Assembly: GCF_002263495.1 (NCBI RefSeq)
Contig: NZ_CP022753.1
Span: 5,882,312-5,946,311, forward strand
Source: Nocardiopsis gilva YIM 90087
GTDB taxonomy: Bacteria > Actinomycetota > Actinomycetes > Streptosporangiales > Streptosporangiaceae
Reading direction: 5' to 3'
Length of the DNA stretch: 64,000 bases
Positions 1-64,000 of the stretch are shown in pieces (the first letter of the stretch is position 1; every line of letters starts with the position of its first letter). A model generated the notes under the pieces. That model made no database searches. It saw only the letters and a program-made list of their open reading frames with translations, and had not been told where the DNA came from. Both the position numbers and the translations under genes were made by a program.

Positions 1-296
1 AGGAGCTCGCTGACGATGCGGTGGCCGACCCCGTGCCCCTGGAGGGCCGGATCGACCGCGACGGTGCGCACCTCCGCGAGGTCCTCCCACAGCACGTGCA
101 GCGCACCGCAGCCGACGACGGTCCGCCGGTCGCCGTCGTCGGCCTCGGCCACCCAGAATTCCTGGATGTCCTCATACAGGTTGACCGTGCTCTTGGAGAG
201 GACACGGCGTTCCCCGCTGAACATGTCCATGAGCCGGCGGATGTGGACGACGTCTCGTGTCCGCGCGCGGCGGATGGTGACCTGCGTTATCGGCAT
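1..296 (-). CDS. argA: Amino-acid N-acetyltransferase (GNAT), partial
   Basis: Only the N-terminal 98 residues lie in the window; the gene runs off the left edge. The protein starts MPITQVTIRRARTRDV and contains NLYEDIQEFWVAE, GCGALHVLWEDLAEVRT and the acetyl-CoA loop AVDPALQGHGVGHRIV. This is the pattern of the short actinobacterial GNAT proteins annotated as N-acetylglutamate synthase, the first step of arginine synthesis. The family is clear from the sequence; the substrate is inferred from resemblance. The ATG at 296 is the only start upstream of the conserved region. It is the last gene of the minus-strand block and is separated from its neighbour by about 105 bases. Confidence 0.8.
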   Translation of the reverse strand, partial: MPITQVTIRRARTRDVVHIRRLMDMFSGERRVLSKSTVNLYEDIQEFWVAEADDGDRRTVVGCGALHVLWEDLAEVRTVAVDPALQGHGVGHRIVSEL

Positions 297-401
297 GACC
301 GAATCAGACTACCCACCCGCGTCGCCCGGACGCGGGCCGCCATCACGGAAGTCCCACCCGGGTTTGGCCCCGGGCGGGACTTCCCACGGTTCGGTGGCCT
401 G

Positions 402-707
402 TTAGATCAACTGCTTACGGGCGGCCCACACCACCGCTTCGATCGGGGTGTTGACGCCCAGTTGGTCGCATATGGCCCGGAGCCGACGGCGCAGGGTGCG
501 CGCGCTGAGTTCGAGACGCCGCGCGGCGACGTCCGTGGTCACGCCGGTGGCGATCTCCGCCAGCAGCTGGAGCTCATCGTCGGTCAGTTCGACCGGCACG
601 CTCGGCCCGCCTTCGCGCGAGGGCGCGGGGGCCGGCACCATTGTCTCGCCGAACGGCGGGACACCGGGATCCTTTACGGCACGACGTACGAGTGTGGCCT
701 GTTCCAC
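402..707 (-). CDS. LuxR-type helix-turn-helix regulator, small
   Basis: This protein of about 101 residues ends in a LuxR/GerE-like DNA-binding domain: LTDDELQLLAEIATGVTTD, then AARRLELSARTLRRRL, then ICDQLGVNTPIEAVVWA. No receiver or ligand domain precedes the HTH, so it is a stand-alone DNA-binding protein. I chose the GTG at 707 because GGGAGG lies five bases upstream. An in-frame ATG at 722 would add MREDG, and longer upstream extensions look non-coding. It sits downstream of lysS, where related actinobacteria often have lsr2; no lsr2 is present here. Targets are unknown. Confidence 0.72.
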   Translation of the reverse strand: MEQATLVRRAVKDPGVPPFGETMVPAPAPSREGGPSVPVELTDDELQLLAEIATGVTTDVAARRLELSARTLRRRLRAICDQLGVNTPIEAVVWAARKQLI

Positions 708-1363
708 TCCGTCCTCCCTCATCCATGGTGAGTGCGGAACAACAACTCGTCGCCGCAGGAACCTTGGGTGAGGTGAGGTACGAACCTCCGGACATATGCG
801 CTCGGGCGCTGATGCGGACCGACGGCAGGTCACCGGGATACTCGTTCCCCTGGCACAGAAACGAGAAGTCGGTGTGGGCCATGATCCGCGGACCCGATGA
901 CCGCGGTCTGGGACGGACAGACCGGGCGAGTGCACACACGGCGAGGGATGGGCGAACCTGCCGGAGCCGTGCTCAGCCATCCTCACTCGCCGTCACCTCA
1001 GATCCACTACGGCAAACAGGCGGAAAATCTCCGCTCGCTTCGAAACGCTAAGCGGCCGGGAACAGGGCGTCAAGGTCGAATATATTACTCAGAGTAAATA
1101 TAAACAGACGTTCCGTGACGTCCATAGAGAACAAGAACCTACGAAGTCGGCAGTGACCTGCGAAAATAATCTTCGGCTCAGACAGACCGCACGGACAGTG
1201 ATCTACCGAAGAGTATTCCGAAAGTGACCATGAAGACAGTGCTATGGCCTGGGGCTTTACACAATGACCAAATATCACGATCCCGCAACGCGAACCGCGC
1301 GAGCTCGGAGGTCATCTCACTGCAGGGTCGTCGATCCCGAGCGGCGGGGACGGCCCTGTGCCA
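708..1363. other. Intergenic region with an A/T-rich patch
   Basis: These 656 bases separate the lysS stop from the LuxR-type gene. Between about 1070 and 1290 the base composition drops to much lower GC than any surrounding gene. Short ORFs on both strands here lack typical GC-rich third positions and recognisable domains, so I call none of them. The region probably carries the promoter of the LuxR-type gene. Confidence 0.55.
1085..1097. promoter_or_regulatory. Operator-like inverted repeat TTACTC-A-GAGTAA
   Basis: A perfect 6-bp inverted repeat with one central base sits inside the A/T-rich patch upstream of the LuxR-type gene. It resembles a dimer binding site, but the cognate protein and the distance to a promoter are unknown, and a chance match in A/T-rich DNA cannot be excluded. 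Confidence 0.25.
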
Positions 1364-2860
1364 TCACTCCGGCTTGACCAGCGGGAAGAGCACGGTCTCC
1401 CGGATGTTCTTGCCGGTGAACGCCATGAGCAGGCGGTCGATGCCCATGCCCACGCCACCCGACGGCGGCATACCGTACTCCAGCGCACGCAGGAAGTCCT
1501 CGTCCAGCTGCATCGCCTCGGCGTCACCGCCCGCTGCCAGCAGCGACTGCTCAGTGAGGCGGCGGCGCTGCTCGACCGGGTCGACCAGCTCGGAGTATCC
1601 GGTCCCCAGCTCCATGCCGAACCCGATGAGGTCCCACTTCTCGGTGAGCAGCGGGTCCTCCCGGTGCACCCGGGTCAGCGGGCTCGTCTCCATCGGGTAG
1701 TCGCGAACGAAGGTTGGCCGCACCAGCGTGTGCTCGACCAGCTCCTCGAAGAGGTGCTCGACCAGCTTGCCCTGGCCCCAGTCCGGGCTCCACTCCACCC
1801 CGCGGGCGTCGGCGTACTTGCGCACCGTGTCGATCGACGTCCGCGGCGTGATCTCCTCGCCCAGCGCCTCTGACACCGCGCCGAAGAGGGTGACCGACGG
1901 CCACTCGCCGCCCAGGTCGAACTCCTCGCCGTCGCGCTCCACGACCAGCGAGCCGAAGGCCGACCGGGCCGCATCCTGGATCAGCGTCCGCGTGATGTCG
2001 GCCATCACGTTGTAGTCGGCGTAGGCCTGGTAGAACTCCAGCATCGTGAACTCGGGGTTGTGCGTGGAGTCCGCGCCCTCGTTCCGGAAGTTGCGGTTGA
2101 TCTCGAAGACCTTCTCCATGCCGCCGACCGCGAGCCGCTTGAGGTAGAGCTCGGGCGCGATGCGCAGGTAGAGGTCGAGGTCGTAGGCGTTGATGTGCGT
2201 GGTGAACGGACGCGCCGTGGCACCGCCGTGCACCGGCTGCAGCATCGGGGTCTCGACCTCGATGTAGCCGAAGTCGTCCAGGGTGGACCGCAGCGAGCGG
2301 ATCGCGGCCGAGCGGCGGCGCACCATCTCCCGCGACTCGGGGTTCACGATGAGGTCGACGTAGCGCTGGCGGACGCGGGCCTCCGGGTCGGTCAGCCCCT
2401 TGTGCTTCTCCGGCAGCGGGCGCAGGCACTTGGCGGTCAGCCGCCACGCGTCGACCATGATCGACAGCTCGCCGCGCCGCGACGTGATGACCTCGCCCTC
2501 AACACCGACGTGGTCGCCGAGGTCGATGTCGCCCTTCCAGGCGGCCAGCGACTCCGCGCCCAGCTTGTCCAGGGACATCATCACCTGGATGTCGCCGGAC
2601 TCGTCGCGCAGCGTGGCGAAGCAGAGCTTGCCCCCGGTGCGGTAGAGCATGACCCGGCCGGTGATCCCGACGCGCTCGCCCGTCGCCGTGTCGGGCTCCA
2701 GGCCCTCGTGTTTCTCCCGAATCTCGCCAATGCTGGTGGTCCGGGGAAACCCGACGGGGAAGGGGTCGACCCCTTCGCCCCGCAGACGGTCCAGCTTCTC
2801 GCGCCGGACCCGCATCTGTTCGGGCAGCTCGTCGTAGGATTCGTCCAGCACATCACTCAC
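1364..2860 (-). CDS. lysS: Lysyl-tRNA synthetase, class II
   Basis: Charges tRNA-Lys with lysine in the cytoplasm. The 498-residue length is normal for a bacterial class II LysRS. An N-terminal OB-fold anticodon-binding domain includes VGITGRVMLYRTGGKLCFA. The catalytic core has ETPMLQPVHGGATARPF (motif 1 side), FRNEGADSTHNPEFTMLE (motif 2, about residue 265) and GMGIDRLLMAFTG (motif 3, about residue 471). The start is a GTG at 2860. It follows coaX by 76 bases in the same direction, continuing a vitamin/cofactor gene run. This position matches lysS in other actinobacteria. Confidence 0.97.
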   Translation of the reverse strand: MSDVLDESYDELPEQMRVRREKLDRLRGEGVDPFPVGFPRTTSIGEIREKHEGLEPDTATGERVGITGRVMLYRTGGKLCFATLRDESGDIQVMMSLDKLGAESLAAWKGDIDLGDHVGVEGEVITSRRGELSIMVDAWRLTAKCLRPLPEKHKGLTDPEARVRQRYVDLIVNPESREMVRRRSAAIRSLRSTLDDFGYIEVETPMLQPVHGGATARPFTTHINAYDLDLYLRIAPELYLKRLAVGGMEKVFEINRNFRNEGADSTHNPEFTMLEFYQAYADYNVMADITRTLIQDAARSAFGSLVVERDGEEFDLGGEWPSVTLFGAVSEALGEEITPRTSIDTVRKYADARGVEWSPDWGQGKLVEHLFEELVEHTLVRPTFVRDYPMETSPLTRVHREDPLLTEKWDLIGFGMELGTGYSELVDPVEQRRRLTEQSLLAAGGDAEAMQLDEDFLRALEYGMPPSGGVGMGIDRLLMAFTGKNIRETVLFPLVKPE

Positions 2861-2936
2861 AGGCCCGATCCTATCGGCCCGATCCGGGTGCCCGGAGCGT
2901 GCGGCGAAAGCGATCGACGGCGATCGAGGGCACCGA

Positions 2937-3719
2937 TCACCCGACGTTACGAGCGAACACGAGACGCAGCCCCACCAGGGTCAGCCAGGGTTCGTGGACG
3001 TCCACGGTCTCGCACTCTTCCACCACCAGCGGGGCCAGGCCGCCGGTGGCCACCACCGTCACCTCGTCGACGTCGTCGGTCAGGTCCTGGGCCATGCGGT
3101 CGACGATCCCGTCGACCTGCCCGGAGAAACCGAAGATGATGCCCGAGCGCAGCGCCTCGGTGGTGTTCTTGGCGATGACGGAGCGCGGCTTGACGATCTC
3201 CACCATGTGCAGCTGCGCGCCGCGCTGCGAGAGCGCCTCCACCGAGATGTCGATCCCCGGGGCGATGGCCCCGCCGACGTACTCGCCCTTCACGCTCACC
3301 GCGTCGAACGTGGTGGCGGTGCCGAAGTCCACGACGACGCAGGGGCCGCCGTAGAGCTGCACGGCGGCGAGCGCGTTGATGATGCGGTCGCTGCCGACCT
3401 CCTTGGGGTTGTCCATCCGGACCGGGATGCCCGTCTTCACCCCCGGCTCGACGATGACCGCCGGGACGTCGCCGAACTGCCGCCGGAACATCTCGCGCAT
3501 CTCGTGCTGCACCGTGGGCACCGAGCAGCACATCGCGATCCCGTCGATGTCGCCCACGCTGTGCAGCTCACTGGCGTCCACAAGGCCTCGCAGCACGACC
3601 GACCACTCATCGGCGGTGCGACGGGCCTCCGTCCCCACGCGCCAGTGCTCCATCAGGTCGTCCCCGTCGAAGAGACCGAGGACGGTGTGCGAGTTGCCGA
3701 CGTCGATAGCGAGCAGCAT
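2937..3719 (-). CDS. coaX: Type III pantothenate kinase
   Basis: Phosphorylates pantothenate, the first committed step of coenzyme A synthesis. The 260-residue protein has the ASKHA-fold signatures of CoaX: DVGNSHTVLGLFDG at residues 6-19, GSDRIINALAA at 109-119 and DFGTATTFDAV at 131-141. It lies 29 bases after the nadB-nadC stop and 76 before lysS, so cotranscription is likely. With panC in the same run, two CoA steps and two NAD steps are grouped together. Confidence 0.95.
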   Translation of the reverse strand: MLLAIDVGNSHTVLGLFDGDDLMEHWRVGTEARRTADEWSVVLRGLVDASELHSVGDIDGIAMCCSVPTVQHEMREMFRRQFGDVPAVIVEPGVKTGIPVRMDNPKEVGSDRIINALAAVQLYGGPCVVVDFGTATTFDAVSVKGEYVGGAIAPGIDISVEALSQRGAQLHMVEIVKPRSVIAKNTTEALRSGIIFGFSGQVDGIVDRMAQDLTDDVDEVTVVATGGLAPLVVEECETVDVHEPWLTLVGLRLVFARNVG

Positions 3720-3748
3720 CTGGGCCTTATCCGAGGTTGTGAGGTGGG

Positions 3749-6334
3749 TCAGTGGCTCTCACGCAGATCGAGCGCGATGTCCAGCGCCGGACTGGAATGT
3801 GTGAGGGCACCCACCGCAAGATAGTCCACACCGGTCTCCGCCACCTGGGAAGCGACAGAAAGAGTCAAACCTCCGCTGGATTCGAGCCGGGCGCGGCCCT
3901 TCACGAGGGCGACGGCCTCGCGCAGCTGTGCCACCGAGAAGTTGTCCAGCAGGATCTCCTCGGCTCCGGCCTCCAGCGCCGCCTCGATCTGGTCGATCCG
4001 GTCGACCTCGACCTCCAGCGGCACGTCGGGGTGGGCGGACCGAACGGCGCGCACCGCCTCAGCCACCCCGCCCGCGGCCAGCACGTGGTTGTCCTTGATC
4101 AGAGCGGCGTCGCACAGCCCGAAGCGGTGGTTGACGCCGCCACCGCAGCGCACCGCGTACTTCTCCACGGCGCGCAGGCCGAGGTGGGTCTTGCGGCTGT
4201 CGCGGATCCGCGCTCCGGTCCCGGCCACGGCGTCCACCCAGGCGCGGGTGGCCGTGGCGACACCGGACAGGTGGGTGAGCAGGTTGAGCGCGGTGCGCTC
4301 GGCGGTGAGGAGGTGGCGGGTGCGCGCGGTAACGGTCATCAGGACGTCGCCGCAGCGGACCCGGTCGCCGTCGGCCGCGTGCCGCTCCACCTCCATGACC
4401 CCGTCGGTGACCATCCAGAAGACGGCCTCAGCCAGCGGGAGCCCGGCCACCACCCCGTCGGCGCGGGCCACGACATCGGCGGTGCGGATCTGGGCGGCGG
4501 GGATGGTGGCGTCGGTGGTGACGTCGGTGCCGATCCCCTCACGGTCCAGGTCCTCGTCGAGGGCGGTGGCGATCAGCCGCTCGACGGCCGCCGCTCCGAG
4601 ACCGCGGACGTCGCCCTTGGTCACCTCGGCGAGCTCCGCGGCGAGGTGCTCGGGAAGCCGCGCCGCCCCTCGCGACCGGTCCACGGACATGGCGTTCCCT
4701 CCGATCCGGACCGCGACGTTCGTCGGCCCCGTGTGCGCCACCGGGCTGCGGCGTGCGGGCAGCCGCCGGGCACGGTGCAGAGCGGCGACGGTGAGCGTAC
4801 GCGCCACCGTCAGCAGGTTGGCGGCCTCCCACGCCGGGGTGCCGGGTTCGGCACCGGCGTTGGCGGGATCCCCCGCCAGCGCGTCGAGTTCGCGCAGCGC
4901 GCGCTCCAACCCCGCCGCGTCGCGGACGACGCCCACGTGGCGGGACATCGCGGCGCGGATGCGCGGGACGACGGTCGGCGAGACCAGGCCCGACGGCGGG
5001 TCCGCGTCCGGCACGTCCTCCACGGCGGGGCTGGACGCCGAGACCGGAACGGGCTTAGCGCGCCCGGCGAGCCGGTCGGCGACGCGGTGGGCGAACACGA
5101 CGCTCTCCAGCAGGGAGTTGGAGGCCAGGCGGTTGGCGCCGTGCACTCCCGTGCAGGCGACCTCGCCGACGGCGTACAGCCCCGGGACGTCGGTGGCCCC
5201 GCCCAGGTCCGTGGTGAGCCCGCCCGAGGCGTAGTGGGCGGCGGGCGCCACCGGGATCAGGTCGGTGACCGGGTCGATGCCGTGCTTGCGGCAGGAGGCC
5301 AGGATGGTCGGGAAGCGCTCCTCCCACATCCGCGCGCCGAAGTGCCGGGCGTCGAGGAAGACGTGGTCGGTGCCGGTCGCGGCCATGGCCTCGGCGATGC
5401 CCTGGGCGACGACGTCGCGCGGGGCGAGGTCGGTGAGCTCGTGCCGGTCGCGCATGAAGCGGCGGCCCTCGGCGTCGACGAGGAAGGCGCCTTCGCCGCG
5501 CACCGCCTCGGAGATGAGCGGCTGCTGGCCGCGCGCGTCGGCCCCCAGCCACAGCACGGTGGGGTGGAACTGGACGAACTCCAGGTCACGGGCGCTCGCC
5601 CCGGCGCGCAGGCCGAGTGCCACGCCATCGCCGGTGGAGACTTCGGGGTTGGTGGTGGAGGCGAAGACCTGCCCGATGCCGCCGGTGGCCAGCACGACGG
5701 CCCCGGCGTGCACGGCACCCACGCCGTCGCGTTCGCCCTCGCCCATGACGTGCACGGTGACGCCGCGCACGGTCCCCTCAGCCCCCGTGTCGAGCAGCAG
5801 GTCGGGGACGAAGGCGTGCTCGATGAGTTCGACGCGCGGTTCGGCCTTGACGGCGTCGCTCAGCGCCCGCTGGATCTCGGCGCCGGTGGCGTCGCCCCCG
5901 GCGTGGGCGATGCGGCGGGCGCGGTGGCCGCCCTCCCGGGTCAGGGCGAGTTCTCCGGCCGTGGTGCGGTCGAAGGAGGTGCCGCGGTCGATCAGCCAGT
6001 GCAGCGCGTCCGGGCCCTCGGTGACCAGGGTCCGCACTGCTTCCGGAGCGCACAGCTCGCGCCCGGCGATCACGGTGTCGACCATGTGCGCGACCGGCGC
6101 GTCGGACGGGTCGATCACGGCGGCGATCCCGCCCTGGGCCCAGCGCGTGGAGCCCGTGGAGAGGACGTCCTTGGTGACGAGGACGACCCGGCCCGTCGGG
6201 TCGCGCTCGACGTAGCGCAGCGCGGTGCTCAGCCCGGCGATGCCGGATCCGACGATGACCACGTCGGCCTCGACGGACCAGCCGGGCGCCGGCGCCGTGA
6301 GCCGACGGGGCAGCGGCGCCTGTCTCTCGCTCAC
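3749..6334 (-). CDS. nadB-nadC: Fused L-aspartate oxidase / quinolinate phosphoribosyltransferase
   Basis: One open frame of 861 codons covers two enzymes of de novo NAD synthesis. Residues 1 to about 530 are NadB (aspartate to iminoaspartate): FAD motif VVIVGSGIAG at 25-34, RWAQGGIAAV, and HGANRLASNSLLE. Residues 549-861 are NadC (quinolinate to nicotinate mononucleotide): RDSRKTHLGLRAVEKYAV, GGVNHRFGLCDAALIKDNH, LLDNFSV and ESSGGLTL. I chose the GTG at 6334 because AAGGAGGT lies seven bases before it. An ATG at 4690 (residue 549) is preceded by GGAGG, so free NadC could also be made. The NadB tail lacks the usual R-E/T-x-R-G-x-H motif, which suggests the join arose by mutation. No nadA or panD is in the window. 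Confidence 0.9.
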   Translation of the reverse strand: MSERQAPLPRRLTAPAPGWSVEADVVIVGSGIAGLSTALRYVERDPTGRVVLVTKDVLSTGSTRWAQGGIAAVIDPSDAPVAHMVDTVIAGRELCAPEAVRTLVTEGPDALHWLIDRGTSFDRTTAGELALTREGGHRARRIAHAGGDATGAEIQRALSDAVKAEPRVELIEHAFVPDLLLDTGAEGTVRGVTVHVMGEGERDGVGAVHAGAVVLATGGIGQVFASTTNPEVSTGDGVALGLRAGASARDLEFVQFHPTVLWLGADARGQQPLISEAVRGEGAFLVDAEGRRFMRDRHELTDLAPRDVVAQGIAEAMAATGTDHVFLDARHFGARMWEERFPTILASCRKHGIDPVTDLIPVAPAAHYASGGLTTDLGGATDVPGLYAVGEVACTGVHGANRLASNSLLESVVFAHRVADRLAGRAKPVPVSASSPAVEDVPDADPPSGLVSPTVVPRIRAAMSRHVGVVRDAAGLERALRELDALAGDPANAGAEPGTPAWEAANLLTVARTLTVAALHRARRLPARRSPVAHTGPTNVAVRIGGNAMSVDRSRGAARLPEHLAAELAEVTKGDVRGLGAAAVERLIATALDEDLDREGIGTDVTTDATIPAAQIRTADVVARADGVVAGLPLAEAVFWMVTDGVMEVERHAADGDRVRCGDVLMTVTARTRHLLTAERTALNLLTHLSGVATATRAWVDAVAGTGARIRDSRKTHLGLRAVEKYAVRCGGGVNHRFGLCDAALIKDNHVLAAGGVAEAVRAVRSAHPDVPLEVEVDRIDQIEAALEAGAEEILLDNFSVAQLREAVALVKGRARLESSGGLTLSVASQVAETGVDYLAVGALTHSSPALDIALDLRESH
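4690..4704 (-). promoter_or_regulatory. Internal ribosome-binding site before the NadC half
   Basis: On the minus strand, GGAGGGAACGCC immediately precedes an in-frame ATG at 4690, exactly where a stand-alone nadC would begin. It looks like a retained nadC start inside the fused frame and would give a 313-residue NadC, a normal length for that enzyme. Confidence 0.55.
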
Positions 6335-6451
6335 CCGTGTGACCTCCTTGATGTCCACTTCGTTCGGCTCCGGGGCACACGGTGCGGCCCGGGAGACCGG
6401 GGCCGTCGGCCGTGCCGCGCCCTGCGGGCCCCGAGAGGGGCACGCCTGTGC

Positions 6452-7327
6452 TCAGAGCGTGAGCGGCACGTTGTCGATCAGCCGGGTCTTGCCGACCCAT
6501 GCGGCCACGGCGAGCACGGCCTCGCCCCGGAAGTCGTTGGGGACTTCACCGAACGTGTGCGCGTCGACCAGGGCGAGGTAGTCCACGGCGACCGGAGGGG
6601 TCGCCAGGGCCGCCTCGTCCAGAACGGCGCGAGCTGCGCTGAGGATACCGACCGGCCCGGTCACGGACGCGTCCGCCCCGGACAGCAGAGCGCGGGACAG
6701 CGCCAGCGCGGTGGTGCGCTCCTCGGGGCTGAGGTAGACGTTGCGGCTGGACGTGGCCAGGCCGTCGGCGTCGCGGACGGTCGGCGCGCCCATGACGGTG
6801 ATGGGCATGCACAGGTCGCGGACCATGCGGCGGACCACGGACAGCTGCTGGGCGTCCTTCTGGCCGAAGATGGCGACGTCCGGGCGGACCAGGTTGAACA
6901 GCTTGTTGACCACGGTGAGCACGCCCTCGAAGAACCCGGGACGGAACTCGCCCTCCAGCACCCGGCCCATCCTTCCCGGGCTGACCGTGACCATCTGCTC
7001 GCCCGGGTACATCACCTCGACCGGCGGGGCGAAGACCACGTCGACGCCGTCCTCCGCGCAGATCGCGAGGTCGTCGTCGAGCGTGCGCGGGTAGCGGTCG
7101 TAGTCCTCGTTCGGCCCGAACTGCAGGGGGTTGACGAAGATGCTGACCACCACGGTGTCGGCGTGGTCGCGCGCGGCCGCGATCAGGCTGCGGTGTCCGC
7201 TGTGCAGCGCCCCCATCGTGGGCACCAGCGCGACGCGGCCGAGGTTCGCGCGGAGCCGGTCCAGCTCCTCGGGCGTACGGGCGACGGCCGGGGCGGTGCG
7301 GGGAGGAGTGGTTGCCGGTTTGGTCAT
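6452..7327 (-). CDS. panC: Pantothenate synthetase (pantoate--beta-alanine ligase)
   Basis: Condenses pantoate with beta-alanine using ATP to make pantothenate. The 291-residue protein has the HIGH-type nucleotide motif [15 protein letters not shown], then [38 protein letters not shown] and [16 protein letters not shown]. The ATG at 7327 (MTKPATT) has a GAGG sequence nine bases upstream; a TTG five codons earlier is the alternative. It starts 46 bases after the DUF2520 gene and ends 117 bases before nadB-nadC. Many actinobacteria place panD directly after panC; here it is absent. Confidence 0.96.
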
Positions 7328-7372
7328 CTCAGGTGTCCTCAATGGTTCGGGGCGGGGTGGCGAGGTGGCGGC

Positions 7373-8257
7373 TCACGCCTGGAGGACGTCCAGCAGGCGT
7401 TCGGCGTCGTGCGGCTTGAGCAGTCCGGCGTCCATGGCGCGGTCGGCGGTGAGGCGGGCCAGCGCCACGTAGCTCGCGACGCTCTCGGGCGCGTGGACGC
7501 GCAGTTCGGCGATGTGGGCGGCGACGGTCTCCGAGTCACCGCGCAGTACGGGGCCGCTGAGCCCGTCGATCCCGAGCCGCAGGGCGTTGTCGAGCGCGGC
7601 TCCCAGCAGGGGCCCGAGCATACGACCGGGCTGCTCCACTCCGGCCGTGGTGAGGAGCGCGGCGCTTTCGGCCACCAGGGTGACCAAGTGGTTGGCGCCG
7701 CCGGCCAGGGCCGCGTGGTACAGCGTGCGGTGCTCCTCGGCGATCCACACCGGCTCGGCTCCCATTTCCACGACGAGCGCCTCGGCGATGGGACGCAGGG
7801 CGTCGGGGGCGGTGACGCCGAAGGTGCAGGTGGCCAGGCGGGGCAGGTCTTCGTCGCGGCCGGTGAACGTCATGACCGGGTGCAGGGCCAGTGGCAGGGC
7901 GCCCTTGGCGGTGGCGTCGTCCAGGACGCCGTAGCCGTGGGCGCCACTGGTGTGCACGAGGAGTCGGCCCTGGACATCGGTGCCGGTCTCGACGAGACCG
8001 CGCACGAGGGGACGCAGGGCGTCGTCGGGAACCGTCAGCAGCACCAGGTCGCAGGAGGCGACGACCTCGGCCGGTTCACAGATGCGCGCGTTGGGCAGCC
8101 GCTGCTCGACACGGTCGCGCGAGGCGGCGGAGACCGCCGACGCCGCCGCGACCGTGTGCCCGGCGCGCTCCAGGGCGGCACCGACCACCGACCCGACGCG
8201 GCCGGGGCCGATCACCCCGACCGTGAGCCGGGCGGGTCGCTGCTGTGTGGTGTCCAT
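7373..8257 (-). CDS. Rossmann-fold protein with DUF2520 domain
   Basis: A predicted NAD(P)-dependent dehydrogenase of 294 residues. The N-terminal Rossmann fold carries LTVGVIGPGRVGSVVGAAL; the C-terminal half is the helical DUF2520 region with LYHAALAGGANHLVTLVAES. The fold resembles 6-phosphogluconate and ketopantoate reductases. Its constant position just upstream of panC in actinobacteria has led to suggestions of a role in pantoate formation, but the substrate is unproven. The ATG at 8257 (MDTTQQR) is preferred over an ORF start 54 bases upstream, because the glycine-rich loop normally lies near the N-terminus. Confidence 0.85.
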   Translation of the reverse strand: MDTTQQRPARLTVGVIGPGRVGSVVGAALERAGHTVAAASAVSAASRDRVEQRLPNARICEPAEVVASCDLVLLTVPDDALRPLVRGLVETGTDVQGRLLVHTSGAHGYGVLDDATAKGALPLALHPVMTFTGRDEDLPRLATCTFGVTAPDALRPIAEALVVEMGAEPVWIAEEHRTLYHAALAGGANHLVTLVAESAALLTTAGVEQPGRMLGPLLGAALDNALRLGIDGLSGPVLRGDSETVAAHIAELRVHAPESVASYVALARLTADRAMDAGLLKPHDAERLLDVLQA

Positions 8258-8553
8258 CGGATCGCTGCCCCTCGTTCCAGTCCACGGGCGGGTACCGGAC
8301 GTCGTGCGCACAGCCTACTGTCCGTAGTGGATCCCCAGCACGCTGCCCTACCTGGGGCCGGACGTGCGACGACACGAGAAATTGGGCCGACGCCGACGAA
8401 ACGGCCATTGGCTCGTGGAGCACCGAGTGGACCGGGAGCCCCCAGCGTCTGCTGCGCGGCCCCGGACGCAATCCCCGGATGATCGCCGGCACAGGCGGGA
8501 TTCTGCCCGCTTCGTCCCGCCGGAGACTGTGCACATCGTTCGAAAACGCGAAC

Positions 8554-8586
8554 GGCGCCGACTCCGGGGGATGAGGAGTCGGCGCC
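8554..8586 (-). terminator. Hairpin terminator after the small secreted protein gene
   Basis: A perfect 12-bp stem (GGCGCCGACTCC with GGAGTCGGCGCC) encloses a 9-base loop. On the minus strand it is followed by TTCGCGTTTTCG. It lies about 120 bases beyond the stop of the gene at 8709-8948. Confidence 0.75.
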
Positions 8587-8708
8587 GGATACCCGGCCGC
8601 GGTGCGCATCCACGGTCGAGCCTGGGCTTGAGGGGGTTCGTGGTGTCCGGTCGCGTGCGCAGCGCTACCCACGCGGCCGAACATGCCAGGCGGCGATGTG
8701 CCGTCCTG

Positions 8709-8948
8709 CTAGCCGTTGGCCGCGACCACGCCGACGATGGGCACGCCGGTGACGATGCCGGCGGCCGGGGTCGAGGAGGCGGCGGAGGCGCTGGCGCCGC
8801 TGGTGGCGGCCGCAACGCTGCCGGCACCGGTGGCCACCCCGGGAACGACGACGGTGCCGGCGGTAACGGCGTGGGCCGGGGCGGCGGAGAGGAGGACACC
8901 CGCGGAGGCGGCGATGACGGCACCGGTGGCGATGGACTTCTTCAGCAC
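8709..8948 (-). CDS. Small secreted hydrophobic protein
   Basis: A 79-residue protein with a clear signal peptide: LKKSIATGAVIAASAGVLLS, then a cleavage site after APAHA. The mature 50 residues are almost only A, G, V, S, T and P and end GVPIVGVVAANG. There are no cysteines. I chose the GTG at 8948 because AAGGAG lies nine bases upstream; the nearby ATG on the same strand runs into a stop after three codons. The gene pairs with the chaplin-like gene upstream: same length, same lysine-rich start, own terminator. A cell-surface or aerial-structure role is possible by analogy only. Confidence 0.7.
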   Translation of the reverse strand: MLKKSIATGAVIAASAGVLLSAAPAHAVTAGTVVVPGVATGAGSVAAATSGASASAASSTPAAGIVTGVPIVGVVAANG

Positions 8949-9360
8949 TGCATGACTCCTTGTACAGACCGGCCCGGGGGAACCGACCGGCCATCGGGGG
9001 GTGACTACGTGAGCACTTTCCGTGCCCACATGTCATTTAGCCAGACACCGCCGCCTTCGCGCAGCGGATGACCTCGAACAATGACGTGGAGGAACGATCC
9101 ATCCACTTAATGTGAGTCGACTTATCCGGATTTTGCGTACGGAACTTCTGTGACTCGTGGGGTTAGTGTGACGCGCGACACACCAGATTCGGACAATTCT
9201 GCGCGTCACCTAACCGACGTTTCAGTTCGAACAGTTCCGACCGCGCCCCAGGTGGGGCAGAACCCCGCAGAGCGACGGGGAGCACAGGGAGAGCAAGGGA
9301 GGCCAAAGCCGAGCCACCGGCCTCCGCCCGAAACCCGGAGAACCACGACAGCAACAGGAC
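8949..9360. other. Intergenic region between two secreted-peptide genes
   Basis: I see no supported coding sequence in these 412 bases. The region must contain the promoter of the gene at 8709-8948. Short ORFs here are low-quality shadows. Confidence 0.5.
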
Positions 9361-9413
9361 AACAAAAAAGAGGACCGGAGCCGCCCTGGGGGGAAGGACG
9401 GCGCCGATCCTCT
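9361..9413 (-). terminator. Rho-independent terminator of the chaplin-like gene
   Basis: An imperfect stem of about 15 bp (AGAGGACCGGAGCCG against CGGCGCCGATCCTCT, two mismatched positions) is followed on the minus strand by CTTTTTTGTTG. This is a classic stem plus U-tract, 45 bases after the stop at 9458. Confidence 0.85.
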
Positions 9414-9457
9414 GGCGCTGGGTCGCGTGCGCGTTGCCGCGCACGCGACCGCACCGA

Positions 9458-9697
9458 CTAGTTCTGGTAGCTCTTCGCGTTGCCCTTGCAGAAGGCGTTG
9501 GCGTGAGCGGCGATGTTGAGGATGTTGTTGCCGCAGATGCTGGTGTTGACGGCCACCGGGATCTGGGTCTGGCTGCCGCCGGCGATGCTGGCGTCACCGG
9601 AGGTGGAGCTGCCCGAAGCGTGAGCGGGGGCACCGGTCAGCAGAACGCCAGCGGCGGCAGCGGCGACGGCGGCGGTGGCGAAGGTCTTCTTCATCAC
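9458..9697 (-). CDS. Chaplin-like small secreted protein
   Basis: A 79-residue protein with signal peptide KKTFATAAVAAAAAGVLLTG cleaved after APAHA. The mature part contains SQTQIPVAVNTSICGNNIL and ends with a second cysteine in ANAFCKGNAKSYQN. Two cysteines about 18 residues apart, the CGN motif and the preceding PV pattern resemble the short chaplins that coat aerial hyphae in Streptomyces, although the C-terminal half diverges from the usual chaplin consensus. GTG at 9697 has GGAG at an eight-base spacing; ATG at 9694 is the alternative. It has its own U-tract terminator. Confidence 0.68.
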   Translation of the reverse strand: MMKKTFATAAVAAAAAGVLLTGAPAHASGSSTSGDASIAGGSQTQIPVAVNTSICGNNILNIAAHANAFCKGNAKSYQN

Positions 9698-10137
9698 TCT
9701 TGGATCTCCTCATTCAACCGGGCGACCCCAGCCACCCGGAAAGTTTGCTTTGCGTGGGTCCGTGAACACGTGGTGTGTTCGATCTCCATGTAGCCACAGT
9801 TCGCCGGGTCACAGCAGCAAAATTCGGAACATGAGTAACAGGCGGTCGTCTTTCATTGACCAGGAGTAAGCCCACAAATCGCGACATGGCGACAGGAAAC
9901 ACAGCAACACACGGCACCTCACGTGACACAGATCACACTTTCGGCGCGACGTGTCGGGGGCTTTTCGGCTGCGGACACACCACCAGGGAAGGCCACTTCC
10001 GCACCGCGGCAGGGGCCGAGGCAGGCCGCTCAGCCTGCCGTCAAGGCCACGCAGCGGCGGAGTACCCCGCCAGCTGACGTACTTCTCCCCCACCCCAGGT
10101 CACTTCACACCCGCGAATCACACCCGAATAACGGGGA
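9698..10137. other. Intergenic region upstream of the chaplin-like gene
   Basis: These 440 bases carry no convincing gene. They must hold the promoter of the chaplin-like gene; I cannot point to a confident -10/-35 pair. Confidence 0.45.
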
Positions 10138-12414
10138 TCACGAGACGGGACCGCGCCCCTCACCGCGCGTGGCCCAGCGCTCCGGGCCGGCCGTAGTCGT
10201 CCGCGCCGCGTGCCCGCGTTCGGCGACAGCGTCGACCACGCGGCGCGCCTCGGCCAGGTCGCGGCCGACCGCACGGGCCCGGATCGGGCCGGGAGGCGTG
10301 TCCGCGTCCACGTCGGCGACGCCCCGCCGACGGCTGATCGGACCGGCCGTCAGCCGGATGCTCTGCACCCTCGCAAGGGGGACGATCTCCGTCACCCGGC
10401 ACAGGAGCCCCCGACGGCTGACGAAGAGGCGGTCGTCGAGGCCCAGCGCGTCATGCGCGGACCCACCGCGCCGGGCGGGGCGCAGCGCGACCCGCGCCGC
10501 GTCCGCCCCCGGGAAGACCTCGCCGACGAGCGCGTAGGCCACCCCACGCGGCACCACCGGAAGGAGCGTCGAGGAGTCCATCTGCCGCTCGCCCACGTAC
10601 CCGGCGACGTTGGCGTCCACCCGGGCGACGCCCAGCGCCCGCCACAGCAGCGGCTCGACGATCTGGACCGCCTGCACCCGCCCCGGCGGCACCGTCTGCA
10701 TGCGCGCCTGGAAGATCCCGTAGCGCAGCCGCAGCCCGTCCGGCGAGCGTGAGGCGTAGAAGTCCGTGTAGCGCAGCAGTGGGCCGATGAAGCCCTGCAT
10801 CAGACCGAGCAGGAGCGGGACCGCGGCGCCCAGCACCCCCGGCTCGCCGCTGGAGATCCCCGCGACCATCAGCACGAGGAAGAGCACGAACGCACCCAGC
10901 ACCGGCAGCCGGAAGGCCAGCGCGCCGAGCAGCAGCCCGAACGGGAGGCGGTACAGCGGCCACTCGGGCGCCTCTGGGGTCGTCCCGGACAGCCCCGCTG
11001 CGTGGGCCAGCAGTGACGCACGCAGCCGCTCGGCCGTCCTCCGGCTCAGGTAGCGCAGCCGGACGCAGCTGGCGTCGCCTCCGGCCAGTTCGATCCGCAG
11101 CTCCGCCAAGCCGAGGATCTGCATCAGCAGGGGGCGCACGACGTCGACCGCCTGCAGGCGGCTCAGCGGAACCTCGCGCGAGCCCCGCCGGACCACCCCG
11201 CTGTGCACGACGAGGTGGTCGTCCCGCAGCCCGAAGGAGGAGTTCCACCAGGACAGCAGGGCGTAGACGGTGGTGCCGAGAGCGACGGCGAGCGTGCTCA
11301 GCAGCAGCCAGCCGGGCCCGAAACCGATCAGCAGCGGGCCCGGCACCGCGATGAAGACCAGGGAGACCAGCAGCACCTGGAACGGCACGGTCGCCCAGTG
11401 CGGCTGGTGAGATCCGCGGGTGACGTCGTCGTCCTCGACCTCCTGCGGCGCCCGTGCCGGGGCGGGCGGCGGCGGAGGCCGATGCGCCGCACCGTTCGCC
11501 GGAGCGGGAGCCATGGGAGGCAGGAAGCGCACGTTCCCGCCGTGGGAGGCCCCGGGAGGTGCGGGCGCGGTGCCGAGCGGCCGGTGCGGGCCCGGTGCGG
11601 GTGCCCCGGAGGGCGCGTGCATGTGCCCACCCGCGCCGTATCCCGGCCGGTGGCCGGGCGGTCGCGGGCCCTGGACCGGGTAGCCCGGGGGCACCGGGAC
11701 CGCACCGCCGTTGGCCGGATCGTGCGCCGACGGGTACCCCGACGGCCCCGGTGGACGCGCACCCGACCCCGGATGGGGGCGCGCCGCGTACGGGCCTACC
11801 CGGGGCGCGGCAGGGACGGAGGTAGCGGGGGGCAGCACGGGCGGCGAGAACCGGGGGCGCCCCCGGCGGGAAGCCGCGGCGCCGCTGTCCGGTCCATGGT
11901 GCGCGGCAGGCCCGTCAGCCAGCGCGTCGCGGGCCGTGTCGGGTGCGACCGGAGACTCGTGCTCCGGCTCCGCGCTCACCCTCGACCACAGCGGCGTGAC
12001 CGGCCCCGGCCCCTCCTCGCGTGACCGCACGGGACGGTCGGCCGCGGCACCGTCGGCCCCCTCGGGACGCTGCGGCGCGAGCGCGGCCTCCCCTGTCTCC
12101 GGGACGGACGGTTGGTCGGCGTGGTCGCCATCCCCAGGGAGCGGCGGCGCCACCTGCTCGGTGAAGTTCGCGTCGGTGGGTGCGGTCACCTCCCGCAGAG
12201 CGGGCAGGTCTGAGGGCCCGGCGGTCTCGGCGAAGAGCCAGTCGTCCTCGGTCCCCTCGGCCTCGTCGGACCGCGCCACGTCGCGGCCGGGTCCGGGGTG
12301 CTCGAACTGCGGATACCCCCGTTGCTCCGCCCCGTTATCGGCACCGGGGGTCGGCCGACCATCGGCCGCACCCTCGGCGGGGTCGGGGCGCTGTTCCCGA
12401 TCGGCTTCGCTCAC
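10138..12414 (-). CDS. Membrane protein with bacterial PH (bPH2) domains, YdbT-like
   Basis: A 758-residue protein. The first 350 residues are proline- and acid-rich and probably disordered. Then come paired hydrophobic helices (FQVLLVSLVFIAVPGPLLIG, LLLSTLAVALGTTVYALLSW) and a bPH2 domain (LRDDHLVVHSGVVRR, PLSRLQAVDVV). A second helix pair is followed by another bPH2 domain (DGLRLRYGIFQARM, PPGRVQAVQIVEPLL), and a third lies at the C-terminus (DRLFVSRRGLL, VPLARVQSIRL). This is the YdbT layout with an unusually long N-terminal tail. It starts with GTG three bases after its partner's stop, so the two are translationally linked. The biochemical role of the family is unknown; it is probably membrane-associated. 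Confidence 0.8.
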   Translation of the reverse strand: MSEADREQRPDPAEGAADGRPTPGADNGAEQRGYPQFEHPGPGRDVARSDEAEGTEDDWLFAETAGPSDLPALREVTAPTDANFTEQVAPPLPGDGDHADQPSVPETGEAALAPQRPEGADGAAADRPVRSREEGPGPVTPLWSRVSAEPEHESPVAPDTARDALADGPAAHHGPDSGAAASRRGRPRFSPPVLPPATSVPAAPRVGPYAARPHPGSGARPPGPSGYPSAHDPANGGAVPVPPGYPVQGPRPPGHRPGYGAGGHMHAPSGAPAPGPHRPLGTAPAPPGASHGGNVRFLPPMAPAPANGAAHRPPPPPAPARAPQEVEDDDVTRGSHQPHWATVPFQVLLVSLVFIAVPGPLLIGFGPGWLLLSTLAVALGTTVYALLSWWNSSFGLRDDHLVVHSGVVRRGSREVPLSRLQAVDVVRPLLMQILGLAELRIELAGGDASCVRLRYLSRRTAERLRASLLAHAAGLSGTTPEAPEWPLYRLPFGLLLGALAFRLPVLGAFVLFLVLMVAGISSGEPGVLGAAVPLLLGLMQGFIGPLLRYTDFYASRSPDGLRLRYGIFQARMQTVPPGRVQAVQIVEPLLWRALGVARVDANVAGYVGERQMDSSTLLPVVPRGVAYALVGEVFPGADAARVALRPARRGGSAHDALGLDDRLFVSRRGLLCRVTEIVPLARVQSIRLTAGPISRRRGVADVDADTPPGPIRARAVGRDLAEARRVVDAVAERGHAARTTTAGPERWATRGEGRGPVS

Positions 12415-12417
12415 GCG

Positions 12418-13194
12418 TCACAGCCCCGTGGAGAAGGTCTCGCTGCGCGCGGCCAGGCGATCGCGCAGCTCGACGGCGTCGGCCAGGCGGATACCGGGGA
12501 TTCGCGTGTCGGCGGTGGTGGCCGCGGTGCGCACCTGCAATGTCGCGATTCCAAGAGCTTGCTCCAGCAGGTTGGAGGTGACATCCACGACCTGCATACG
12601 GCCGTAGGGAACGACCACCAGCTGGCGCACGACGACGCCATAGGTCAGATAGAAGTCCGTGCGTCCTTCCGCGTATCCCCAGGAGCGGCGTGCCGGTTCG
12701 GCCGCCGCCCACCCGACAGCAATGCCCAGTCCGCACAGGAGCAGCCAGGCGATGGTCCAGCCCCATCCCGACCACGCCCAGATCAGCGCTCCGCCGAGGA
12801 CGGCCCCGGGCAGCAGCACGGCGAGCAGGATCAGCCTCCGGTACCAGGCCAGCACCGGCGCGACGCGGTTCCACGACGCTCCGTCGGGAGCGGCGAACGC
12901 CGCATCGACCGCCGACGGCGCGGCCCCTGGCGCGGACGCGCCCTCGGCCGCCTCTGGACCTGCCGAGGCTGCTTCATCCTCCGCGGCACCCGTGGGCCCG
13001 GCTCCGTTCACGGAGGAAGAGGGCGGACCGTCGGCCGACGCCCCGTCGGCCTCCGGCGACAGCGGGACATCAGCCCCGGGTGCCGCGAATCTCGGCGCAC
13101 CGCCATCGGGCTCCGGGGAGCCCCCGGAGCCCGCGTTGCCATCGGATTGCTGTGACGTCGCATCAGACGCGGCAAACTCCACGATTCCAGTCAA
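12418..13194 (-). CDS. Membrane protein with one bPH2 domain, YdbS-like
   Basis: About 258 residues. Roughly 110 low-complexity A/P/S/D residues lead into two membrane helices (VLAWYRRLILLAVLLPGAVL, WTIAWLLLCGLGIAVGWAA) and one bPH2 domain (GRTDFYLTYGVVVRQ, VVPYGRMQVVDVTSNLLEQA). With the YdbT-like gene it forms the usual YdbS/YdbT pair. The start is uncertain: TTG at 13194 or GTG at 13182, neither with a strong Shine-Dalgarno sequence. The gene begins at the edge of the repeat island. Confidence 0.75.
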   Translation of the reverse strand: MTGIVEFAASDATSQQSDGNAGSGGSPEPDGGAPRFAAPGADVPLSPEADGASADGPPSSSVNGAGPTGAAEDEAASAGPEAAEGASAPGAAPSAVDAAFAAPDGASWNRVAPVLAWYRRLILLAVLLPGAVLGGALIWAWSGWGWTIAWLLLCGLGIAVGWAAAEPARRSWGYAEGRTDFYLTYGVVVRQLVVVPYGRMQVVDVTSNLLEQALGIATLQVRTAATTADTRIPGIRLADAVELRDRLAARSETFSTGL

Positions 13195-13321
13195 TCATCC
13201 CCGCGCCAGTCCGAAGGGACATGCCGCTTTCGTCCCATTACCGTCGCGCGAAAGCCGGGCGGTACGCCGACGATCGGCTCATACCCCGTTCCCGGCTGAT
13301 CATGGGGCCGGGCCGGGGGCG

Positions 13322-13379
13322 GGGTCTGCTGGGTCTGCCCGGTCCGCTCCTCCGGTGTTCTTGGGTGAAAAGCGGCACC
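13322..13379 (+). repeat. Inverted duplicate segment, copy 1
   Basis: It contains GGGTCTGCTGGG at 13322-13333 and, 35 bases later, the 23-base block at 13357-13379 (key part TGGGTGAAAAGCGGCACC). The same two blocks occur in the same order on the opposite strand at 14013-13950. A TGATCAT motif lies just upstream at 13302. Confidence 0.75.
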
Positions 13380-13607
13380 AACGAGGGCGGGGGGCGCCGG
13401 TCGTCGCGGGGGATGCGGCCGGGCGGGGCAGCGGCGGCGGCCCGCACCCCGGCCTCTTCCCTGGTGGAGGAACGAAGGCGGCAGCGGCGAAGGCTGGGGG
13501 GTGGGCGGCGCCGCCGGTCGGCTCCCGGGCGGGGCCATGCGGGCGGCCCGGAACCCGGCTTCCGGGCCGCCGGGCGCCGGGTATGACCGGTTTGCCATAA
13601 CTTCCCC

Positions 13608-13672
13608 GCGATGATCATGAGGAATAGTCCGACACATGGGACGCGATGGGTGGCTTTTCCCATGATCATCGC
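13608..13672. repeat. Inverted pair of ATGATCATCGC motifs
   Basis: GCGATGATCATG at 13608-13619 and CATGATCATCGC at 13661-13672 are perfect 12-bp inverted repeats 41 bases apart. Flanking bases also resemble each other (ATTCCT and TTTTCC before the core). Related sites occur at 14038-14050, 26896-26907 and 26946-26959. Confidence 0.7.
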
Positions 13673-13791
13673 CAGGAGGGGGCCTGCGGGGGGGGAGTGC
13701 TCCCGCATCGCGGAAGCGGCTTCACGTCCAGCGGAAACGCGGCCTTCCGGCCCGCCCCCACTGCCGTTTCACCACCGCACCCACCCCTCTC

Positions 13792-13859
13792 TCCGTTGAT
13801 CTCGGCGATATCGACCGAATACTCGCCGGTATTCGGTCGATATCGCCGAGATCAACGGA
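13792..13859. repeat. Long dispersed hairpin, copy A
   Basis: A perfect 30-bp stem with an 8-base loop. The outer half of the left arm reads CCGTTGATCTCGGCGATAT. It belongs to a three-member family (also 20755-20820 and 33273-33338) in which the outer stem is conserved and the inner stem varies while staying complementary. It lacks a U-tract. It sits between the end of the DUF3180 gene and the start of the PH-domain pair. Confidence 0.85.
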
Positions 13860-13949
13860 AGGACAGGACGGAGAGCGCTTTCGCGCTGCCCGGCGCCGGG
13901 CCCGTCCCGCCTGCGAGCCGACAGGGGCGCCCGAGCCCCCACCGCCCTC

Positions 13950-14013
13950 GGTGCCGCTTTTCACCCGAGAACGCCGTACAGGGCGACCGCCGACAAGGCC
14001 GCCCAGCAGACCC
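13950..14013 (-). repeat. Inverted duplicate segment, copy 2
   Basis: Read on the minus strand it carries GGGTCTGCTGGG (14013-14002), then the 23-base block (13972-13950) that matches copy 1 at 22 of 23 positions. A GTGATCATCGC motif lies just before it on the same strand (14050-14038), as in copy 1. Confidence 0.75.
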
Positions 14014-14085
14014 AGGCTCCGCAGCCCGCCCCGCCGCGCGATGATCACGGAAAAGCGGCCAGCGTCTCATCAACCTCGACTCAGG

Positions 14086-14598
14086 TCACGCCGGCGGGCG
14101 GGCCGGATCGCCTGAGTTGCCGGAATCGTCGCCTTCATCGGGGACGCGGCAGGCATACTCCAGCAGCAGCGCCACTGCCAGCAGCACCACGCCCGCGAGC
14201 ATCGTCCCGAAGGCCGTCGTGGCATCGGCGCGCGGTGTCGGGACGGAGAGGCGGTCCAGCAGGGACAGCGCCATTCCGCCGAACACGCCGATCGCCAGGG
14301 ACGCGATCACCACGCTGGCCTTGGCCAGGGCCACCAGCCGCGCCGCGCTCAGCGGGTCGACCGGCTCGGTCCCCGGAAGGTGGCGGATGCGGCGGCGCGT
14401 GTGCCAGGCGGCGATGCCCTCGGCCACGGCGAGCAGGAGCAGTGTGGGGATGGCCGTCCAGGGCAGGATCGGGAGCGCGTCATAGGACGCGTCGACCACC
14501 ACGTAGGAGAGGGCGGCGCTGACGAGGATGATCCCGAGTGGCACCTGCCACCCGGTCGGACGCATCCCACGGCCGTCCTCGTGCGTCTTGTCGTCCAT
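14086..14598 (-). CDS. DUF3180 family membrane protein
   Basis: A 170-residue integral membrane protein with four predicted helices: VPLGIILVSAALSYVVVDA, LPWTAIPTLLLLAVAEGIAA, VALAKASVVIASLAIGVFGG and AFGTMLAGVVLLAVALLLEY. DUF3180 proteins are conserved directly downstream of folK in actinobacteria; their function is unknown. The ATG at 14598 (MDDKTHE) lies eight bases after the folK stop, so it is probably the last gene of the folate operon. An internal ATG (MRPTGW) is a possible shorter start. Confidence 0.85.
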   Translation of the reverse strand: MDDKTHEDGRGMRPTGWQVPLGIILVSAALSYVVVDASYDALPILPWTAIPTLLLLAVAEGIAAWHTRRRIRHLPGTEPVDPLSAARLVALAKASVVIASLAIGVFGGMALSLLDRLSVPTPRADATTAFGTMLAGVVLLAVALLLEYACRVPDEGDDSGNSGDPARPPA

Positions 14599-14606
14599 GG
14601 GCTCAG

Positions 14607-15140
14607 CTACTCCGGCGGTCGCAGGGCGAGATCGGATCGACGCCACAGTTCCTGGTCGGCGACCTTGCCGAGCAGGTCGCGCACGGTACCGCGGCCTACG
14701 ACAACGGCATCGGGATCGATGTCGGACCACGGCCGCAGCACGAAGGCGCGCTCGTGCGCCCGCGGGTGCGGCAGGGTGAGCACGGGGTCGTCGCTGGTCT
14801 CGGCATCGAAGTCGAGGATGTCGATGTCCAGCGTCCGCGGCCCCCACCGCACCGCGCGCACCCGGTAGAACTCCTGCTCCACCCCCTGGGTGAGCTCCAG
14901 CAGGGCGCGGGGACGCAGCGAGCAGTCGGCGGCGACCACCGCGTTGAGGTAGGCGCCCTGCTCGGGGCCGCCCACGGGCGCGGTCTCGTACACCGGCGAG
15001 ATCGCCACGATGCGCAGGGAGGGGTCGCGGGACAGGGTGTCGACCGCTCCCTGCAGGGTGGCCATCCGGTCGCCGAGGTTGCTCCCCAGCGCCAGCACGA
15101 CCCGCCGCGCCGACGCCGGGGACCCTGCGCCCCCACTCAT
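14607..15140 (-). CDS. folK: 2-amino-4-hydroxy-6-hydroxymethyldihydropteridine diphosphokinase
   Basis: Transfers pyrophosphate from ATP to 6-hydroxymethyl-7,8-dihydropterin in folate synthesis. The 177-residue protein carries RRVVLALGSNLGDR near the N-terminus, then SPVYETAPVGGPEQGAYLNA, RWGPRTLDIDILDFD and PHPRAHERAFVLRPW, all HPPK hallmarks including the paired aspartates (DIDILD) that bind magnesium. Its ATG overlaps the folB stop (ATGA), showing translational coupling. Confidence 0.96.
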   Translation of the reverse strand: MSGGAGSPASARRVVLALGSNLGDRMATLQGAVDTLSRDPSLRIVAISPVYETAPVGGPEQGAYLNAVVAADCSLRPRALLELTQGVEQEFYRVRAVRWGPRTLDIDILDFDAETSDDPVLTLPHPRAHERAFVLRPWSDIDPDAVVVGRGTVRDLLGKVADQELWRRSDLALRPPE

Positions 15141-15517
15141 GTGCGTCTCCGCAGGATCGTGACCGTCACGTCGTCGAACTTGTGCGGAATCGGCGCGTCC
15201 GGCTTGTGCACGGTGATCTCGACCTCCCGCACCGGCGACTCCTCCAGGCAGACCGCCGCCAGCCGCTCGGCCAGGGTCTCGATGAGGTTCACCGGTTCCC
15301 CGGTGATCACATCGACCAGGCGGCCGCTGAGCACGCCGTAGTGCACCGTGTCAGCGACGTCGTCACTGCGCGCCGCCACACGGGTGTCCACCCCGAGAAC
15401 GACGTCGACCACGAAGTCCTGGCCCTCGCGCCGCTCCTCAGGGAACACGCCGTGGTAGCCGTGGGCGCGCAGCCCCCGCACGGCGATCCGGTCCAGCCGA
15501 TCCAGCCCTCCGGTCAC
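15137..15517 (-). CDS. folB: Dihydroneopterin aldolase
   Basis: Converts dihydroneopterin to 6-hydroxymethyldihydropterin, the substrate of FolK. The 126-residue protein includes RIAVRGLRAHGYHGVFPEE near the N-terminus, YGVLSGRLVDVITGEPVNLI, and KPDAPIPHKFDDVTVTI near the C-terminus, with the conserved lysine of the KPxAP motif. The GTG at 15517 overlaps the preceding stop (GTGA) and has AGAGG upstream; the longer in-frame extension encodes a G/R-rich shadow of the upstream gene. The ATGA overlap with folK continues the coupling. Confidence 0.95.
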   Translation of the reverse strand: MTGGLDRLDRIAVRGLRAHGYHGVFPEERREGQDFVVDVVLGVDTRVAARSDDVADTVHYGVLSGRLVDVITGEPVNLIETLAERLAAVCLEESPVREVEITVHKPDAPIPHKFDDVTVTILRRRT

Positions 15518-15960
15518 TCGTGGTCCTCTTCCCCGTCCTCCTCGTCCATCAGCACCGGCGAGGCGTGGTGCGACCACAGCCGCCAGCCGTGCTCGGTGTT
15601 GACGAACATGTTGGTGGTCACCACCTGGCCGCCCGCGACGAAGCCGGGGCTGTCGTCCTCGGCGGTGAGCACGTTCTCCTCACAGGTGACCATCGCGACC
15701 TCGCCGCTCACCCCGATGTGGGTGTCGGTCAGGACGTACTGGATGTAGGGGACGTTGGCCATGATCAGCGACCAGGCGCGCATGATCTCCGCACGGCCGC
15801 GCAGCAGCGGCCAGCCCGGGTTCACGCAGACCAGGTCGGGGGCCTCGTCCTCCTCCGCCCAGACCCGGCGCATCAGGTCGATGTCACCGTTCTCGATGGC
15901 TCCGTAGAACTGCGCGTTGGCCTCCGCCACGCGCTCCATGACCTCGTGGCGGGACCTCAC
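15514..15960 (-). CDS. NTF2-like / SnoaL-like protein in the folate operon
   Basis: A 148-residue protein of the nuclear transport factor 2-like superfamily. It starts with a helix (EVMERVAEANAQFYGAIEN) and has DIDLMRRVWAEED, NPGWPLLRGRAEIMRAWSLI and a terminal HGWRLWSHHASPVL. Such folds serve as small ligand-binding or isomerase domains; no substrate can be assigned. It is locked between folP and folB by two GTGA overlaps, so it is cotranslated with folate enzymes. A role in pterin handling is conceivable but unproven. Confidence 0.85.
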   Translation of the reverse strand: MRSRHEVMERVAEANAQFYGAIENGDIDLMRRVWAEEDEAPDLVCVNPGWPLLRGRAEIMRAWSLIMANVPYIQYVLTDTHIGVSGEVAMVTCEENVLTAEDDSPGFVAGGQVVTTNMFVNTEHGWRLWSHHASPVLMDEEDGEEDHE

Positions 15961-16862
15961 AGGCCGCCCCGGCCGATGACGTCGGCCCGGCCTTCGTCAA
16001 GATCGGCGCCCCCGCTGCGCCAGGCCGCCGCGACGCGCACCGCGTCGGCGTTGGGCCGGACGTCGTGCACGCGGACGCACCAGGCACCCCGATCGGCCGC
16101 CAGGGTTGTGAGCGCCACCGTTGCGGCGTCACACCCGGTGGCGGGCCGGCCGGTGCCTTCGGCGTCGCTCAGCAGACGCCCGAGAAAGCGCTTTCGGGAA
16201 CCCGCGATCAGCAGAGGCCTCCCCATGTCGTGAAACGTGTCCATGGCGCTCAAGAGCGCCCAGTTGTGACTGCGATCGGGCCGCTTGGCGAAGCCCAGCC
16301 CGGGATCGAGGATGATCTGGTCGGGGTCGACCCCCTCATCGACCATGGCCTCCATGCGCTGCCTCAGCTCATTGTGGACTTCTCGGACGACGTCGTCGTA
16401 CATGGCGCGGTTCTGCATGTCGTGACTATGCCCGCGCCAGTGCATCAGCACGTAGGCGACACCCGCCTTGGCGACCAGCCGTGCCATCGACGGGTCGGCG
16501 AGCCCGCCGCTGACGTCATTGACCAGGCGCGCCCCGGCCTCGACCGCGTACTCGGCGACCTCGGCGCGCATGGTGTCGATGCTGACGGCCACTCCCTGGC
16601 GGCTGAGCTCCCGCACCACCGGGCCCACGCGGCGCAACTCCTCGTCGCGCGAGATGCGCTGGGCGCCGGGGCGGGTGGACTCACCCCCGACATCGACGAT
16701 GTCGGCGCCCTCCTCGGCCAGCCAGAGTCCGTGCTCGATCGCTCTCTTGGGATCGAAGTAGGCGCCACCGTCGGAGAAGGAGTCCGGGGTGACGTTGACG
16801 ACCCCCATGACCAGGCAGCGCCCCTGTTCGGGCAACCCGGGAAGCTTGTACGTCGACGCCAT
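15957..16862 (-). CDS. folP: Dihydropteroate synthase
   Basis: Condenses hydroxymethyldihydropterin pyrophosphate with p-aminobenzoate; it is the sulfonamide target. About 301 residues with the two signatures VMGVVNVTPDSFSDGG (near residue 19) and DVGGESTRPGA, plus VNDVSGG, ILDPGLGFAK and LIAGSRKRFLG. The ATG at 16862 follows an AGGG sequence; a GTG two codons earlier (16868) is possible. Its stop overlaps the next start (GTGA). A strong hairpin (16891-16933) lies between this gene and folE, so folP may depend on read-through or its own promoter. Confidence 0.96.
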   Translation of the reverse strand: MASTYKLPGLPEQGRCLVMGVVNVTPDSFSDGGAYFDPKRAIEHGLWLAEEGADIVDVGGESTRPGAQRISRDEELRRVGPVVRELSRQGVAVSIDTMRAEVAEYAVEAGARLVNDVSGGLADPSMARLVAKAGVAYVLMHWRGHSHDMQNRAMYDDVVREVHNELRQRMEAMVDEGVDPDQIILDPGLGFAKRPDRSHNWALLSAMDTFHDMGRPLLIAGSRKRFLGRLLSDAEGTGRPATGCDAATVALTTLAADRGAWCVRVHDVRPNADAVRVAAAWRSGGADLDEGRADVIGRGGL

Positions 16863-16890
16863 GCCCACACCCTATGAGACACAAGACGCA

Positions 16891-16933
16891 CGACGGCGCC
16901 CGTAGCGACTCATTAGCGCTACGGGCGCCGTCG
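16891..16933 (-). terminator. Strong hairpin between folE and folP
   Basis: A perfect 17-bp stem (left arm CGACGGCGCCCGTAGCG, right arm its complement) with a 9-base loop. On the minus strand it is followed by a weakly T-rich TGCGTCTTGTGTCTC. It could terminate the ftsH-folE transcript or attenuate read-through into folP. Confidence 0.65.
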
Positions 16934-16962
16934 GAAGGTACGACTCGTCCGCTTCGTCGAGC

Positions 16963-17583
16963 TCAGCTGTGCCCGATGATGAGGCTCATGGCCTCGGCGC
17001 GGGTGCGGTCGCGCTTGGCGAACACGCCCCGAACCGCCGAGGTGACCGTCTTGGCGCCGGGCTTGCGCACCCCGCGCATGGTCATGCACAGGTGCTCGGC
17101 CTCGATCACCACGATCACGCCGCGCGGATCGAGGTACTCCATCAGCGCGTCGGCGATCTCGGTGGTCAGCCGCTCCTGCACCTGCGGGCGCCGGGCGTAG
17201 ACGTCCACCAGCCGGGCCAGCTTGGACAGGCCGGTGATCTGGCCCTTGGTGTTCGGGATGTAGCCGATGTGGGCACTGCCGTGGAACGGCACCAGGTGGT
17301 GCTCGCAGGTCGAGTACATCTCGATGTCCTTGACCAGCACCATCTCGTCGTGGCCGGCCTCGAAGACCGTGGTCAGGACGTCCTCGGGCCGCTGGCTGAG
17401 GCCGGCGAACTGCTCCTGGTAGGCCCGGGCGACACGCGCCGGCGTGTCGAGCAGGCCGTCGCGGTCCGGATCCTCGCCGATGGCGAGGAGGATCTCCCGG
17501 ACGGCCTTCTCGATCCTGGGCTGGTCGACACCCGCGGCGGGCGCTTCCGTCGTGAAGATGTCGCCCCCGGCGTCGGTACTCAC
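16963..17583 (-). CDS. folE: GTP cyclohydrolase I (FolE type)
   Basis: Opens the GTP ring to dihydroneopterin triphosphate, the first step of folate synthesis. The 206-residue protein has [15 protein letters not shown] (zinc cysteine and histidines), [18 protein letters not shown], and [15 protein letters not shown] with the second zinc cysteine, all diagnostic of type IA. The GTG at 17583 overlaps the ftsH stop (GTGA), so folE is coupled to ftsH. The terminator-like hairpin after it separates it from folP. Confidence 0.97.
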
Positions 17584-19667
17584 GCCTGCTCCCCTGATTC
17601 GGGGTCACCGCCGGAACCCGCGGACTCCGGCGTACCGTTGACGCGGCGGGACGTGTCGGCTTCGGCACCGCCCTTCCACGACTCGCCGCTGCCGCTCCAG
17701 GAGGCCTGGCCGTTCCCGGAGGCCACCTGCTCGACGTCCTGCGGCCCCGTGAGCGTGAGCTCCTTGGGCGTCAGCACCGGCGGCTGCTTGGAGGGCTGCC
17801 GCTTGCCGTAGCCGGTGAAGGACCCCCGCGACGGGCGCTTCTTCACCGGGGCGAAGATCTCCAGGACCTCCTCCTTGGAGAGGGTCTCCTTCTCCAGCAG
17901 GTGCAGCACGAGGTCGTCGAGGACCGCGCGGTTCTCGACCAGGACCTCCCACGCCTCGTCGTGCGCGGCCTCGATGAGACGGCGCACCTCCTCGTCGATG
18001 AGGGAGGCGATCTCCTCGGAGTACTCGCGGGCGTGCGACATCTCGCGGCCCAGGAACGGCTCGGTGCTGGCCGAACCGAACTTGCGCGCGCCGAGCCGCT
18101 CGCTCATGCCGTACTCGGTGACCATGTTGCGGGCCACGCTGGTGGCCTTGTCGATGTCGTTGGCCGCACCGGTGGTGGGCTCGTGGAAGACGAGCTCCTC
18201 GGCGGCGCGCCCGCCCAGCATCATCGCGAGCTGGTCCATCATCTGCGAGCGCGAGGTGAGGAACTTGTCCTCCATCGGCACCGACATCGTGTACCCCAGC
18301 GCGCGGCCGCGCGGCAGGATGGTGATCTTGTGCACCGGGTCGGAGTTGGGCAGCGCGTGTCCGACGAGCGCGTGGCCGCCCTCGTGGTAGGCGATGACCT
18401 TCTTCTCGGCGTCCGACATGACCCGGGTCTTGCGCTCCGGACCGGCCATGACGCGGTCGATGGCCTCCTCCAGGGTGGCCATGTCGATCTCGGTGCGTCC
18501 GGCGCGGGCCGTCAGCAGCGCGCCCTCGTTGACGACGTTGTTGAGGTCGGCACCGGTCATGCCGGAGGTGCGCCGGGCGATGACGGCGAAGTCGACGTCG
18601 CTCGCGATCGGCTTGCCCTTGGCGTGGACCTCCAGGATGCCCTTGCGGCCCTCCATGTCGGGCCGGTCGACGACGATCTGCCGGTCGAAGCGGCCCGGGC
18701 GCAGCAGCGCGGGGTCAAGAATGTCGGGGCGGTTGGTGGCAGCGATCAGGATCACGCCGCCCTTGACGTCGAAGCCGTCCATCTCGACGAGCATCTGGTT
18801 GAGCGTCTGCTCGCGCTCGTCGTGCCCGCCGCCCATGCCGGCGCCGCGGTGGCGGCCGACGGCGTCGATCTCGTCGACGAAGATGATCGCCGGGGCGTTG
18901 GCCTTGGCCTGCTCGAACAGGTCGCGCACACGCGAGGCGCCCACACCCACGAACATCTCGACGAAGTCGGAGCCGGAGATGGAGTAGAAGGGCACCCCGG
19001 CCTCGCCCGCGACGGCGCGCGCCAGCAGCGTCTTACCGGTACCGGGGGGACCGAAGAGCAGCACGCCCTTGGGGATCTTCGCGCCGATGGCCTGGAACTT
19101 GGCCGGGTTCTGCAGGAACTCCTTGATCTCCTGCAGCTCCTCGATGGCCTCGTCGGCACCCGCGACGTCGGAGAAGGTGTTCTTCGGGGTGTCCTTGGTG
19201 ATCAGCTTGGCCTTGGACTTGCCGAAGTTCATCACCCGGGAGCCGCCACCCTGCATCTGGTTCATGACGAACAGGAAGATGGCGATGAGGATGATCAGCG
19301 GAAGGAAGCTGAAGAGCAAGGACACGAACATGCTGTCCTTGGGGACCTCGACGTCGTAGGACGTGAGGTTGTCCCCCTCCAGCTCCTGCTTCCGGAGGTC
19401 CTGTGCGAGCTCGTAGCCCTGACCCTCGACCCAGTAGGCTTCATACACCTTGTCGTCGGTGGTCGTCAGCTCGATCCGCTGGTCCTTGTCGATAATCTTC
19501 GCGTTGTCGACCTTGTCCTTGGAGATGAGATCGAACACCTTGGAGGTGTCGACCTTCTCCGGCTCCGGGCCGGACCCGAAATTCGTGAACTGGAAAAACG
19601 CAAAGAGCAAGAGGCCAATGGCCAGGATCCAAAGCCACGGCCCGCGGTACAAACGCTTGAGATTCAT
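17580..19667 (-). CDS. ftsH: ATP-dependent zinc metalloprotease FtsH
   Basis: Membrane-anchored AAA+ protease that degrades membrane and short-lived cytoplasmic proteins. Of 695 residues, two N-terminal helices ([20 protein letters not shown] and [20 protein letters not shown]) flank a small extracytoplasmic domain. The AAA domain has Walker A GPPGTGKT, Walker [12 protein letters not shown] and the second region of homology ([19 protein letters not shown]). The zinc site [10 protein letters not shown] follows. The C-terminal 60 residues are a low-complexity tail. It starts with ATG at 19667 and its stop overlaps folE. Confidence 0.97.
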
Positions 19668-20069
19668 CTATACGGAACCCCGCTGGGTCCGTCCCTCCTG
19701 ACCAGGCGGCCTGCCCCGAGAACCGCAGAGGCGCCGGACCAGGCGATCGGGTGGCGCGGGACGACGCGGCGGTGCGCCGCACCCGAGTTGCTCCACCGTC
19801 CTGCCGGAAGGCCTTCTGTGGCCGCCGGAAGCGGGACCTATCGGACACGTACTCCCGAATAATGATGCCGGGATAATCGACGGTACACCCCTGCCGTGAA
19901 CGCACGCACTCGTGCGCCGAGGCATGCGTTCCGGTGAGCACCCGTCATGACGGCAACGCGTGATGGACACGATCTGTTCCCGGAGTCTGGCGTGGCCCCC
20001 TGCGCATGGACCGGACCGACCGTGCGGCGCGGGCGATCCGACCGTTCCGGCACCGCACGGTGCGCACGT
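19668..20069. other. Intergenic region between hpt and ftsH
   Basis: About 400 bases without a supported gene. It lies downstream of hpt and must contain the ftsH promoter, since ftsH heads the ftsH-folE run. I see no clear terminator or operator. Confidence 0.45.
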
Positions 20070-20624
20070 TCAGTCCTGGTAGACGTGAGGCGCCAGGGTG
20101 CCGATGAACGGCAGGTTCCGGTACTTCTCCGCGTAGTCCAGACCGTAGCCGATGATGAACTCGTTGGGCAGGTCGAACCCGATGTACTTGACGTCGAGGT
20201 CGACGCTGAAGGCCAGCGGCTTGCGCACCATCGTGCAGATCTCCACGGAGGCCGGACCCCGCGACTTGAGGTTGCCGACCAGCCAGGACAGCGTGAGGCC
20301 GGAGTCGATGACGTCCTCGACGATCAGGACGTTGCGGTCCTTGATGTCGGCGTCGAGGTCCTTCAGGATCCGCACCACACCCGACGAGGTCGTCCCGGCA
20401 CCGTACGACGACACCGCCATCCAGTCCGTCTCGGCGGGGTGGTGCAGCTCCCGGGCGAGGTCGGCCATTACCATCACGGCGCCCTTGAGGACACCGACGA
20501 GCAGCAGGTCCTTGCCGGCGTATGCGGCGTCGATCTCGGCGGCCATCTCGCGCAGCCGAGTCTTGATCTCCTCTTCGGTGACCAGGACCTTCTCGAGGTC
20601 CTCGCCCATGTCTTTCGCGTCCAC
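20070..20624 (-). CDS. hpt: Hypoxanthine phosphoribosyltransferase
   Basis: Salvages hypoxanthine and guanine to IMP and GMP. The 184-residue protein has the PRPP-binding loop VLIVEDVIDSGLTLSWL, the SSYGAGTTSSGVV segment and GFDLPNEFIIGYGLDYAEKY typical of the class. The GTG at 20624 gives MDAKDMGEDL, matching the MDADDMG-type N-terminus I recall from actinobacterial relatives, with GAGG ten bases upstream. It follows tilS in the same direction, but the long dispersed hairpin copy B lies between them. Confidence 0.96.
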   Translation of the reverse strand: MDAKDMGEDLEKVLVTEEEIKTRLREMAAEIDAAYAGKDLLLVGVLKGAVMVMADLARELHHPAETDWMAVSSYGAGTTSSGVVRILKDLDADIKDRNVLIVEDVIDSGLTLSWLVGNLKSRGPASVEICTMVRKPLAFSVDLDVKYIGFDLPNEFIIGYGLDYAEKYRNLPFIGTLAPHVYQD

Positions 20625-20754
20625 GCTTAACTGTCCTCGCTGCTCCGTCGGACTTGGTGCGCCAACCAGGATAAAGGTGCAGAAGGTGCCACGAGGGCCA
20701 TATACACCCCGGCGCGCCCACGTGCCCCCGTTTCCCCATCCCCACCTCCCTCCC

Positions 20755-20820
20755 CCGTTGATCTCGGAGATATCGACCGAATGACGGCCATTTTTCGGTC
20801 GATATCTCCGAGATCAGCGG
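20755..20820. repeat. Long dispersed hairpin, copy B
   Basis: A 27-bp stem (left arm begins CCGTTGATCTCGGAGATATC) with one G-T wobble pair and a 12-base loop. Relative to copy A, the C at arm position 14 is A here and the partner G is T, a compensated change. The right arm includes the tilS stop codon, and the hairpin lies between tilS and hpt with no U-tract. Confidence 0.85.
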
Positions 20821-21815
20821 AGGGGAGGGGTGACGAGGATCATCCCGTCGACCCGCCGCCCCCGCATTCCCCCGGGCAGATCGACGTGCGCCTGGCCACG
20901 CCACCCGGTGACCAGCCGGTCCAGTTCGGCCACATGACCGGCGGTCAGGGCACCGGCCGGGCACCCGGCCGCGATCGCGGCGCGGCGCAGCAGCCGGGTC
21001 CGCACGGCACGCGGCAGCTCGGCGAGCGCGGCGGCGTCGAGCCCGCCGTCCGCCCGCCGGACGCCACGCTCGGCCTCCTCCGTCCACGCCTCCAGCGCGT
21101 CGGCGTCGTCCCGCAGCAGGTCGGCGCTGCGCGCCAGCGCCTTGGCGATACCCGGGCCGAGGGCCTTCTCCAGCACCGGCAGCGCCTCGACGCGCACGCG
21201 GGAGCGCGCGTAGGCGGGATCGGTGTTGTGCGGGTCCTCCCACGCCGCCAGATCCATCAGCTCGCAGGCCGCACGCACGGTGGCGCGGTCGAGGCCCAGG
21301 AAGGGGCGCAGGTAGCCGCCGGTGCGCGGGGACATCCCGGCCAGGGAGCGCGCGCCGGAGCCGCGGGCGAGCCGGAGCAGCACGGTCTCGGCCTGGTCGT
21401 CGCTGGTGTGCCCGAGCAGGACGGCGGCGGCGCGGTGGCGCTCGGCGGCGGCGTCGAGCGCGGCGTAGCGGGCGGTGCGCGCGGCGCCCTCGGGACCGCC
21501 CTCGTGCCCGACGTCGACGCTCACCTGCTCGACCGGGTCGAACCCGAGCCCGCGCAGGGTGGCGGCGACCGCGGCGGCGCGCTCGGCCGACCCCTCCTGC
21601 AGCCCGTGGTCCACGGTGACCCCGCCGGCCCGCAGCCCGATGCGCGGCGCGACGAACGCGGCCGCCCCGGCCAGGGCGAGGGAGTCGGCCCCGCCGCTGC
21701 ACGCGACGAGGACGAGGTCACCGGCCCGCGGCCCGCCGGGCTCGGTCAGGGCCCGTCGCACGGCACGCCGGGCGGTGGCGATGGCGGGCGGCGGCTGGGG
21801 CGGGCGGTGGGTCAC
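20814..21815 (-). CDS. tilS: tRNA(Ile)-lysidine synthase
   Basis: Modifies C34 of the tRNA-Ile CAU anticodon to lysidine so that it reads AUA. The 333-residue protein carries the N-type PP-loop [16 protein letters not shown] (near residue 36), [34 protein letters not shown] and a C-terminal helical part. The GTG at 21815 overlaps the upstream stop (GTGA). The dispersed hairpin copy B covers its last codons. Confidence 0.95.
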
Positions 21816-22969
21816 TCCTCGCCTGTGCTTTCCCCGTTCTCGCCCGACCGCTCCGATGGCGCCACCTGGCCGTTACCCTCGGGCGCGACCGGCAGTTCGC
21901 CGGCGCGCACGACGCGGTTGATCCACAGCTCCGGCGCGCGGATCTCCTTCATCGTCGGCAAGGTCTCGGGCGACTCCCACACGCGGTTGAAGTCGGCCAT
22001 GCCCACCTGCGTGACGACGGTACGGACGAACGCCGCGCCCTCTTCGTACTGCTTCATCTTGAGGTCGAGGCCGAGCAGCTGACGGATGATCTTGTCGATC
22101 CGGTTGGCGCCCTCGCGACGGCGCTGGAAGCGGCGGCGGATCCGCGCGACGGAGGGGACGACCTCGGGGCCGACCGCGTCCATCACGTAGTCGCCGTGCC
22201 CCTCGGCGAGGGTCATGACGGCGGTGATCCGATCCAGGATCTCGCTCTGCTCCTCACTCTGGAACACCTCGATGAGGTTGCCCTCGCCACCGCGGACGAC
22301 CTCGGCGACGGCCTCGCCCGCGGCGCGCAGCCGGTCGAGGAACTCCGCGGCGTCCACGTTGGAGGCGAGCAGCAGCTCCTGCATCTGCTTCTGCACGTAC
22401 TCGCGCAGCCAGGGCGTGGAGGTGAACTGCGTCCGGTGGGTCTCCTCGTGCAGGCAGACCCAGAGCCGGAAGTCGCGCGGGTCGACGTCGAGCTCGCGCT
22501 CGGTGTGCACGATGTTGGGGGCCACCAGGGTGAGGCGGCCGGTGGGTGCGGTGCCGTCGGGGTCCGGCGGCAGGAAAAGCTCGTACTGGCCGAGGACACG
22601 CCCGGCGAGGTAGGAGAGCACGGCACCGAGTTGGACGCCGGTGACCCGGGACCCCACGGCCGAGGTGATGGAGGTGGCCGTGTTGTTGCCCAGCTTCTCG
22701 GCGCCGAGGCGGTCGAGCATGGGTTCCAGCACGACGCGGAACCCCTCGACGTTGGCCTTGATCCAGCCGGGACGGTCCACGATGACCGCTGGTCCTGCCG
22801 GTTCAAGGGGCTGCATTCCGGTGAATTCGCGCACGTGGCCCTGGGCGGTGACGGACAGCTCGCGCAGTTGCGCCACCGCTTGGCGGGCATCGGCGAGGTC
22901 CACTTGGGGGCCGGGGCGCACGAGGCGGATTCCGGTGTTGACGGCTACGTCCCAGTCGATCAGACTCAC
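21812..22969 (-). CDS. Zinc-dependent metalloprotease, DUF2342 / F420-associated family
   Basis: About 385 residues. A conserved N-terminus ([20 protein letters not shown]) leads to the zinc site [14 protein letters not shown] (HExxH) and a helical C-terminal region ([19 protein letters not shown], then [20 protein letters not shown]). The family is found in actinobacteria beside tilS, hpt and dacB and is annotated as a putative hydrolase or 'coenzyme F420 biosynthesis associated' protein; the substrate is unknown. I chose the GTG at 22969 because the homologous region begins there and the longer ORF extension is P/S/R-rich noise. The stop overlaps tilS. Confidence 0.88.
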
Positions 22970-23102
22970 GCTCTCACCGTACCCATTGGTATGCCACCGA
23001 AGGCGAGTCGCGCCTGGATTTCCGGGTTTCCTCAGGGCTCCCCCCGAGGGGGTGCTCGGCCGACGCCCCCGGTCGACGGGCCGCGTGGCCTGCGCCCCTG
23101 CC

Positions 23103-24485
23103 CTAGGAGCAGCCGCACTCCGCGATCGCCGCGGCGAAGGTGTCCAGGGTGCTGCCCGCGGCAGCGTCGCCGTTGGCGATGAAGGCGAAGAGCAGCAGGC
23201 GGCCGTCGCGGTCGTGGACGGTGCCGGACAGCGCGCTGACGCCGTTGAGCGTCCCCGTCTTGCCGCGGACCAGCCCGGCACCGGCCGCGGCTCCGCTGTC
23301 AGCGGTGTAGCGGGGGCCGAGCGATCCGGTGGAATGTGCCGTGGGCAGACCGGTGATCGCTGGGCGGAGGCCGGGGTTCTCCGGGTCCGAGGCGATCGCC
23401 ACCAGTTTCACCAGGGCCTTGGGGCTGATCCTGTTGTTGCGGGTCAACCCGCTGCCGTCCGCCACGTGCACGCCGGACACGCCGAGGTCGGACAGCACCT
23501 GCCCCACTCCCGTCGAGGCCCCGGCGAACGAGGCTTCCTCTCCCCGGGCCAAGGCGACCTGACGGGCCAGGGCCTCGGCGATGTTGTTGTCGCTCTCCAG
23601 CATCATCTTCTCGACCAGCGCGGCGAGGGGCGGGGAGTCGACAGAGGCGATGGGGTCGGCGCCGTGGGGGGCCTTGGCCGGGGCGGGTTTCCCCTCGACC
23701 CGGACCCCGGCCTCGCGCAGCTGTCGGGCGAACTTGTCGGCGGCGACACGCGGCGGGTCGTCGTAGCGATCGCCGTACTTCCGCTCCTTGTGTTTCCGGC
23801 CGCCGTCGACCATCAGGGCGGTGACCTTGGCGACGTTGCCGTCCCAGATGTAGCTGGGCTTCCAGTCGGGGCCCTCCAGGGGTCCGGCGTAAAGCGAGCT
23901 GTCGTAGCCGAGCCGCACGCTGTCGACGCCCGCGCGCTCCAGCGCCGCAGCGGTGTGGTCGGCCAGTTCCTCCAGGCTCGCCATCTGCGGGTAGTCGCCG
24001 GTGGCGTTGCTCTCGGTCAGCGTGGGGTCGCCCGCGCCGACGAGGACGATCCGGTCGCCGTCGCGGACGGCATCGGTCCGCAGGCGCTTGTCGGGGCCCA
24101 GCTCGTGGAGTGCGGAGACCGCGGTGACGATCTTGGTGGTCGACGCGGGAATTCTCGACGTGACGGCGTCCTTCTCGAAGACAACGGTCCCACTCGACGC
24201 ATCCGTGACATAAGCGGAGAGTCCGTCACTCAGTCCGGAGTCCGACATGCGATCATCGAGCTTGTCCGCGAGCCGGTCAGGGTCGATCGGGGCGGCGTCC
24301 GATGGTGCCGAAGCCGGTGCGCCCTCGGCGAGGGCGACAGGGTAAGGCATGGTCGCCGATGGCCGGGACTTGAGCACATCCGCCGCTACAACACCTGCCA
24401 CCAGCACGAATATGTTGAGCATGGCCAAGGCAAGGAGAGCTCGGGCCCGTACCTGCCGCACCCCGGCACCGCCTTCCTTCGGCAT
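23103..24485 (-). CDS. dacB: D-alanyl-D-alanine carboxypeptidase / endopeptidase (PBP4, class C)
   Basis: Trims or cleaves peptidoglycan cross-links outside the membrane. The 460-residue protein has an N-terminal signal anchor ([20 protein letters not shown]). The penicillin-binding triad is complete: SxxK in [12 protein letters not shown] in [14 protein letters not shown] and KTG in [17 protein letters not shown] class C insert lies between the first two motifs. The ATG at 24485 is 57 bases from the divergent ppa start, so the two share a promoter region. GTG at 24461 is an alternative start. Confidence 0.94.
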
Positions 24486-24542
24486 CGTGAGAAAACCTGC
24501 ACTGACGTAACGACACTAGTCGTAAGGGAAGCCGAGAACAGC

Positions 24543-25058
24543 ATGGAATTCGACGTCACTATCGAGATCCCCAAGGGCGAGCGTAATAAGTATGAGATGG
24601 ATCACGAAACCGGCCGGATTCGCCTGGACCGGATGCTGTTCACCTCGACCAGCTACCCGGCCGACTACGGATTCATCGAGGGCACGCTGGGTGACGACGG
24701 CGACCCGCTGGACGCCCTCGTTGTGCTGAAGCAGCCGACGTTCCCGGGCTGCATGATCCGCTGCCGTGCCGTCGGCATGTTCCGCATGACCGACGAGGCG
24801 GGCGGCGACGACAAGATCCTGTGCGTGCCGGCCACGGACCCGCGCATGGAGCACCTCCGTGACATTCACCACGTGAACGAGTTCGAGCGCCTGGAGATCG
24901 AGCACTTCTTCCAGGTCTACAAGGACCTGGAGCCCGGCAAGTCCGTCGAGGGCTCCACGTGGGTCGGCCGCCACGAGGCCGAGCAGGAGGTCCTGGCCTC
25001 GGCGAAGCGCGCTGAGGCGTCGGGTGACCACGGGGACCGCTCGCACATCAAGGAGTAG
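24543..25058 (+). CDS. ppa: Inorganic pyrophosphatase, family I
   Basis: Hydrolyses pyrophosphate in the cytoplasm. The 171-residue protein begins [18 protein letters not shown] and carries the family I signature [10 protein letters not shown] and the metal-binding segment around [10 protein letters not shown]. An ATG at 24543 is preceded by AAGGGAAG. Earlier in-frame codons read through the divergent dacB promoter and are not coding. A 12-bp-stem hairpin follows at 25100. Confidence 0.97.
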
Positions 25059-25099
25059 TCCTCCGGCAGGGCGGATCTCCAACGAGCGCGACTGCCGAT

Positions 25100-25133
25100 C
25101 GCGGCCCGGTGCCTCGACGGTCACCGGGCCGCG
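25100..25133 (+). terminator. Hairpin downstream of ppa
   Basis: A perfect 12-bp stem (CGCGGCCCGGTG with CACCGGGCCGCG) around a 10-base loop, 41 bases after the ppa stop. There is no strong U-tract, as is common in high-GC actinobacteria. It also lies at the 3' end of the converging sigma-like gene. Confidence 0.65.
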
Positions 25134-25198
25134 GCATGTTCGCGCCACCTGTGCGCGCGGGCTCGGTCGGCGCGTCGCGGGCGGCCGTCCGATCCGCG

Positions 25199-25852
25199 TC
25201 AGCCCGACATCGTCACGATGGGGTCGATCGGCCATGGCATCGGGGCCGGGGTGGTCCGCACGCAGACGTAGACCACCAGCACCAGGATGAGCAGCGCACA
25301 GGCGGCAAGAATGAGCCCCGGAACCAGTCGGGAGGACAGGGCGTCCGGGCGTTTCGTGGAGGGCGGAAGCGGGAATCCGCACCGGTCGAATGCGTTGGCG
25401 CGTTCGGCGATGTGCGCGCGGTAACCGGAAAGGTCCGGACCGGTAACACCGCTGAGTACGCGCAACCGCAGACATGGCGGCCGATGGCAGAGTGGGGATT
25501 CACCGGTGAACTGCTCGGCGTATTCCCCGCTGATAGGCGCCGCCATCTGGTTGGTTGGCGCTGCAAGTGCGGTCGCACTTGCACGTGCAGCAACCGGATG
25601 CCGTGCGCATTCCGCTCGGGCTATCGCGATCAGCCATTCTCGCAGCCGCGCCGAATCGGAAAGCCGATCGATGTGCGCCCTGGCCACGATGAACGTGTCA
25701 CGCAGAACTGTGTGTGCCATGTCGGTGTCACGGAGCGACACCCAGCATTCGCGGTAAAGCTCCTCACCGTAGGCGTCATAGAGCCGAGCGTAGGCGTCCG
25801 ACGGTTGAATCCTGTTGGATCGCAGGGCGTGGACAAGGTCCTGGTCCGTCAT
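25199..25852 (-). CDS. Sigma-70 region-2-like protein with C-terminal membrane anchor
   Basis: A 217-residue protein. Residues 1 to about 85 resemble the region 2 helices of an ECF sigma factor: YARLYDAYGEELYRECWVSL, then TVLRDTFIVARAHIDRLSDS and ARLREWLIAIARAECARHP. No region 4 follows. Instead there is a linker with CHRPPC, and one membrane helix near the end (LVPGLILAACALLILVLVVY) followed by 20 outside residues. This is a truncated, membrane-tethered sigma-like protein; it may act as an anti-sigma or regulator rather than initiate transcription. The ATG at 25852 is well placed. Function is inferred only. Confidence 0.65.
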   Translation of the reverse strand: MTDQDLVHALRSNRIQPSDAYARLYDAYGEELYRECWVSLRDTDMAHTVLRDTFIVARAHIDRLSDSARLREWLIAIARAECARHPVAARASATALAAPTNQMAAPISGEYAEQFTGESPLCHRPPCLRLRVLSGVTGPDLSGYRAHIAERANAFDRCGFPLPPSTKRPDALSSRLVPGLILAACALLILVLVVYVCVRTTPAPMPWPIDPIVTMSG

Positions 25853-26025
25853 ATTCCTAGAATCTAGGCCTCTCTTCGCGGGCCGGTAACCGCCTTTGCC
25901 AAAATTCGTAGCGTTTCACGACCTTTACCACGAATCCGACCGCGGGACCACGCACTGGTGTAAAAACGTCGGCGCACGCGCAAGCGGTGCAGGTCCCCAC
26001 GTACCCGCCGGTGACCATCACACGC

Positions 26026-26679
26026 TCAGCGCCGGGTGGACAGGTCGATCCGAGCGGCGATCTCCTCGACCTGCTCGGCGGTGAGGACGGCGGGCCGCTG
26101 CCGGATGTAGGCCACGGCCCCGCGCGGTCGGGCGATGACGCCGCGTCCCGCGCGCATCACCGCTTCGGGCAGGCGGCCGCCGACCGTGATGACGGGCACC
26201 AGGGGGACGGTGGTCAACGCGCTCAGCCGCAGTGCGTCCTCCAACCGCACGGCGTGTCGGGACAACCGCTCCACCACGCGCCCGGCCGGAACCCCGCCGA
26301 TCAGCCATCCCCGCGGCGCCCGCGCCACCGCGTGCCGCCAGGTCCGCGTCTCCAGCAGGAATACGCCGCCCGGTCCCACCGCCACATGCCGCGACATGCC
26401 ATCGGGCAGGATCCGGTATCCGGCCCGCTCCAGCGAGCGCAGCAGCCGCCCGCGCCCATAGGGGGCGGGGAGCCGGGAGGCGTCCCGACCGAGCAGCGGA
26501 TACGTGACCGCGGTGAGGACGGCCACCAGCAGCCCGGCCCGCCAGTGGATGAAGCCCGTGGCCATGGTCCCGGCGGCGAGCACGACCATGGCGCGCACCG
26601 CGAGCCGCATCAGGCGCGCCTCGGGCAGGGCGGTGGATCTCCCGGTACTCCCGGGGCGGATCGGACCGCCGTCCCCCAC
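26026..26679 (-). CDS. NERD-domain-like membrane protein
   Basis: A 217-residue protein with two N-terminal hydrophobic helices (LAVRAMVVLAAGTMATGFIH, WRAGLLVAVLTAVTYPLL). A nuclease-related (NERD)-like domain follows: HVAVGPGGVFLLETRTW, then VPVITVGGRLPE, and VLTAEQVEEIAARI. NERD resembles restriction-endonuclease-type folds, but activity is usually undemonstrated and the catalytic residues are only partly evident here. The ATG at 26679 is chosen; an internal ATG (MRLAVRAM) is possible. It stands alone, with about 730 bases before the next gene upstream. Confidence 0.65.
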   Translation of the reverse strand: MGDGGPIRPGSTGRSTALPEARLMRLAVRAMVVLAAGTMATGFIHWRAGLLVAVLTAVTYPLLGRDASRLPAPYGRGRLLRSLERAGYRILPDGMSRHVAVGPGGVFLLETRTWRHAVARAPRGWLIGGVPAGRVVERLSRHAVRLEDALRLSALTTVPLVPVITVGGRLPEAVMRAGRGVIARPRGAVAYIRQRPAVLTAEQVEEIAARIDLSTRR

Positions 26680-26895
26680 TGGCCACCTCCGACGACCGTC
26701 CGTTCACCGGTGTCTGTCGCGCGAGCAGGCCCGACCGGCTGTTTCGGCTGGGCGAAAACGCATCCCCGAACCTACGCTGATGGCGCGCGCCGCCTAAGCG
26801 CACCCGCCGCTCCGGGGAGAAATCCAAGGTCAGAACCGCGCCGCACAGGGATCGCGGGAGCAGACCGCAAACGGCGCTATCGGTGGTCCCGCTAC

Positions 26896-26959
26896 CGATG
26901 ATCACGGTGAGGGACCCGGTTCTATCCGGTTTGCCGGGAGAATCCCCATGATCACCGCC
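26896..26959. repeat. Pair of TGATCA-centred repeat motifs
   Basis: CGATGATCACGG at 26896-26907 and CCATGATCACCGCC at 26946-26959 lie 38 bases apart and match the sites at 13608-13672 and 14038-14050. Nearby, CCGGTTTGCC (about 26928) also occurs beside the 13.6-kb copy (about 13588), so the similarity extends beyond the palindromic core. Confidence 0.6.
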
Positions 26960-27283
26960 GGGTGGGGGTCGTCCGTGGAGGGTGGACGCGGAGGAGAGGC
27001 GAAACGGGGCGATCGTTGCCCTGGTGACGCATCCGACATCCCGATATCGGCGAACCGCTTGACACCATGACCTGCGAATTGGTCTCCTTGCTCACATGTA
27101 TCCGCGCACCCACCTGGTTCGACAGGTCGAGGCTCGTCTGGCCCGCACGGCCGTTCGCCGTGCGCCCGGTGCGCTGTGTTCGTGTCCTTCGTGTTGTCGC
27201 TGACCAACGGCAGCTGACAGCAAACGGGGCCATCTGAGCGCCCCTACTCGCGACGCACGCGAGTGCCGTCCCGTGCCCCGCCG

Positions 27284-27300
27284 ATTCACCGCAGGTGAAT
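27284..27300. promoter_or_regulatory. Operator-like inverted repeat ATTCACC-GCA-GGTGAAT
   Basis: A perfect 7-bp inverted repeat with a 3-base spacer, about 110 bases upstream of the chosen start of the gene at 27409. It could be a dimeric regulator site; no binding protein can be named. Confidence 0.35.
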
Positions 27301-27408
27301 ACAGGCGAGGAGCCACCCGACGCGCTCGGCGCGCTCCACCTCGCCGCTCTCCGCGTTTCCGCCGCCAGACCCGGGTCCGGCGGCCACTCCACGAAGGACC
27401 ACACACCG

Positions 27409-28026
27409 GTGTCGTACAGCGTTCCCGTCTCCGTTCCCACCCGTCCGCGCAGGAATGATCACCTGACGCCGACCGCTCCCGCGCACACTCCGCTCCCCGC
27501 CGACCGCCCCGCCGTCTCCACCGCCGATGAGGTGCCCCCGGGCAACGACATCGACGGCATCGGGGACATCGTGCTCGCCGGGCGGCCGTCCGGCTACGCG
27601 CACTTGGCCGCCCGCCCGATCGCGACGGCTGGACGTCTGGTGGCGGCGGCGCGCGCGGCGGCGTCGGCTCTGGCGCTCGCGCCGTCATCGCTCTCGCGCC
27701 GCTTCCGGCGCCACCGCGGCCACTGGTACATCGCCCCGCGCCCCGTCCGCCGTGCCGTGGACCGCGGTCTGCGGGTGGAGGTCGCCGCCCTGGCCCCGGG
27801 CGAGGCCGCCGAGCTCCCCGAACGCCGCCACCGCCCGGCGACCCGCCGCGGCGTGGCGCTCCACCTCGTCTACGGCGACGCGCACCTGATCACGCCCGAG
27901 GACGACGGCGATCCGGTCATCCGCCCCTTCGCCGCCGGGTCCACCCGGCTCCTGGGCACGGGCAACGGACACCGCCTGGTCAACACCGGCGCCGGACCGG
28001 CGTTGGCGGTTCGCGTCCTCGTCTGA
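27409..28026 (+). CDS. Putative cupin-fold protein
   Basis: About 205 residues. The central part is A/R-rich (AGRLVAAARAAASALALAPS); the C-terminal 90 residues look like a single cupin: VEVAALAPGEAAELPERRHR, then GVALHLVYGDAHLITPED, RPFAAGSTRLLG and HRLVNTGAGPALAVRVLV. The metal-binding histidines of classic cupins are not clearly present. I chose the GTG at 27409 because AAGGA lies ten bases upstream; a GTG at 27295 is possible but its extra codons have poor third-position GC. Function unknown. Confidence 0.5.
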   Translation: MSYSVPVSVPTRPRRNDHLTPTAPAHTPLPADRPAVSTADEVPPGNDIDGIGDIVLAGRPSGYAHLAARPIATAGRLVAAARAAASALALAPSSLSRRFRRHRGHWYIAPRPVRRAVDRGLRVEVAALAPGEAAELPERRHRPATRRGVALHLVYGDAHLITPEDDGDPVIRPFAAGSTRLLGTGNGHRLVNTGAGPALAVRVLV

Positions 28027-28051
28027 GCCGGCGCGGGAGCCACCGCGGCGG

Positions 28052-28423
28052 TCAGCCCTGCCCCGGGGCGGTGGTGGCGCGCAGGGCGTCGTCGACCGCC
28101 TCGATGGAGCGGAGCAGCGCCGCCGTGCGCTGCCCTTCGGACCGGTAGGCGTTCATCACCTGGTCGATGGCGTGTGGGGGAAGGAGCTCGCGCAGGTCGA
28201 CGCGGGCGGTGCGGTACCCCTGGCGCGCTCCTTCGAGGGTCGCGGCGACATGCCGCCGGGCCAGCCGCGAGAGGGCCACCGGGTGGCGGCGCAGTACCCC
28301 GTGCAGCCGGTAGTCGGCCGGGACGTGATCGAACAGCCACACGACCGCCGTCTGCTCGAAGGACTCCGATCCAGGCGGGTGCACGCTCGCCGGCCAGTCC
28401 GCGGACAACTGCTGGTCGGTCAT
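28052..28423 (-). CDS. Hypothetical protein, 123 residues
   Basis: I do not recognise the family. The protein is soluble and mostly helical: FEQTAVVWLFDHVPADYRLH, then GVLRRHPVALSRLARRHVAA, and a C-terminal helix with IDQVMNAYRSEGQRTAALL. The start ATG at 28423 is preceded by GGAGG. It converges on the cupin-like gene, with stops 25 bases apart. Codon bias is normal for the window, which supports a real gene. Confidence 0.6.
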   Translation of the reverse strand: MTDQQLSADWPASVHPPGSESFEQTAVVWLFDHVPADYRLHGVLRRHPVALSRLARRHVAATLEGARQGYRTARVDLRELLPPHAIDQVMNAYRSEGQRTAALLRSIEAVDDALRATTAPGQG

Positions 28424-28523
28424 ACCTCCACCCTACCCGACCTGCGAACATCTGTTCGATTCGCGGTACGGGACCTGGGACGTCCGCCCTCGTGCCGACG
28501 CACCGCAGGGCGCGACGCCGCGC

Positions 28524-28757
28524 CTACTCGGTCGTCGGCGCGCCGGTGTCCTGCCCCTCCTGATCGTGCCGGGCCTGCTGCGCCTGCCGCTGTTCGACCT
28601 CGACCCGGATCGCGTACTCGGCCGCGTCAACCGCGGCGCGGGCGGTGATCGCGCTGGTGTGCGCCCGGTCCAGTTCGTCCAGCGCGATGCAGTCGAACGC
28701 CACCCGGGCGTCGTGGATGGCCGCCTCCAGCTGGCGCCCCGCCTCCTCCAGGCTCAT
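28524..28757 (-). CDS. Hypothetical helical protein, 77 residues
   Basis: A short acidic, helix-forming protein: MSLEEAGRQLEAAIHDARVA, then ALDELDRAHTSAITARAAV, then EYAIRVEVEQRQAQQARHD. It may form a coiled coil. GGGGAG three bases before the ATG supports the start. It precedes the 123-residue gene by 100 bases on the same strand, so the two may be cotranscribed. No family recognised. Confidence 0.6.
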   Translation of the reverse strand: MSLEEAGRQLEAAIHDARVAFDCIALDELDRAHTSAITARAAVDAAEYAIRVEVEQRQAQQARHDQEGQDTGAPTTE

Positions 28758-29009
28758 GTTCTCCCCTTCCCTAGGCGGGTCCGGACAGACGCGCCCGGTG
28801 TGCCTCCTGAGGCCACCGATGCGCGCTTCTTCACGCGTTACTGGTGCTTACCCGTGCAGGCGGGGGCCCATGTCTCACGCCGCCTCAACGAATTGCCGGT
28901 AGGCCGTCGCACCCCCCGACTAGGATTGCCGTGATCCGCCCGGTACAAGGGCGATCGGGCGGCCTCGCGCGGGGGCCGCGACCGCGATTCGGCACACACG
29001 GAGAGACAC

Positions 29010-29855
29010 ATGCGCAACCGCTATCCGGGAACCTGCACCACCTGCGGTACCGGTGTCGCCGCGGGGGACGGCGTCGTCCTCAAGGAGGGCGGGCGGTGGC
29101 GCACCTACTGCGCCGAGCACGAGCCCCGCCCCACTCCGCCGCCGCGCGGCGACCACCTGGGCTGGCACACCGGCGACCTCGCCGGATACGACTGCGAGAC
29201 CTCCTCGAACGACCCGCGTGCGGCGTTCCTCGTCTCCGCGGCGCTGATGCTGCCCTCCGGCGCCACCCGCACCTGGCTGGCCGACCCCGGCGACCGGGAG
29301 ATTCCGCAGGACGCCATCGCCATCCACGGCATCACCAACGAGCGCGCGCGGGCCGAGGGCGCGCCCGCCGAGGAGGTGCTGGCGGAGATCGCCGAGTCCC
29401 TCGCCGAGCACCTGCTCGCCGGTCGCGGCCTGGTGATTTTCAACGCACCGTTCGACCTCGGCGTCCTCACCGGTGAGCTGCGCCGCCACGGGCTGAAGTC
29501 CCTGGCGGAGCGGCTGTCCGGGGAACCCTGCCCGATCATCGACCCGCTGGTCATCGACCGCGGCATCGACCCGTACCGGCGCGGGCCGCGCAACCTCGCG
29601 GCGATGTGCGCCTACTACGGCGTGGATCCGGGCGACGCCCACACGGCCCATGGCGATGCCGCCGCCTGTCTCGCCCTGGCCCGCGAGATCGGCGCGCGCC
29701 ACCCGGATATCGCCGCGCTGAGCCTGACCGACCTGCACGCCCGGCAGGTCGAGTGGGCCGCCGCCTACGCGCGCAGCCGCCAGGAGTGGCTCGACCGCAG
29801 CAGGCCCGGCCACGGCCGGGTGATCGACGGCAGTTGGCCGTCAACGGCCGAGTAA
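29010..29855 (+). CDS. DEDDh 3'-5' exonuclease (DnaQ-like) with N-terminal zinc ribbon
   Basis: A predicted exonuclease of 281 residues. Residues 1-40 hold a small cysteine cluster (CTTCGTG, then TYCAEH) likely to bind zinc. The exonuclease fold has ExoI in YDCETSSND (D and E), ExoII in LVIFNAPFDLGVL and ExoIII in AHGDAAACLALA with the DEDDh histidine and aspartate. The order is that of the DnaQ/epsilon-like family often called '3'-5' exonuclease' in Streptomyces. The ATG at 29010 has GGAG six bases upstream. A hairpin terminator follows at 29929. Confidence 0.86.
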   Translation: MRNRYPGTCTTCGTGVAAGDGVVLKEGGRWRTYCAEHEPRPTPPPRGDHLGWHTGDLAGYDCETSSNDPRAAFLVSAALMLPSGATRTWLADPGDREIPQDAIAIHGITNERARAEGAPAEEVLAEIAESLAEHLLAGRGLVIFNAPFDLGVLTGELRRHGLKSLAERLSGEPCPIIDPLVIDRGIDPYRRGPRNLAAMCAYYGVDPGDAHTAHGDAAACLALAREIGARHPDIAALSLTDLHARQVEWAAAYARSRQEWLDRSRPGHGRVIDGSWPSTAE

Positions 29856-29928
29856 TCGCCCCCCACGAGGCACCACCGGCACCCCGTGTCACGCGTTTAC
29901 TTTCCACCCCTTAGTCTGAAATGTGGAC

Positions 29929-29951
29929 CGCCCGGAGCATCGCTCCGGGCG
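29929..29951 (+). terminator. Hairpin after the exonuclease gene
   Basis: A perfect 10-bp stem (CGCCCGGAGC with GCTCCGGGCG) with an ATC loop, 74 bases past the stop. There is no U-tract. Confidence 0.6.
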
Positions 29952-30143
29952 TAGCCGTGTGTCCGGAGTGTTCACAGCATTCCGCGAGCGCACACCGGGG
30001 TGATCCGCCCCCGCCTCGACCGAGGCACCCGAGCGCACCCGCTCCGCGCCGCCCCTCCCCCCTCGCGCGCCTGGCCGACGGACGCGTTCGGATGTAAGTC
30101 GACGAAAAGGAGGAGGCGCGCCGGAACGGGGCGTCGTTAGACA

Positions 30144-31973
30144 GTGGCGTTAGACAACGGAAATAACCCCCAATCCAACACTGACGAGATCAGCACCGCG
30201 GACCTGCTCTGGGAGCCCCCGGAGACCTCCAAGGCCGACCGCGCCCCCAAGACCGACCGCATCGTGTTCGGTGTCTCGGCGGTTCTCGCCCTCGCCTTCC
30301 TGGCCTGGGGCGTGATCGCGCGGGATTCGCTGAGCAAGCTGTCCGCGAGCGCGATGCAGGGCCTCATCCACAACGCCGGCTGGGGATTCGTGCTGGCGGC
30401 CTCCGGATTCGTGGTCTTCGCGCTGTGGCTGGCCTTCAGCAAGTACGGCAGCATCCGGCTGGGCCGCGACGACGAGGCGCCGGAGTTCAAGACCCTGTCC
30501 TGGATCGCCATGATGTTCGGCGCCGGGATGGGCATCGGCCTGGTCTTCTACGGCGTCAGCGAGCCGATCTCGCACTACCTCAACGCCCCTCCCGGAACCG
30601 AGCCCGTCTCGTTCTTCACCGGCGGGACGACGGAGGCCAAGGCCGCCGTGCAGGGCCAGGCCATCGAGCACTCCATGGCCACCACCCTGTTCCACTGGAC
30701 GCTGCACCCGTGGTCCATCTACGCGGTCGTCGGCCTGGCCATCGCCTACGGCGCCTTCCGCCGCGGCCGCGGGCAGCTCATCAGCGCCGCGTTCACCCCG
30801 CTCATCGGTGAGCGGCACGCCAACGGGGCCGTCGGGCGCGTCATCGACATCTTCGCCCTGTTCGCGACGCTCTTCGGCACCGCGGCCTCACTCGGCATCG
30901 GCACCCTGCAGATCGCCGGCGGCCTCAAGGAGCTGGGCTGGGTCGACAACATCACCAACCCGGTGCTGATCGGCGTCATCGGCGTCCTGATGGTCTGCTT
31001 CCTGCTGTCGGCCGTCTCGGGTGTGGCCAAGGGCATTCAGTGGCTGTCCAACACCAACCTGGTCCTGGCCTTCCTGCTGCTGTTCTTCCTGCTGTTCGCA
31101 GGGGCGACGGTCTTCATCTTCAACCTGTTCCCGACCGCCCTCGGCTCCTACATCAACGAGCTGTTCTCCATGTCGGCGCGGACCGCCGACGTCGGCGGCG
31201 ACGCGACCGAGACGTGGCTGTCGGGCTGGACGATCTTCTACTGGGCGTGGTGGATCTCCTGGTCGCCGTTTGTCGGCATGTTCATCGCCCGCATCAGCCG
31301 CGGCCGGACCATCCGCCAGTTCATCGGCGGGGTCATCCTGGTGCCGAGCGCGCTGAGCCTGGTCTGGTTCTGTGTCATGGGCGGTTCGGCGCTCAGCATG
31401 GAGCAGAACGGCAACGGGGTCTCCGGGGCGGACGGCGCCGAAGGGCAGCTGTTCGCGCTGCTGGGCCAGTACCCGGCGCCCACGTTCATGATGCTGCTCA
31501 CGATCGTGCTCATCGCGATCTTCTTCATCACCGGCGCCGACTCCGCGTCCATCGTCATGGGCACCATGTCGCAGCGCGGCGCGATCCGCCCGCAGCGCAA
31601 GGTCACGGTGTTCTGGGGCGTGATGATGGGGGGTGTCGCGGCCATCATGATGCTGATCGGCGGCAGCGACGCGCTCACCGGCCTGCAGAACCTCACGATC
31701 ATCGTGGCGGCGCCGTTCACCATCATCATCGTGCTGATGTGCGTCGCGCTCGTCCGCGACCTGCAGCGCGACCCGGTGGTGCTGCGTTCGGCCAAGGGTG
31801 AGGAGGTCGTGGCGGCGGCCGTCATCGCCGGTGCGCAGGACCACGACGGGGACTTCCAGCTGGAGATCTCCTCCACCGACGACAGCGCCGAAGCGGCGGA
31901 GGAAACCGCCGACGAGGACGGTGGCTCCGCTCCGGACGACCAGGCCCCGGCCTACAGCTCGACGGGCGGCTGA
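30144..31973 (+). CDS. BCCT family glycine betaine / choline transporter
   Basis: Imports quaternary ammonium osmolytes, usually with sodium, across the cytoplasmic membrane. The 609-residue protein has twelve predicted helices. Family signatures are MMFGAGMGIGLVFYGVSEPI in the glycine-rich unwound helix and FYWAWWISWSPFVGMFIARI in the tryptophan-rich helix. The N-terminus is short and the C-terminal tail is acidic (DSAEAAEETADEDGG), unlike the basic osmosensor tail of Corynebacterium BetP. The GTG at 30144 lacks a good Shine-Dalgarno sequence; GGAGGAGG lies 30 bases upstream. Exact substrate unknown. Confidence 0.92.
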   Translation: MALDNGNNPQSNTDEISTADLLWEPPETSKADRAPKTDRIVFGVSAVLALAFLAWGVIARDSLSKLSASAMQGLIHNAGWGFVLAASGFVVFALWLAFSKYGSIRLGRDDEAPEFKTLSWIAMMFGAGMGIGLVFYGVSEPISHYLNAPPGTEPVSFFTGGTTEAKAAVQGQAIEHSMATTLFHWTLHPWSIYAVVGLAIAYGAFRRGRGQLISAAFTPLIGERHANGAVGRVIDIFALFATLFGTAASLGIGTLQIAGGLKELGWVDNITNPVLIGVIGVLMVCFLLSAVSGVAKGIQWLSNTNLVLAFLLLFFLLFAGATVFIFNLFPTALGSYINELFSMSARTADVGGDATETWLSGWTIFYWAWWISWSPFVGMFIARISRGRTIRQFIGGVILVPSALSLVWFCVMGGSALSMEQNGNGVSGADGAEGQLFALLGQYPAPTFMMLLTIVLIAIFFITGADSASIVMGTMSQRGAIRPQRKVTVFWGVMMGGVAAIMMLIGGSDALTGLQNLTIIVAAPFTIIIVLMCVALVRDLQRDPVVLRSAKGEEVVAAAVIAGAQDHDGDFQLEISSTDDSAEAAEETADEDGGSAPDDQAPAYSSTGG

Positions 31974-31981
31974 GCCGGCAC

Positions 31982-32024
31982 CCCTCGCTGGTCTCGGCGG
32001 CGTGGCCGCAGAGACCAGCGAGGG
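31982..32024. terminator. Bidirectional hairpin between BCCT and PfkB genes
   Basis: A perfect 14-bp stem (CCCTCGCTGGTCTC with GAGACCAGCGAGGG) and a 15-base loop lie between two converging genes, nine bases past the BCCT stop and 13 before the PfkB stop. Confidence 0.8.
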
Positions 32025-32036
32025 CGCCGCGTCCGG

Positions 32037-33200
32037 TCAGGGGCGCCGACCGATGGTCGCGCTCGCGCGCCGCTGATCGGTGGGCAGCCACCCGCGCGGC
32101 ACCAGGTCCGCCAGGAAGCCGTAGTCCCGGGCCAGCTTCCGCTCGGCCTCGCTGTGCGCGGCGTTCACGCGCACCCACCAGGCGGCGATGTCCGCCCAGC
32201 CCGGAGCCGACAGCGACCCCCCGGTGTGCTGCACCGACAGTGCCGCGGAGAGGTTCGCGAACCGCAGCCGCTGCTCCAGCGGCCACCCCGCCAGCGTCCC
32301 CACGATGAACGCCGAGCCGAACACGTCGCCGGCGCCGGTGGTGTCGATGGCCTCCAAGACCAGCCCTTCCACCTCGGCGCTCTCATTGGTCGCCTGATCG
32401 ACGGCGTACGCGCCGCGCGGGCCGTCGGTCACCACCGCCACCGGCACGTACTCGGCCAGCGCCGCCAGCGCTGACGCCGGGCTTCCGGTGCGGGTGTAGG
32501 ACATGGCCTCGATGGCGTTGGGCAGGAACGCGTGGCAGTGCTCCAGCTGCCGGAGGACCGAACCGCACCACGTCTGGCTGTCGTCCCAGCCGACGTCGGC
32601 GAAGATCTTGGCGCCGTGTGCGGCCTGGTCCACCGCCCACTGCGGCACCGAGTTCCCCGCCTCCAGGCTGACGAACGCCGCGCGCGCCCGCGGCAGGGCG
32701 CGCGCCATGTCCGCCAGCGGGATCGGCGAGGGGTGTTCGTGGGTGACCAGGCTCCGGTCGCCCCGGAAGGCGAGCGAGACCGTGAACGGCGAGTGCCAGT
32801 CGGAGATGCGGCGGGACGCCGTGAGGTCCACCTTCTCCTGGTCGGAGAGGATGTCCCAGGAGAAGTCGCCGTAGACGTCCTCGCCAAACGCGGCGGCCAC
32901 CGCGGTGCGCAGGCCCAGCCGCGACGCGGCCACGGCGAGGTTGGCCACTCCGCCGGGGCAGGAGCCCATGCCGTCGGCCGCCACCTCGGTGCCGGAGGCG
33001 GGCGGCGCGGCCAGCCCGGTGAGGACGATGTCGAAGAAGACGGTGCCGCTGAGGGCCAGGTCGATAGCGGGGCTGTCGGGCTCCCGCTCGCCCGCGAGAA
33101 CGTCGTGCCGCTCACCGACCAGGGGCGCGGATTCCAACCGTCCGTAGGCCGTCGCAGACACCGCCTCCTGCCGCTCCTCCTCGTGCTCCCGCGTCGCCAT
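32037..33200 (-). CDS. PfkB family carbohydrate kinase
   Basis: A sugar or nucleoside kinase of about 387 residues. It has the N-terminal PfkB glycine motif GMGSCPGGVANLAVAASRLG and the C-terminal catalytic motif DTTGAGDVFGSAF with the base aspartate. The first 50 residues are a variable extension. The ATG at 33200 (MATREHEEE) has GAGG eight bases upstream; an ORF start 60 bases earlier is less likely. It diverges from a GH4 glycosidase, so a linked carbohydrate pathway is plausible, but the sugar cannot be read from the sequence. Confidence 0.86.
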   Translation of the reverse strand: MATREHEEERQEAVSATAYGRLESAPLVGERHDVLAGEREPDSPAIDLALSGTVFFDIVLTGLAAPPASGTEVAADGMGSCPGGVANLAVAASRLGLRTAVAAAFGEDVYGDFSWDILSDQEKVDLTASRRISDWHSPFTVSLAFRGDRSLVTHEHPSPIPLADMARALPRARAAFVSLEAGNSVPQWAVDQAAHGAKIFADVGWDDSQTWCGSVLRQLEHCHAFLPNAIEAMSYTRTGSPASALAALAEYVPVAVVTDGPRGAYAVDQATNESAEVEGLVLEAIDTTGAGDVFGSAFIVGTLAGWPLEQRLRFANLSAALSVQHTGGSLSAPGWADIAAWWVRVNAAHSEAERKLARDYGFLADLVPRGWLPTDQRRASATIGRRP

Positions 33201-33272
33201 GCCGGTTTCCTCGCCCTGTTCGATGCCGTTAGTTGTGCAGGGTACGCAGGTGGTCAACACCCCGCACCTCTA

Positions 33273-33338
33273 CCGTTGATCTCGGAGATATTGGGGTAAA
33301 AATCGACGCTGAAACCCCAATATCCCCGAGATCAACGG
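33273..33338. repeat. Long dispersed hairpin, copy C
   Basis: A 25-bp stem with one mismatch and a 16-base loop. The outer arm CCGTTGATCTCGGAGATAT is shared with copies A and B, but the inner stem is TTGGGGT with ACCCCAA instead of CGACCGAA with TTCGGTCG. It lies between the divergent PfkB and GH4 genes and ends 16 bases before the GH4 start, so it would be in the GH4 leader if transcription starts upstream of it. Confidence 0.85.
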
Positions 33339-33354
33339 GGAAAAGGAGACGAGC

Positions 33355-34737
33355 GTGCGGTTGACGATCCTCGGCGGGGGCGGGTTCCGTGTGCCGCTGG
33401 TGTACCGGGCGCTGCTCGCCGACGCTACGCGCGGCAGCGGCGTCATCTCCGAGCTGGTGCTGTTCGACACCGACGAGCGGCGGCTGCGCGCGATCGGCGC
33501 CGTTCTGGAGCGGCAGCGCGACGCGCACCGCGCGGCCGGCGGAGCCCCTGCGCCGGCCATCCGCGCCGAGACCGATGCGGTGGCGGCGCTGCGCGGCACG
33601 GACCTGGTCTTCTCCGCCATCCGCGTGGGCGGCATGCCGGGCCGGGTACGTGACGAGCGCGTCGCGCTGGCGGCCGGCGTCATCGGCCAGGAGACCGTCG
33701 GTGCGGGAGGCATCAGCTACGGGCTGCGCACGCTTCCGGTGGCCCTGCGGTTCGCCCGGACGATCGCCGAGGAGGCCCCGGACGCCTGGGTGGCCAACTT
33801 CACCAACCCGGCCGGGCTGGTCACCGAGGCCATGGCCGAGGTGCTGGGCGACCGCGTCGTCGGGATCTGCGACTCGCCCGTCGGCCTGGCCCGGCGCGCG
33901 GCACGGACGCTGGGCCTGGACCCCGCCGATACGCACGCCGACTATGTCGGCCTGAACCACCTGGGCTGGCTGCGCGGACTGTGGGCGGGCGGCCGCGACC
34001 GGCTCCCGGAGCTGCTGGCCGACGACGCCGCGCTCACCTCGTTCGAGGAGGGGCGGCTGTTCGGCGCGGACTGGCTGCGTGCCCTGGGCTGCCTGCCCAA
34101 CGAGTACCTGCACTACTACTACATGGCGCGGGAGGCGCACGCCGCGACCGCCCGGACGCTCGCCCACGGCGGGCAGACCCGCGGCGAGCAACTCGTGGCG
34201 CAGCAGGAGGCCTTCTACCGCGCGGCCGCCGCCGATCCCCAGGACGCGTTGACGCTGTGGGAGGCGGCCCGCAGGGAGCGGGAGGAGACCTACATGGCCG
34301 ACAACCGCCGCGCGGCCGGGGACGTGCAGCGGGACGAGGAGGACCTCGACGGCGGCGGGTACGAGCGGGTGGCGCTGGCGGTGATGCGGGCGGTCGCCCG
34401 CGACGAGCCGACGCGGTTGATCGTCGATGTCCGCAACCGCGGCGCCCTCTCCGAGTTGGACGCCGACGCGGTGGCGGAGGTGCCCTGCCTGGTCGACGCG
34501 AGCGGAGCGCGCCCACTGGCCGCCGCTCCGCTGACCGGCCACCAGTCCGCGCTGGTCCAGGCGGTCAAAGCGGTCGACCGAGAGGTGATCGAGGCGGTCC
34601 GCACGGGGTCGCGCACCCCGGCCCTGCGCGCCTTCGCCACCCATCCCCTCGTGGACTCGGTGCACACCGCACGCACCCTGCTCGACGGGTACATGGAGGC
34701 GTTCCCCGAGTTGGCGAAGGTGCTGGTGCGGCCGTAG
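33355..34737 (+). CDS. Glycoside hydrolase family 4 (6-phospho-beta-glucosidase type)
   Basis: An NAD- and metal-dependent glycosidase of 460 residues. The N-terminal Rossmann motif is LTILGGGGFRVPLVYRALL; then NFTNPAGLVTEAM, the metal-binding CDSPVGLARR and GLNHLGWLRGL are GH4 signatures, including the essential cysteine and histidine. GH4 enzymes act on phosphorylated or free alpha/beta glycosides through an oxidation-elimination mechanism. The GTG at 33355 has AAGGAG at ideal spacing. Hairpin copy C is just upstream and a 36-bp palindrome just downstream. The divergent PfkB kinase may act in the same pathway. Confidence 0.9.
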   Translation: MRLTILGGGGFRVPLVYRALLADATRGSGVISELVLFDTDERRLRAIGAVLERQRDAHRAAGGAPAPAIRAETDAVAALRGTDLVFSAIRVGGMPGRVRDERVALAAGVIGQETVGAGGISYGLRTLPVALRFARTIAEEAPDAWVANFTNPAGLVTEAMAEVLGDRVVGICDSPVGLARRAARTLGLDPADTHADYVGLNHLGWLRGLWAGGRDRLPELLADDAALTSFEEGRLFGADWLRALGCLPNEYLHYYYMAREAHAATARTLAHGGQTRGEQLVAQQEAFYRAAAADPQDALTLWEAARREREETYMADNRRAAGDVQRDEEDLDGGGYERVALAVMRAVARDEPTRLIVDVRNRGALSELDADAVAEVPCLVDASGARPLAAAPLTGHQSALVQAVKAVDREVIEAVRTGSRTPALRAFATHPLVDSVHTARTLLDGYMEAFPELAKVLVRP

Positions 34738-34746
34738 GCGCGCGAC

Positions 34747-34782
34747 CGGTCGGCGTGCCGGGGATCCCCGGCACGCCGACCG
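34747..34782. terminator. Perfect 36-bp palindrome between converging genes
   Basis: An uninterrupted palindrome centred on GGGGATCCCC, ten bases past the GH4 stop and 14 before the stop of the HTH gene. It probably terminates transcription from both sides. Confidence 0.75.
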
Positions 34783-34795
34783 CCCCGCTCACCGC

Positions 34796-35158
34796 CTATT
34801 TTCGTTTCCAGCCCCGATCGGACCCGCGCGGCGCGGGTACGGCGCTGCGGCGGTCGAGATAGTCGAGGATCGCGCTCATGGCGACGCGCCGACAGCGGCG
34901 GATCCGAACGGACGCCAGCTCCCCGCGGGTGATGAGTTCGTAGACGGTGCGGCGGGAGACATTGAGCTCGCGGGCGGTGTCATCGACCGTGAGCAGCCAC
35001 TGCGACCCCTTGTCCTCGCTGTACACGTAGACCGGGGCATTCCTGCCCGGACCGAAGAAGTGGTAGCTGCGGCCGTCGACGCGCACGACACCGAAATAGG
35101 GCTTCTCGGCTTTGGCGCCGCGGCTTCCCTCGGGGTGACCCTGAATGCTATCGTTCAA
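34796..35158 (-). CDS. Excisionase-type helix-turn-helix DNA-binding protein
   Basis: About 120 residues. The C-terminal 65 carry the HTH_17/excisionase pattern: WLLTVDDTARELNVSRRTVY, then ELITRGELASVRIRRCRRVA and ILDYLDRR. An N-terminal 50-residue domain (PYFGVVRVDGRSYHFF) precedes it. I chose a TTG start at 35158 because AGGAG lies eight bases upstream; the longer ORF reads through an A/T-richer, non-coding region. Such proteins bind AT-rich or inverted-repeat DNA as regulators or phage excision factors. No integrase is adjacent, so a stand-alone regulator is more likely. Confidence 0.72.
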   Translation of the reverse strand: MNDSIQGHPEGSRGAKAEKPYFGVVRVDGRSYHFFGPGRNAPVYVYSEDKGSQWLLTVDDTARELNVSRRTVYELITRGELASVRIRRCRRVAMSAILDYLDRRSAVPAPRGSDRGWKRK

Positions 35159-35732
35159 GGCGAACGCTCCTGTTCTGCAGATTTTCTCGGCTGAATTCTC
35201 TGACGCAACGGATCGTTCTGCGCCCCGACTGCGACTGGTGTTGGCGCACCGGAAATCACGTCGGGGCCTTTTTCTGTGTGACTGCGATCCTACTAAGCAA
35301 CTTAGATATCGTCCGCGCGATACCAGGATTCCCTCAAAATCGCCCATAAAGCGGCAGATCTACCTCGCCTGCGATGGGGAGGGCCATCCGCGGGCCAGTG
35401 GCCGACCGCCTCGCGATGTCGGAGGATTCATCGGCCCCACACAGCATCTCCCGGCCCGGTGTCCAGCAAACTATCGCACCCGTCCGCCAGGTTGCAATGA
35501 CATCTCGACCCGAGGACGGCGATAACCGGAAATCCGCGCAATCCGCACGTCGGCGCACGAGCCGTTCGTTGAAAGCGCAACCGCACCACGGAAACTGAGA
35601 AAAATCTCAGACCTCAGAAAAAGGACGAACCGCACTTCTCGCACCATCAGCGCGAGAGATGACCAGGTTTCGGAAATCCGAAATAAGCGCGTGAGGCCCG
35701 GCAACAACCCGACGCCTTCCGCCGACGCCGCA
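35159..35732. other. Intergenic region of lower GC
   Basis: About 570 bases with base composition well below the genes around it and no supported coding sequence. It includes the promoter of the HTH gene. The lower GC could mark transferred DNA or a regulatory region. Confidence 0.45.
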
Positions 35733-36092
35733 TCACGGGCGCCCCAGATCGCGCAGCCGGTCGACCACCTCTCGGGACCGCCGCTGGTCCATCCCCGTCT
35801 CGTCGCGCATCACCCGCACCGCCTCGACCCCCCGGCCCAGCGCGAGTAGTTCCCGCACCCGCGCGACGGTCTGCGCCGGGACCGGCTCATCGGCCTCGGC
35901 CGCGTCGCCCCCATCGGCCGCACTGACCAATGTGTAACCACCGACCGGCGCACCCGGCTCCGGGACAGCGGGGCGCTGCGGCCCGGACGGGACCTCCCCC
36001 TCCCCCGGCCCGAGCCGGCCCATCACCCAGACCCCGAGGCCGAGGACCCCCACGGCCCCGAGCAACGCCACGAGCATCAACGCAAGGCTCAT
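35733..36092 (-). CDS. Membrane-anchored protein with L7/L12-like C-terminal domain
   Basis: A 119-residue protein. One N-terminal membrane helix (LMLVALLGAVGVLGLGVWVM) is followed by a P/E/G-rich linker and a C-terminal helical domain (TVARVRELLALGRGVEAVRV, then RRSREVVDRLRDL). That domain resembles the C-terminal domain of ribosomal protein L7/L12 found in many small actinobacterial membrane proteins. The cytoplasmic domain probably binds a partner; function unknown. Confidence 0.65.
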   Translation of the reverse strand: MSLALMLVALLGAVGVLGLGVWVMGRLGPGEGEVPSGPQRPAVPEPGAPVGGYTLVSAADGGDAAEADEPVPAQTVARVRELLALGRGVEAVRVMRDETGMDQRRSREVVDRLRDLGRP

Positions 36093-36271
36093 GACCTGGG
36101 CTTACCCAGGACACAGCCATGCTCACAACCCGTGTGCTGGGCAAACTTCGCGCGCTCCCACATGTCGTGACTCAGGTATGGACATCCCGCTTTGCGGTTG
36201 ATTAGGTGGATACTCAGGGTGCGCACCCGATCACGATTTGTCGGCATCGCATGTGCTGGAAAGGACCATCC

Positions 36272-36901
36272 ATGCCCGTGAGCGGGAACGTCATCGACCT
36301 GTCCAGAAGCCCGCAGGCCCGGACCGACGCCCACTACCTCCCCTCCTACACGGTGCTCGGCACCCCCATCGACATCGACAACCCCCGCTTCACCAACCCG
36401 CACGTCACAGGTGACTGGGACACATTCAGCCCCAACCCCAGCATCTATGGCTGGGCCGTGACCGTGGGCAACATCGATGTCGTCAGCGCCGCCTACGCCC
36501 AGACCGGCAACAGCTCCCAGGCCGTCAACCTCAACGGCACCGAGGTCGGCGAGATCCAGCAGGACCTGCTCACCCTCCCCGGCTACTGGGTCACGATCAA
36601 ACTCCGGGCCGGCCACAACGCCTACGGCAGCTGCGAGAACAAGCTCGCCCGGTTCTGGATCCAGGTCAACGACGACGTCTCCACCCGCGTCACCTACAAC
36701 CTCGGAAAACTCGCCGACCTCGTCGACGAGCCCGACAAGCAGAACTACTGGCACGAGGTCACCTACGAGTTCCGCGCCCGCGGCTTCGACTACCTCCAGC
36801 TGCACGGCGATCCCGACCCCGACAGCGGCGGTGTCTGCGGCGCGCTCGTCACCGAGGTCCGCGGCTTCCAGCGAGCGCTGACGGCCCCCGCCCCGGCTTA
36901 G
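36272..36901 (+). CDS. DUF642-like (choice-of-anchor C) beta-sandwich protein
   Basis: A 209-residue protein resembling the galactose-binding-like DUF642 domain: SIYGWAVTVGNIDVVSA, then NSSQAVNLNGTEVGEIQQDL and LPGYWVTIKLRAGHN, ending with two cysteines. In bacteria this domain is usually secreted, yet no signal peptide is visible after the ATG at 36272 (MPVSGNVIDLSRSP). AAAGGA six bases upstream supports that start. It may be exported by a non-Sec route or act inside the cell. It is preceded by a 180-base promoter region shared with the divergent membrane protein. Confidence 0.7.
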   Translation: MPVSGNVIDLSRSPQARTDAHYLPSYTVLGTPIDIDNPRFTNPHVTGDWDTFSPNPSIYGWAVTVGNIDVVSAAYAQTGNSSQAVNLNGTEVGEIQQDLLTLPGYWVTIKLRAGHNAYGSCENKLARFWIQVNDDVSTRVTYNLGKLADLVDEPDKQNYWHEVTYEFRARGFDYLQLHGDPDPDSGGVCGALVTEVRGFQRALTAPAPA

Positions 36902-37079
36902 GCCGCGGCGCAGAGCCGCGCCAGCTACATCACATCATCTAGCCCGGGTTCGACTGTCATGGCGCGGCGCCCACGTCCCCAGCACGGATTCGCAGAGACC
37001 GACGTGCCGTGGAGCGTGCGGCGCCGGGAGTACTCCGAGGGCCGCGTCGACCTCTGCCGCGAGCAGTGCCGAAAGCGAA

Positions 37080-37111
37080 AACGGCCCCTTCCGAGATCGG
37101 AAGGGGCCGTT
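37080..37111 (-). terminator. Terminator of tRNA-Thr
   Basis: A 15-bp inverted repeat (AACGGCCCCTTCCGA and complement) with a minimal loop, followed on the minus strand by TTTTCGCTTTCGG. It lies just downstream of the tRNA. Confidence 0.85.
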
Positions 37112-37119
37112 GACCTGAG

Positions 37120-37192
37120 AGCCGCCTGTCGGAATCGAACCGACGACCTATTCATTACGAGTGAATCGCTCTACCGACTGAGCTAAGGCGGC
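37120..37192 (-). tRNA. tRNA-Thr (anticodon CGU)
   Basis: A full cloverleaf on the minus strand: acceptor GCCGCCT with AGGCGGC, D-arm GCTC/GAGC, anticodon stem ATTCA/TGAAT with loop CTCGTAA (anticodon CGU) and T-arm GTCGG TTCGATT CCGAC. CCA is not encoded. A U-tract terminator follows. No integrase remnant is evident at its 3' end. Confidence 0.96.
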
Positions 37193-37307
37193 CGAACCCC
37201 GGCATCGCGCGCGAGGCAGGGACCAGTCTAGCGTGCTCTGGGACCTGCCTTGTACACGATTTCCCTCGCACGGCTCTGCTCCCCATCGCCGCACCCGGCC
37301 GCGCGCC

Positions 37308-38849
37308 TCACTCGGTGCAGACCGTGCCGTCGTCCGGCGGTGTCCCCTCCAAGAGGTAGGCGTCCACGGCGTCGTCGACGCACAGGCTGCCTTTCCGGTA
37401 GCCGGTGTGGCCGTCGCCCTCCCGGGTGAGCAGGACCCCCGACTCCAGTCCCTTGGCCAGGCGCTCCGCCCACTCATACGGGGTCGCCGAGTCGCGCGTG
37501 GTGCCGATGACGAGGATCGGCGCCGCCCCGGGCGCGTCCATCGGCTCGGGCTCGGCCACCGCCTCCTCCGGCCAGTAGGCGCACGTCAAAGCGCCCCACG
37601 TCAGCGACGGCCCGAAGACGGGGGCCTCCTCCGCCGCCTGGTCCACCGCCTCCTCATAGGCGCCGATGTCGCGCGGGCTGGGGTGGTCGGAGCAGTTCAC
37701 CGCCACGAGCGCGGCGGCGGAGTTCTCGTAGGAGTCCTCGTCAGCCCGCTCATAGAGGTCGTCGCCGAGCATCAGCAGGGCCGTGCCGTCGCCCTCGAAC
37801 GCGTCGGCCAGCGCGGAGCGCACCCGCGGCCAGAAGCTCTCGCTGTACAGGGCGGCCATCACCCCCAGCTCGGCCCGGGTCCGGTTCACCTCGCGGCCGT
37901 CTCCGGTCGTGTTGCGCAGCGGCTTCTCCCCGGCCTTCTCCATCAGGCCGACGAGCTTGCCGACGCCGTCCTCCACGCTCGCGTCCTCATCTCCCAGTGG
38001 GCACTCCGTCGTGTCGAGGCAGTCCGCGACGAACGCGCGCAGCGCCGTCTCGAACCCCTGCGCCTGCTGGACGCTCAGCTCCAGCTGGTCCATGGCCGGG
38101 TCGATCGCTCCGTCGAGCACCAGCGCACGCACCCGCTCCGGAAACAGGTCGGCGTACTGCGTGCCGATGTAGGTGCCATACGACTTTCCGAGGAAGGTGA
38201 GGCCCTCGTCGCCGAGGACCGCGCGCAGCACATCCATGTCCCGCGCCACGTTGGCCGTCCCCACGTGCAGCATCAGGTCGCCGGACTGCTCCCGGCAGCC
38301 CTCGACGAACGCGCGGTTCTCCGCCTCCAGTTCCTTCAGCCCGGCGGCGGACACGTCGGCGGGGTCGGCGCCATCGCCCTCGCTGTCGTAGTCCATGGCG
38401 ATGAACTCGTCCAGCTCGCCAGAGTCCAGGCAGGTCAGCGGAGCGCTGCGGCCGACCCCCCGCGGGTCGAACCCGACCACGTCGAAGCGCTCCCGGACCT
38501 GCCGGCTGACCGCGCCGGTGGCCGCGTCCACGTACTCGTACCCGGACCCGCCCGGCCCGCCGGGGTTGACGACCAGTGATCCCAGGACGTCGGACCCCGA
38601 CGCGGGCAGCCGCTTGACCGCGATCTCCAGCCGTTCGCCGCCGGGGTCGTCGTAGTCGAGCGGGACCTCATAGCCGCCGCACTCGAAGCCCTCGCCGCAC
38701 TCCCGCCAGTCGATGTCCTGCTGGTAGAAGGCGGCCAGCCGGTCGCTGTCCCCGCCCTCGTCCCCGTCGACCGCCGGCGTGGTGGGGGTGCACCCCGTCG
38801 CCACCAGGACCAGCGCGAGGGCGCCGCCGACCCAACCGGATCTGATCAC
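37308..38849 (-). CDS. Secreted alpha/beta hydrolase lipoprotein, tripeptidyl aminopeptidase (TAP) type
   Basis: A 513-residue exported hydrolase. The signal peptide ends in a lipobox (LVATGC), so it is probably lipid-anchored outside. The catalytic domain has the oxyanion segment VVNPGGPGGSGYEY, the nucleophile GKSYGTYIG and DGAIDPAMDQ. The TAP-like C-terminal part has VIGTTRDSATPYEWA (acid) and GDGHTGYRKGS (histidine). Related Streptomyces enzymes cleave tripeptides from protein N-termini. The GTG at 38849 overlaps the ricT-like stop (GTGA), an unexpected coupling of an exported hydrolase with a cytoplasmic protein. Confidence 0.9.
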   Translation of the reverse strand: MIRSGWVGGALALVLVATGCTPTTPAVDGDEGGDSDRLAAFYQQDIDWRECGEGFECGGYEVPLDYDDPGGERLEIAVKRLPASGSDVLGSLVVNPGGPGGSGYEYVDAATGAVSRQVRERFDVVGFDPRGVGRSAPLTCLDSGELDEFIAMDYDSEGDGADPADVSAAGLKELEAENRAFVEGCREQSGDLMLHVGTANVARDMDVLRAVLGDEGLTFLGKSYGTYIGTQYADLFPERVRALVLDGAIDPAMDQLELSVQQAQGFETALRAFVADCLDTTECPLGDEDASVEDGVGKLVGLMEKAGEKPLRNTTGDGREVNRTRAELGVMAALYSESFWPRVRSALADAFEGDGTALLMLGDDLYERADEDSYENSAAALVAVNCSDHPSPRDIGAYEEAVDQAAEEAPVFGPSLTWGALTCAYWPEEAVAEPEPMDAPGAAPILVIGTTRDSATPYEWAERLAKGLESGVLLTREGDGHTGYRKGSLCVDDAVDAYLLEGTPPDDGTVCTE

Positions 38850-39691
38850 TGGGCTCCGTTCTCGTCCTCGGCACGTTCATTCCGGGCGTGGTCGTAGGCT
38901 TGCCGCGGCCCGCAGACCGAGGCGCGGTCGCAGGCGCACCGCCGCCCTCCGTCGTTGAGCCGGACCACGACCCTATCCGCGGGCGGGTCGTGCCCGACCA
39001 CGACACCGTCGCCCTCCGGCGTGCCCACCTCGGCGCCCGTCCGCGGGGCATCGGCGCGGAACTCGGCATAGAGCGGATGCTCGAATTTCAAGCAGCACAT
39101 CAGTCTGCCGCACGCACCGGAAATGCGCATGGGGTTCACCGGCAGGTCCTGGTCCTTGGCCATGCGGAGCGACACCGGTTCGAACTCGGTGAGGAAGGTG
39201 GCGCAGCACAGGTCCCGGCCGCACGAGCCGATGCCGCCCTGCAACCGCGCCTCGTCGCGCGCGCCGACCTGGCGCAGCTCCACCCGGGCGTCCAGCCTCC
39301 GGGAGAGCTCGCGCGGGATGCCGCGGAAGTCGACCCGCCGCGCGGCCGTGAAGTACACCAGGAAGACGCGGTCGGCGTAGTCGATACCGACGACCTTGAT
39401 GGGCAGGCGCCGCTCCCGCAGCACCCGCTTGACCACCGCCCGTGCCTCCGCCCGGCGGCGTCGGTTGCGTTCGTCGCGCGCGACGTCGGCCTCCGTCGCG
39501 ATCCCCGCGCAGACGGGTAAGCCCTCGACGTCCTCGCTCACCCACTGCGGCGCCCAGACGCACTCGGCCACCTCGGGACCGGCGTCCGTGGGCACCAGGA
39601 CCCTGTCACCCACCGCCGGGCTCACATCGCCCGGATCGAGGTAGTAGAGCCGCCCGTACCGCTCAAAGCTGACCGCCATCATCATGCCCAC
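38846..39691 (-). CDS. PSP1 / RicT (YaaT)-like regulatory protein
   Basis: A 281-residue PSP1-domain protein with a cysteine-rich core: GGIGSCGRDLCCATFLTEFE, then SGACGRLMCCLKFEHPLY. In Bacillus RicT forms a complex with RicA and RicF that assists RNase Y; the actinobacterial protein sits near holB and tmk as here. Iron-sulfur binding through the four cysteines is known for the Bacillus complex and is inferred here. The start is GTG at 39691, or one of three consecutive ATG codons at 39685-39679. Confidence 0.88.
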   Translation of the reverse strand: MGMMMAVSFERYGRLYYLDPGDVSPAVGDRVLVPTDAGPEVAECVWAPQWVSEDVEGLPVCAGIATEADVARDERNRRRRAEARAVVKRVLRERRLPIKVVGIDYADRVFLVYFTAARRVDFRGIPRELSRRLDARVELRQVGARDEARLQGGIGSCGRDLCCATFLTEFEPVSLRMAKDQDLPVNPMRISGACGRLMCCLKFEHPLYAEFRADAPRTGAEVGTPEGDGVVVGHDPPADRVVVRLNDGGRRCACDRASVCGPRQAYDHARNERAEDENGAQ

Positions 39692-39793
39692 GCGCTCACC
39701 CTATGATCGCGGTCACATCAGCGGGGCGCGTTCCGGTGTCACGATCGTGTTCTCGCGGTCACCCCGAGTGCGGCGGCGCCTGCCGCGGCGGCC

Positions 39794-40966
39794 TCACGCC
39801 GTGTAGAGCGCAGCCGTCATCGCCTCCATGGCGATCTGCGGGTGCACGTTTGCGCCGATGCGCTCGCGGCACTCCATGATGGCGTCGATCCGGCGCAGGG
39901 TGGACTCGGGTGAGGACGCCCGGGCGACGCGCGTCAGGTCGGTCTGCTGACTGGCGGTCGACAGCTCCACCCGCGCGCCCAGCTGCATGGCCAGGACGTC
40001 GCGGTAGAAGGCGACCAGGTCCATCAGCGCGACGTCATAGGTGTCGCGCTTGATCCTGGTCGCGCGCCGCTTCTGCCGTTCCTCCAGGTCCTTGAGGGCA
40101 CCCGCCGCCCCCCGGACGGCCTTGGCGACGCCCTTGCCGGTCGCGCCCTCGCCGTAGGCCGCCTTGAGGTCGGACTTCTCCGCCTCGTCGAGGGCACTCG
40201 TGGTGGCCTTCGCCTCGGACTCGGCCAGCTCATACAGCCGTGCGGCGGCGGACACGCAGGCGCCCAGCCCGTCCAGGCGGGCGGGGATCGCCAGCACCTC
40301 CGAGCGGCGCTGGCGCGCCTCCTCATCGGTGGCCAGGCGCCGCGCCCGCTCGATCTGGCCCGCGGAGGCCCGCGCCGCTTCGGCCGCCGTGACCGGGTCC
40401 ACGCCGTCGCGGTGGACCAGCGCGTCGAGCACCGCCTGGGTCGTGGGCGTGCGCAGGGCTACCAGGCGGCAGCGGGAGCGGATGGTGACCAGCATGTCCT
40501 CGGCAGTGGGCGTGCACAGCAGCCATACCGTCCGCGGGGAGGGTTCCTCCACGGCCTTGAGGAGGGCGTTGGAGGCGGCCTCGGTCGCGCGGTCGGCGTC
40601 CTCGAAGAGCACGATCCGGAAGCGGCCCCCGGACGCGCTTGACGCCGCCTTCAGCACCAGCTCGCGGGTCTGGGCGACCCCGAAGCTCAGCCCGCTGGGC
40701 CGGATGAAGAGGACGTCGGCGTGCGTACCGGTGAGGACCTGGTGGCAGGAGTCGCACTGCCCGCAACCACCGTCGCGGCACTGCAACGCGGCGGCGAACG
40801 CGCGCGCGGCGTCGGCGCGGCCGGCCCCGGGCGGACCGGTGAACAGCCAGGCGTGCGTCATCCCGCCGCCCGCACCACCGGCCAGCTGCTCGTCCGCCGC
40901 GTGCACGGCCGAACGCAGCTGCTCGATCACCGTGTCCTGGCCCACCAGGTCATCGAAGACACTCAT
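39794..40966 (-). CDS. holB: DNA polymerase III delta' subunit
   Basis: Clamp-loader subunit of the replicative polymerase. The 390-residue protein has the degenerate P-loop LFTGPPGAGRADAARA (Lys replaced by Arg, as usual for delta'), a zinc-binding CRDGGCGQCDSCHQ segment near residues 62-75, FEDADRATEAASNALLKAVE and the arginine-finger-type SRC in TIRSRCRLVAL. The start ATG at 40966 opens MSVFDDLVGQD. It follows the MFS-thymidylate kinase gene by about 150 bases and precedes the ricT-like gene, a usual actinobacterial order. Confidence 0.94.
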   Translation of the reverse strand: MSVFDDLVGQDTVIEQLRSAVHAADEQLAGGAGGGMTHAWLFTGPPGAGRADAARAFAAALQCRDGGCGQCDSCHQVLTGTHADVLFIRPSGLSFGVAQTRELVLKAASSASGGRFRIVLFEDADRATEAASNALLKAVEEPSPRTVWLLCTPTAEDMLVTIRSRCRLVALRTPTTQAVLDALVHRDGVDPVTAAEAARASAGQIERARRLATDEEARQRRSEVLAIPARLDGLGACVSAAARLYELAESEAKATTSALDEAEKSDLKAAYGEGATGKGVAKAVRGAAGALKDLEERQKRRATRIKRDTYDVALMDLVAFYRDVLAMQLGARVELSTASQQTDLTRVARASSPESTLRRIDAIMECRERIGANVHPQIAMEAMTAALYTA

Positions 40967-41119
40967 CGCCCCTCAGCATAGGCGCCGCCACCCACGTAAA
41001 GGGCTCCGACGACGAAGCCCCGGCGTGCTCCCGCTGTCGACGGGTGCGCGCCGGGGCCGAACGGCTGACGCGGCGCCGGGGTCAGCGCACTCACCTCGCG
41101 CTCCCACCCCGGCACACGG

Positions 41120-43036
41120 TCACTCCTTGATGATCGGCATCATCCCCGTGATCGCCTCGGCGTCCTGCGGGACGGGGTCGGGCAGGATCGGCCGGACCCG
41201 GCGCTGGATCTCCCGGGTGATGTCCTCCTGCGCTCCCTGGGCGTCGACGACCAGGTAGCGCTCGGGCTCGCCCTCGGCGAGCCGACGGAAACCGGCCCGG
41301 ACGCGCTCATGGAAGTCCTCGGACTCCGACTCGATGCGGTCGGTGGTCCCGCCGAGCCGCGCCAGGCCGGAAGCGGGCGGAACGTCGAGCAGGACGGTGA
41401 GGTCGGGGACGAGCTCGTCGGTGGCCCACTCGTTGATCCGGCGGATCTCCCCGACCGACAGCTCGCGTCCGGCCCCCTGGTAGGCGAGCGTGGAGTCGAC
41501 GTAGCGGTCGCTGATGACGATCGCCCCGCGGCGCAGGGCCGGGAGGATCACCTGGGACACGTGGTCGGCGCGGTCGGCCCCGTACAGCAGCGCTTCGGCC
41601 CGCGGGGACATGCCCGTCTGGTCCTTGTCGAGCAGGAGCGCACGCAGCCGCATGCCGAGCTTGGTGGAGCCCGGCTCGCGGGTCGTCACGACCTCGAAGC
41701 CCTCGTCGCGCAGCCAGATCGACAGCTGGCGCGCCTGCGTGGACTTTCCGGCGCCCTCGCCGCCCTCCAGGACGATGAAGGTGCCCGGGAGCCGCTCGTC
41801 CTCCTTCTCCGGGCCGACCGGAACGCCGCGCAGGACCGCGATCAGCTCGGCGAACAGCGAGACCTCGGAGCCCTCGTCCACCTGACGGTAGGAGAGCACG
41901 GCCAGCAGGAGCGCCGTCAACCCGGCGAGCACGAGCACCGCGCCGGCGCCCAGGACGTCGTAGCCGAGATCGCGGACGTCGAGGCGGTGGTCGCCGATGA
42001 GCCCGGCGATCAGCGGTGCGACCGTGAGCGAGACCAGCAGCAGCACCCGGGCGGCGGTGTGCAGGAACGCGAGGGTGCGCTCACGGAGGTCGCCCTCGAT
42101 CTCCCGCGCCAGCAGGCCCGTGCCGATGACCCAGGCGATCCCGACGCCCACACCGGTGATCGAGGCCAGGACGGCGGCCAGCACCATGTTCGGAATCAGG
42201 CCGGTGAGCAGGAGGGCGGCACCGGAGACGCCGACGCTGAGGGCGAAGAGGCGACGGCGGTTGAGGGCGCGCAGCACGCGGGGGCCGACGAAGGCGCCCA
42301 GCGCCATCCCGGCGGAGACGGCCGCGAACAGGACGCCGAACCCGGCGTTGCCCGCGGCCAGGCGGTCCACGAGGATCCGGCCGACGCCGATGACGACGAC
42401 GCTGGTCGCGAAGGCGCCGAGCATGCCCAGGAGCAGCCCGCGCACCAGCGGGGTGATCCCGGCGAAGCGCATGCCGTCCCAGAACGTGCGGAGCATGTTC
42501 TCCGGAACGCGTCCGGGGGTCACCGCGGGACGCGGGGACGCCGCACCCTGCCGCGGCGGCTGTCCCTGCTGCCCGCCCGACGGGCCCGGGGGAACCTGGG
42601 CGGCCGACGGCGTCGGCGGAGCCGGCCGCTCCCGCTCCTGGCCCCGATCGCCCCCGGCGGCTAGCTCGGAGGTCCCGGACGTCGAGATGCGCTCCGTGGT
42701 CTCGTCACCGGCGCCGAGGTGGGGAACCTGCTCGGTGGTCTCCTCGCCCGCGCCGAGGTGCTGGATCTCCTCGGTCGTCTCCTCACCCGCTCCCAGGTGG
42801 CCGATCTGCTCCGTGCGCTCGTCATCCGACGAGCCCAGCGGGGCGATCTCTGCGGTCTTCTCGTCTCCCGAGGCCGGGATGGCCGCGGCCGGAGGGGCGG
42901 TCGGGCCTGCGGGGTCGTCGGCGGCTCGGGAGCCCCGACGGGGCGGGACCGCCCGCCCCGGCCCGCTGGCTCGGCGCGCCCGGCGTGGCACCCGGCAGCC
43001 GCCAGTCGACGACGGCCGCGGCGAGGAAGGCGACAC
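41120..43036 (-). CDS. tmk: Thymidylate kinase with MFS second half (downstream frame of a shifted gene)
   Basis: Phosphorylates dTMP to dTDP. The last 210 residues are the kinase: FIVLEGGEGAGKSTQARQ (P-loop), TTREPGSTKLG, SDRYVDSTLAYQGAGR and the LID region. Ahead of it, residues about 180-410 form six membrane helices, the second half of a major facilitator protein (from FWDGMRFAGITPLVRGLLLG). Fused MFS-Tmk proteins exist in other actinobacteria. Here the first half of the transporter is in another frame, and the frames meet near 42940. The listed 5' end is simply the first start in this frame; a real independent start is unknown (an ATG at about 42496 is one candidate). Confidence 0.85.
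   Translation of the reverse strand: MSPSSPRPSSTGGCRVPRRARRASGPGRAVPPRRGSRAADDPAGPTAPPAAAIPASGDEKTAEIAPLGSSDDERTEQIGHLGAGEETTEEIQHLGAGEETTEQVPHLGAGDETTERISTSGTSELAAGGDRGQERERPAPPTPSAAQVPPGPSGGQQGQPPRQGAASPRPAVTPGRVPENMLRTFWDGMRFAGITPLVRGLLLGMLGAFATSVVVIGVGRILVDRLAAGNAGFGVLFAAVSAGMALGAFVGPRVLRALNRRRLFALSVGVSGAALLLTGLIPNMVLAAVLASITGVGVGIAWVIGTGLLAREIEGDLRERTLAFLHTAARVLLLVSLTVAPLIAGLIGDHRLDVRDLGYDVLGAGAVLVLAGLTALLLAVLSYRQVDEGSEVSLFAELIAVLRGVPVGPEKEDERLPGTFIVLEGGEGAGKSTQARQLSIWLRDEGFEVVTTREPGSTKLGMRLRALLLDKDQTGMSPRAEALLYGADRADHVSQVILPALRRGAIVISDRYVDSTLAYQGAGRELSVGEIRRINEWATDELVPDLTVLLDVPPASGLARLGGTTDRIESESEDFHERVRAGFRRLAEGEPERYLVVDAQGAQEDITREIQRRVRPILPDPVPQDAEAITGMMPIIKE
42683..42840 (-). repeat. 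39-bp tandem repeats encoding a 13-residue acidic repeat
   Basis: The linker of the MFS-Tmk gene holds about four copies of a 39-bp unit (starts near 42711, 42750, 42789) encoding variants of HLGAGEETTEQIP. The copies differ at synonymous and a few coding positions. They lie close to the frame change, so slippage or recombination in this tract may be relevant. Confidence 0.75.
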
Positions 43037-43634
43037 CGTTGGCGTACAGCGCGATGTCGGCCGCGGGGGTGTCCAGTGCTGGGAACAGCCCGGCGAGCAG
43101 GACGCTGACGGACGCCAGAAGCGCGAAGAGCACCGCGGCCGCCGGCGCGGCGCCGTAGCCGGTGATCAGGCTGATGCGGTCGGCCTGCCGCAGCTTGGCC
43201 TTGGGAACCAGGTCGGGTACGAGCGCGTCCTTGGCCGGCGCCCAGAACAGCGTGACGACGGCGGTCAGGAAGGCGGCGACCAGCAGCCAGTCGACCCGTC
43301 CCACCAGCGGGACGGAGATGTAGAGGAGGGCGCGCAGCGCGTCGCCGACCACCATGGTGAGTCGGCGGTCGACACGGTCGACCAGCAGCCCGGCGAACGG
43401 GCTGAACAGGATCGGCGGCGCGAGTTTGAGCACCGCCACGCCGCTGACAGCCGCGTACTGCGTGAACGAACCGCTGTCGTGGGTCAGGGCCGCCGCCAGC
43501 GACATCAGGGCCAGCAGGCCGAGCCAGTCGCCGAGGCTGGACAGCGAAAGCGAGACCCACAACCGGCGGAACGGCGTGATCTTGAGGACATCGCGCGCCT
43601 CGTCCGGCGCTCCAGGGGGTGCAGATCTGCTCAT
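42822..43634 (-). CDS. MFS transporter first half (upstream frame of the shifted MFS-tmk gene)
   Basis: 270 codons starting at ATG 43634 (MSRSAPPGAPDEARDV). The sequence has six membrane helices typical of the first half of a major facilitator: FRRLWVSLSLSSLGDWLGLL, AGLLVDRVDRRLTMVVGDAL and FLTAVVTLFWAPAKDALVPD. After about residue 228 the frame turns into R/P-rich nonsense and stops at 42822. A +1 shift near 42923-42960, in a C/G-run-rich stretch, would join it to the tmk frame and give one protein of roughly 830 residues. Either the gene is truly broken and tmk is re-initiated, or there is a sequencing error. Confidence 0.75.
   Translation of the reverse strand: MSRSAPPGAPDEARDVLKITPFRRLWVSLSLSSLGDWLGLLALMSLAAALTHDSGSFTQYAAVSGVAVLKLAPPILFSPFAGLLVDRVDRRLTMVVGDALRALLYISVPLVGRVDWLLVAAFLTAVVTLFWAPAKDALVPDLVPKAKLRQADRISLITGYGAAPAAAVLFALLASVSVLLAGLFPALDTPAADIALYANGVAFLAAAVVDWRLPGATPGAPSQRAGAGGPAPSGLPSRRRPRRPDRPSGRGHPGLGRREDRRDRPAGLVG
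42923..42960 (-). other. Inferred frame-change site in MFS-tmk
   Basis: Within the minus-strand stretch around GGTCCCGCCCCGTCGGGG, the upstream frame (AGAGGPAPSG) loses protein-like sequence while the frame one base later (RAADDPAGPTAPP) continues into the linker and kinase. Skipping one base restores a single reading frame. Confidence 0.6.
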
Positions 43635-43987
43635 AACGATTAAGAGTAGCGACGCTTCCGGTCGGGAACAGATGATCAGGCGCTGGCCGCACCAGCACGG
43701 GGAAGGCGGGGTGGCGCAAGCGGCCGCCCCGACGCGGATGTGCCGCGCGACCTGGGGGCATGGATGATTCGCGGCACCCGATCCGGGATACGGCTCAGGG
43801 GTGCCGCACGCACGATGCCGCGGACCTCCGGATCGGCTGTCCGCGGCACTGTACTGCCGGGCGGGCTCGGGCGGCTACCCCGCGGGGCGCCCTGTTGCCC
43901 GTCTCTCCTCCATGTTCGACCATGTCGGCTCCCTCGGCAGCGCTTCGAGGAAGCGGAGCGAAGAAATTCCGGCCGTCGCGAGGCGAT
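43635..43987. other. Intergenic region downstream of topA with two hairpins
   Basis: About 350 bases without a supported gene. Two stems stand out: GTGCCGCG/CGCGGCAC at 43740-43777 and TGCCGCGGAC/GTCCGCGGCA at 43816-43848. They may terminate topA transcription; the region must also contain the promoter of the MFS-tmk gene. Confidence 0.5.
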
Positions 43988-46843
43988 CTACTCCGCGCTG
44001 TTCGACGTGGCCGACCCGTTCTTCGTCGCGGTGCTCTTCTTCGCGGCCGTCTTCGTGGCGGTCGCGGATTTCTTGGTGGTCGACTTGGTGGTCGACTTGG
44101 TGGTCGACTTCGCGGTCGACTTGGCCGCCGCCTTCTTCGTCGTGCTCTTCTTCGCGGTGGTCTTCTTCGCCGGGGCCTTGGCGCGGCGGTCGGCGAGCAG
44201 CTCGGCGGCGCGCTCGTCGGTGATCGACTCGACCTCGTCGCCCTTCCGCAGGGAGGCGTTGGTCTCGCCGTCGGTCACGTACGGACCGAACCGGCCGTCC
44301 TTGACCACCATCGGTTTCCCGGTGTCCGGATCCTCGCCGAGCTCCCGCAGCGGCGGGGCGGCGGCAGCGCGGCGGCCCCGCTGCTTCGGCTGGGCGAACA
44401 GCTCCTTGGCCTTCTCGATGGTGACCGTGAAGATCTGGTCCTCGGTCTCCAGGGAGCGGCTGTCGGTACCCTTCTTCAGGTACGGGCCGAACCGGCCGTT
44501 CTGCACGGTGACCTGCTCATCGTCGATCTCGCCGACCACGCGCGGCAGCGACAGCAGCCGCAGCGCGTCCTCCAGGGTGACGGTCTCCAGCGACATCGAC
44601 TTGAACAGCGAGGACGTGCGCGGCTTGGGGGCCGAGGCCTTGGACTTCGCCTTGCTCTTGGGCTTGGTCTCACCCTCGGCGGCGGGCTCCGGCTCTTCCA
44701 GGACCTCGGTCACGTACGGCCCGAAGCGCCCGCTCTTGGCGACGATCATGCGCCCGGTCTCCGGGTCGGTGCCGAGCTCGCGGTCGCCGCTGGGCTGGGC
44801 GAACAGCTCCTCGGCCTTCTCCTTGGTGAGCTCGTCCGGCGCCATGTCCTCGGGGACGTTGACGCGCCGCCCGTCCCACTCCATGTAGGGGCCGTAGCGA
44901 CCGACGCGCATCACGATGTCGCTGTCGGGCAGCGGGAAGGAGCTGACCTCCTTGGGGTCGATCTCCCCGAGCTGGTCGCCGACCAGCTCCTTCAGCCCGG
45001 TCTCCTGCTCCTCGCCGAAGTAGAACCGGCGCAGCCAGGGCACGCGCTCGGCCTCGCCTCGAGCGATGGCGTCCAGCGCGTCCTCCATGCGGGCGGTGAA
45101 CTCGTAGTCGACCAGGTTGCCGAAGTGCCGCTCCAGCAGCTGCACCACGGCGAACGCCAGGAAGGACGGCACCAGGGCCGAGCCCTTCTTGAACACGTAT
45201 CCGCGGTCGAGGATGGTGCCGATGGTGGGGGTGTAGGTGGAGGGGCGGCCGATCTCGCGCTCCTCCAGCTCCTTGATCAGGGTGGCCTCGGTGTAGCGCG
45301 CCGGCGGTCGGGTCGTGTGCCCCTCGGCCTCGATGCTCAGCGCCTTGAGCGGGTCGCCCTCGTCGACCGGCGGGAGGCGCCGCTCGCGGTCGTCCAGCTC
45401 GGCGTTGGGGTCGTCGGCACCCTCGACGTAGGCCTTGAGGAAGCCGTGGAAGGTGATGATCTTGCCGGTGGCGCTGAACTCGGCCTGCTCACCCGAGGTG
45501 GAGGTGCCGTGGATCTTCACGGTCACGGACTCGCCGACGGCGTCCTTCATCTGGGAGGCGACGGTGCGCTTCCAGATGAGCTCGTAAAGCCGGAACTCCG
45601 CGCCGGTCAGGCCGGTCTCGGCAGGGGTGCGGAAGCTGTCCCCCGCGGGGCGGATGGCCTCGTGCGCCTCCTGGGCGTTCTTCACCTTGCCCGCGTACAG
45701 GCGGGGCTTGGGCGGCAGGTAGTCGGCGCCGTACAACCGGGTGACCTGGTCGCGGGCGGCGGCGATGGCGCTGTCCGACAGCGTGGTGCTGTCGGTACGC
45801 ATGTAGGTGATGAACCCGTTCTCGTACAGGCGCTGGGCCACCTGCATCGTCTGCTTCGAGGAGAAGCCGAGCTTGCGCGAGGCCTCCTGCTGCATGGTGG
45901 TGGTGCGGAACGGGGCGTAGGGCGAGCGCTTGTAGGGCTTGCGCTCCACGGAACCGACCGAGAATTCGGCGCTGACCAGGCGCTCGGCCAGGCCCCGGGC
46001 GGCCTCCTCGTCTAGGTGGAGGATGCCCTTGGACGAGCGCAGCTCGCCCCGCGACGTGAAGTCGCGGCCCTGCGCCACACGGGCGCCGTCGACTGACACG
46101 AGGTTGGCGGTGAAAGTCGAGGGGTCGACACCCCCAACGGCGTCCACGGCGTCGAAGACCGACTTCAGGCCCCAATACTCGGCCGAGGTGAAGGCGATGC
46201 GCTCACGCTCGCGCTCGACCACCAGACGGGTGGCCACCGACTGCACGCGGCCCGCCGACAGCTTCGGCATGACCTTCTTCCACAGCACCGGGGAGACCTC
46301 GTAGCCGTAGAGGCGGTCGAGGATGCGGCGGGTCTCCTGGGCGTCGACGAGGCGCAGGTTGAGGTCGCGGGTGTTCTCGGCGGCGTTGCGGATGGCGTCG
46401 CGGGTGATCTCGTTGAACACCATGCGCTTGACCGGGATCTTCGGCTTGAGCTCTTCGAGCAGGTGCCAGGCGATGGCCTCGCCCTCGCGGTCCTCATCTG
46501 TGGCGAGGAGGAGCTCGTCGGCCTCGGCCACCAGCTCCTTGAGCCGCTTGACATGCGACTTCTTCTCCGCGTGCACAACGTAGAGGGGCTCGAACTCGTG
46601 GTCGACGTTCACCCCGAGCTTGGCCCACGGCTCACCCTTGTAGCGGGCCGGGATCTCGGCCGCCTTGGTCGGCAGGTCGCGGATGTGGCCGATGCTGGAC
46701 TCGACGACGTACCCCGGGCCCAGATAACCGGCGATGGTCTTGGCCTTGGCCGGCGACTCGACGATGACGAGCCGGTTGCCGCCTCCTTGGCGTCCAGTGT
46801 CCTTCGAGCCGTTCTTACCGGCGCTGCCCTTCGTGGGTGGCAC
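43988..46843 (-). CDS. topA: DNA topoisomerase I (type IA)
   Basis: Relaxes negative supercoils. The 951-residue protein has the Toprim domain (RLVIVESPAKAKTIAGYLG, then LLLATDEDREGEAIAWHLLE) and the active-site tyrosine in FITYMRTDSTTLSDSA. The C-terminal half holds repeated domains ending in GRFGPYV-type motifs (four copies) instead of zinc fingers. A lysine-rich tail of about 60 residues (KKTTAKKSTTKKAAAKST and more) is typical of Streptomyces-type TopA and aids processivity. The GTG at 46843 has AGGGG upstream. Confidence 0.96.
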   Translation of the reverse strand: MPPTKGSAGKNGSKDTGRQGGGNRLVIVESPAKAKTIAGYLGPGYVVESSIGHIRDLPTKAAEIPARYKGEPWAKLGVNVDHEFEPLYVVHAEKKSHVKRLKELVAEADELLLATDEDREGEAIAWHLLEELKPKIPVKRMVFNEITRDAIRNAAENTRDLNLRLVDAQETRRILDRLYGYEVSPVLWKKVMPKLSAGRVQSVATRLVVERERERIAFTSAEYWGLKSVFDAVDAVGGVDPSTFTANLVSVDGARVAQGRDFTSRGELRSSKGILHLDEEAARGLAERLVSAEFSVGSVERKPYKRSPYAPFRTTTMQQEASRKLGFSSKQTMQVAQRLYENGFITYMRTDSTTLSDSAIAAARDQVTRLYGADYLPPKPRLYAGKVKNAQEAHEAIRPAGDSFRTPAETGLTGAEFRLYELIWKRTVASQMKDAVGESVTVKIHGTSTSGEQAEFSATGKIITFHGFLKAYVEGADDPNAELDDRERRLPPVDEGDPLKALSIEAEGHTTRPPARYTEATLIKELEEREIGRPSTYTPTIGTILDRGYVFKKGSALVPSFLAFAVVQLLERHFGNLVDYEFTARMEDALDAIARGEAERVPWLRRFYFGEEQETGLKELVGDQLGEIDPKEVSSFPLPDSDIVMRVGRYGPYMEWDGRRVNVPEDMAPDELTKEKAEELFAQPSGDRELGTDPETGRMIVAKSGRFGPYVTEVLEEPEPAAEGETKPKSKAKSKASAPKPRTSSLFKSMSLETVTLEDALRLLSLPRVVGEIDDEQVTVQNGRFGPYLKKGTDSRSLETEDQIFTVTIEKAKELFAQPKQRGRRAAAAPPLRELGEDPDTGKPMVVKDGRFGPYVTDGETNASLRKGDEVESITDERAAELLADRRAKAPAKKTTAKKSTTKKAAAKSTAKSTTKSTTKSTTKKSATATKTAAKKSTATKNGSATSNSAE

Positions 46844-47080
46844 GCTTTTCCCCTACATCTAGCCTTGCGCTGTCATATGCGATCGCTGTTCGAATCGGAC
46901 CGCGAGCCATCGGTTCCCAGCCACCGACGGTAACCGACGGCTGCAAGGATCGCTTCCCGAGGCGACGTGACCGTGCGGTTCCGTGTCGACACGGATCGTT
47001 CCCCAGAAATCGGCGTCCCGGTCATCCACGGGTACGAACGCTATGGCACGAACCCGGCCGGGAGCCGCAGAATAAGCGCA

Positions 47081-47266
47081 ATGCTCGAGTACGAATACCG
47101 CGAACTCCGCTTCTCGCGAGGTACATCACGCAGCGCGGCCCGGCAGGCGCTTGCCGAGTGCGCGGAATACGGACGCTGGGAGCTGGCCCGGGTGCGGCTG
47201 CATTCCGACGGCAGCAGGCGCATCACGTTACGCCGCCGGATCATTCGACAGATCCGCACGATGTGA
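47081..47266 (+). CDS. DUF5703 family small protein
   Basis: A 61-residue basic protein conserved in actinobacteria: MLEYEYRELRFSRGTSRSAA, then LAECAEYGRWELARVRLHSD and RRITLRRRIIRQIRTM. The pattern (EYEYRE, AEYGRWEL, RRRIIRQ) is that of DUF5703; no function is known. I chose the ATG at 47081 because the family begins there, although the nearest G-rich sequence is about 18 bases upstream. In Streptomyces, as I recall, members lie near chaplin genes and an M20 peptidase; here two secreted proteins and an M20 peptidase follow. Confidence 0.8.
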   Translation: MLEYEYRELRFSRGTSRSAARQALAECAEYGRWELARVRLHSDGSRRITLRRRIIRQIRTM

Positions 47267-47452
47267 TTCCCATCACACCTGGCGTGACGGACATGGAACG
47301 AGGGCGCGCGCCACCCACGTATCGCCGTGGTGTCACGCGTCGGAGCAGACTGCCTCTCAGCCCTTGTCCCCCCTGCGGCCCTGTCTGACCGTCGTTCGGC
47401 CCTTGTTCGGCCGTCGCGGATCGGCGCCGGTGGTTGTCGGTCGGTGTCGGTC

Positions 47453-47785
47453 TTCGTCCACAGCAAGCGGCGAGTCCCCCCGGATATTCCAGGACGACTC
47501 GCCGCTTCGACGTTGCGGTCGTCACGCCCGCCTCCCCGCTTGTCCACCGCATCACGTACGGAAACAGGGAGGCGGCCGCCTCGACTCGGCGGCCGTCGCG
47601 CCCGGTTCTCCTGCTTGTCCACCGCATCATTCACGGAACAGCAGAACGGCCGCTCCGACTCGCGGTCGCCACTCCCGGTCCCCCTGCCTGTCCACCGCAT
47701 CATTCACGGGACAGGAGGACGGGTGATGACTACCGCACGCCGGTCTTTCCTCCTCGAACGCGCCGCAGCGCGCCGGGAGAGTCGC
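47453..47785. repeat. Tandem array of about 74-bp hairpin-forming units
   Basis: Three clear units begin with T(G)TCCACCGCATCA at 47541, 47616 and 47689 (periods 75 and 73), with a degenerate partial unit near 47453. In each unit the arms flanking the conserved CACCGCATCA loop are complementary but differ between copies: CCTCCC with GGGAGG in unit 1, and CCTGTCC with GGACAGG in unit 3. The spacers are also related (CCGACTCG, CGGTCGYC), so this is a tandem repeat, not spacers between repeats. It lies between converging genes. Confidence 0.8.
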
Positions 47786-48172
47786 TTACAACCCCAGTTC
47801 GAGGCCGAAGGCGCTGGCCAGCTCACCGAGCGGGCCGACGGGCCGGGACTGGGGCGGGGCCGGTGCCGAACCCGTGCCCTGCTCCGACGCGACGCCGCCT
47901 TCGGGGGCGGCGCCCTCGACCGGAGTGGCCCCCTTGACCTGCGTGTTCTCCGTGGTCGGCGTGGGCTCGTCGACCGACGTGGCCTCAGACGTGGTCTCGT
48001 CGGTGGCCGCGAGACCGGGCGCCTGGTCGCCAAGGACCTGACTGTCGCTCCGCACAGCACCGTCGCCGGAGGTGACGGGGTCGCTTCCGGCGAAGGAGAC
48101 GCCCGTCCCCATCGCCGCGAAGCCCGCGACGAGGAGCATGGTCTTGGCGGATGTACGAATCCACCTACGCAT
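47786..48172 (-). CDS. Small secreted protein, 128 residues
   Basis: An exported protein with signal peptide TMLLVAGFAAMGTGVSFAG. The mature part is acidic, T/E/P/G-rich and probably disordered, ending PLGELASAFGLELGL. No domain recognised and no cysteines. The ATG at 48172 (MRRWIRT) has AAAGGAC eight bases upstream; the longer ORF extension is a shadow. It sits beside another secreted protein gene on the same strand, and the tandem repeat array lies at its 3' end. Confidence 0.72.
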   Translation of the reverse strand: MRRWIRTSAKTMLLVAGFAAMGTGVSFAGSDPVTSGDGAVRSDSQVLGDQAPGLAATDETTSEATSVDEPTPTTENTQVKGATPVEGAAPEGGVASEQGTGSAPAPPQSRPVGPLGELASAFGLELGL

Positions 48173-48824
48173 ATGGGTTGTCCTTTCGAAACCGATGAAC
48201 GTTGATTCGATGGAGTGTTCAGTTGGAACCCGTCGACCTCGGAGTCCGTCGGCCCCTGGCTTGGAGCACGGCCGCCGTGGCCTGGTGTGTGGCCCGGGGG
48301 CGGCGTACCTGGCAGGTACACCTTCGCCCGGACGAGGGGCGCGCGACGCCTTCGCGGTGTTCACGAACCTGCGTGTGTGCGCCCGGTCGGCTCCGCTCTG
48401 GCTGAGCGGAGGCTGAGGTGAACCCCGCGAACGTGGCCGCGGCCGCGGGACTCGCGTCAACCTCCCGGTCATCCGAGCTCGGGACACCGACCAGCGGGCG
48501 GGGGCGTAACCCGGGTGGCACGGGCCGCCGGGCCGGATCGCACCCGCGTCGGTCATCGGCAGTCAGCATCAGCACTCCTCAACATCAAGCGGATGCACGT
48601 CATCACGGGACAGGGAAACCCCTACGGGACAGCCGCGCACAACAGCCGCATCGGCACCGGCCCTGCTCACAACGCAGGCAGCACGGGCACGCGATGGCGC
48701 GATCGCTACGGCGCGGAGAAAGAAGGACGAAGTCGACGCAAACGCGGACGGCGGCTGGTGCGGGCACGGTGAACGGCCGCAGGCCGGGTCCGGCGGGTCC
48801 GGACCGCCCCTCGAAAAGGACCTA
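48173..48824. other. Intergenic region between two secreted-protein genes
   Basis: About 650 bases. ORFs here overlap each other on both strands, lack codon bias and show no domains, so none is called. The promoter of the 128-residue gene should be here. Confidence 0.45.
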
Positions 48825-49952
48825 CTAGTCGGGGGAGAACGACGGGTCGTCGGCGATTTCGCGCGCGACCAGCGTCGGGTCGCCCGGCAGCGCGACGCGC
48901 TGGGTGGGAACGCGCAGCACGTCGGCGCGGTTCATCAGGAAGCCGGGCGTTGCCGGGGTCGGCGTCCACGACGAGGAGGACGCGGACCCGGCGGAGGTGG
49001 ACGTGGAGTCGGAGACACCGCCGTGCCAGACGTGGCCGTCGTTCTCCGTGTCCTCGGCGTCCCTGTCGTGCACGCCGGTCGCGCCCGGCGCTTCGGCGGC
49101 GAACGTCGCGACGTGCTCCGCCGCGTCGGCCGTCGCGTGCCGGGTGAGCAGCGGGTGCGTGGCGCCAACGTCGGCGTGCTCCCGCTTGCGACCACGCTCG
49201 TCTTCGGCGAGCGGGGCGTCGTTTCCGTTGTCCGGGGCAGAACCCGGTGCGAGACCCGTTGAGCGGGGTGTGGGCGCATTGCCGTCGGACAGGAGCGGCA
49301 GGTCGCCGGCGCGTGGAGCGCCACCGATGGTCTTGCCGAGCTGGCTCGTCAGGTGCCCGGTGGTCTCGGCCAAACCCTTCTTCCCGACCAGCCCTTCCTC
49401 GCCCACGAGTCCGTTCTCACCGACGAGCCCGTCTTTACCGGTCAAGCTCTTGGAAACGGTCGTGGTCAGCGACGACGAGGAGCGACGCAGCGACGAGTCC
49501 GCGTACCCCGTGAGCTTCTGCCCGGTGCGAACGGTTCCGCTCAGGACACCGCCGGTCTCGCGGGCCGCGCCCTTGACCACCGTGCGGGTGGTGGTACCGG
49601 CGGTCTCGGTCGTCGAGTTGACCGGGGCGGAGAGAGCCGCCGTGGTGGATTCGAGCGAAAGGTCGACCGGCAGGACGTCGCGTGTGACGTCGGCGGTCGC
49701 AGAAGCCCCGCTCTTCTTTCCGTCCTGGGCGGTGCGCTCGGCGGAGCCCGCGACGTCGGCGGCGAGGTGCCGCCCCATCTCGTGGAGGTTCTCGGAGTGG
49801 GCCTCATCGGCGTAGGAGGCGGTGCTTCCCGCCAGCAGCCAACCGGCGGCGGCGATACCGGCGACGGCGCCCAGGCGGACCAGGGTCCGCCCCAGCCACG
49901 GGCAGACCGAACAGGCGGGGACACCCCGCCGTCTCCAGTCCGCGAGCACCAT
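48825..49952 (-). CDS. Secreted low-complexity protein, 375 residues
   Basis: A signal peptide is clear (LVRLGAVAGIAAAGWLLAGS, cleavage after SYA). The mature protein is S/T/A/D/G-rich with helical stretches (ENLHEMGRHLAADVAGSAER) and a short tandem repeat GLVGE[N/E/K] four times near residue 190. The C-terminus has NRADVLRVPTQRVALPGDP, possibly a conserved tail. No LPXTG sorting signal or catalytic motif was seen. GGAG before the ATG at 49952 supports the start. It may be a cell-surface or wall-interacting protein. Confidence 0.72.
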   Translation of the reverse strand: MVLADWRRRGVPACSVCPWLGRTLVRLGAVAGIAAAGWLLAGSTASYADEAHSENLHEMGRHLAADVAGSAERTAQDGKKSGASATADVTRDVLPVDLSLESTTAALSAPVNSTTETAGTTTRTVVKGAARETGGVLSGTVRTGQKLTGYADSSLRRSSSSLTTTVSKSLTGKDGLVGENGLVGEEGLVGKKGLAETTGHLTSQLGKTIGGAPRAGDLPLLSDGNAPTPRSTGLAPGSAPDNGNDAPLAEDERGRKREHADVGATHPLLTRHATADAAEHVATFAAEAPGATGVHDRDAEDTENDGHVWHGGVSDSTSTSAGSASSSSWTPTPATPGFLMNRADVLRVPTQRVALPGDPTLVAREIADDPSFSPD

Positions 49953-50196
49953 GCATGCTCCTTCGTGCGACGACCCGTGACGGGTGGGACGTTGCTACTG
50001 CCAACCCATCTCTCGAAACTGAGAGTAACCGTAACATCACGACGGGCAACAATCGGCGCGCAGAGCGAGAGACACGCCGGATTTTTTCACCGGCGTGCCC
50101 CTGTGTCCGACTACGCCCGCTGTGCGACCGGAATCGGCGGTCGATCACGGTCTGACGCAGCGGCGATCAGCGGCCAGGGCCGCCGTCGCCCTCGCG

Positions 50197-51498
50197 TCAA
50201 CTCGCCTCGATGAACCGATCCAGCACCCGCACGCCGAAACGCAGCGCGTCAACCGGCACACGCTCGTCGACCCCGTGGAACATCCCGGCGAAGTTGAGCT
50301 CGGGGGGCAGCTTCAGGGGGGCGAACCCGTAGTTGCGGATACCGAGCCGCTGGAAGCTCTTCGCGTCGGTGCCGCCGGACATGCAGTAGGGGACCGCCTT
50401 GGCGCCCGGGTCTTCGGCGAGCAGCGAGTCGGCCATCGCGCTCACGATGCCGCCCTCGAACTCGGTCTCCACGGCGGGGAGGTGATGGATGAACTCGCGC
50501 TGCACCTTCGGGCCGAGAAGCCGGTCGATCTCGGCGAAGTACTCGTCCTCCATACCGGGCAGAAAACGTCCGTCCACCTCCGCCGTGGCGGTGCCCGGAA
50601 TGACATTGGCCTTGTACCCCCCGCTGAGAACAGTCGGGTTGAGGGTGTTGCGGATCGTGGCGCCGATCATGGTGGCGAGGGGACCGAGACGGGCGAGGGT
50701 TCCCTCGACGTCGTTCTCGTCGAACTCGATACCGAACTCCTCGCACACCTCCTCGAGGAAGGTGCGAACGGTCTTCGTCAACCGAATCGGGAACTCGTGC
50801 TGCCCCAGCCGCGCGACGGCGGCGGCGATCTCCGTGACGGCGTTGTCGTCATTGACCATCGACCCATGACCGGCCGTGCCGCGCGCGGTCAGGCGCATCC
50901 ACGCGATGCCCTTCTCCGCGGTCTCGATCAGGTACAGCCGCCGGTCGTCAGCAACGGTGAGACTGAATCCCCCGACCTCACTGATCGCGTCGCTGCAGTC
51001 GGCGAACAGGCCGGGGTGCTCATCCACCAGCCACTGCGCACCCCACGACCCCCCGGCCTCCTCATCGGCCAGGAACGCGAGCACGATGTCCCGCGGCGGA
51101 ATCCGCCCCTCGCGCATGCGCTGCCGCAGCACGGACAGCACCATCGCGTCCATGTCCTTCATGTCGACCGCACCGCGGCCCCAGACACAGCCGTCGGCGA
51201 TCTCCCCGGAGAAGGGGTGATGCGTCCAGTCGTCGGCATCGGCGGGGACCACATCCAGGTGCCCATGGATCAACAACGGCGGCCGACTGGAGTCGGCCCC
51301 GGTGATCCGCGCCACGACGCTGCTCCGCCCTGGATGCTTCTCATAGATCGTGGACTCGACCCCGACCTCATCGAGCTTCTCGGCCACATACTCCGCCGCC
51401 ACCCGCTCCCCGGGACCGGAGTGATCCCCGTAGTTAGAGGTGTCGATGGCGATGAGCTCCCGGCACAGGTCGACAACCTCACCCTCGGCCGGACTCAT
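50197..51498 (-). CDS. M20 family metallopeptidase
   Basis: A zinc-dependent amidohydrolase/peptidase of about 433 residues. The di-zinc site is seen in LLIHGHLDVVPADADDW, WGRGAVDMKDMDAMVLS and LAFLADEEAGGSWGAQWL, with the dimerisation-domain histidine in ARGTAGHGSM and a C-terminal FHGVDERVPVD. The family includes ArgE/DapE-type deacylases and carboxypeptidases; the substrate is not determined. I chose the ATG at 51498 because related proteins begin shortly before the VVDLCRELIAIDTSN helix. An upstream ATG at 51549 with GGAGGG is possible. Confidence 0.9.
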   Translation of the reverse strand: MSPAEGEVVDLCRELIAIDTSNYGDHSGPGERVAAEYVAEKLDEVGVESTIYEKHPGRSSVVARITGADSSRPPLLIHGHLDVVPADADDWTHHPFSGEIADGCVWGRGAVDMKDMDAMVLSVLRQRMREGRIPPRDIVLAFLADEEAGGSWGAQWLVDEHPGLFADCSDAISEVGGFSLTVADDRRLYLIETAEKGIAWMRLTARGTAGHGSMVNDDNAVTEIAAAVARLGQHEFPIRLTKTVRTFLEEVCEEFGIEFDENDVEGTLARLGPLATMIGATIRNTLNPTVLSGGYKANVIPGTATAEVDGRFLPGMEDEYFAEIDRLLGPKVQREFIHHLPAVETEFEGGIVSAMADSLLAEDPGAKAVPYCMSGGTDAKSFQRLGIRNYGFAPLKLPPELNFAGMFHGVDERVPVDALRFGVRVLDRFIEAS

Positions 51499-51658
51499 GC
51501 CCTCCGTCTCTCCCACCACGTCCACCAGCTCCCTTCGGGATCGTCGCATCCGTCAACCGACCCTCCCATGGTCCCGCCCCAAGGTTTTCCGTGTACGTCG
51601 GACCCCAGACCTTTGCTATGGTTAACCATGTCCGGCGCGGGAAGCGCCTGACAGCACT

Positions 51659-51743
51659 GTCCGGGTGGCGGAATAGGTAGACGCGCTAGCTTGAGGTGCT
51701 AGTGCCCGTTAAGGGCATGGGGGTTCAAGTCCCCCCTCGGACA
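51659..51743 (+). tRNA. tRNA-Leu (anticodon GAG)
   Basis: A class II tRNA of 85 bases: acceptor GTCCGGG with CTCGGAC (one G-U pair), anticodon loop CTTGAGG (anticodon GAG), a long variable arm (TGCCCGTTAAGGGCA) and T-arm GGGGG TTCAAGT CCCCC. CCA is not encoded. Its 3' end borders the C-terminal remnant of a recombinase on the other strand, so it has served as an integration site. Confidence 0.96.
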
Positions 51744-51924
51744 CTTTCGATTCGCACACGTCGTGGAGGCGCGGTTTGATCCGTGCCTCCACGATTCGTG
51801 TTTCCGGGTGGTATTCGAGGTACAGCCCCATCTTCGCGTAGAGGTCGGCCTTGTCCTCCGGATCCGCGCGATGGACCACCGCAGCGAGCCCGGTGATCCC
51901 TTTCCACCATCGCGGCGGTCCCAT
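51709..51924 (-). pseudogene. C-terminal remnant of a serine integrase at tRNA-Leu
   Basis: The minus-strand peptide GITGLAAVVHRADPEDKADL then YAKMGLYLEYHPETRIVEAR matches the extreme C-terminal region of actinobacterial large serine recombinases (DADPADKAE-Y-LGL-L-Y-P pattern, from memory). Its last residues are translated from the tRNA-Leu 3' end, as happens when an integrase gene abuts its attachment site. The catalytic and DNA-binding domains are missing; the upstream boundary falls near 51900. I read it as a decayed integrated element of which only one end remains. Confidence 0.65.
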
Positions 51925-51998
51925 CGCGCGTCAGACGCTGTTTCCACGTAGCGCACCCTTCCGCGCGTCGGAATGGCCGCGCGCGTACCGGATTTCCG

Positions 51999-52547
51999 TC
52001 AGCGTCCGTCTTCGACGTCGAGCACGGAGATGTCCAACCGGGCGGTCCTCCAGCCGAGCTGGTCGCGGACGACCTCGGCCACCCGCGTGCGCAGAGCGGC
52101 GTCCACCCGCGGGACAGGAGTGCCCACGTGCAGCCGTACGCGCAACTCGATTTCGATCCCGTCCTCGCCCTCGATGAGCTCCGCGACGCGGGCGTCGGCC
52201 ACACCGGGGACGTCCTCTGCCGCCGTGCGCAGCACGGCGGCCGCAGCCGAGCGCCTGACCCGGGTCACCCCCTCCTCCTCTCCAGGCACCCGCAGGGCTC
52301 GGCGCGACCTCGGGTCGGCGCGGACCAGCCGCATCACGTCGTCGAGTAGGTGCGGTGGAGCCACCACGCGCTCCGCGGCGAGCTCGGACCGGGCGGCGAG
52401 CAGCACGCCGTGCTCCTCGACCGCCGCGCGGCAGTGCGGGCACCGCAGTTCATGCTCGGTCGGCTCGCCGTCGCGCTCGTGCGCCAGAACCGTGTCGATG
52501 TCGGAGCCGCACGGCAGCCGTTCATAGTCGGTGTGCTCTATCGCCAT
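51999..52547 (-). CDS. Asp23/Gls24 protein with N-terminal anti-sigma-like zinc motif
   Basis: A 182-residue two-part protein. Residues 1-60 look like a zinc-binding anti-sigma domain: LPCGSDIDTVLAHERDGEP, then THELRCPHCRAAVEEHG in outline, with H-x3-C-x2-C spacing. Residues about 95-182 are an Asp23/Gls24 (DUF322) domain: DVPGVADARVAELIEGEDGI, then LRVRLHVGTPVPRVDAALRT. Its ATG lies inside the 3' end of the sigma factor gene (10-base overlap), which supports a sigma/anti-sigma pair. The role is envelope stress by association; whether it binds the sigma factor is inferred. Confidence 0.78.
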   Translation of the reverse strand: MAIEHTDYERLPCGSDIDTVLAHERDGEPTEHELRCPHCRAAVEEHGVLLAARSELAAERVVAPPHLLDDVMRLVRADPRSRRALRVPGEEEGVTRVRRSAAAAVLRTAAEDVPGVADARVAELIEGEDGIEIELRVRLHVGTPVPRVDAALRTRVAEVVRDQLGWRTARLDISVLDVEDGR

Positions 52548-53089
52548 GGCTTCAGCGCCTCCACGAGGTGGGATCGGGCACGGTGGATGCGGCCGCGGAC
52601 GGCGTCCGTCGTCACACCGACGGTCTCAGCGATCTCGCCGTAGGTCATCTGCTCCATCTCGTACAGGATCCAGCAGACGCGCTGCTGCGGCGGAAGGTCG
52701 AGGAGGGCCTGGGCGAGGGCATCGCGCAGGCCGCTGGCGACCGTGTGGTGTTCGGGCCCGGCGCCGCGGCCGGTCCGCTCGCCTTCCAGGAGGTCGCTCG
52801 GCGACTCAGGGGTGCGCGCTCGCGCCGTATTCAGAGCGCGGCGCGTGACGATGCGGTAGAGCCACGCCCGGAATGTCGCTGGATCGTCCAGGTCGGGGAG
52901 GCGGCGCCATGCCGCGACGAGCGCCTCCTGCGACGCGTCCGCGGCGTCCGCCGGATCGTTCAGGACGCGCAAGGCGATCCGGTACACGGTGTCCTGATGC
53001 CGCCGAACCAGCACCTCGAACGCCGCGGCGTCGCCGTCCCGGGCGCGCTTGACCAGCGCCGTGTCGTCACAATACGGGGTATTTGCCAT
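52538..53089 (-). CDS. ECF-type RNA polymerase sigma factor
   Basis: A 183-residue sigma factor. Region 2 has FEVLVRRHQDTVYRIALRVL and ADASQEALVAAWRRLPDLDD; region 4 has LDLPPQQRVCWILYEMEQMT and YGEIAETVGVTTDAVRGRIH. No extra C-terminal domain. The ATG at 53089 is the first in frame. It overlaps the zinc-motif Asp23 gene by ten bases and is divergent from the CsbD-Asp23 operon, which may be its regulon; an autoregulatory promoter would lie in 53090-53338. Confidence 0.93.
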   Translation of the reverse strand: MANTPYCDDTALVKRARDGDAAAFEVLVRRHQDTVYRIALRVLNDPADAADASQEALVAAWRRLPDLDDPATFRAWLYRIVTRRALNTARARTPESPSDLLEGERTGRGAGPEHHTVASGLRDALAQALLDLPPQQRVCWILYEMEQMTYGEIAETVGVTTDAVRGRIHRARSHLVEALKPWR

Positions 53090-53338
53090 TCATCCGCCTG
53101 CGTCCGCAGCCACCCAGCCATATTACGCATAGTATTTCTGTATACACGGTCTGTGATAATCCGACGGGGGTGTCGGCCGCCTCGAATGTGTCCCAGCTCA
53201 CATTCGATTCCGCGTGAGGATGCGGGGGGCACGCGTGTCCTTAGGGGTGCGCGCTACTACCGGTAACACGGAAGCGCGATCGCTCCTCCCGGCACCGACG
53301 GGGCGGAGCGCGACACGAACGAACAGGGGGAACGAACG

Positions 53339-53536
53339 ATGGGCAACATCGAGAACGAGTTCGAGAACGCCAAGGGCAAAGCCAAGGAGACCGCCGGCAA
53401 GGCCATGGGGGACTCCGAGCTGGAGACCGAGGGCAAGCTCGACCAGGCCAAGGCCGGGATCGAGGACGCCGCGGAGGACGTCAAGGAGAAGGCCGGAGAG
53501 ACCGCCGAGAAGATCAAGAACGTCTTCAAGCGCTGA
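53339..53536 (+). CDS. CsbD family stress-response protein
   Basis: A 65-residue charged helical protein: NEFENAKGKAKETAGKAMGD, then LDQAKAGIEDAAEDVKEKAG. This is the typical CsbD pattern, a small protein induced by general stress in many bacteria; molecular role unknown. AGGGGG eight bases before the ATG supports the start. It heads the plus-strand envelope-stress cluster and is 31 bases from the next gene. Confidence 0.9.
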   Translation: MGNIENEFENAKGKAKETAGKAMGDSELETEGKLDQAKAGIEDAAEDVKEKAGETAEKIKNVFKR

Positions 53537-53567
53537 GCCGCCATGCACTGCACGGGGGGATGGAACA

Positions 53568-54044
53568 GTGACCGATTCGAAAGCAGAGCCCAAGGTGCCT
53601 GAAGCACGCGAGAAGAACGCCTCCGGGGCCGACGCCCGTGAGCTGGTAACGGCGAAGGGCACGACCTCGATCGCCGACCACGTCGTCGCGAAGATCGCGG
53701 GCATGGCCGCGCGGGAGGTGGGCGGCGTGCACAGCATGGGCGGCGGCGCCGCCCGGGCTTTCGGGGCCATGCGCGACCGGATTCCCGGCGCCACGACCTC
53801 CGGGACCGCTGCACGTGGAGTGTCCGTGGAGGTGGGCGAGCGCCAGACGGCGGCCGACATCGATCTGGTGATCGAGTACGGGGTGTCCATCCCCGACCTG
53901 GCGGCGGCGGTACGCCGCAACGTCATCACCGCCGTGGAGCGGATGACGGGCCTGGAGGTCACCGAGGTCAACATCACCATTGACGACATCTACCTGCCCG
54001 ACGACGAGGTCGACGACGGTGGATCCGAGCCGCGCGTCCAGTGA
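53568..54044 (+). CDS. Asp23/Gls24 family envelope stress protein
   Basis: A 158-residue protein with one DUF322 domain: TTSIADHVVAKIAGMAAREV, then GVSVEVGERQTAADIDLVIE, and VRRNVITAVERMTGLEVTEV. In Staphylococcus Asp23 lies under the membrane and is held there by AmaP; an AmaP-like gene is found 2 kb downstream. The GTG at 53568 has GGGGGG shortly upstream. It overlaps the next gene's GTG at 54019. Confidence 0.9.
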   Translation: MTDSKAEPKVPEAREKNASGADARELVTAKGTTSIADHVVAKIAGMAAREVGGVHSMGGGAARAFGAMRDRIPGATTSGTAARGVSVEVGERQTAADIDLVIEYGVSIPDLAAAVRRNVITAVERMTGLEVTEVNITIDDIYLPDDEVDDGGSEPRVQ

Positions 54045-54405
54045 GTCCCGCGCCTCCCGCCCGCACTCCAGGGCGGGAGGCGCGGACTCGGCGACCGGAG
54101 CGGGCGGCGCGGACCACCGTGCGCGGATCGCGCGGGAGATCGCCAACCGGGTGCGCGGCCTCTCCGAGGTCGTCGACCTGTCGGCGGGTGCCTTCCGCAC
54201 CACCGCCACGTTTACCCCGGGAGACCGGATCGAGGGTGTGTCGGTGCGCGAGAACGCCGTCGCGATCGGGGTCGTGCTGCGCTGCGGCCGGCCGATCCCG
54301 GAGGTCGCGGAGGAGATCCGCGCGCTGGTCGCACCGATGGCACCGGGACGGCGCGTGGACGTGTCCGTCGAGGACGTGGCCGCCGACGTCGCGGACCGGG
54401 GTTGA
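54019..54405 (+). CDS. Short Asp23/Gls24-like protein
   Basis: About 128 residues in another frame, overlapping the upstream gene by 26 bases. After an S/A/G-rich start the core reads HRARIAREIANRVRGLSEVV, then ENAVAIGVVLRCGRPIPEVA and MAPGRRVDVSVEDVAAD, a reduced Asp23-like fold. The GTG at 54019 has GAGG nine bases upstream. Likely cotranslated with the previous gene. Confidence 0.75.
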   Translation: MDPSRASSESRASRPHSRAGGADSATGAGGADHRARIAREIANRVRGLSEVVDLSAGAFRTTATFTPGDRIEGVSVRENAVAIGVVLRCGRPIPEVAEEIRALVAPMAPGRRVDVSVEDVAADVADRG

Positions 54406-54409
54406 TCCG

Positions 54410-54679
54410 GTGCGCGGGCGGCCGCGCGACCAGCGCGGGGCCTACCGGGCCTGGGTCCGCGAGAACCACCCCGACCGGGGCGGCGATCCGCAGGCTTTCG
54501 CCGAGGGCCTGGCGCGATGGCGCCGGTCGCTGGGCGAACCGGGTGCCCGGCCATCAGGGGACGGCCGGGCACCCGGCGGGATCCGGGCGTTCCGGGCGCC
54601 GAGAGGGCCCGCCGCGTGGGTGCTGCTCGCGCTGCGCCGCAGGGCGGCCCGGCGCGAGCGGGCGCGGCGGCTGCGATGA
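54410..54679 (+). CDS. Small J-domain-like basic protein
   Basis: An 89-residue arginine-rich protein: GAYRAWVRENHPDRGGDPQA, then FAEGLARWRRSL and WVLLALRRRAARRERARR. The HPDRGGDP motif resembles the HPD loop of DnaJ, but the four-helix J-domain is not complete, so co-chaperone activity is doubtful. The GTG at 54410 follows the preceding stop by four bases. Found within Asp23 clusters in related actinobacteria as far as I recall. Confidence 0.65.
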   Translation: MRGRPRDQRGAYRAWVRENHPDRGGDPQAFAEGLARWRRSLGEPGARPSGDGRAPGGIRAFRAPRGPAAWVLLALRRRAARRERARRLR

Positions 54680-54697
54680 AAAGCGAGGAGGGTGGCC

Positions 54698-54868
54698 ATG
54701 TGGCCCATCGTGGGACTGGCCTACGGCACGGTACTGGCACTGGCGGCCGCGTTCGGCGGTTTCGGGGCGTTCGCGCTGGTGCTCGTACTCGGCATGGTCG
54801 GCTTTTTGGCCGGCCGCGCCTATGAGGGCGAAATCGACCTGTCCGAGCTGTTCCTCCGGCGTCGGTAG
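54698..54868 (+). CDS. Small two-helix membrane protein (DUF2273-like)
   Basis: 56 residues, missing from a long-ORF list because of its size. Two helices: WPIVGLAYGTVLALAAAFGG and FGAFALVLVLGMVGFLAGRA, then a charged tail (YEGEIDLSELFLRRR). GGAGGG at ideal spacing before the ATG supports it. Small DUF2273 proteins accompany Asp23/AmaP in Gram-positive bacteria, and position and topology fit that role. Confidence 0.8.
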   Translation: MWPIVGLAYGTVLALAAAFGGFGAFALVLVLGMVGFLAGRAYEGEIDLSELFLRRR

Positions 54869-54946
54869 CGCCCTCGGGAACACGGGACGCACCAGGGACG
54901 CCGAAGGGACAGGGAACGGGCGAGGCCCGAGAAAGGGGGCGGTGGC

Positions 54947-55366
54947 ATGACGGCGATCACGGCGCCCGGGCACCCGCCACGGCAGCGGGGAGGTGCTGCC
55001 GCGCACGGGCACGGCAGCACGACGATTCCCGAACGGGTCGTCACCAAGATCGCCGCACGTGCTGCTGCGGAGGTGCCGGGAGTCGGCGAGGTCAGCGGCG
55101 GTCTCGGGCGACTAGTCGGAGCCGGAGCGGGGCCCGCCCGGGTCACCGTCCGCCTCAGCGGCCGGGAAGCGGAGCGCACGGCGACCATCCGGCTGGGCAT
55201 CGCCGTGCGCTATCCGCGCCCCGCCGCGACGACCGCCCGACGTGTACGGGAGCACGTCGCGCACACGGTCGAGCGGCTCACCGGGATACGCGTGGGCCGC
55301 GTCGACATCGAGGTCGTTGAGCTGCTCCGCGGAGACGCGGCCGGAGACCGGGCGCAGCCGAGATGA
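54947..55366 (+). CDS. Asp23/Gls24 family envelope stress protein
   Basis: A 139-residue protein: STTIPERVVTKIAARAAAEV, then RVTVRLSGREAERTATIRLG, and VREHVAHTVERLTGIRVGRV. A further complete DUF322 domain of the cluster. AAGGGGG precedes the ATG. Repeated Asp23 paralogues in one operon suggest a hetero-oligomeric envelope layer, an inference from gene content. Confidence 0.9.
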   Translation: MTAITAPGHPPRQRGGAAAHGHGSTTIPERVVTKIAARAAAEVPGVGEVSGGLGRLVGAGAGPARVTVRLSGREAERTATIRLGIAVRYPRPAATTARRVREHVAHTVERLTGIRVGRVDIEVVELLRGDAAGDRAQPR

Positions 55367-55439
55367 GCGGAGTTGTTCCGCACCGATGCGGATCGGGACC
55401 ACGAGAGCGGATGCCATGCGGGACGGGGAGGACGCACCG

Positions 55440-56048
55440 ATGACGACAACGGCGGACACCGAGTGGAGCGCGCCGGACCCGGGTACGGCCGAGCGGGCCC
55501 GCCGGGTGGCGGTGCGCGCCTTCCGGCCGTACCGGATATGGCCGACGGTGATCGCGGCGGTGCTGCTGCTCGCTGTGGCGGGCACGGCGGCGGCCGAGGT
55601 GATCTCCGCGCTGGCCGGTGTGCCGCTGGGCATCCCGTTCATCGGCACGGCGGCCCAGCGGGTCGGCGGCGCCCAGTGGAACGCCCCGGAGGTGCAGTTC
55701 GCCTCGGCGGCCCTGGCTCTGATCGGCCTGCTGCTGATCGCGGTGGCGCTGCTGCCCGGCGAGGGCCGGTGGGCGGCGCTGCACACCGGCGACCCCGATC
55801 TCATCGTCGGCCTGTCCCGGCCCGCCCTCCGACGGACGCTGACCGCGGCGGCGCTGGGCACCGGCGGGGTGGATTCGGCCAAGGTGGCGGTGCGGCGCCG
55901 ACGGATCCGCGTGCGCGTACGCACCGAACTGGCCGAGACCGCGGAGCTTCGGGCGGCGGTCACCGCCACAGTGGAGGAGCGCCTGGCGGACATCGCTCCG
56001 CTGCGCTCCTACAGGGTGACCACCACCGTGCGGCGGACGAAGCCATAA
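55440..56048 (+). CDS. DUF6286 membrane protein of the Asp23 cluster
   Basis: About 202 residues. A first helix (IWPTVIAAVLLLAVAGTAAA) and a second (SAALALIGLLLIAVALLPGE) bracket an extracytoplasmic loop; the C-terminal half is an Asp23-partner-like alpha/beta domain with AAALGTGGVDSAKVAVRRRR. DUF6286 proteins are typical of actinobacterial Asp23 clusters. GGAGG at eight bases selects the ATG at 55440 over the one at 55416. It probably anchors or senses at the membrane. Confidence 0.82.
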   Translation: MTTTADTEWSAPDPGTAERARRVAVRAFRPYRIWPTVIAAVLLLAVAGTAAAEVISALAGVPLGIPFIGTAAQRVGGAQWNAPEVQFASAALALIGLLLIAVALLPGEGRWAALHTGDPDLIVGLSRPALRRTLTAAALGTGGVDSAKVAVRRRRIRVRVRTELAETAELRAAVTATVEERLADIAPLRSYRVTTTVRRTKP

Positions 56049-56094
56049 ACACGCGCTGGGATGACGGCGCAGAGGCGTGAAGAGGGCGAGGACA

Positions 56095-56691
56095 GTGGGC
56101 GAGAGGAACAGGGCGCGCCGCTCGGCGCGCGGCAACCGGTGGGGGCTGGCCCTCCTGGGCGTGCTGCTGCTCGGCGGCGGAACGGCGTCACTCGCCGCGG
56201 GCCGGGGGCTGCTCGGCGGACGGGTCGCCGAGGTGGAGATCGCCGGTACGCCGGAGCTCATCGAACAAGCAGGGGCCTGGCTGCCGTGGGCGGTCGCCGC
56301 CCTGCTGGTCCTGGTGGCGCTGCTGGCACTGCGCTGGCTGCTGGTCCAGCTGCGCACCGACGCGGTCGGGCGGATCGCGCTCGGTGACCACGACGCCCGA
56401 GGCCGCACCGAGCTCAGCTCCAAGGCAGCGCGGACGGCCTTCGAACGACAGGTCCTCGACATCCCGGGCGTGCGCCGCGCCCACGCCGCCGTGACGGAGT
56501 CGGCCCAGCGGCCGCACCTGCGCCTCGACGCCACGGTGGACGAGGACACCGACGTCGAGAACGTGTGGCGGCGCCTCCGCGCCGAGGCGCTGCACGACAT
56601 GCGCACCGCCCTGGAGCTCGACCGCCTGCCAACTGTGGTTCGGCTCTCCATGGCCGCCCCGCCTCGCCATCCAAGACACCGACCGGCCTGA
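56095..56691 (+). CDS. AmaP-like Asp23 membrane anchor
   Basis: About 198 residues with two helices (WGLALLGVLLLGGGTASLAA, WAVAALLVLVALLALRWLLV) and a cytoplasmic domain (LSSKAARTAFERQVLDIPGV, then RLRAEALHDMRTALELDRLP). The topology matches AmaP, which tethers Asp23 to the membrane in Staphylococcus. GTG at 56095 has AGAGGG eight bases upstream; GTG at 56077 is an alternative. It is the last gene of the cluster. Confidence 0.78.
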   Translation: MGERNRARRSARGNRWGLALLGVLLLGGGTASLAAGRGLLGGRVAEVEIAGTPELIEQAGAWLPWAVAALLVLVALLALRWLLVQLRTDAVGRIALGDHDARGRTELSSKAARTAFERQVLDIPGVRRAHAAVTESAQRPHLRLDATVDEDTDVENVWRRLRAEALHDMRTALELDRLPTVVRLSMAAPPRHPRHRPA

Positions 56692-57770
56692 CCGACACAC
56701 GAAGCCACCCTGGAAAGCGGCACCTTGGGGATGGGGGACCCCTCGTGCCGCCCTGTGCCCGGCCCCGGTCGACCGGCCGAGGCCGGGCACCTCGTGTCCT
56801 GGCACAGAAACACGTGAGCGGTCGAAGCGCCCCGCGCTCCCTGCGGGGGATTGGGCCAGCGGATGCGGCCTACATGATCCATGCGGGCGCCGCCTACCCA
56901 TCGGGACGCGCTCCGGCGCGGGGCACACCGTTCACGGTGGCGATGCGCCGACGGTGCGGCCCACCCCGCCGCCGACAGCCGCACGCTGCGGTGGATAAAG
57001 GTCGTGTGGCACCACCTTGCTTGGTCGCTAGGTGCGTGAACGGCCCGAGAGTGGGCCGGGCGAGCCCTGGTCGACTTTTCGTCTTTCCGTCTCACCGGCG
57101 ACGACGCCGCGAGGTTCTCCTCGCTCCGACCGGTGCCGTCCGACCCATGGTTCTCGGGGACCGTTCCCGGAGAGGCCGCGCGAGACCGCGAACGAAGACG
57201 TCACGCGGCGATACGGGAAATGGCGATCCGGAGTGCCGAGTCGTGCGGCGTTCCGGCGACCGTGGCTTTGCTCGCCGACGATCCCCTGGAACGGCTCCGC
57301 GAGGACGCCGAGGACCTGTCCGCCTGCCACACAGTGTTCGCAGCCATTGACGACGGCCCCGCCGCTTCCTGGCCGCGGCCGCGCGAGGCGACGACACCTC
57401 TGGCACTCTCCGGCCGACATTCATCCCCGGGCTGTCCCGCCGCTCCGCGACTCGGGCTCGGAGCGACGGCGTCCGGGTGCGCATGAGCGAGAGGAACATC
57501 GGACGGGGAGGTCGACTCATAGGGTGCGCGGAAGGCGAGGCGCGCTCGCGCGGTTGCACAATCCTCCGGCACCACCCGGACCGGCGCCCCCGCTTCCATG
57601 GACGACTCGGCTTCAGCACCTCACCTCGCACTCAAGAAAGACCTGGCCTGAGTGCCACCGCGGAATCATCACGGGTCGCCTGGCACCCGGCGAGCTCGTC
57701 GGCCAGCCCCGGGCCGGCCGACGAGGAAGGCCCATCACTGTTCCAGAACCGGACGCGCACCGGCGTCGTG
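56692..57770. other. About 1.1-kb region without a confident gene
   Basis: No frame keeps strong third-position GC across this stretch. One plus-strand ORF (57133-57486) has a protein-like middle part and is listed separately with low confidence. Overlapping minus-strand ORFs are R/P-rich. The region may hold decayed genes. Confidence 0.4.
57133..57486 (+). CDS. Doubtful hypothetical protein, 117 residues
   Basis: The middle part, MAIRSAESCGVPATVALLAD then DPLERLREDAEDLSACHTVF, looks protein-like, but the C-terminal third is P/R/S-rich and GC3 is below the window's norm. There is no good Shine-Dalgarno sequence before the GTG. It could be a decayed gene fragment. Confidence 0.25.
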   Translation: MPSDPWFSGTVPGEAARDRERRRHAAIREMAIRSAESCGVPATVALLADDPLERLREDAEDLSACHTVFAAIDDGPAASWPRPREATTPLALSGRHSSPGCPAAPRLGLGATASGCA

Positions 57771-58187
57771 TCATCGGCCCGGAGCGGAACCGGGTCGGCG
57801 CGAGCGACGGACCGGCGCTTCAGGGCGGCCCGCGGTGACGGCACTGGCGGCGCACAGCACGGCCCAGCCTCCCGCCATCGCCACGCCCAACACCCGGGAC
57901 ACTGGGCTCGGCAGGGACCGGCCCAGGAAGAACGCGTCGCCCGCGTCCGACACGGCGCGGGCGGCGATCAGCCACCGCAGCGGAGCACCACGCGGCGCGA
58001 CGACCATACCCGCTCCCACGGCGACGTCGCGGAAGCCGATGAGCTCGATCAGCAGACGCGTCCGCGGCGGCACCGTGCCGTCTTCTTCGGTCAGGCCGAG
58101 TGGACGCGCAATGATCTCCGGCCGGGCCGCGGTGGCCGCACCGAACACCGCCGTGGCCGCACCGAGCAGCCGCGCGAGCCGTGCCAT
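57771..58187 (-). CDS. Small integral membrane protein (DUF4267-like)
   Basis: 138 residues with four hydrophobic segments: ARLARLLGAATAVFGAATAA, FRDVAVGAGMVVAP, RWLIAARAVSDAGDAFFLG and VLGVAMAGGWAVLCAASAVT. The pattern of GxRDxxxG followed by R-x-x-SDxxDA resembles the DUF4267 membrane family. Function unknown. The ATG at 58187 has GGAG seven bases upstream; the longer ORF is not coding upstream of it. Confidence 0.7.
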   Translation of the reverse strand: MARLARLLGAATAVFGAATAARPEIIARPLGLTEEDGTVPPRTRLLIELIGFRDVAVGAGMVVAPRGAPLRWLIAARAVSDAGDAFFLGRSLPSPVSRVLGVAMAGGWAVLCAASAVTAGRPEAPVRRSRRPGSAPGR

Positions 58188-58567
58188 GGTCCGTCTCCTC
58201 TCCCCGCGTGGCCGTACACCACCCGACGCTATCCCCGCCGATCGAGCGACACCATCCCCGCCCAACGCTCGCCGAAGCGGCCCCGTCCATGTGCGCTTCC
58301 GTGTTCGCGACGGGGTGGAGGATGGGCTGGACGACGGTGCCCCGAAAGCTGCGCCGCACCATGGCCACAGCACATCGAGTATGGAATTCCCCAGGCGGCG
58401 GGCCCGGTGCGCAAGAGCCGGACCAGGATCCTGCCCGTCCCCCGACGCACACGTGTCACCCGCGGCACCGCCGACCTGCCAAGCCGCGTCGACGCCGTCC
58501 ACCTACGTGTAGCCTCCCCGGCTGCGCGGCCGATCCCCGGCGCCGCCCGACCGCTTCTTTCCACACC
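58188..58567. other. Intergenic region
   Basis: About 380 bases between the small membrane protein and the MmyB-like regulator on the same strand. I see no gene, repeat or convincing terminator. Confidence 0.4.
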
Positions 58568-59479
58568 TCATCCGGCACACGTCACGGTGGCCTCCGCCGC
58601 CAGGCGGGCCAGGGCCTTCGCCTCTCGGCTCCCCTCCTCGGCGCTGAACACGTGCACCACCAGGCCTGTCTCGCCGGGTGCCTCCGGGACGTGCAGGGTC
58701 TCGCACTCCAGGGCGATCTCCCCGATCGCCGGGTGCCGCAGTCGCTTGCGTCCCGCGCCGCACATCATCACCTCGCCGGTCTCCCATAGGCGGCGGAACT
58801 CCTCGCTGCGCTCTGACAGCTCCATGATGAGCGCGGCCAGGCAGCCGTCCTCGGGGTAGCGCCCCGCGGCGACACGCAGCAGGCCCACCGCCTCGGCCGC
58901 TCGCTCCTGCCACTCAGGGAGGACGTCGCGCGACGCGGGGTCGAGGAAGAGGAACCTGGCGTTGTTCGGGTCGCGGCGACCGGGGTGCCCCAGGCCGCCC
59001 ATCAGCTCGGCGCCCAGCACGTTCCAGGCCACCATGTCCAGGCAGTGGTTCGTCACGTAGGCCGGAAGCCCGACCATGGCGTCCAGGGCCCGCTGTAGCA
59101 GGGGGCTGACCTGGAGTCGGGGCGCGGGGCCGCCCCCGGCACCGGCCAGGGTCCGCAGGTGTCTCCGCTCGGCCGTGTCCAGGCGGAGCGCCCGTGCCAG
59201 CGCGTCGAGCACCTCGGCGGACGGCTGGACCGCACGCCCCTGTTCGAGTCGCACGTAGTAGTCCACGCTGATCCCGGCGAGCTGGGCGAGCTCCTCACGA
59301 CGCAAGCCGCGCACTCGACGCCGACGGCTCGCCGTGATCCCGACGTCCTCCGGCGCGACGCGCCCGCGCCGCGTACGCAGGAAGGCGCCGAGCGCCCGGC
59401 GCGGGTCGCCGAGCCCGTCGATGCGGTCCCCTCTGTCCCTGTCGTCTCGGTGTCCGATGGTGCGGTCCACGCTGTCCAT
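58568..59479 (-). CDS. MmyB-like helix-turn-helix transcriptional regulator
   Basis: 303 residues. An XRE-type HTH (GLRREELAQLAGISVDYYVR, then LEQGRAVQPSAEVLDALARA) is joined to the MmyB-like ligand-binding domain (LPAYVTNHCLDMVAWN, then FLFLDPASRDVLPEW, and RRLWETGEVMMCGAGRKRL). Such regulators typically sit next to and control a divergent oxidoreductase gene, as here. The ATG at 59479 (MDSVDR) was chosen; an earlier start is possible. The 98-base divergent region should contain both promoters and its operator. Confidence 0.92.
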   Translation of the reverse strand: MDSVDRTIGHRDDRDRGDRIDGLGDPRRALGAFLRTRRGRVAPEDVGITASRRRRVRGLRREELAQLAGISVDYYVRLEQGRAVQPSAEVLDALARALRLDTAERRHLRTLAGAGGGPAPRLQVSPLLQRALDAMVGLPAYVTNHCLDMVAWNVLGAELMGGLGHPGRRDPNNARFLFLDPASRDVLPEWQERAAEAVGLLRVAAGRYPEDGCLAALIMELSERSEEFRRLWETGEVMMCGAGRKRLRHPAIGEIALECETLHVPEAPGETGLVVHVFSAEEGSREAKALARLAAEATVTCAG

Positions 59480-59577
59480 GTGCTCCAGTATGGGTGGCCC
59501 TCCCAGTACCAGGATCCGCCTGCCTCCGGTCAAAGGGAGTACTGGCTCCCCTCTCGCTGTCGGGCGAAGGTGGCGTC

Positions 59578-60372
59578 ATGACCGAAAGCGCACAGCAGCC
59601 GCAGAAGAACGTCCTCATCGTCACCGCCCACCCCGAGCCCCGCTCGCTCAACGCCGCCCTGGCCGACTTCGCGGCCGAACACCTTCGCGCGGCGGGGCAC
59701 GAGGTGCGGACGTCCGACCTGTATGCGATGAAGTGGAAGGCGACGCTGGACGCCGACGACTACCCCGACCATCCGGCGGACCAGCGCCTGCACGTGCTGG
59801 ACGCCGCAGGGCGGGCCACGGCGGAGGGGCGGCTCTCCCCTGACATCACCGCCGAGCAGGAGAAGCTGCTGTGGTCCGACGCGGTGATCCTGCAGTTCCC
59901 GATGTGGTGGTTCTCCGTGCCCGGCATCCTCAAGGGCTGGATCGACCGGGTCTTCACCTACGGTTTCGCCCACGGCCCCGGGATGCCCCCGCCCTACAGC
60001 AACGGCGGGCTCGCGCCTCGCCGGGCCCTGGCATCGGTGACGTTCGGCGCGCACGAACCGTCGTTCTCCGACAGGGGCGTCCACGGACGGCTGAAGGATG
60101 TCCTGTTCCCGCTCCACCACGGCCTGTTCTGGTTCACCGCCCTGGCTCCGCTCGAACCGTTCGCGATGTACGACGTCAACGAGGCCCCGGATGACCGCTT
60201 CGAGCCTGCGAAGCTGGAGTACGCCGACCGCCTCGACCACCTCTTCACCGACGAGCCGATCCCCTTCCGCACGCTCGACGGCGGCGACTACGACCACGAC
60301 ATGCGCCTGCTCCCGGACGTCCAAACAGCGGCCACCAGCGGCCCCGACATCCACCTCCGCCCGCGCGGGTAG
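59578..60372 (+). CDS. NAD(P)H:quinone oxidoreductase, flavodoxin-like fold
   Basis: 264 residues. The flavodoxin-like FMN/FAD site begins KNVLIVTAHPEPRSLNAAL, and the NQO signature FPMWWFSVPGILKGWIDRVF follows near residue 105, with TYGFAHGPG. These two-electron quinone reductases detoxify quinones or electrophiles. The ATG at 59578 is preceded by AAGG. It diverges from an MmyB-like regulator that probably represses it, and a hairpin follows at 60399. Confidence 0.93.
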   Translation: MTESAQQPQKNVLIVTAHPEPRSLNAALADFAAEHLRAAGHEVRTSDLYAMKWKATLDADDYPDHPADQRLHVLDAAGRATAEGRLSPDITAEQEKLLWSDAVILQFPMWWFSVPGILKGWIDRVFTYGFAHGPGMPPPYSNGGLAPRRALASVTFGAHEPSFSDRGVHGRLKDVLFPLHHGLFWFTALAPLEPFAMYDVNEAPDDRFEPAKLEYADRLDHLFTDEPIPFRTLDGGDYDHDMRLLPDVQTAATSGPDIHLRPRG

Positions 60373-60398
60373 CGGCCCCGGCCCGCAGCACCGAGAAC

Positions 60399-60439
60399 GC
60401 ACCGCCGCTACCTCACACCGAGCGAGGAAGCGGCGGTGC
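60399..60439. terminator. Hairpin between the quinone reductase and ABC permease genes
   Basis: A perfect 11-bp stem (GCACCGCCGCT with AGCGGCGGTGC) and a 19-base loop lie between two converging genes, so it can terminate both. Confidence 0.75.
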
Positions 60440-60470
60440 TCAGACGACCCCCTGTCGGAGCCTGGTCGGG

Positions 60471-61262
60471 CTATCGCGCAGGGTCGCGGTTGTAGAGCCT
60501 CTTCGCCCAGATGTAGGAGGCCAGTGCGATGGCGACGCACCAGGCGACCGCGATCACCGCATTGTTGCCGATCTCGGTGCCCATCAACAGTCCGCGCAGG
60601 GTCTCGATGATGGGGGTGAAGGGCTGGTACTCGGCGAACCACCGCAGCCCGGTCGGCATGGTGTCGGTGGGCACGAAGCCGCTGCTGAGGAAGGGCAGGA
60701 ATACCAGGGGCATCGGGATGTTGCTCGCGGTCTCGACGCTGTCGGAGACCAGGCCGAGCGCCACCGACAGCCAGGTCAGGGCGAGCGTGACCAGGGCGAG
60801 CAGGCCGATGGCCGCGGCCCACTCGCCGGGTCCGGCGCTCGGCCGGAATCCGATGAGCAGCGCCACTCCGGTGACGATGGCGACGCTGAGCAGCGTCTGG
60901 ATGAGGGTCCCGAGGACGTGGCCGGTCAGCACCGACACCCGGGCGATATCCATGGTGCGGAACCGGGCGATGATGCCTTCGGTCATGTCCATGGCCACCG
61001 AGATGGCGGTTCCCTGGGCTGCGGAGGCCACGGCCATCAGCATGATTCCGGGGGCGATGTAGTCGAGGTACTCGGCGCGGCCGCCGGAGGCGTCGCCGAG
61101 TCCCGCTCCCATGGTGCCGCCGAAGACGTAGACGAACAGCAGCAGGAAGACGATCGGCATGCCGACGAGCAGCAGCGTCATGGACGGATAGCGCACCAGG
61201 TGCCGCAGTTGGCGGCCGAGCATGGTGGCCGAGTCACCGGTGGCGCGCGTGAGGGTGGTCAT
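60471..61262 (-). CDS. ABC-2 type permease, DrrB-like
   Basis: A 263-residue membrane subunit with six predicted helices, starting MTTLTRATGDSATMLGRQLR. Helices include LLLVGMPIVFLLLFVYVFGG and IGLLALVTLALTWLSVALGL, and the DrrB-type segment FLPFLSSGFVPTDTMP followed by WFAEYQPFTPIIETLRGLL. It partners the ATPase just upstream, with start and stop overlapping (ATGA). DrrAB-type exporters pump hydrophobic drugs or lipids; the substrate is unknown. Confidence 0.93.
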   Translation of the reverse strand: MTTLTRATGDSATMLGRQLRHLVRYPSMTLLLVGMPIVFLLLFVYVFGGTMGAGLGDASGGRAEYLDYIAPGIMLMAVASAAQGTAISVAMDMTEGIIARFRTMDIARVSVLTGHVLGTLIQTLLSVAIVTGVALLIGFRPSAGPGEWAAAIGLLALVTLALTWLSVALGLVSDSVETASNIPMPLVFLPFLSSGFVPTDTMPTGLRWFAEYQPFTPIIETLRGLLMGTEIGNNAVIAVAWCVAIALASYIWAKRLYNRDPAR

Positions 61263-62227
61263 CGTGAGACCGCCTTCCGTGCGTTGTCGTCCGTGCCGGC
61301 ATGGCCGGTGAGGGAGAGGAACACGTCGTCGAGGTCGGGGGTGTGCACCGACAACTCCTCGACCTCGAGGGACGCGCCGTCGACCCGGTCGAGGAGCGCC
61401 CGCAGCGACGCGACTCCGCTGTCGCCGGGGACATCGAGCGTCAGGCCGTCGTCGTCACGCGTCCCGCCGAGCGTGCGGGCCGCCGACTCCAGGTGGTCGG
61501 CCGCGGCGAAGTGCAGGCGGATATGACCGCCGGGGATGCGGCGCTTGAGCTCCGCCGCCGTGCCTTCGGCCACGAGGGTGCCGTGGTCGAGGACGGCGAT
61601 GCGGTCGGCGAGCTGGTCGGCCTCCTCCAGGTACTGCGTGGTGAGGAAGACGGTGACCCCGCCGGCGACAAGGTCGCGGATGATCTCCCACATGCCGCGG
61701 CGGCTGCGCGGGTCCAGGCCGGTGGTGGGCTCGTCGAGGAAGATGAGGCGGGGCTCGCCGACCAGGGTCATCGCGAGGTCGAGCCGACGGCGCATCCCCC
61801 CGGAGTAGGTGGCGGCGGGCTTCCCGGCGGCGTCGGCCAGGTCGAACCGCTCCAGCAGCTCGGCGGCGCGCTGCCGGGCGCGGCGGCGGCCCAGGCGGTG
61901 CAGGTTCGCCATCAGCAGCAGGTTCTCCTCTCCGGTGAGGAGGCCGTCCACCGCCGAATATTGGCCGGTGACGCCGATCGCGGCGCGGACCGCGTCGGGC
62001 TCCTGGGCCAGGTCGTGACCGCAGATCCGCGCCTGGCCGCTGTCAGCGGCAATCAGTGTCGACAGGATCTTCACCATGGTGGTCTTGCCAGCGCCGTTGG
62101 GTCCGAGCAGCGAGAAGATCGTCCCAGCGGGGATGTCCAGGTCGATGCCGTCCAGCACGACGTGGTCGCCGAAGGACTTGCGCAGTCCGGTGGCCGTGAC
62201 GGCCGCTGGTGGCGTGTGTCGGGTCAT
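61259..62227 (-). CDS. ABC transporter ATP-binding protein, DrrA-like
   Basis: 322 residues with Walker A LLGPNGAGKTTMVKIL, the Q-loop in GVTGQYSAVDGLLTGEENL, signature YSGGMRRRLDLAMTLVG, Walker B LIFLDEPTTGLDPRSRRGMW and the H-loop-region TTQYLEEADQLADRI. The C-terminal 100 residues are the extra domain typical of DrrA. It overlaps the permease gene (ATGA) and follows the DUF4097 gene, so the operon likely exports a compound under control of the RHH protein at its head. Confidence 0.94.
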   Translation of the reverse strand: MTRHTPPAAVTATGLRKSFGDHVVLDGIDLDIPAGTIFSLLGPNGAGKTTMVKILSTLIAADSGQARICGHDLAQEPDAVRAAIGVTGQYSAVDGLLTGEENLLLMANLHRLGRRRARQRAAELLERFDLADAAGKPAATYSGGMRRRLDLAMTLVGEPRLIFLDEPTTGLDPRSRRGMWEIIRDLVAGGVTVFLTTQYLEEADQLADRIAVLDHGTLVAEGTAAELKRRIPGGHIRLHFAAADHLESAARTLGGTRDDDGLTLDVPGDSGVASLRALLDRVDGASLEVEELSVHTPDLDDVFLSLTGHAGTDDNARKAVSR

Positions 62228-62323
62228 GTCTGCCTCGTTTCTCGTTCACCGCGATCGCGCTCCGCATGCTCACGTCACCGGAGAGCCCGCAGAGGCTCGC
62301 GGACACCAAGGGGTCAGAGGGGC

Positions 62324-63118
62324 TCAGGCGCGGCGGACCACGATGTCGCCGTAGACGCTGCGGGCGCGCACCTCGACGGTCTCTTCGGCGGTGCCCGGGC
62401 CCTCGGCCGCCTCCAGGGAGCTGCTCAGGGCGCCGTGCTTGGAGGAGGCGTCCAGCCAGGCCGCGGTGCCTTCGCGGACGCCGACCTCGATCTCTCCGTA
62501 GGAGGTTTCGATGTCCACGCGGCTGCGGACTACCTCGCCGATCCGGACGCTTCCGTGGGTGGCCCTCGCGTGGACGGAGTCCAGGGCGCGCTGGGCGCTG
62601 ATGTGCCCGTGGGCGGTGTTCATCCGCAGCTTGCCGCTGACCGTGCCGAGGGTGATGGCACCGCTGGACGTCTTGACCACGGCGCGGCCGTCGATCTCGT
62701 GGGCGCGGATCCAGCCGTCCGTCGAGGTGAGTTCGGCGTTTCCGGTCAGCCGGTCCAGCGCGATGTTGCCGCTGGAGGCAGTGATCTCGGCGGACCCGAG
62801 GTCGCCTTCGCAGCGGACGTTGGCGTGCCTGGCCTGGGCGTGGAGCAGCGAGCCGCGCGGCAGATCGATGGTCACGTCCGCCATGCCCTTGCGCAGCATC
62901 GAGCCCAGCACGGTGTTTCCGGAGTCCTTCACCAGCAGGCGGCCTCCGGCGCACTCGATCTGGATCTGTTCGGCGACCCGCACGTCGACGTCCTTGGCGG
63001 CGTCGCGGGGGCGGACCTCGACGGTCGTGTCGGAGCGGTCGCCGGCGTTGATCTGGACGGCGCCGACGAGGAGGTCGATCTCGGCGGTAATGGGTTCGGG
63101 TGTGTCGAAAGTTGGCAT
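62324..63118 (-). CDS. DUF4097 beta-helix repeat protein
   Basis: 264 residues of DUF4097-type repeating beta strands: GSAEITASSGNIALDRLTGN, then AVVKTSSGAITLGTVSGKLR, and THGSVRIGEVVRSRVDIETS. Usually annotated as a putative adhesin, but there is no signal peptide or membrane helix here, so it is probably cytoplasmic. GGAG at a favourable distance supports the ATG at 63118. It is placed between a DNA-binding protein and an ABC exporter, a recurring gene set in Streptomyces; its part in the system is unknown. Confidence 0.85.
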   Translation of the reverse strand: MPTFDTPEPITAEIDLLVGAVQINAGDRSDTTVEVRPRDAAKDVDVRVAEQIQIECAGGRLLVKDSGNTVLGSMLRKGMADVTIDLPRGSLLHAQARHANVRCEGDLGSAEITASSGNIALDRLTGNAELTSTDGWIRAHEIDGRAVVKTSSGAITLGTVSGKLRMNTAHGHISAQRALDSVHARATHGSVRIGEVVRSRVDIETSYGEIEVGVREGTAAWLDASSKHGALSSSLEAAEGPGTAEETVEVRARSVYGDIVVRRA

Positions 63119-63191
63119 GGCTGTCTCCAGGTCATGGCGGTGGTGGGCGTCTCCGCTGGTGGGAGACGTAGTGGAAATGGGGCGGGGGCGG

Positions 63192-63752
63192 CTAGCGGAC
63201 CCAGCCGGTGTAGCCTCGTCCGACCTGGCGGCCCGCGCCCCGATCGGGCCGTCGAGCGCCGGTGTCGAGCCCGGCGGCAACTGCGCGCACCAGCCAGGCG
63301 TTGACCGACAGCCCTTCGCGGCGGGCGGCCTCCTCGACCTGAGGCTTGAGGTGGACGGGCAGGCGCAGGGTGACCCGCGACGTGCCGCCGTCCTCGGCGT
63401 CATGCGGCTGCGACTCCGCAACGGGCCCGGCCTCCGCCGCGGCCTCGCCCGACGAGGGCCGCGGCGACGCGAGGCCCCCGTCGGAGGGACCGTCGACCGG
63501 TTCGTCCGTCGGCGGTGGCGTCACAATGAAGTCAGTCTGACCCCCTCGCAGCCGAACCTCGACCGAACCAGGAGCGAAATCGCGGGTGATCTCGTCGGCG
63601 GCCTCGGAAAGCGCATCCAGTAAGGCCAGTCGCGCAGCCGGCTCCAGCGCCGCCGCCAGCCGCTCAGCGACCGCCCGAGCATCCTCGTTGCCAGCTTCGG
63701 CGGCCACCACGAGCTGGCGGCGGAGGTTGTCCACATACGGCATCAGATCCAT
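63192..63752 (-). CDS. Ribbon-helix-helix (HicB/Arc-type) regulator
   Basis: 186 residues. The C-terminal part has the RHH/Arc DNA-binding pattern: SRVTLRLPVHLKPQVEEAAR, then REGLSVNAWLVRAVAAGLD. The N-terminal 70 residues form a helical domain (PYVDNLRRQLVVAAEAGNED), followed by a P/S/E-rich linker. It heads the DUF4097-ABC operon. The TGACGTCA repeats right before its start suggest autoregulation. It is often labelled HicB-like antitoxin by similarity, but no toxin gene is present. Confidence 0.8.
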   Translation of the reverse strand: MDLMPYVDNLRRQLVVAAEAGNEDARAVAERLAAALEPAARLALLDALSEAADEITRDFAPGSVEVRLRGGQTDFIVTPPPTDEPVDGPSDGGLASPRPSSGEAAAEAGPVAESQPHDAEDGGTSRVTLRLPVHLKPQVEEAARREGLSVNAWLVRAVAAGLDTGARRPDRGAGRQVGRGYTGWVR

Positions 63753-63760
63753 GACTTCAC

Positions 63761-63786
63761 TATGACGTCATCATGACGTCACGTCA
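63761..63786. promoter_or_regulatory. TGACGTCA operator upstream of the RHH regulator
   Basis: Two TGACGTCA palindromes at a 10-base period (ATGACGTCAT, then ATGACGTCA), plus a half site CGTCA, lie nine bases upstream of the RHH start. Tandem palindromic half sites are the usual binding pattern of ribbon-helix-helix dimers, so autoregulation is likely. Confidence 0.7.
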
Positions 63787-64000
63787 AGCCGAATTTGATG
63801 CACATTGACGCCACCCCGCGTCTTCCGATGAATCACTTCAGGCTGCCCGGAGACCCCGATGACGGGTTCGCCCTGTAGTTCTGGCGTACTGTGAGGGTCG
63901 TCGCCGGACATCGGCTAACGCTGAAGCCCTCTGGCCTGACCAGGTGCTTTCCTAACCCAGAAGAAGCTGCCACCCCACATGTCACCCACCGTGTAGCCGC

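Follow-up and report, generated by a model that had tools for sequence, protein, structure and literature searches.

A predicted ECF sigma/anti-sigma switch with an Asp23-like domain beside a divergent Asp23 operon in Nocardiopsis gilva

Two overlapping minus-strand genes in the window, the whole 64,000-nucleotide stretch of the Nocardiopsis gilva YIM 90087 genome that was analysed, encode an ECF sigma factor and a protein, here called ASF, in which a predicted anti-sigma domain precedes an Asp23-like domain; both genes diverge from a plus-strand operon for Asp23, DUF6286 and AmaP-like proteins. The best explanation of the whole, and one that we regard as quite likely, is that the pair forms a sigma/anti-sigma switch over this operon. 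On the basis of comparison among loci, ASF probably holds the sigma factor inactive, and the sigma factor in turn probably activates the Asp23 envelope operon next to it. The observations that bear on this proposal are the protein architecture, the coupling of the two genes, their co-occurrence, the conservation of a promoter-like element, and the absence of that element where no sigma gene is adjacent. The open reading frames lie where the original prediction had placed them, and the features of the locus are as follows.

51999-52547, minus strand: ASF, 182 aa, a predicted soluble anti-sigma factor with an N-terminal anti-sigma and a C-terminal Asp23-like domain
51999-52259, minus strand: Asp23-like part of ASF, roughly residues 97-182 (AF2 model; Pfam Asp23 match below the cut-off, E 2.8e-4)
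52290-52547, minus strand: anti-sigma domain of ASF, residues 1-86 (AF2 model; profile matches to 3hug_B and RsiW 5wuq_C)
52538-53089, minus strand: ECF sigma factor, 183 aa, with sigma2 and sigma4 (Pfam Sigma70_r2 E 9.7e-19, Sigma70_r4_2 E 3.6e-13)
53214-53239, plus strand: candidate promoter for the sigma factor, GTGAG-N15-CGTGTC, oriented toward the operon, with its end 99 nt upstream of the CsbD start codon
53339-53536, plus strand: CsbD-like small protein (Pfam CsbD E 6.3e-13)
53568-54044, plus strand: Asp23 family protein A (Pfam Asp23 E 9.9e-30)
53980-54405, plus strand: open frame of Asp23-like protein B, likely start GTG at 54019 by eye (Pfam Asp23 E 0.028, weak; related ORFs in other loci)
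54410-54679, plus strand: small J-like protein with HPDRGGD (Pfam DnaJ E 0.3)
54692-54868, plus strand: small membrane protein, DUF2273-like (Pfam DUF2273 E 0.002, below the cut-off; recurs in these loci)
54947-55366, plus strand: Asp23 family protein C (Pfam Asp23 E 2.5e-14)
55416-56048, plus strand: DUF6286 protein, in which two hydrophobic segments are visible by eye (Pfam DUF6286 E 6.2e-26)
56077-56691, plus strand: AmaP-like membrane protein (NCBIfam anchor_AmaP, NF033218)

The sigma factor belongs to the ECF family, since its sigma2 and sigma4 regions score above the Pfam and NCBIfam cut-offs (100.9 bits against TIGR02937 sigma70-ECF, cut-off 42.9). As had been predicted, its gene overlaps that of ASF, which starts 10 nt inside the sigma gene. 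This coupling repeats elsewhere: the overlap is exactly 10 nt in 45 and 4 nt in 7 of 57 pairs from other loci, a regularity on which we reject a chance neighbourhood, and the pair is found across at least seven actinomycete families. Loci carrying the anti-sigma domain only (L119-L132) are excluded from these sigma/ASF counts, and ASF was picked by position in each locus because iterated profiles overlap with Asp23 A. Twenty-one of the 26 loci L005-L030 were aligned (L025, L026 and L030 gave no matches; L028 and L029 were omitted), and the 56-row alignment A2 omits L070 and L087. When the search was run from the sigma factor alone, ASF was intact in six of nine close relatives, frameshifted in one, a remnant in one and not recognised in one, and none of 71 more distant sigma factors had an Asp23-type neighbour. 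The sigma factor is fused to Asp23 in two genomes of one genus, with a dN/dS of ~0.6-0.7, so that the fusion may be decaying.

A profile of the ASF N-terminus, compared with all PDB sequences, has anti-sigma proteins as its best two matches, namely 3hug_B (E 1.2e-4), which we take to be RslA, and RsiW 5wuq_C (E 9.5e-4). AF2 places helices at residues 17-25, 31-35, 37-58 and about 67-77 (helix 4). Both this model (mean pLDDT 86.4) and the profile matches agree with a class I anti-sigma domain (ASDI), described in the excerpted text of PMC7406223 as four helices, three of them bundled and followed by a linker and helix 4. Within the family, 16 of 45 members match the NCBIfam antisigma model at E <= 0.01, and one member each matches the RsrA and ChrR models. 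The window N-terminus queried alone matches no anti-sigma family; a Foldseek search with the domain model gave no significant match, and VIA-align of the same model found RsiW only, weakly (Z 2.8, rmsd 4.6 over 62 residues). The N-terminus of the full profile is the sole part matching in 14 fetched loci, and in 13 of these the match lies within ~100 nt 3' of a same-strand ECF sigma gene; in the remaining locus, L129, the ECF sigma gene is on the opposite strand. At the level of sequence, the profile comparisons support the presence of a real anti-sigma domain in ASF.

Streptomyces loci that have the operon and no adjacent sigma gene provide a comparison. In all eight, the divergently encoded Asp23-like protein is without the anti-sigma domain; it has neither Hx3Cx2C nor CxxC and begins close to where helix 4 ends. 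Absence of the sigma gene was judged inside the fetched 12 kb, and in one of the eight, L133, a different sigma-like ORF (106 bits) lies ~1.5 kb away. One could also take ASF for an ordinary Asp23 protein, its zinc motif having nothing to do with the sigma factor and the latter being controlled in some other way; in our judgement this is very improbable. Such a view agrees with the fact that Pfam and NCBIfam, at their cut-offs, do not call the window protein an anti-sigma factor, but it is at odds with the profile homology, with the 10-nt coupling in 45/57 pairs, with the missing anti-sigma domain in these eight loci, and with the remaining 136 Asp23-type ORFs in these loci, none of which carries Hx3Cx2C.

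ASF resembles RsiW (5wuq) and RslA (3hug) in profile homology, in the Hx3Cx2C motif, and in having a three-helix part followed by helix 4. RsiW is a membrane protein and the 3hug_B entry is titled as one, whereas ASF has its Asp23-like domain where those proteins have their membrane part; this domain would thus replace the transmembrane or sensor part of ordinary anti-sigma factors. We envisage that ASF grips the sigma factor through its anti-sigma domain and, by analogy with solved complexes, that helices 1-3, probably zinc-pinned here, would sit on sigma4 and helix 4 on sigma2.

The ligand set of the window protein, C-x18-H-x3-C-x2-C, comprises C13, H32, C36 and C39. RsrA and ChrR are redox or stress sensors whose C-terminal domains are of other kinds or missing, and ASF is like them in its predicted solubility, in its zinc motif, and in the single family members among 45 that match their models. 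ASF might act chiefly as a redox or zinc sensor of this type in the cytoplasm, its Asp23-like domain being inert or serving only to keep it near the membrane. The full set, present in the window protein and in 41 of 56 homologues, speaks for this possibility, as does the zinc motif found in ~72% of soluble class I anti-sigma domains, which the authors tie to redox sensing in the excerpt of PMC7406223; the same excerpt describes the motif as purely structural in RsiW. Nevertheless, the set is incomplete in 15 of the 56 homologues, which retain the gene order and the Asp23-like domain, and the three-helix part is apparently lost in L097, L098, L135 and L137. The zinc set is thus dispensable in this family, which sets the family apart from RsrA and ChrR; we reject it as an essential feature and think a redox or zinc sensor unlikely. 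Alignment A5 took 45 of the 56 rows of A2, so that three-cysteine and zinc-rich rows weigh more in it. The idea that a zinc-motif protein acts as the anti-sigma factor is therefore supported by comparison as regards the domain and its coupling to the sigma gene, but the zinc motif is not its basis.

The Asp23-like domain is so named because the window protein falls below the gathering score of PF03780 (21.7 bits versus 28), and six of the 56 homologues, the window protein not among them, match Pfam Asp23 at E <= 1e-6 (best 8.4e-9). Its model has a fold like that of the C-terminal domains of CDF transporters (MamM, Z 11.5, rmsd 1.9 over 77 residues), with lower matches to the secretion-system proteins EscJ (Z 9.7) and PrgH/PrgK (Foldseek E 3.8e-4); we read this modelled likeness as a shared fold and draw no functional claim from it. 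Neither ASF nor Asp23 A gave a useful match when compared with the PDB by phmmer. Divergent in its Asp23-like part and equipped with a further domain, ASF is distinct from the bulk Asp23 proteins of the operon, and the original proposal that an Asp23-type structural protein itself sequesters the sigma factor was therefore an overstatement.

As for the operon, CsbD, Asp23 A, Asp23 C and DUF6286 have the Pfam matches listed above. Of the other assignments of the original prediction, the third Asp23 protein is a weak match (E 0.028), the J-like protein reaches 11.7 bits against a DnaJ (PF00226) gathering score of 27.8, and the AmaP-like protein has 49.1 bits against a cut-off of 55 for NF033218; the last two are therefore named J-like and AmaP-like. 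The HPDxGGD motif of the J-like protein is kept in all ten sequences found, the window counted. A DUF6286/AmaP-type gene is present in 54 of 59 sigma-bearing loci, with none inside the fetched stretch in the other five. Four of the 59 are minimal, consisting of sigma, ASF and a DUF6286 protein with no other Asp23 protein recognised, and DUF6286 is hence the anchor-type gene that they retain.

These minimal loci bear on how ASF might release the sigma factor. Free operon Asp23, or J-like/DnaK machinery, could displace the sigma factor from ASF, which would amount to feedback on abundance and not to envelope sensing. This is suggested by the second domain of ASF, a domain of the type found in the main operon products, and by the J-like protein included in several of these operons. 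However, no other Asp23 protein is recognised in four of the 59 loci and the J-like protein is recognised in just ten, and we consider such an exchange of partners doubtful. A possible reading, though one that we hold to be somewhat less likely than not, is that sensing falls to the Asp23-like domain: ASF would dock on a membrane-bound Asp23/DUF6286/AmaP layer and free the sigma factor when the layer is disturbed or short. In the weakest step of the scheme, the domain would most likely dock on the membrane proteins of the operon or on the Asp23 layer, and the state of that layer would decide whether ASF keeps or frees its partner. We infer in this way the link from envelope state to transcription that had been proposed. 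If the sensor reading is true, a layer inside the envelope reports its own state without a sensor outside the membrane, and the minimal unit is sigma, ASF and one DUF6286 membrane protein.

Once freed, the sigma factor would bring RNA polymerase to the element at 53214-53239, its candidate promoter for the divergent operon as judged by phylogenetic footprinting, and use of this promoter would yield more CsbD, Asp23 proteins and DUF6286/AmaP-type membrane proteins. The pattern GTGA-N16/17-GTGTC is oriented toward the operon in 19 of 23 loci from the same family versus 0.21 expected, and in 12 of 36 sigma-bearing loci from other families versus 0.35 expected, the exact element being missing in the other 24; expected counts come from first-order Markov shuffles, and related loci are not independent (L114 and L138 come from one genome, and L111 is from the window's genus). 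It occurs in none of the eight Streptomyces loci with the operon and no adjacent sigma gene. The matched Streptomyces contrast is small (4/9 sigma-bearing loci versus 0/8, one-sided p 0.05); upstream of Asp23 A, the closest near-match shows 0-2 mismatches in all nine sigma-bearing loci and 3-4 in all eight others, with a cut-off chosen afterwards. In three of the four minimal loci the element precedes the DUF6286 gene, and L103 also carries it. The proposed tie between sigma factor and divergent operon thus has comparative support. Across the window's own genome the pattern occurs 16 times, its reversed control 7 times, and the one other genome of the genus shares no site but that of this cluster; the element alone is therefore not specific, a large regulon is rejected, and we claim none beyond the cluster. 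Sigma autoregulation was also set aside, the element preceding the sigma gene in 6 of 59 loci, none from the window's family.

An anti-sigma role for an Asp23-type partner is already predicted in print for related groups. According to the excerpted text of PMC8999054, citing Casas-Pastor 2021, ECF286 and ECF292 sigma factors adjoin soluble Asp23-family proteins predicted as anti-sigma factors, with Streptomyces rimosus and Mycolicibacterium cosmeticum as named examples; the 80 loci retained from the sigma search include no S. rimosus record. The window pair answers to this description, compared by gene neighbours alone, in that an ECF sigma gene adjoins that of a predicted soluble Asp23-like anti-sigma factor (weak Asp23 match, model and coupling). 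The fused anti-sigma domain, promoter, minimal module and sigma fusion are, by contrast, unmentioned in that excerpt. In the literature searched, PMC8999054 is the one relevant paper that names ECF286 or ECF292, and an Asp23 anti-sigma factor appears in it only and is absent from the excerpts of PMC9769785, PMC6954212, PMC8317367, PMC12029717, PMC8144471 and PMC10128001; the ECF group names searched for are absent from the excerpt of PMC7406223 and from PMC8103513. New inferences here are the promoter and the tie to membrane anchors; within the papers searched, neither the promoter nor the fusion nor the minimal module was found in print.

In staphylococci, asp23 is a SigB-controlled gene. The excerpt of PMC6954212 describes the molecular function of Asp23 as unclear and reports that in S. 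aureus AmaP, from the same operon, holds Asp23 at the membrane, the loss of either inducing a cell wall stress response. The window operon likewise pairs Asp23 proteins with an AmaP-like protein, whereas no sigma or anti-sigma domain is named for the staphylococcal operon in that excerpt. A sigma factor paired with an Asp23-like anti-sigma factor would offer a handle on Asp23, with a predicted binding pair, a predicted reporter promoter and a predicted local regulon, and the published prediction for two ECF groups would become a testable mechanism. Loci without the sigma gene, zinc-less homologues and fusions provide natural controls.

The original prediction named an ECF sigma gene overlapping a gene for an anti-sigma/Asp23 fusion protein, both divergent from an Asp23/AmaP operon, and open reading frames are found at the positions that it gave in this genome (6.1 Mb, a single contig). 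The divergent arrangement comprises:

51999-52547, minus strand: ASF, the 182-aa anti-sigma/Asp23-like fusion protein; start codon 10 nt within the sigma gene
52538-53089, minus strand: ECF sigma factor (sigma2 E 9.7e-19, sigma4 E 3.6e-13)
53214-53239, toward the operon: promoter-like element, separated by 125 nt from the start codon of sigma and by 99 nt from CsbD

The plus-strand operon encodes, in order, CsbD, an Asp23 protein (Asp23 A), a weak Asp23-like protein, a small J-like protein, a DUF2273-like membrane protein, a second Asp23, DUF6286, and an AmaP-like protein. The J-like protein (54410-54679, plus strand), judged by eye to be only half a J domain, has a basic tail and the motif HPDxGGD, which is present in all 10 sequences found in such operons; it may recruit DnaK to the Asp23 layer, meaning the membrane-held Asp23/DUF6286/AmaP proteins. 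A tRNA-Leu (gag) gene (51659-51744, plus strand) lies opposite and immediately downstream of the ASF gene, and a weak extra Asp23 match (22.3 bits, under the cut-off) is seen elsewhere in the genome (L003, G000:C1:1773220-1773456).

ASF joins an anti-sigma domain to an Asp23-like one. In its AF2 model (56 sequences; pTM 0.59, mean pLDDT 89.5), helices at residues 17-25, 31-35, 37-45, 47-58, and 67-76 precede an alpha/beta Asp23-like domain. A profile of 45 ASF N-termini searched against all PDB sequences finds 3hug_B, which we take to be RslA (E 1.2e-4), and RsiW (5wuq_C, E 9.5e-4) as its top two matches, with a third anti-sigma factor, DdvA (E 0.055), ranking under an unrelated zinc finger (E 0.0065). 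The NCBIfam "antisigma" model is matched by 16 of these 45 N-termini (best E 3.4e-6), and RsrA and ChrR by one each; the N-terminus of the window's ASF matches no NCBIfam anti-sigma model at E <= 0.01, and a Pfam search of the ASF N-terminus returned no anti-sigma model. The full-length profile also catches proteins in other genomes through the N-terminus alone, and 13 of the 14 fetched among the matches listed lie at most about 100 nt after a same-strand ECF sigma gene, several resembling by eye ordinary membrane anti-sigma factors. When the model of the anti-sigma domain alone was compared with solved structures, Foldseek gave no significant match, and the one anti-sigma protein returned by alignment was RsiW, with a weak score (Z 2.8). 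The Asp23-like part of the window's ASF scores 21.7 bits against a Pfam cut-off of 28, and six of 56 homologues match Asp23 at E 1e-6. The predicted fold of this domain (51999-52259, minus strand) is similar to the C-terminal domain of the CDF metal transporter MamM (Z 11.5) and to the secretion-system protein EscJ (Z 9.7). Asp23-family proteins beside sigma factors of groups ECF286 and ECF292 are predicted to be anti-sigma factors in the 2021 classification, as cited in an excerpt of PMC8999054. Our literature searches found no report of a protein in which an Asp23-like domain is combined with an anti-sigma domain of variable zinc content, nor of the promoter, minimal module or sigma-Asp23 fusion described below.

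Of 120 genomes in the window's family, 22 match ASF at E <= 0.001, and of 393 genomes in the class, 144 match. At least 42 matches, counted by eye with at most eight candidates scored per genome, are nearly full-length, covering at least query residues 15 to 176; they come from seven families (f1, f3, f4, f16, f31, f37, f41). Another Asp23-type gene is present in 55 of 59 sigma-bearing loci (window counted) and a DUF6286/AmaP-type gene in 54, the profiles behind the two counts overlapping. The sigma and ASF genes overlap by exactly 10 nt in 45 of 57 pairs and by 4 nt in seven. The sigma C-terminus is Trp-Arg in 55 of 58 proteins; within the 10-nt overlap (52538-52547 in the window, and in homologues) the bases encoding this end double as the Met-Ala start of ASF. 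Because most loci had been found through ASF, a second test was begun from the sigma factor alone, by scanning named genomes and taking the best 80 of 543 confirmed loci. Nine of these, in Streptomyces and Actinacidiphila (among them L176, the locus also listed as L070), carry a close sigma at 53-78% identity, followed by an intact ASF in six, a frameshifted copy in one, a remnant in one, and no recognisable ASF in one. The remaining 71 loci show no Asp23-type gene at E 1e-5 within 3 kb of the sigma. In L063-L070 and L072, ASF is itself followed by an additional Asp23-like gene, on the same strand as sigma.

ASF would hold the sigma factor through its anti-sigma domain, which by our own estimate is highly probable, and the sigma factor would transcribe the divergent operon, a prediction that we make with equally high confidence. 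Counting dyads across upstream regions without a preset motif gave a single strong signal, which reads GTGA(G/C)-N15-CGTGTC facing the operon. When the count uses GTGA-N16/17-GTGTC, so that the full CGTGTC is not required, 19 of the 23 loci in the window's family carry the element (0.21 expected), on the operon side in all 19; in L099 and L103 it also lies between sigma and operon, beyond the counted stretch, and L117 and L118 are without the exact form. Of the other 36 sigma-bearing loci, 12 have it (0.35 expected). It is absent from all eight Streptomyces loci (L092-L096, L133, L134, L136) in which the same Asp23/DUF6286/AmaP operon and a divergent Asp23-like gene lack an adjacent sigma gene; in L133, another sigma-like ORF (106 bits) lies some 1.5 kb away. 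The lineage-matched contrast within Streptomyces is smaller (4 of 9 sigma-bearing loci versus 0 of 8 without adjacent sigma; one-sided p 0.05). Ahead of Asp23 A, the best near-match differs at 0-2 positions in all nine of the former and at 3-4 in all eight of the latter, the cut-off being post hoc and two of the nine sites far upstream. Because spacers differ, this conservation is not plain sequence identity, and related loci are not independent. A related GTGACGAAT element is common elsewhere, with GT[GA]A[CG]GAA and a varied -10 in 14 of the 36 sigma-bearing loci outside the window's family (1.1 expected); for the family itself the count is 2 of 23 (0.7 expected). Across the window's own genome, the GTGAG form occurs 16 times versus 7 for the reversed control, and 11 versus 4 in a genus mate; the only site common to both genomes is the cluster's own, and the simplest reading is that the regulon is local.

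What ASF senses is addressed more tentatively. Asp23 of S. aureus is located at the membrane through AmaP and forms filaments, according to part of PMC6954212, and the Asp23-like domain of ASF would dock on the Asp23 layer as signal input. Docking is the likeliest input, if at somewhat short of an even chance, because an Asp23-like domain occupies the sensor position and a DUF6286/AmaP-type gene is present within the fetched stretch in 54 of 59 sigma-bearing loci (window counted) and in minimal loci. In the latter (L103, L109, L115, L138), sigma and ASF diverge from a single DUF6286-type membrane protein, no other Asp23 protein being recognised nearby; the element precedes the DUF6286 gene in three of the four. 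In L105, two copies are seen, before Asp23 A (7207-7232, plus) and before the DUF6286 gene (8405-8430, plus). Alternatively, ASF might exchange partners with free Asp23. Expression data give only hints on the signal, from genes that may or may not lie in such clusters: Asp23/Gls24 and CsbD genes of the actinobacterium Curtobacterium aetherium rise together on drying (PMC12029717), and one Asp23 gene of Streptomyces venezuelae falls after ethanol shock (PMC9769785).

A redox role for the zinc is a further rival to docking. Among 56 ASF homologues, 41 have the full ligand set, four the three cysteines only, and 11 neither; in four of these 11 the three-helix part is apparently gone and a helix-4-like segment retained. 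Hx3Cx2C occurs in none of 136 other Asp23-type ORFs of these loci (searched from 80 residues ahead of the domain through its last residue). In all eight Streptomyces loci without adjacent sigma, the divergent protein lacks both Hx3Cx2C and CxxC, and its profile match starts near the end of helix 4. Variable zinc with a retained helix 4 fits the description in an excerpt of PMC7406223, in which helix 4 is the sigma2-binding, specificity-conferring part and some anti-sigma groups contain zinc and non-zinc members. In two of four searched genomes of one genus (G085, G482), sigma, a helix-4-like stretch and an Asp23-like domain form one ORF from which the zinc part is absent:

L080:5968-6945, minus strand: sigma-Asp23 fusion
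L167:1477-2457, minus strand: sigma-Asp23 fusion

The two fusions are 71% identical, and their dN/dS of about 0.67 points to weak constraint.
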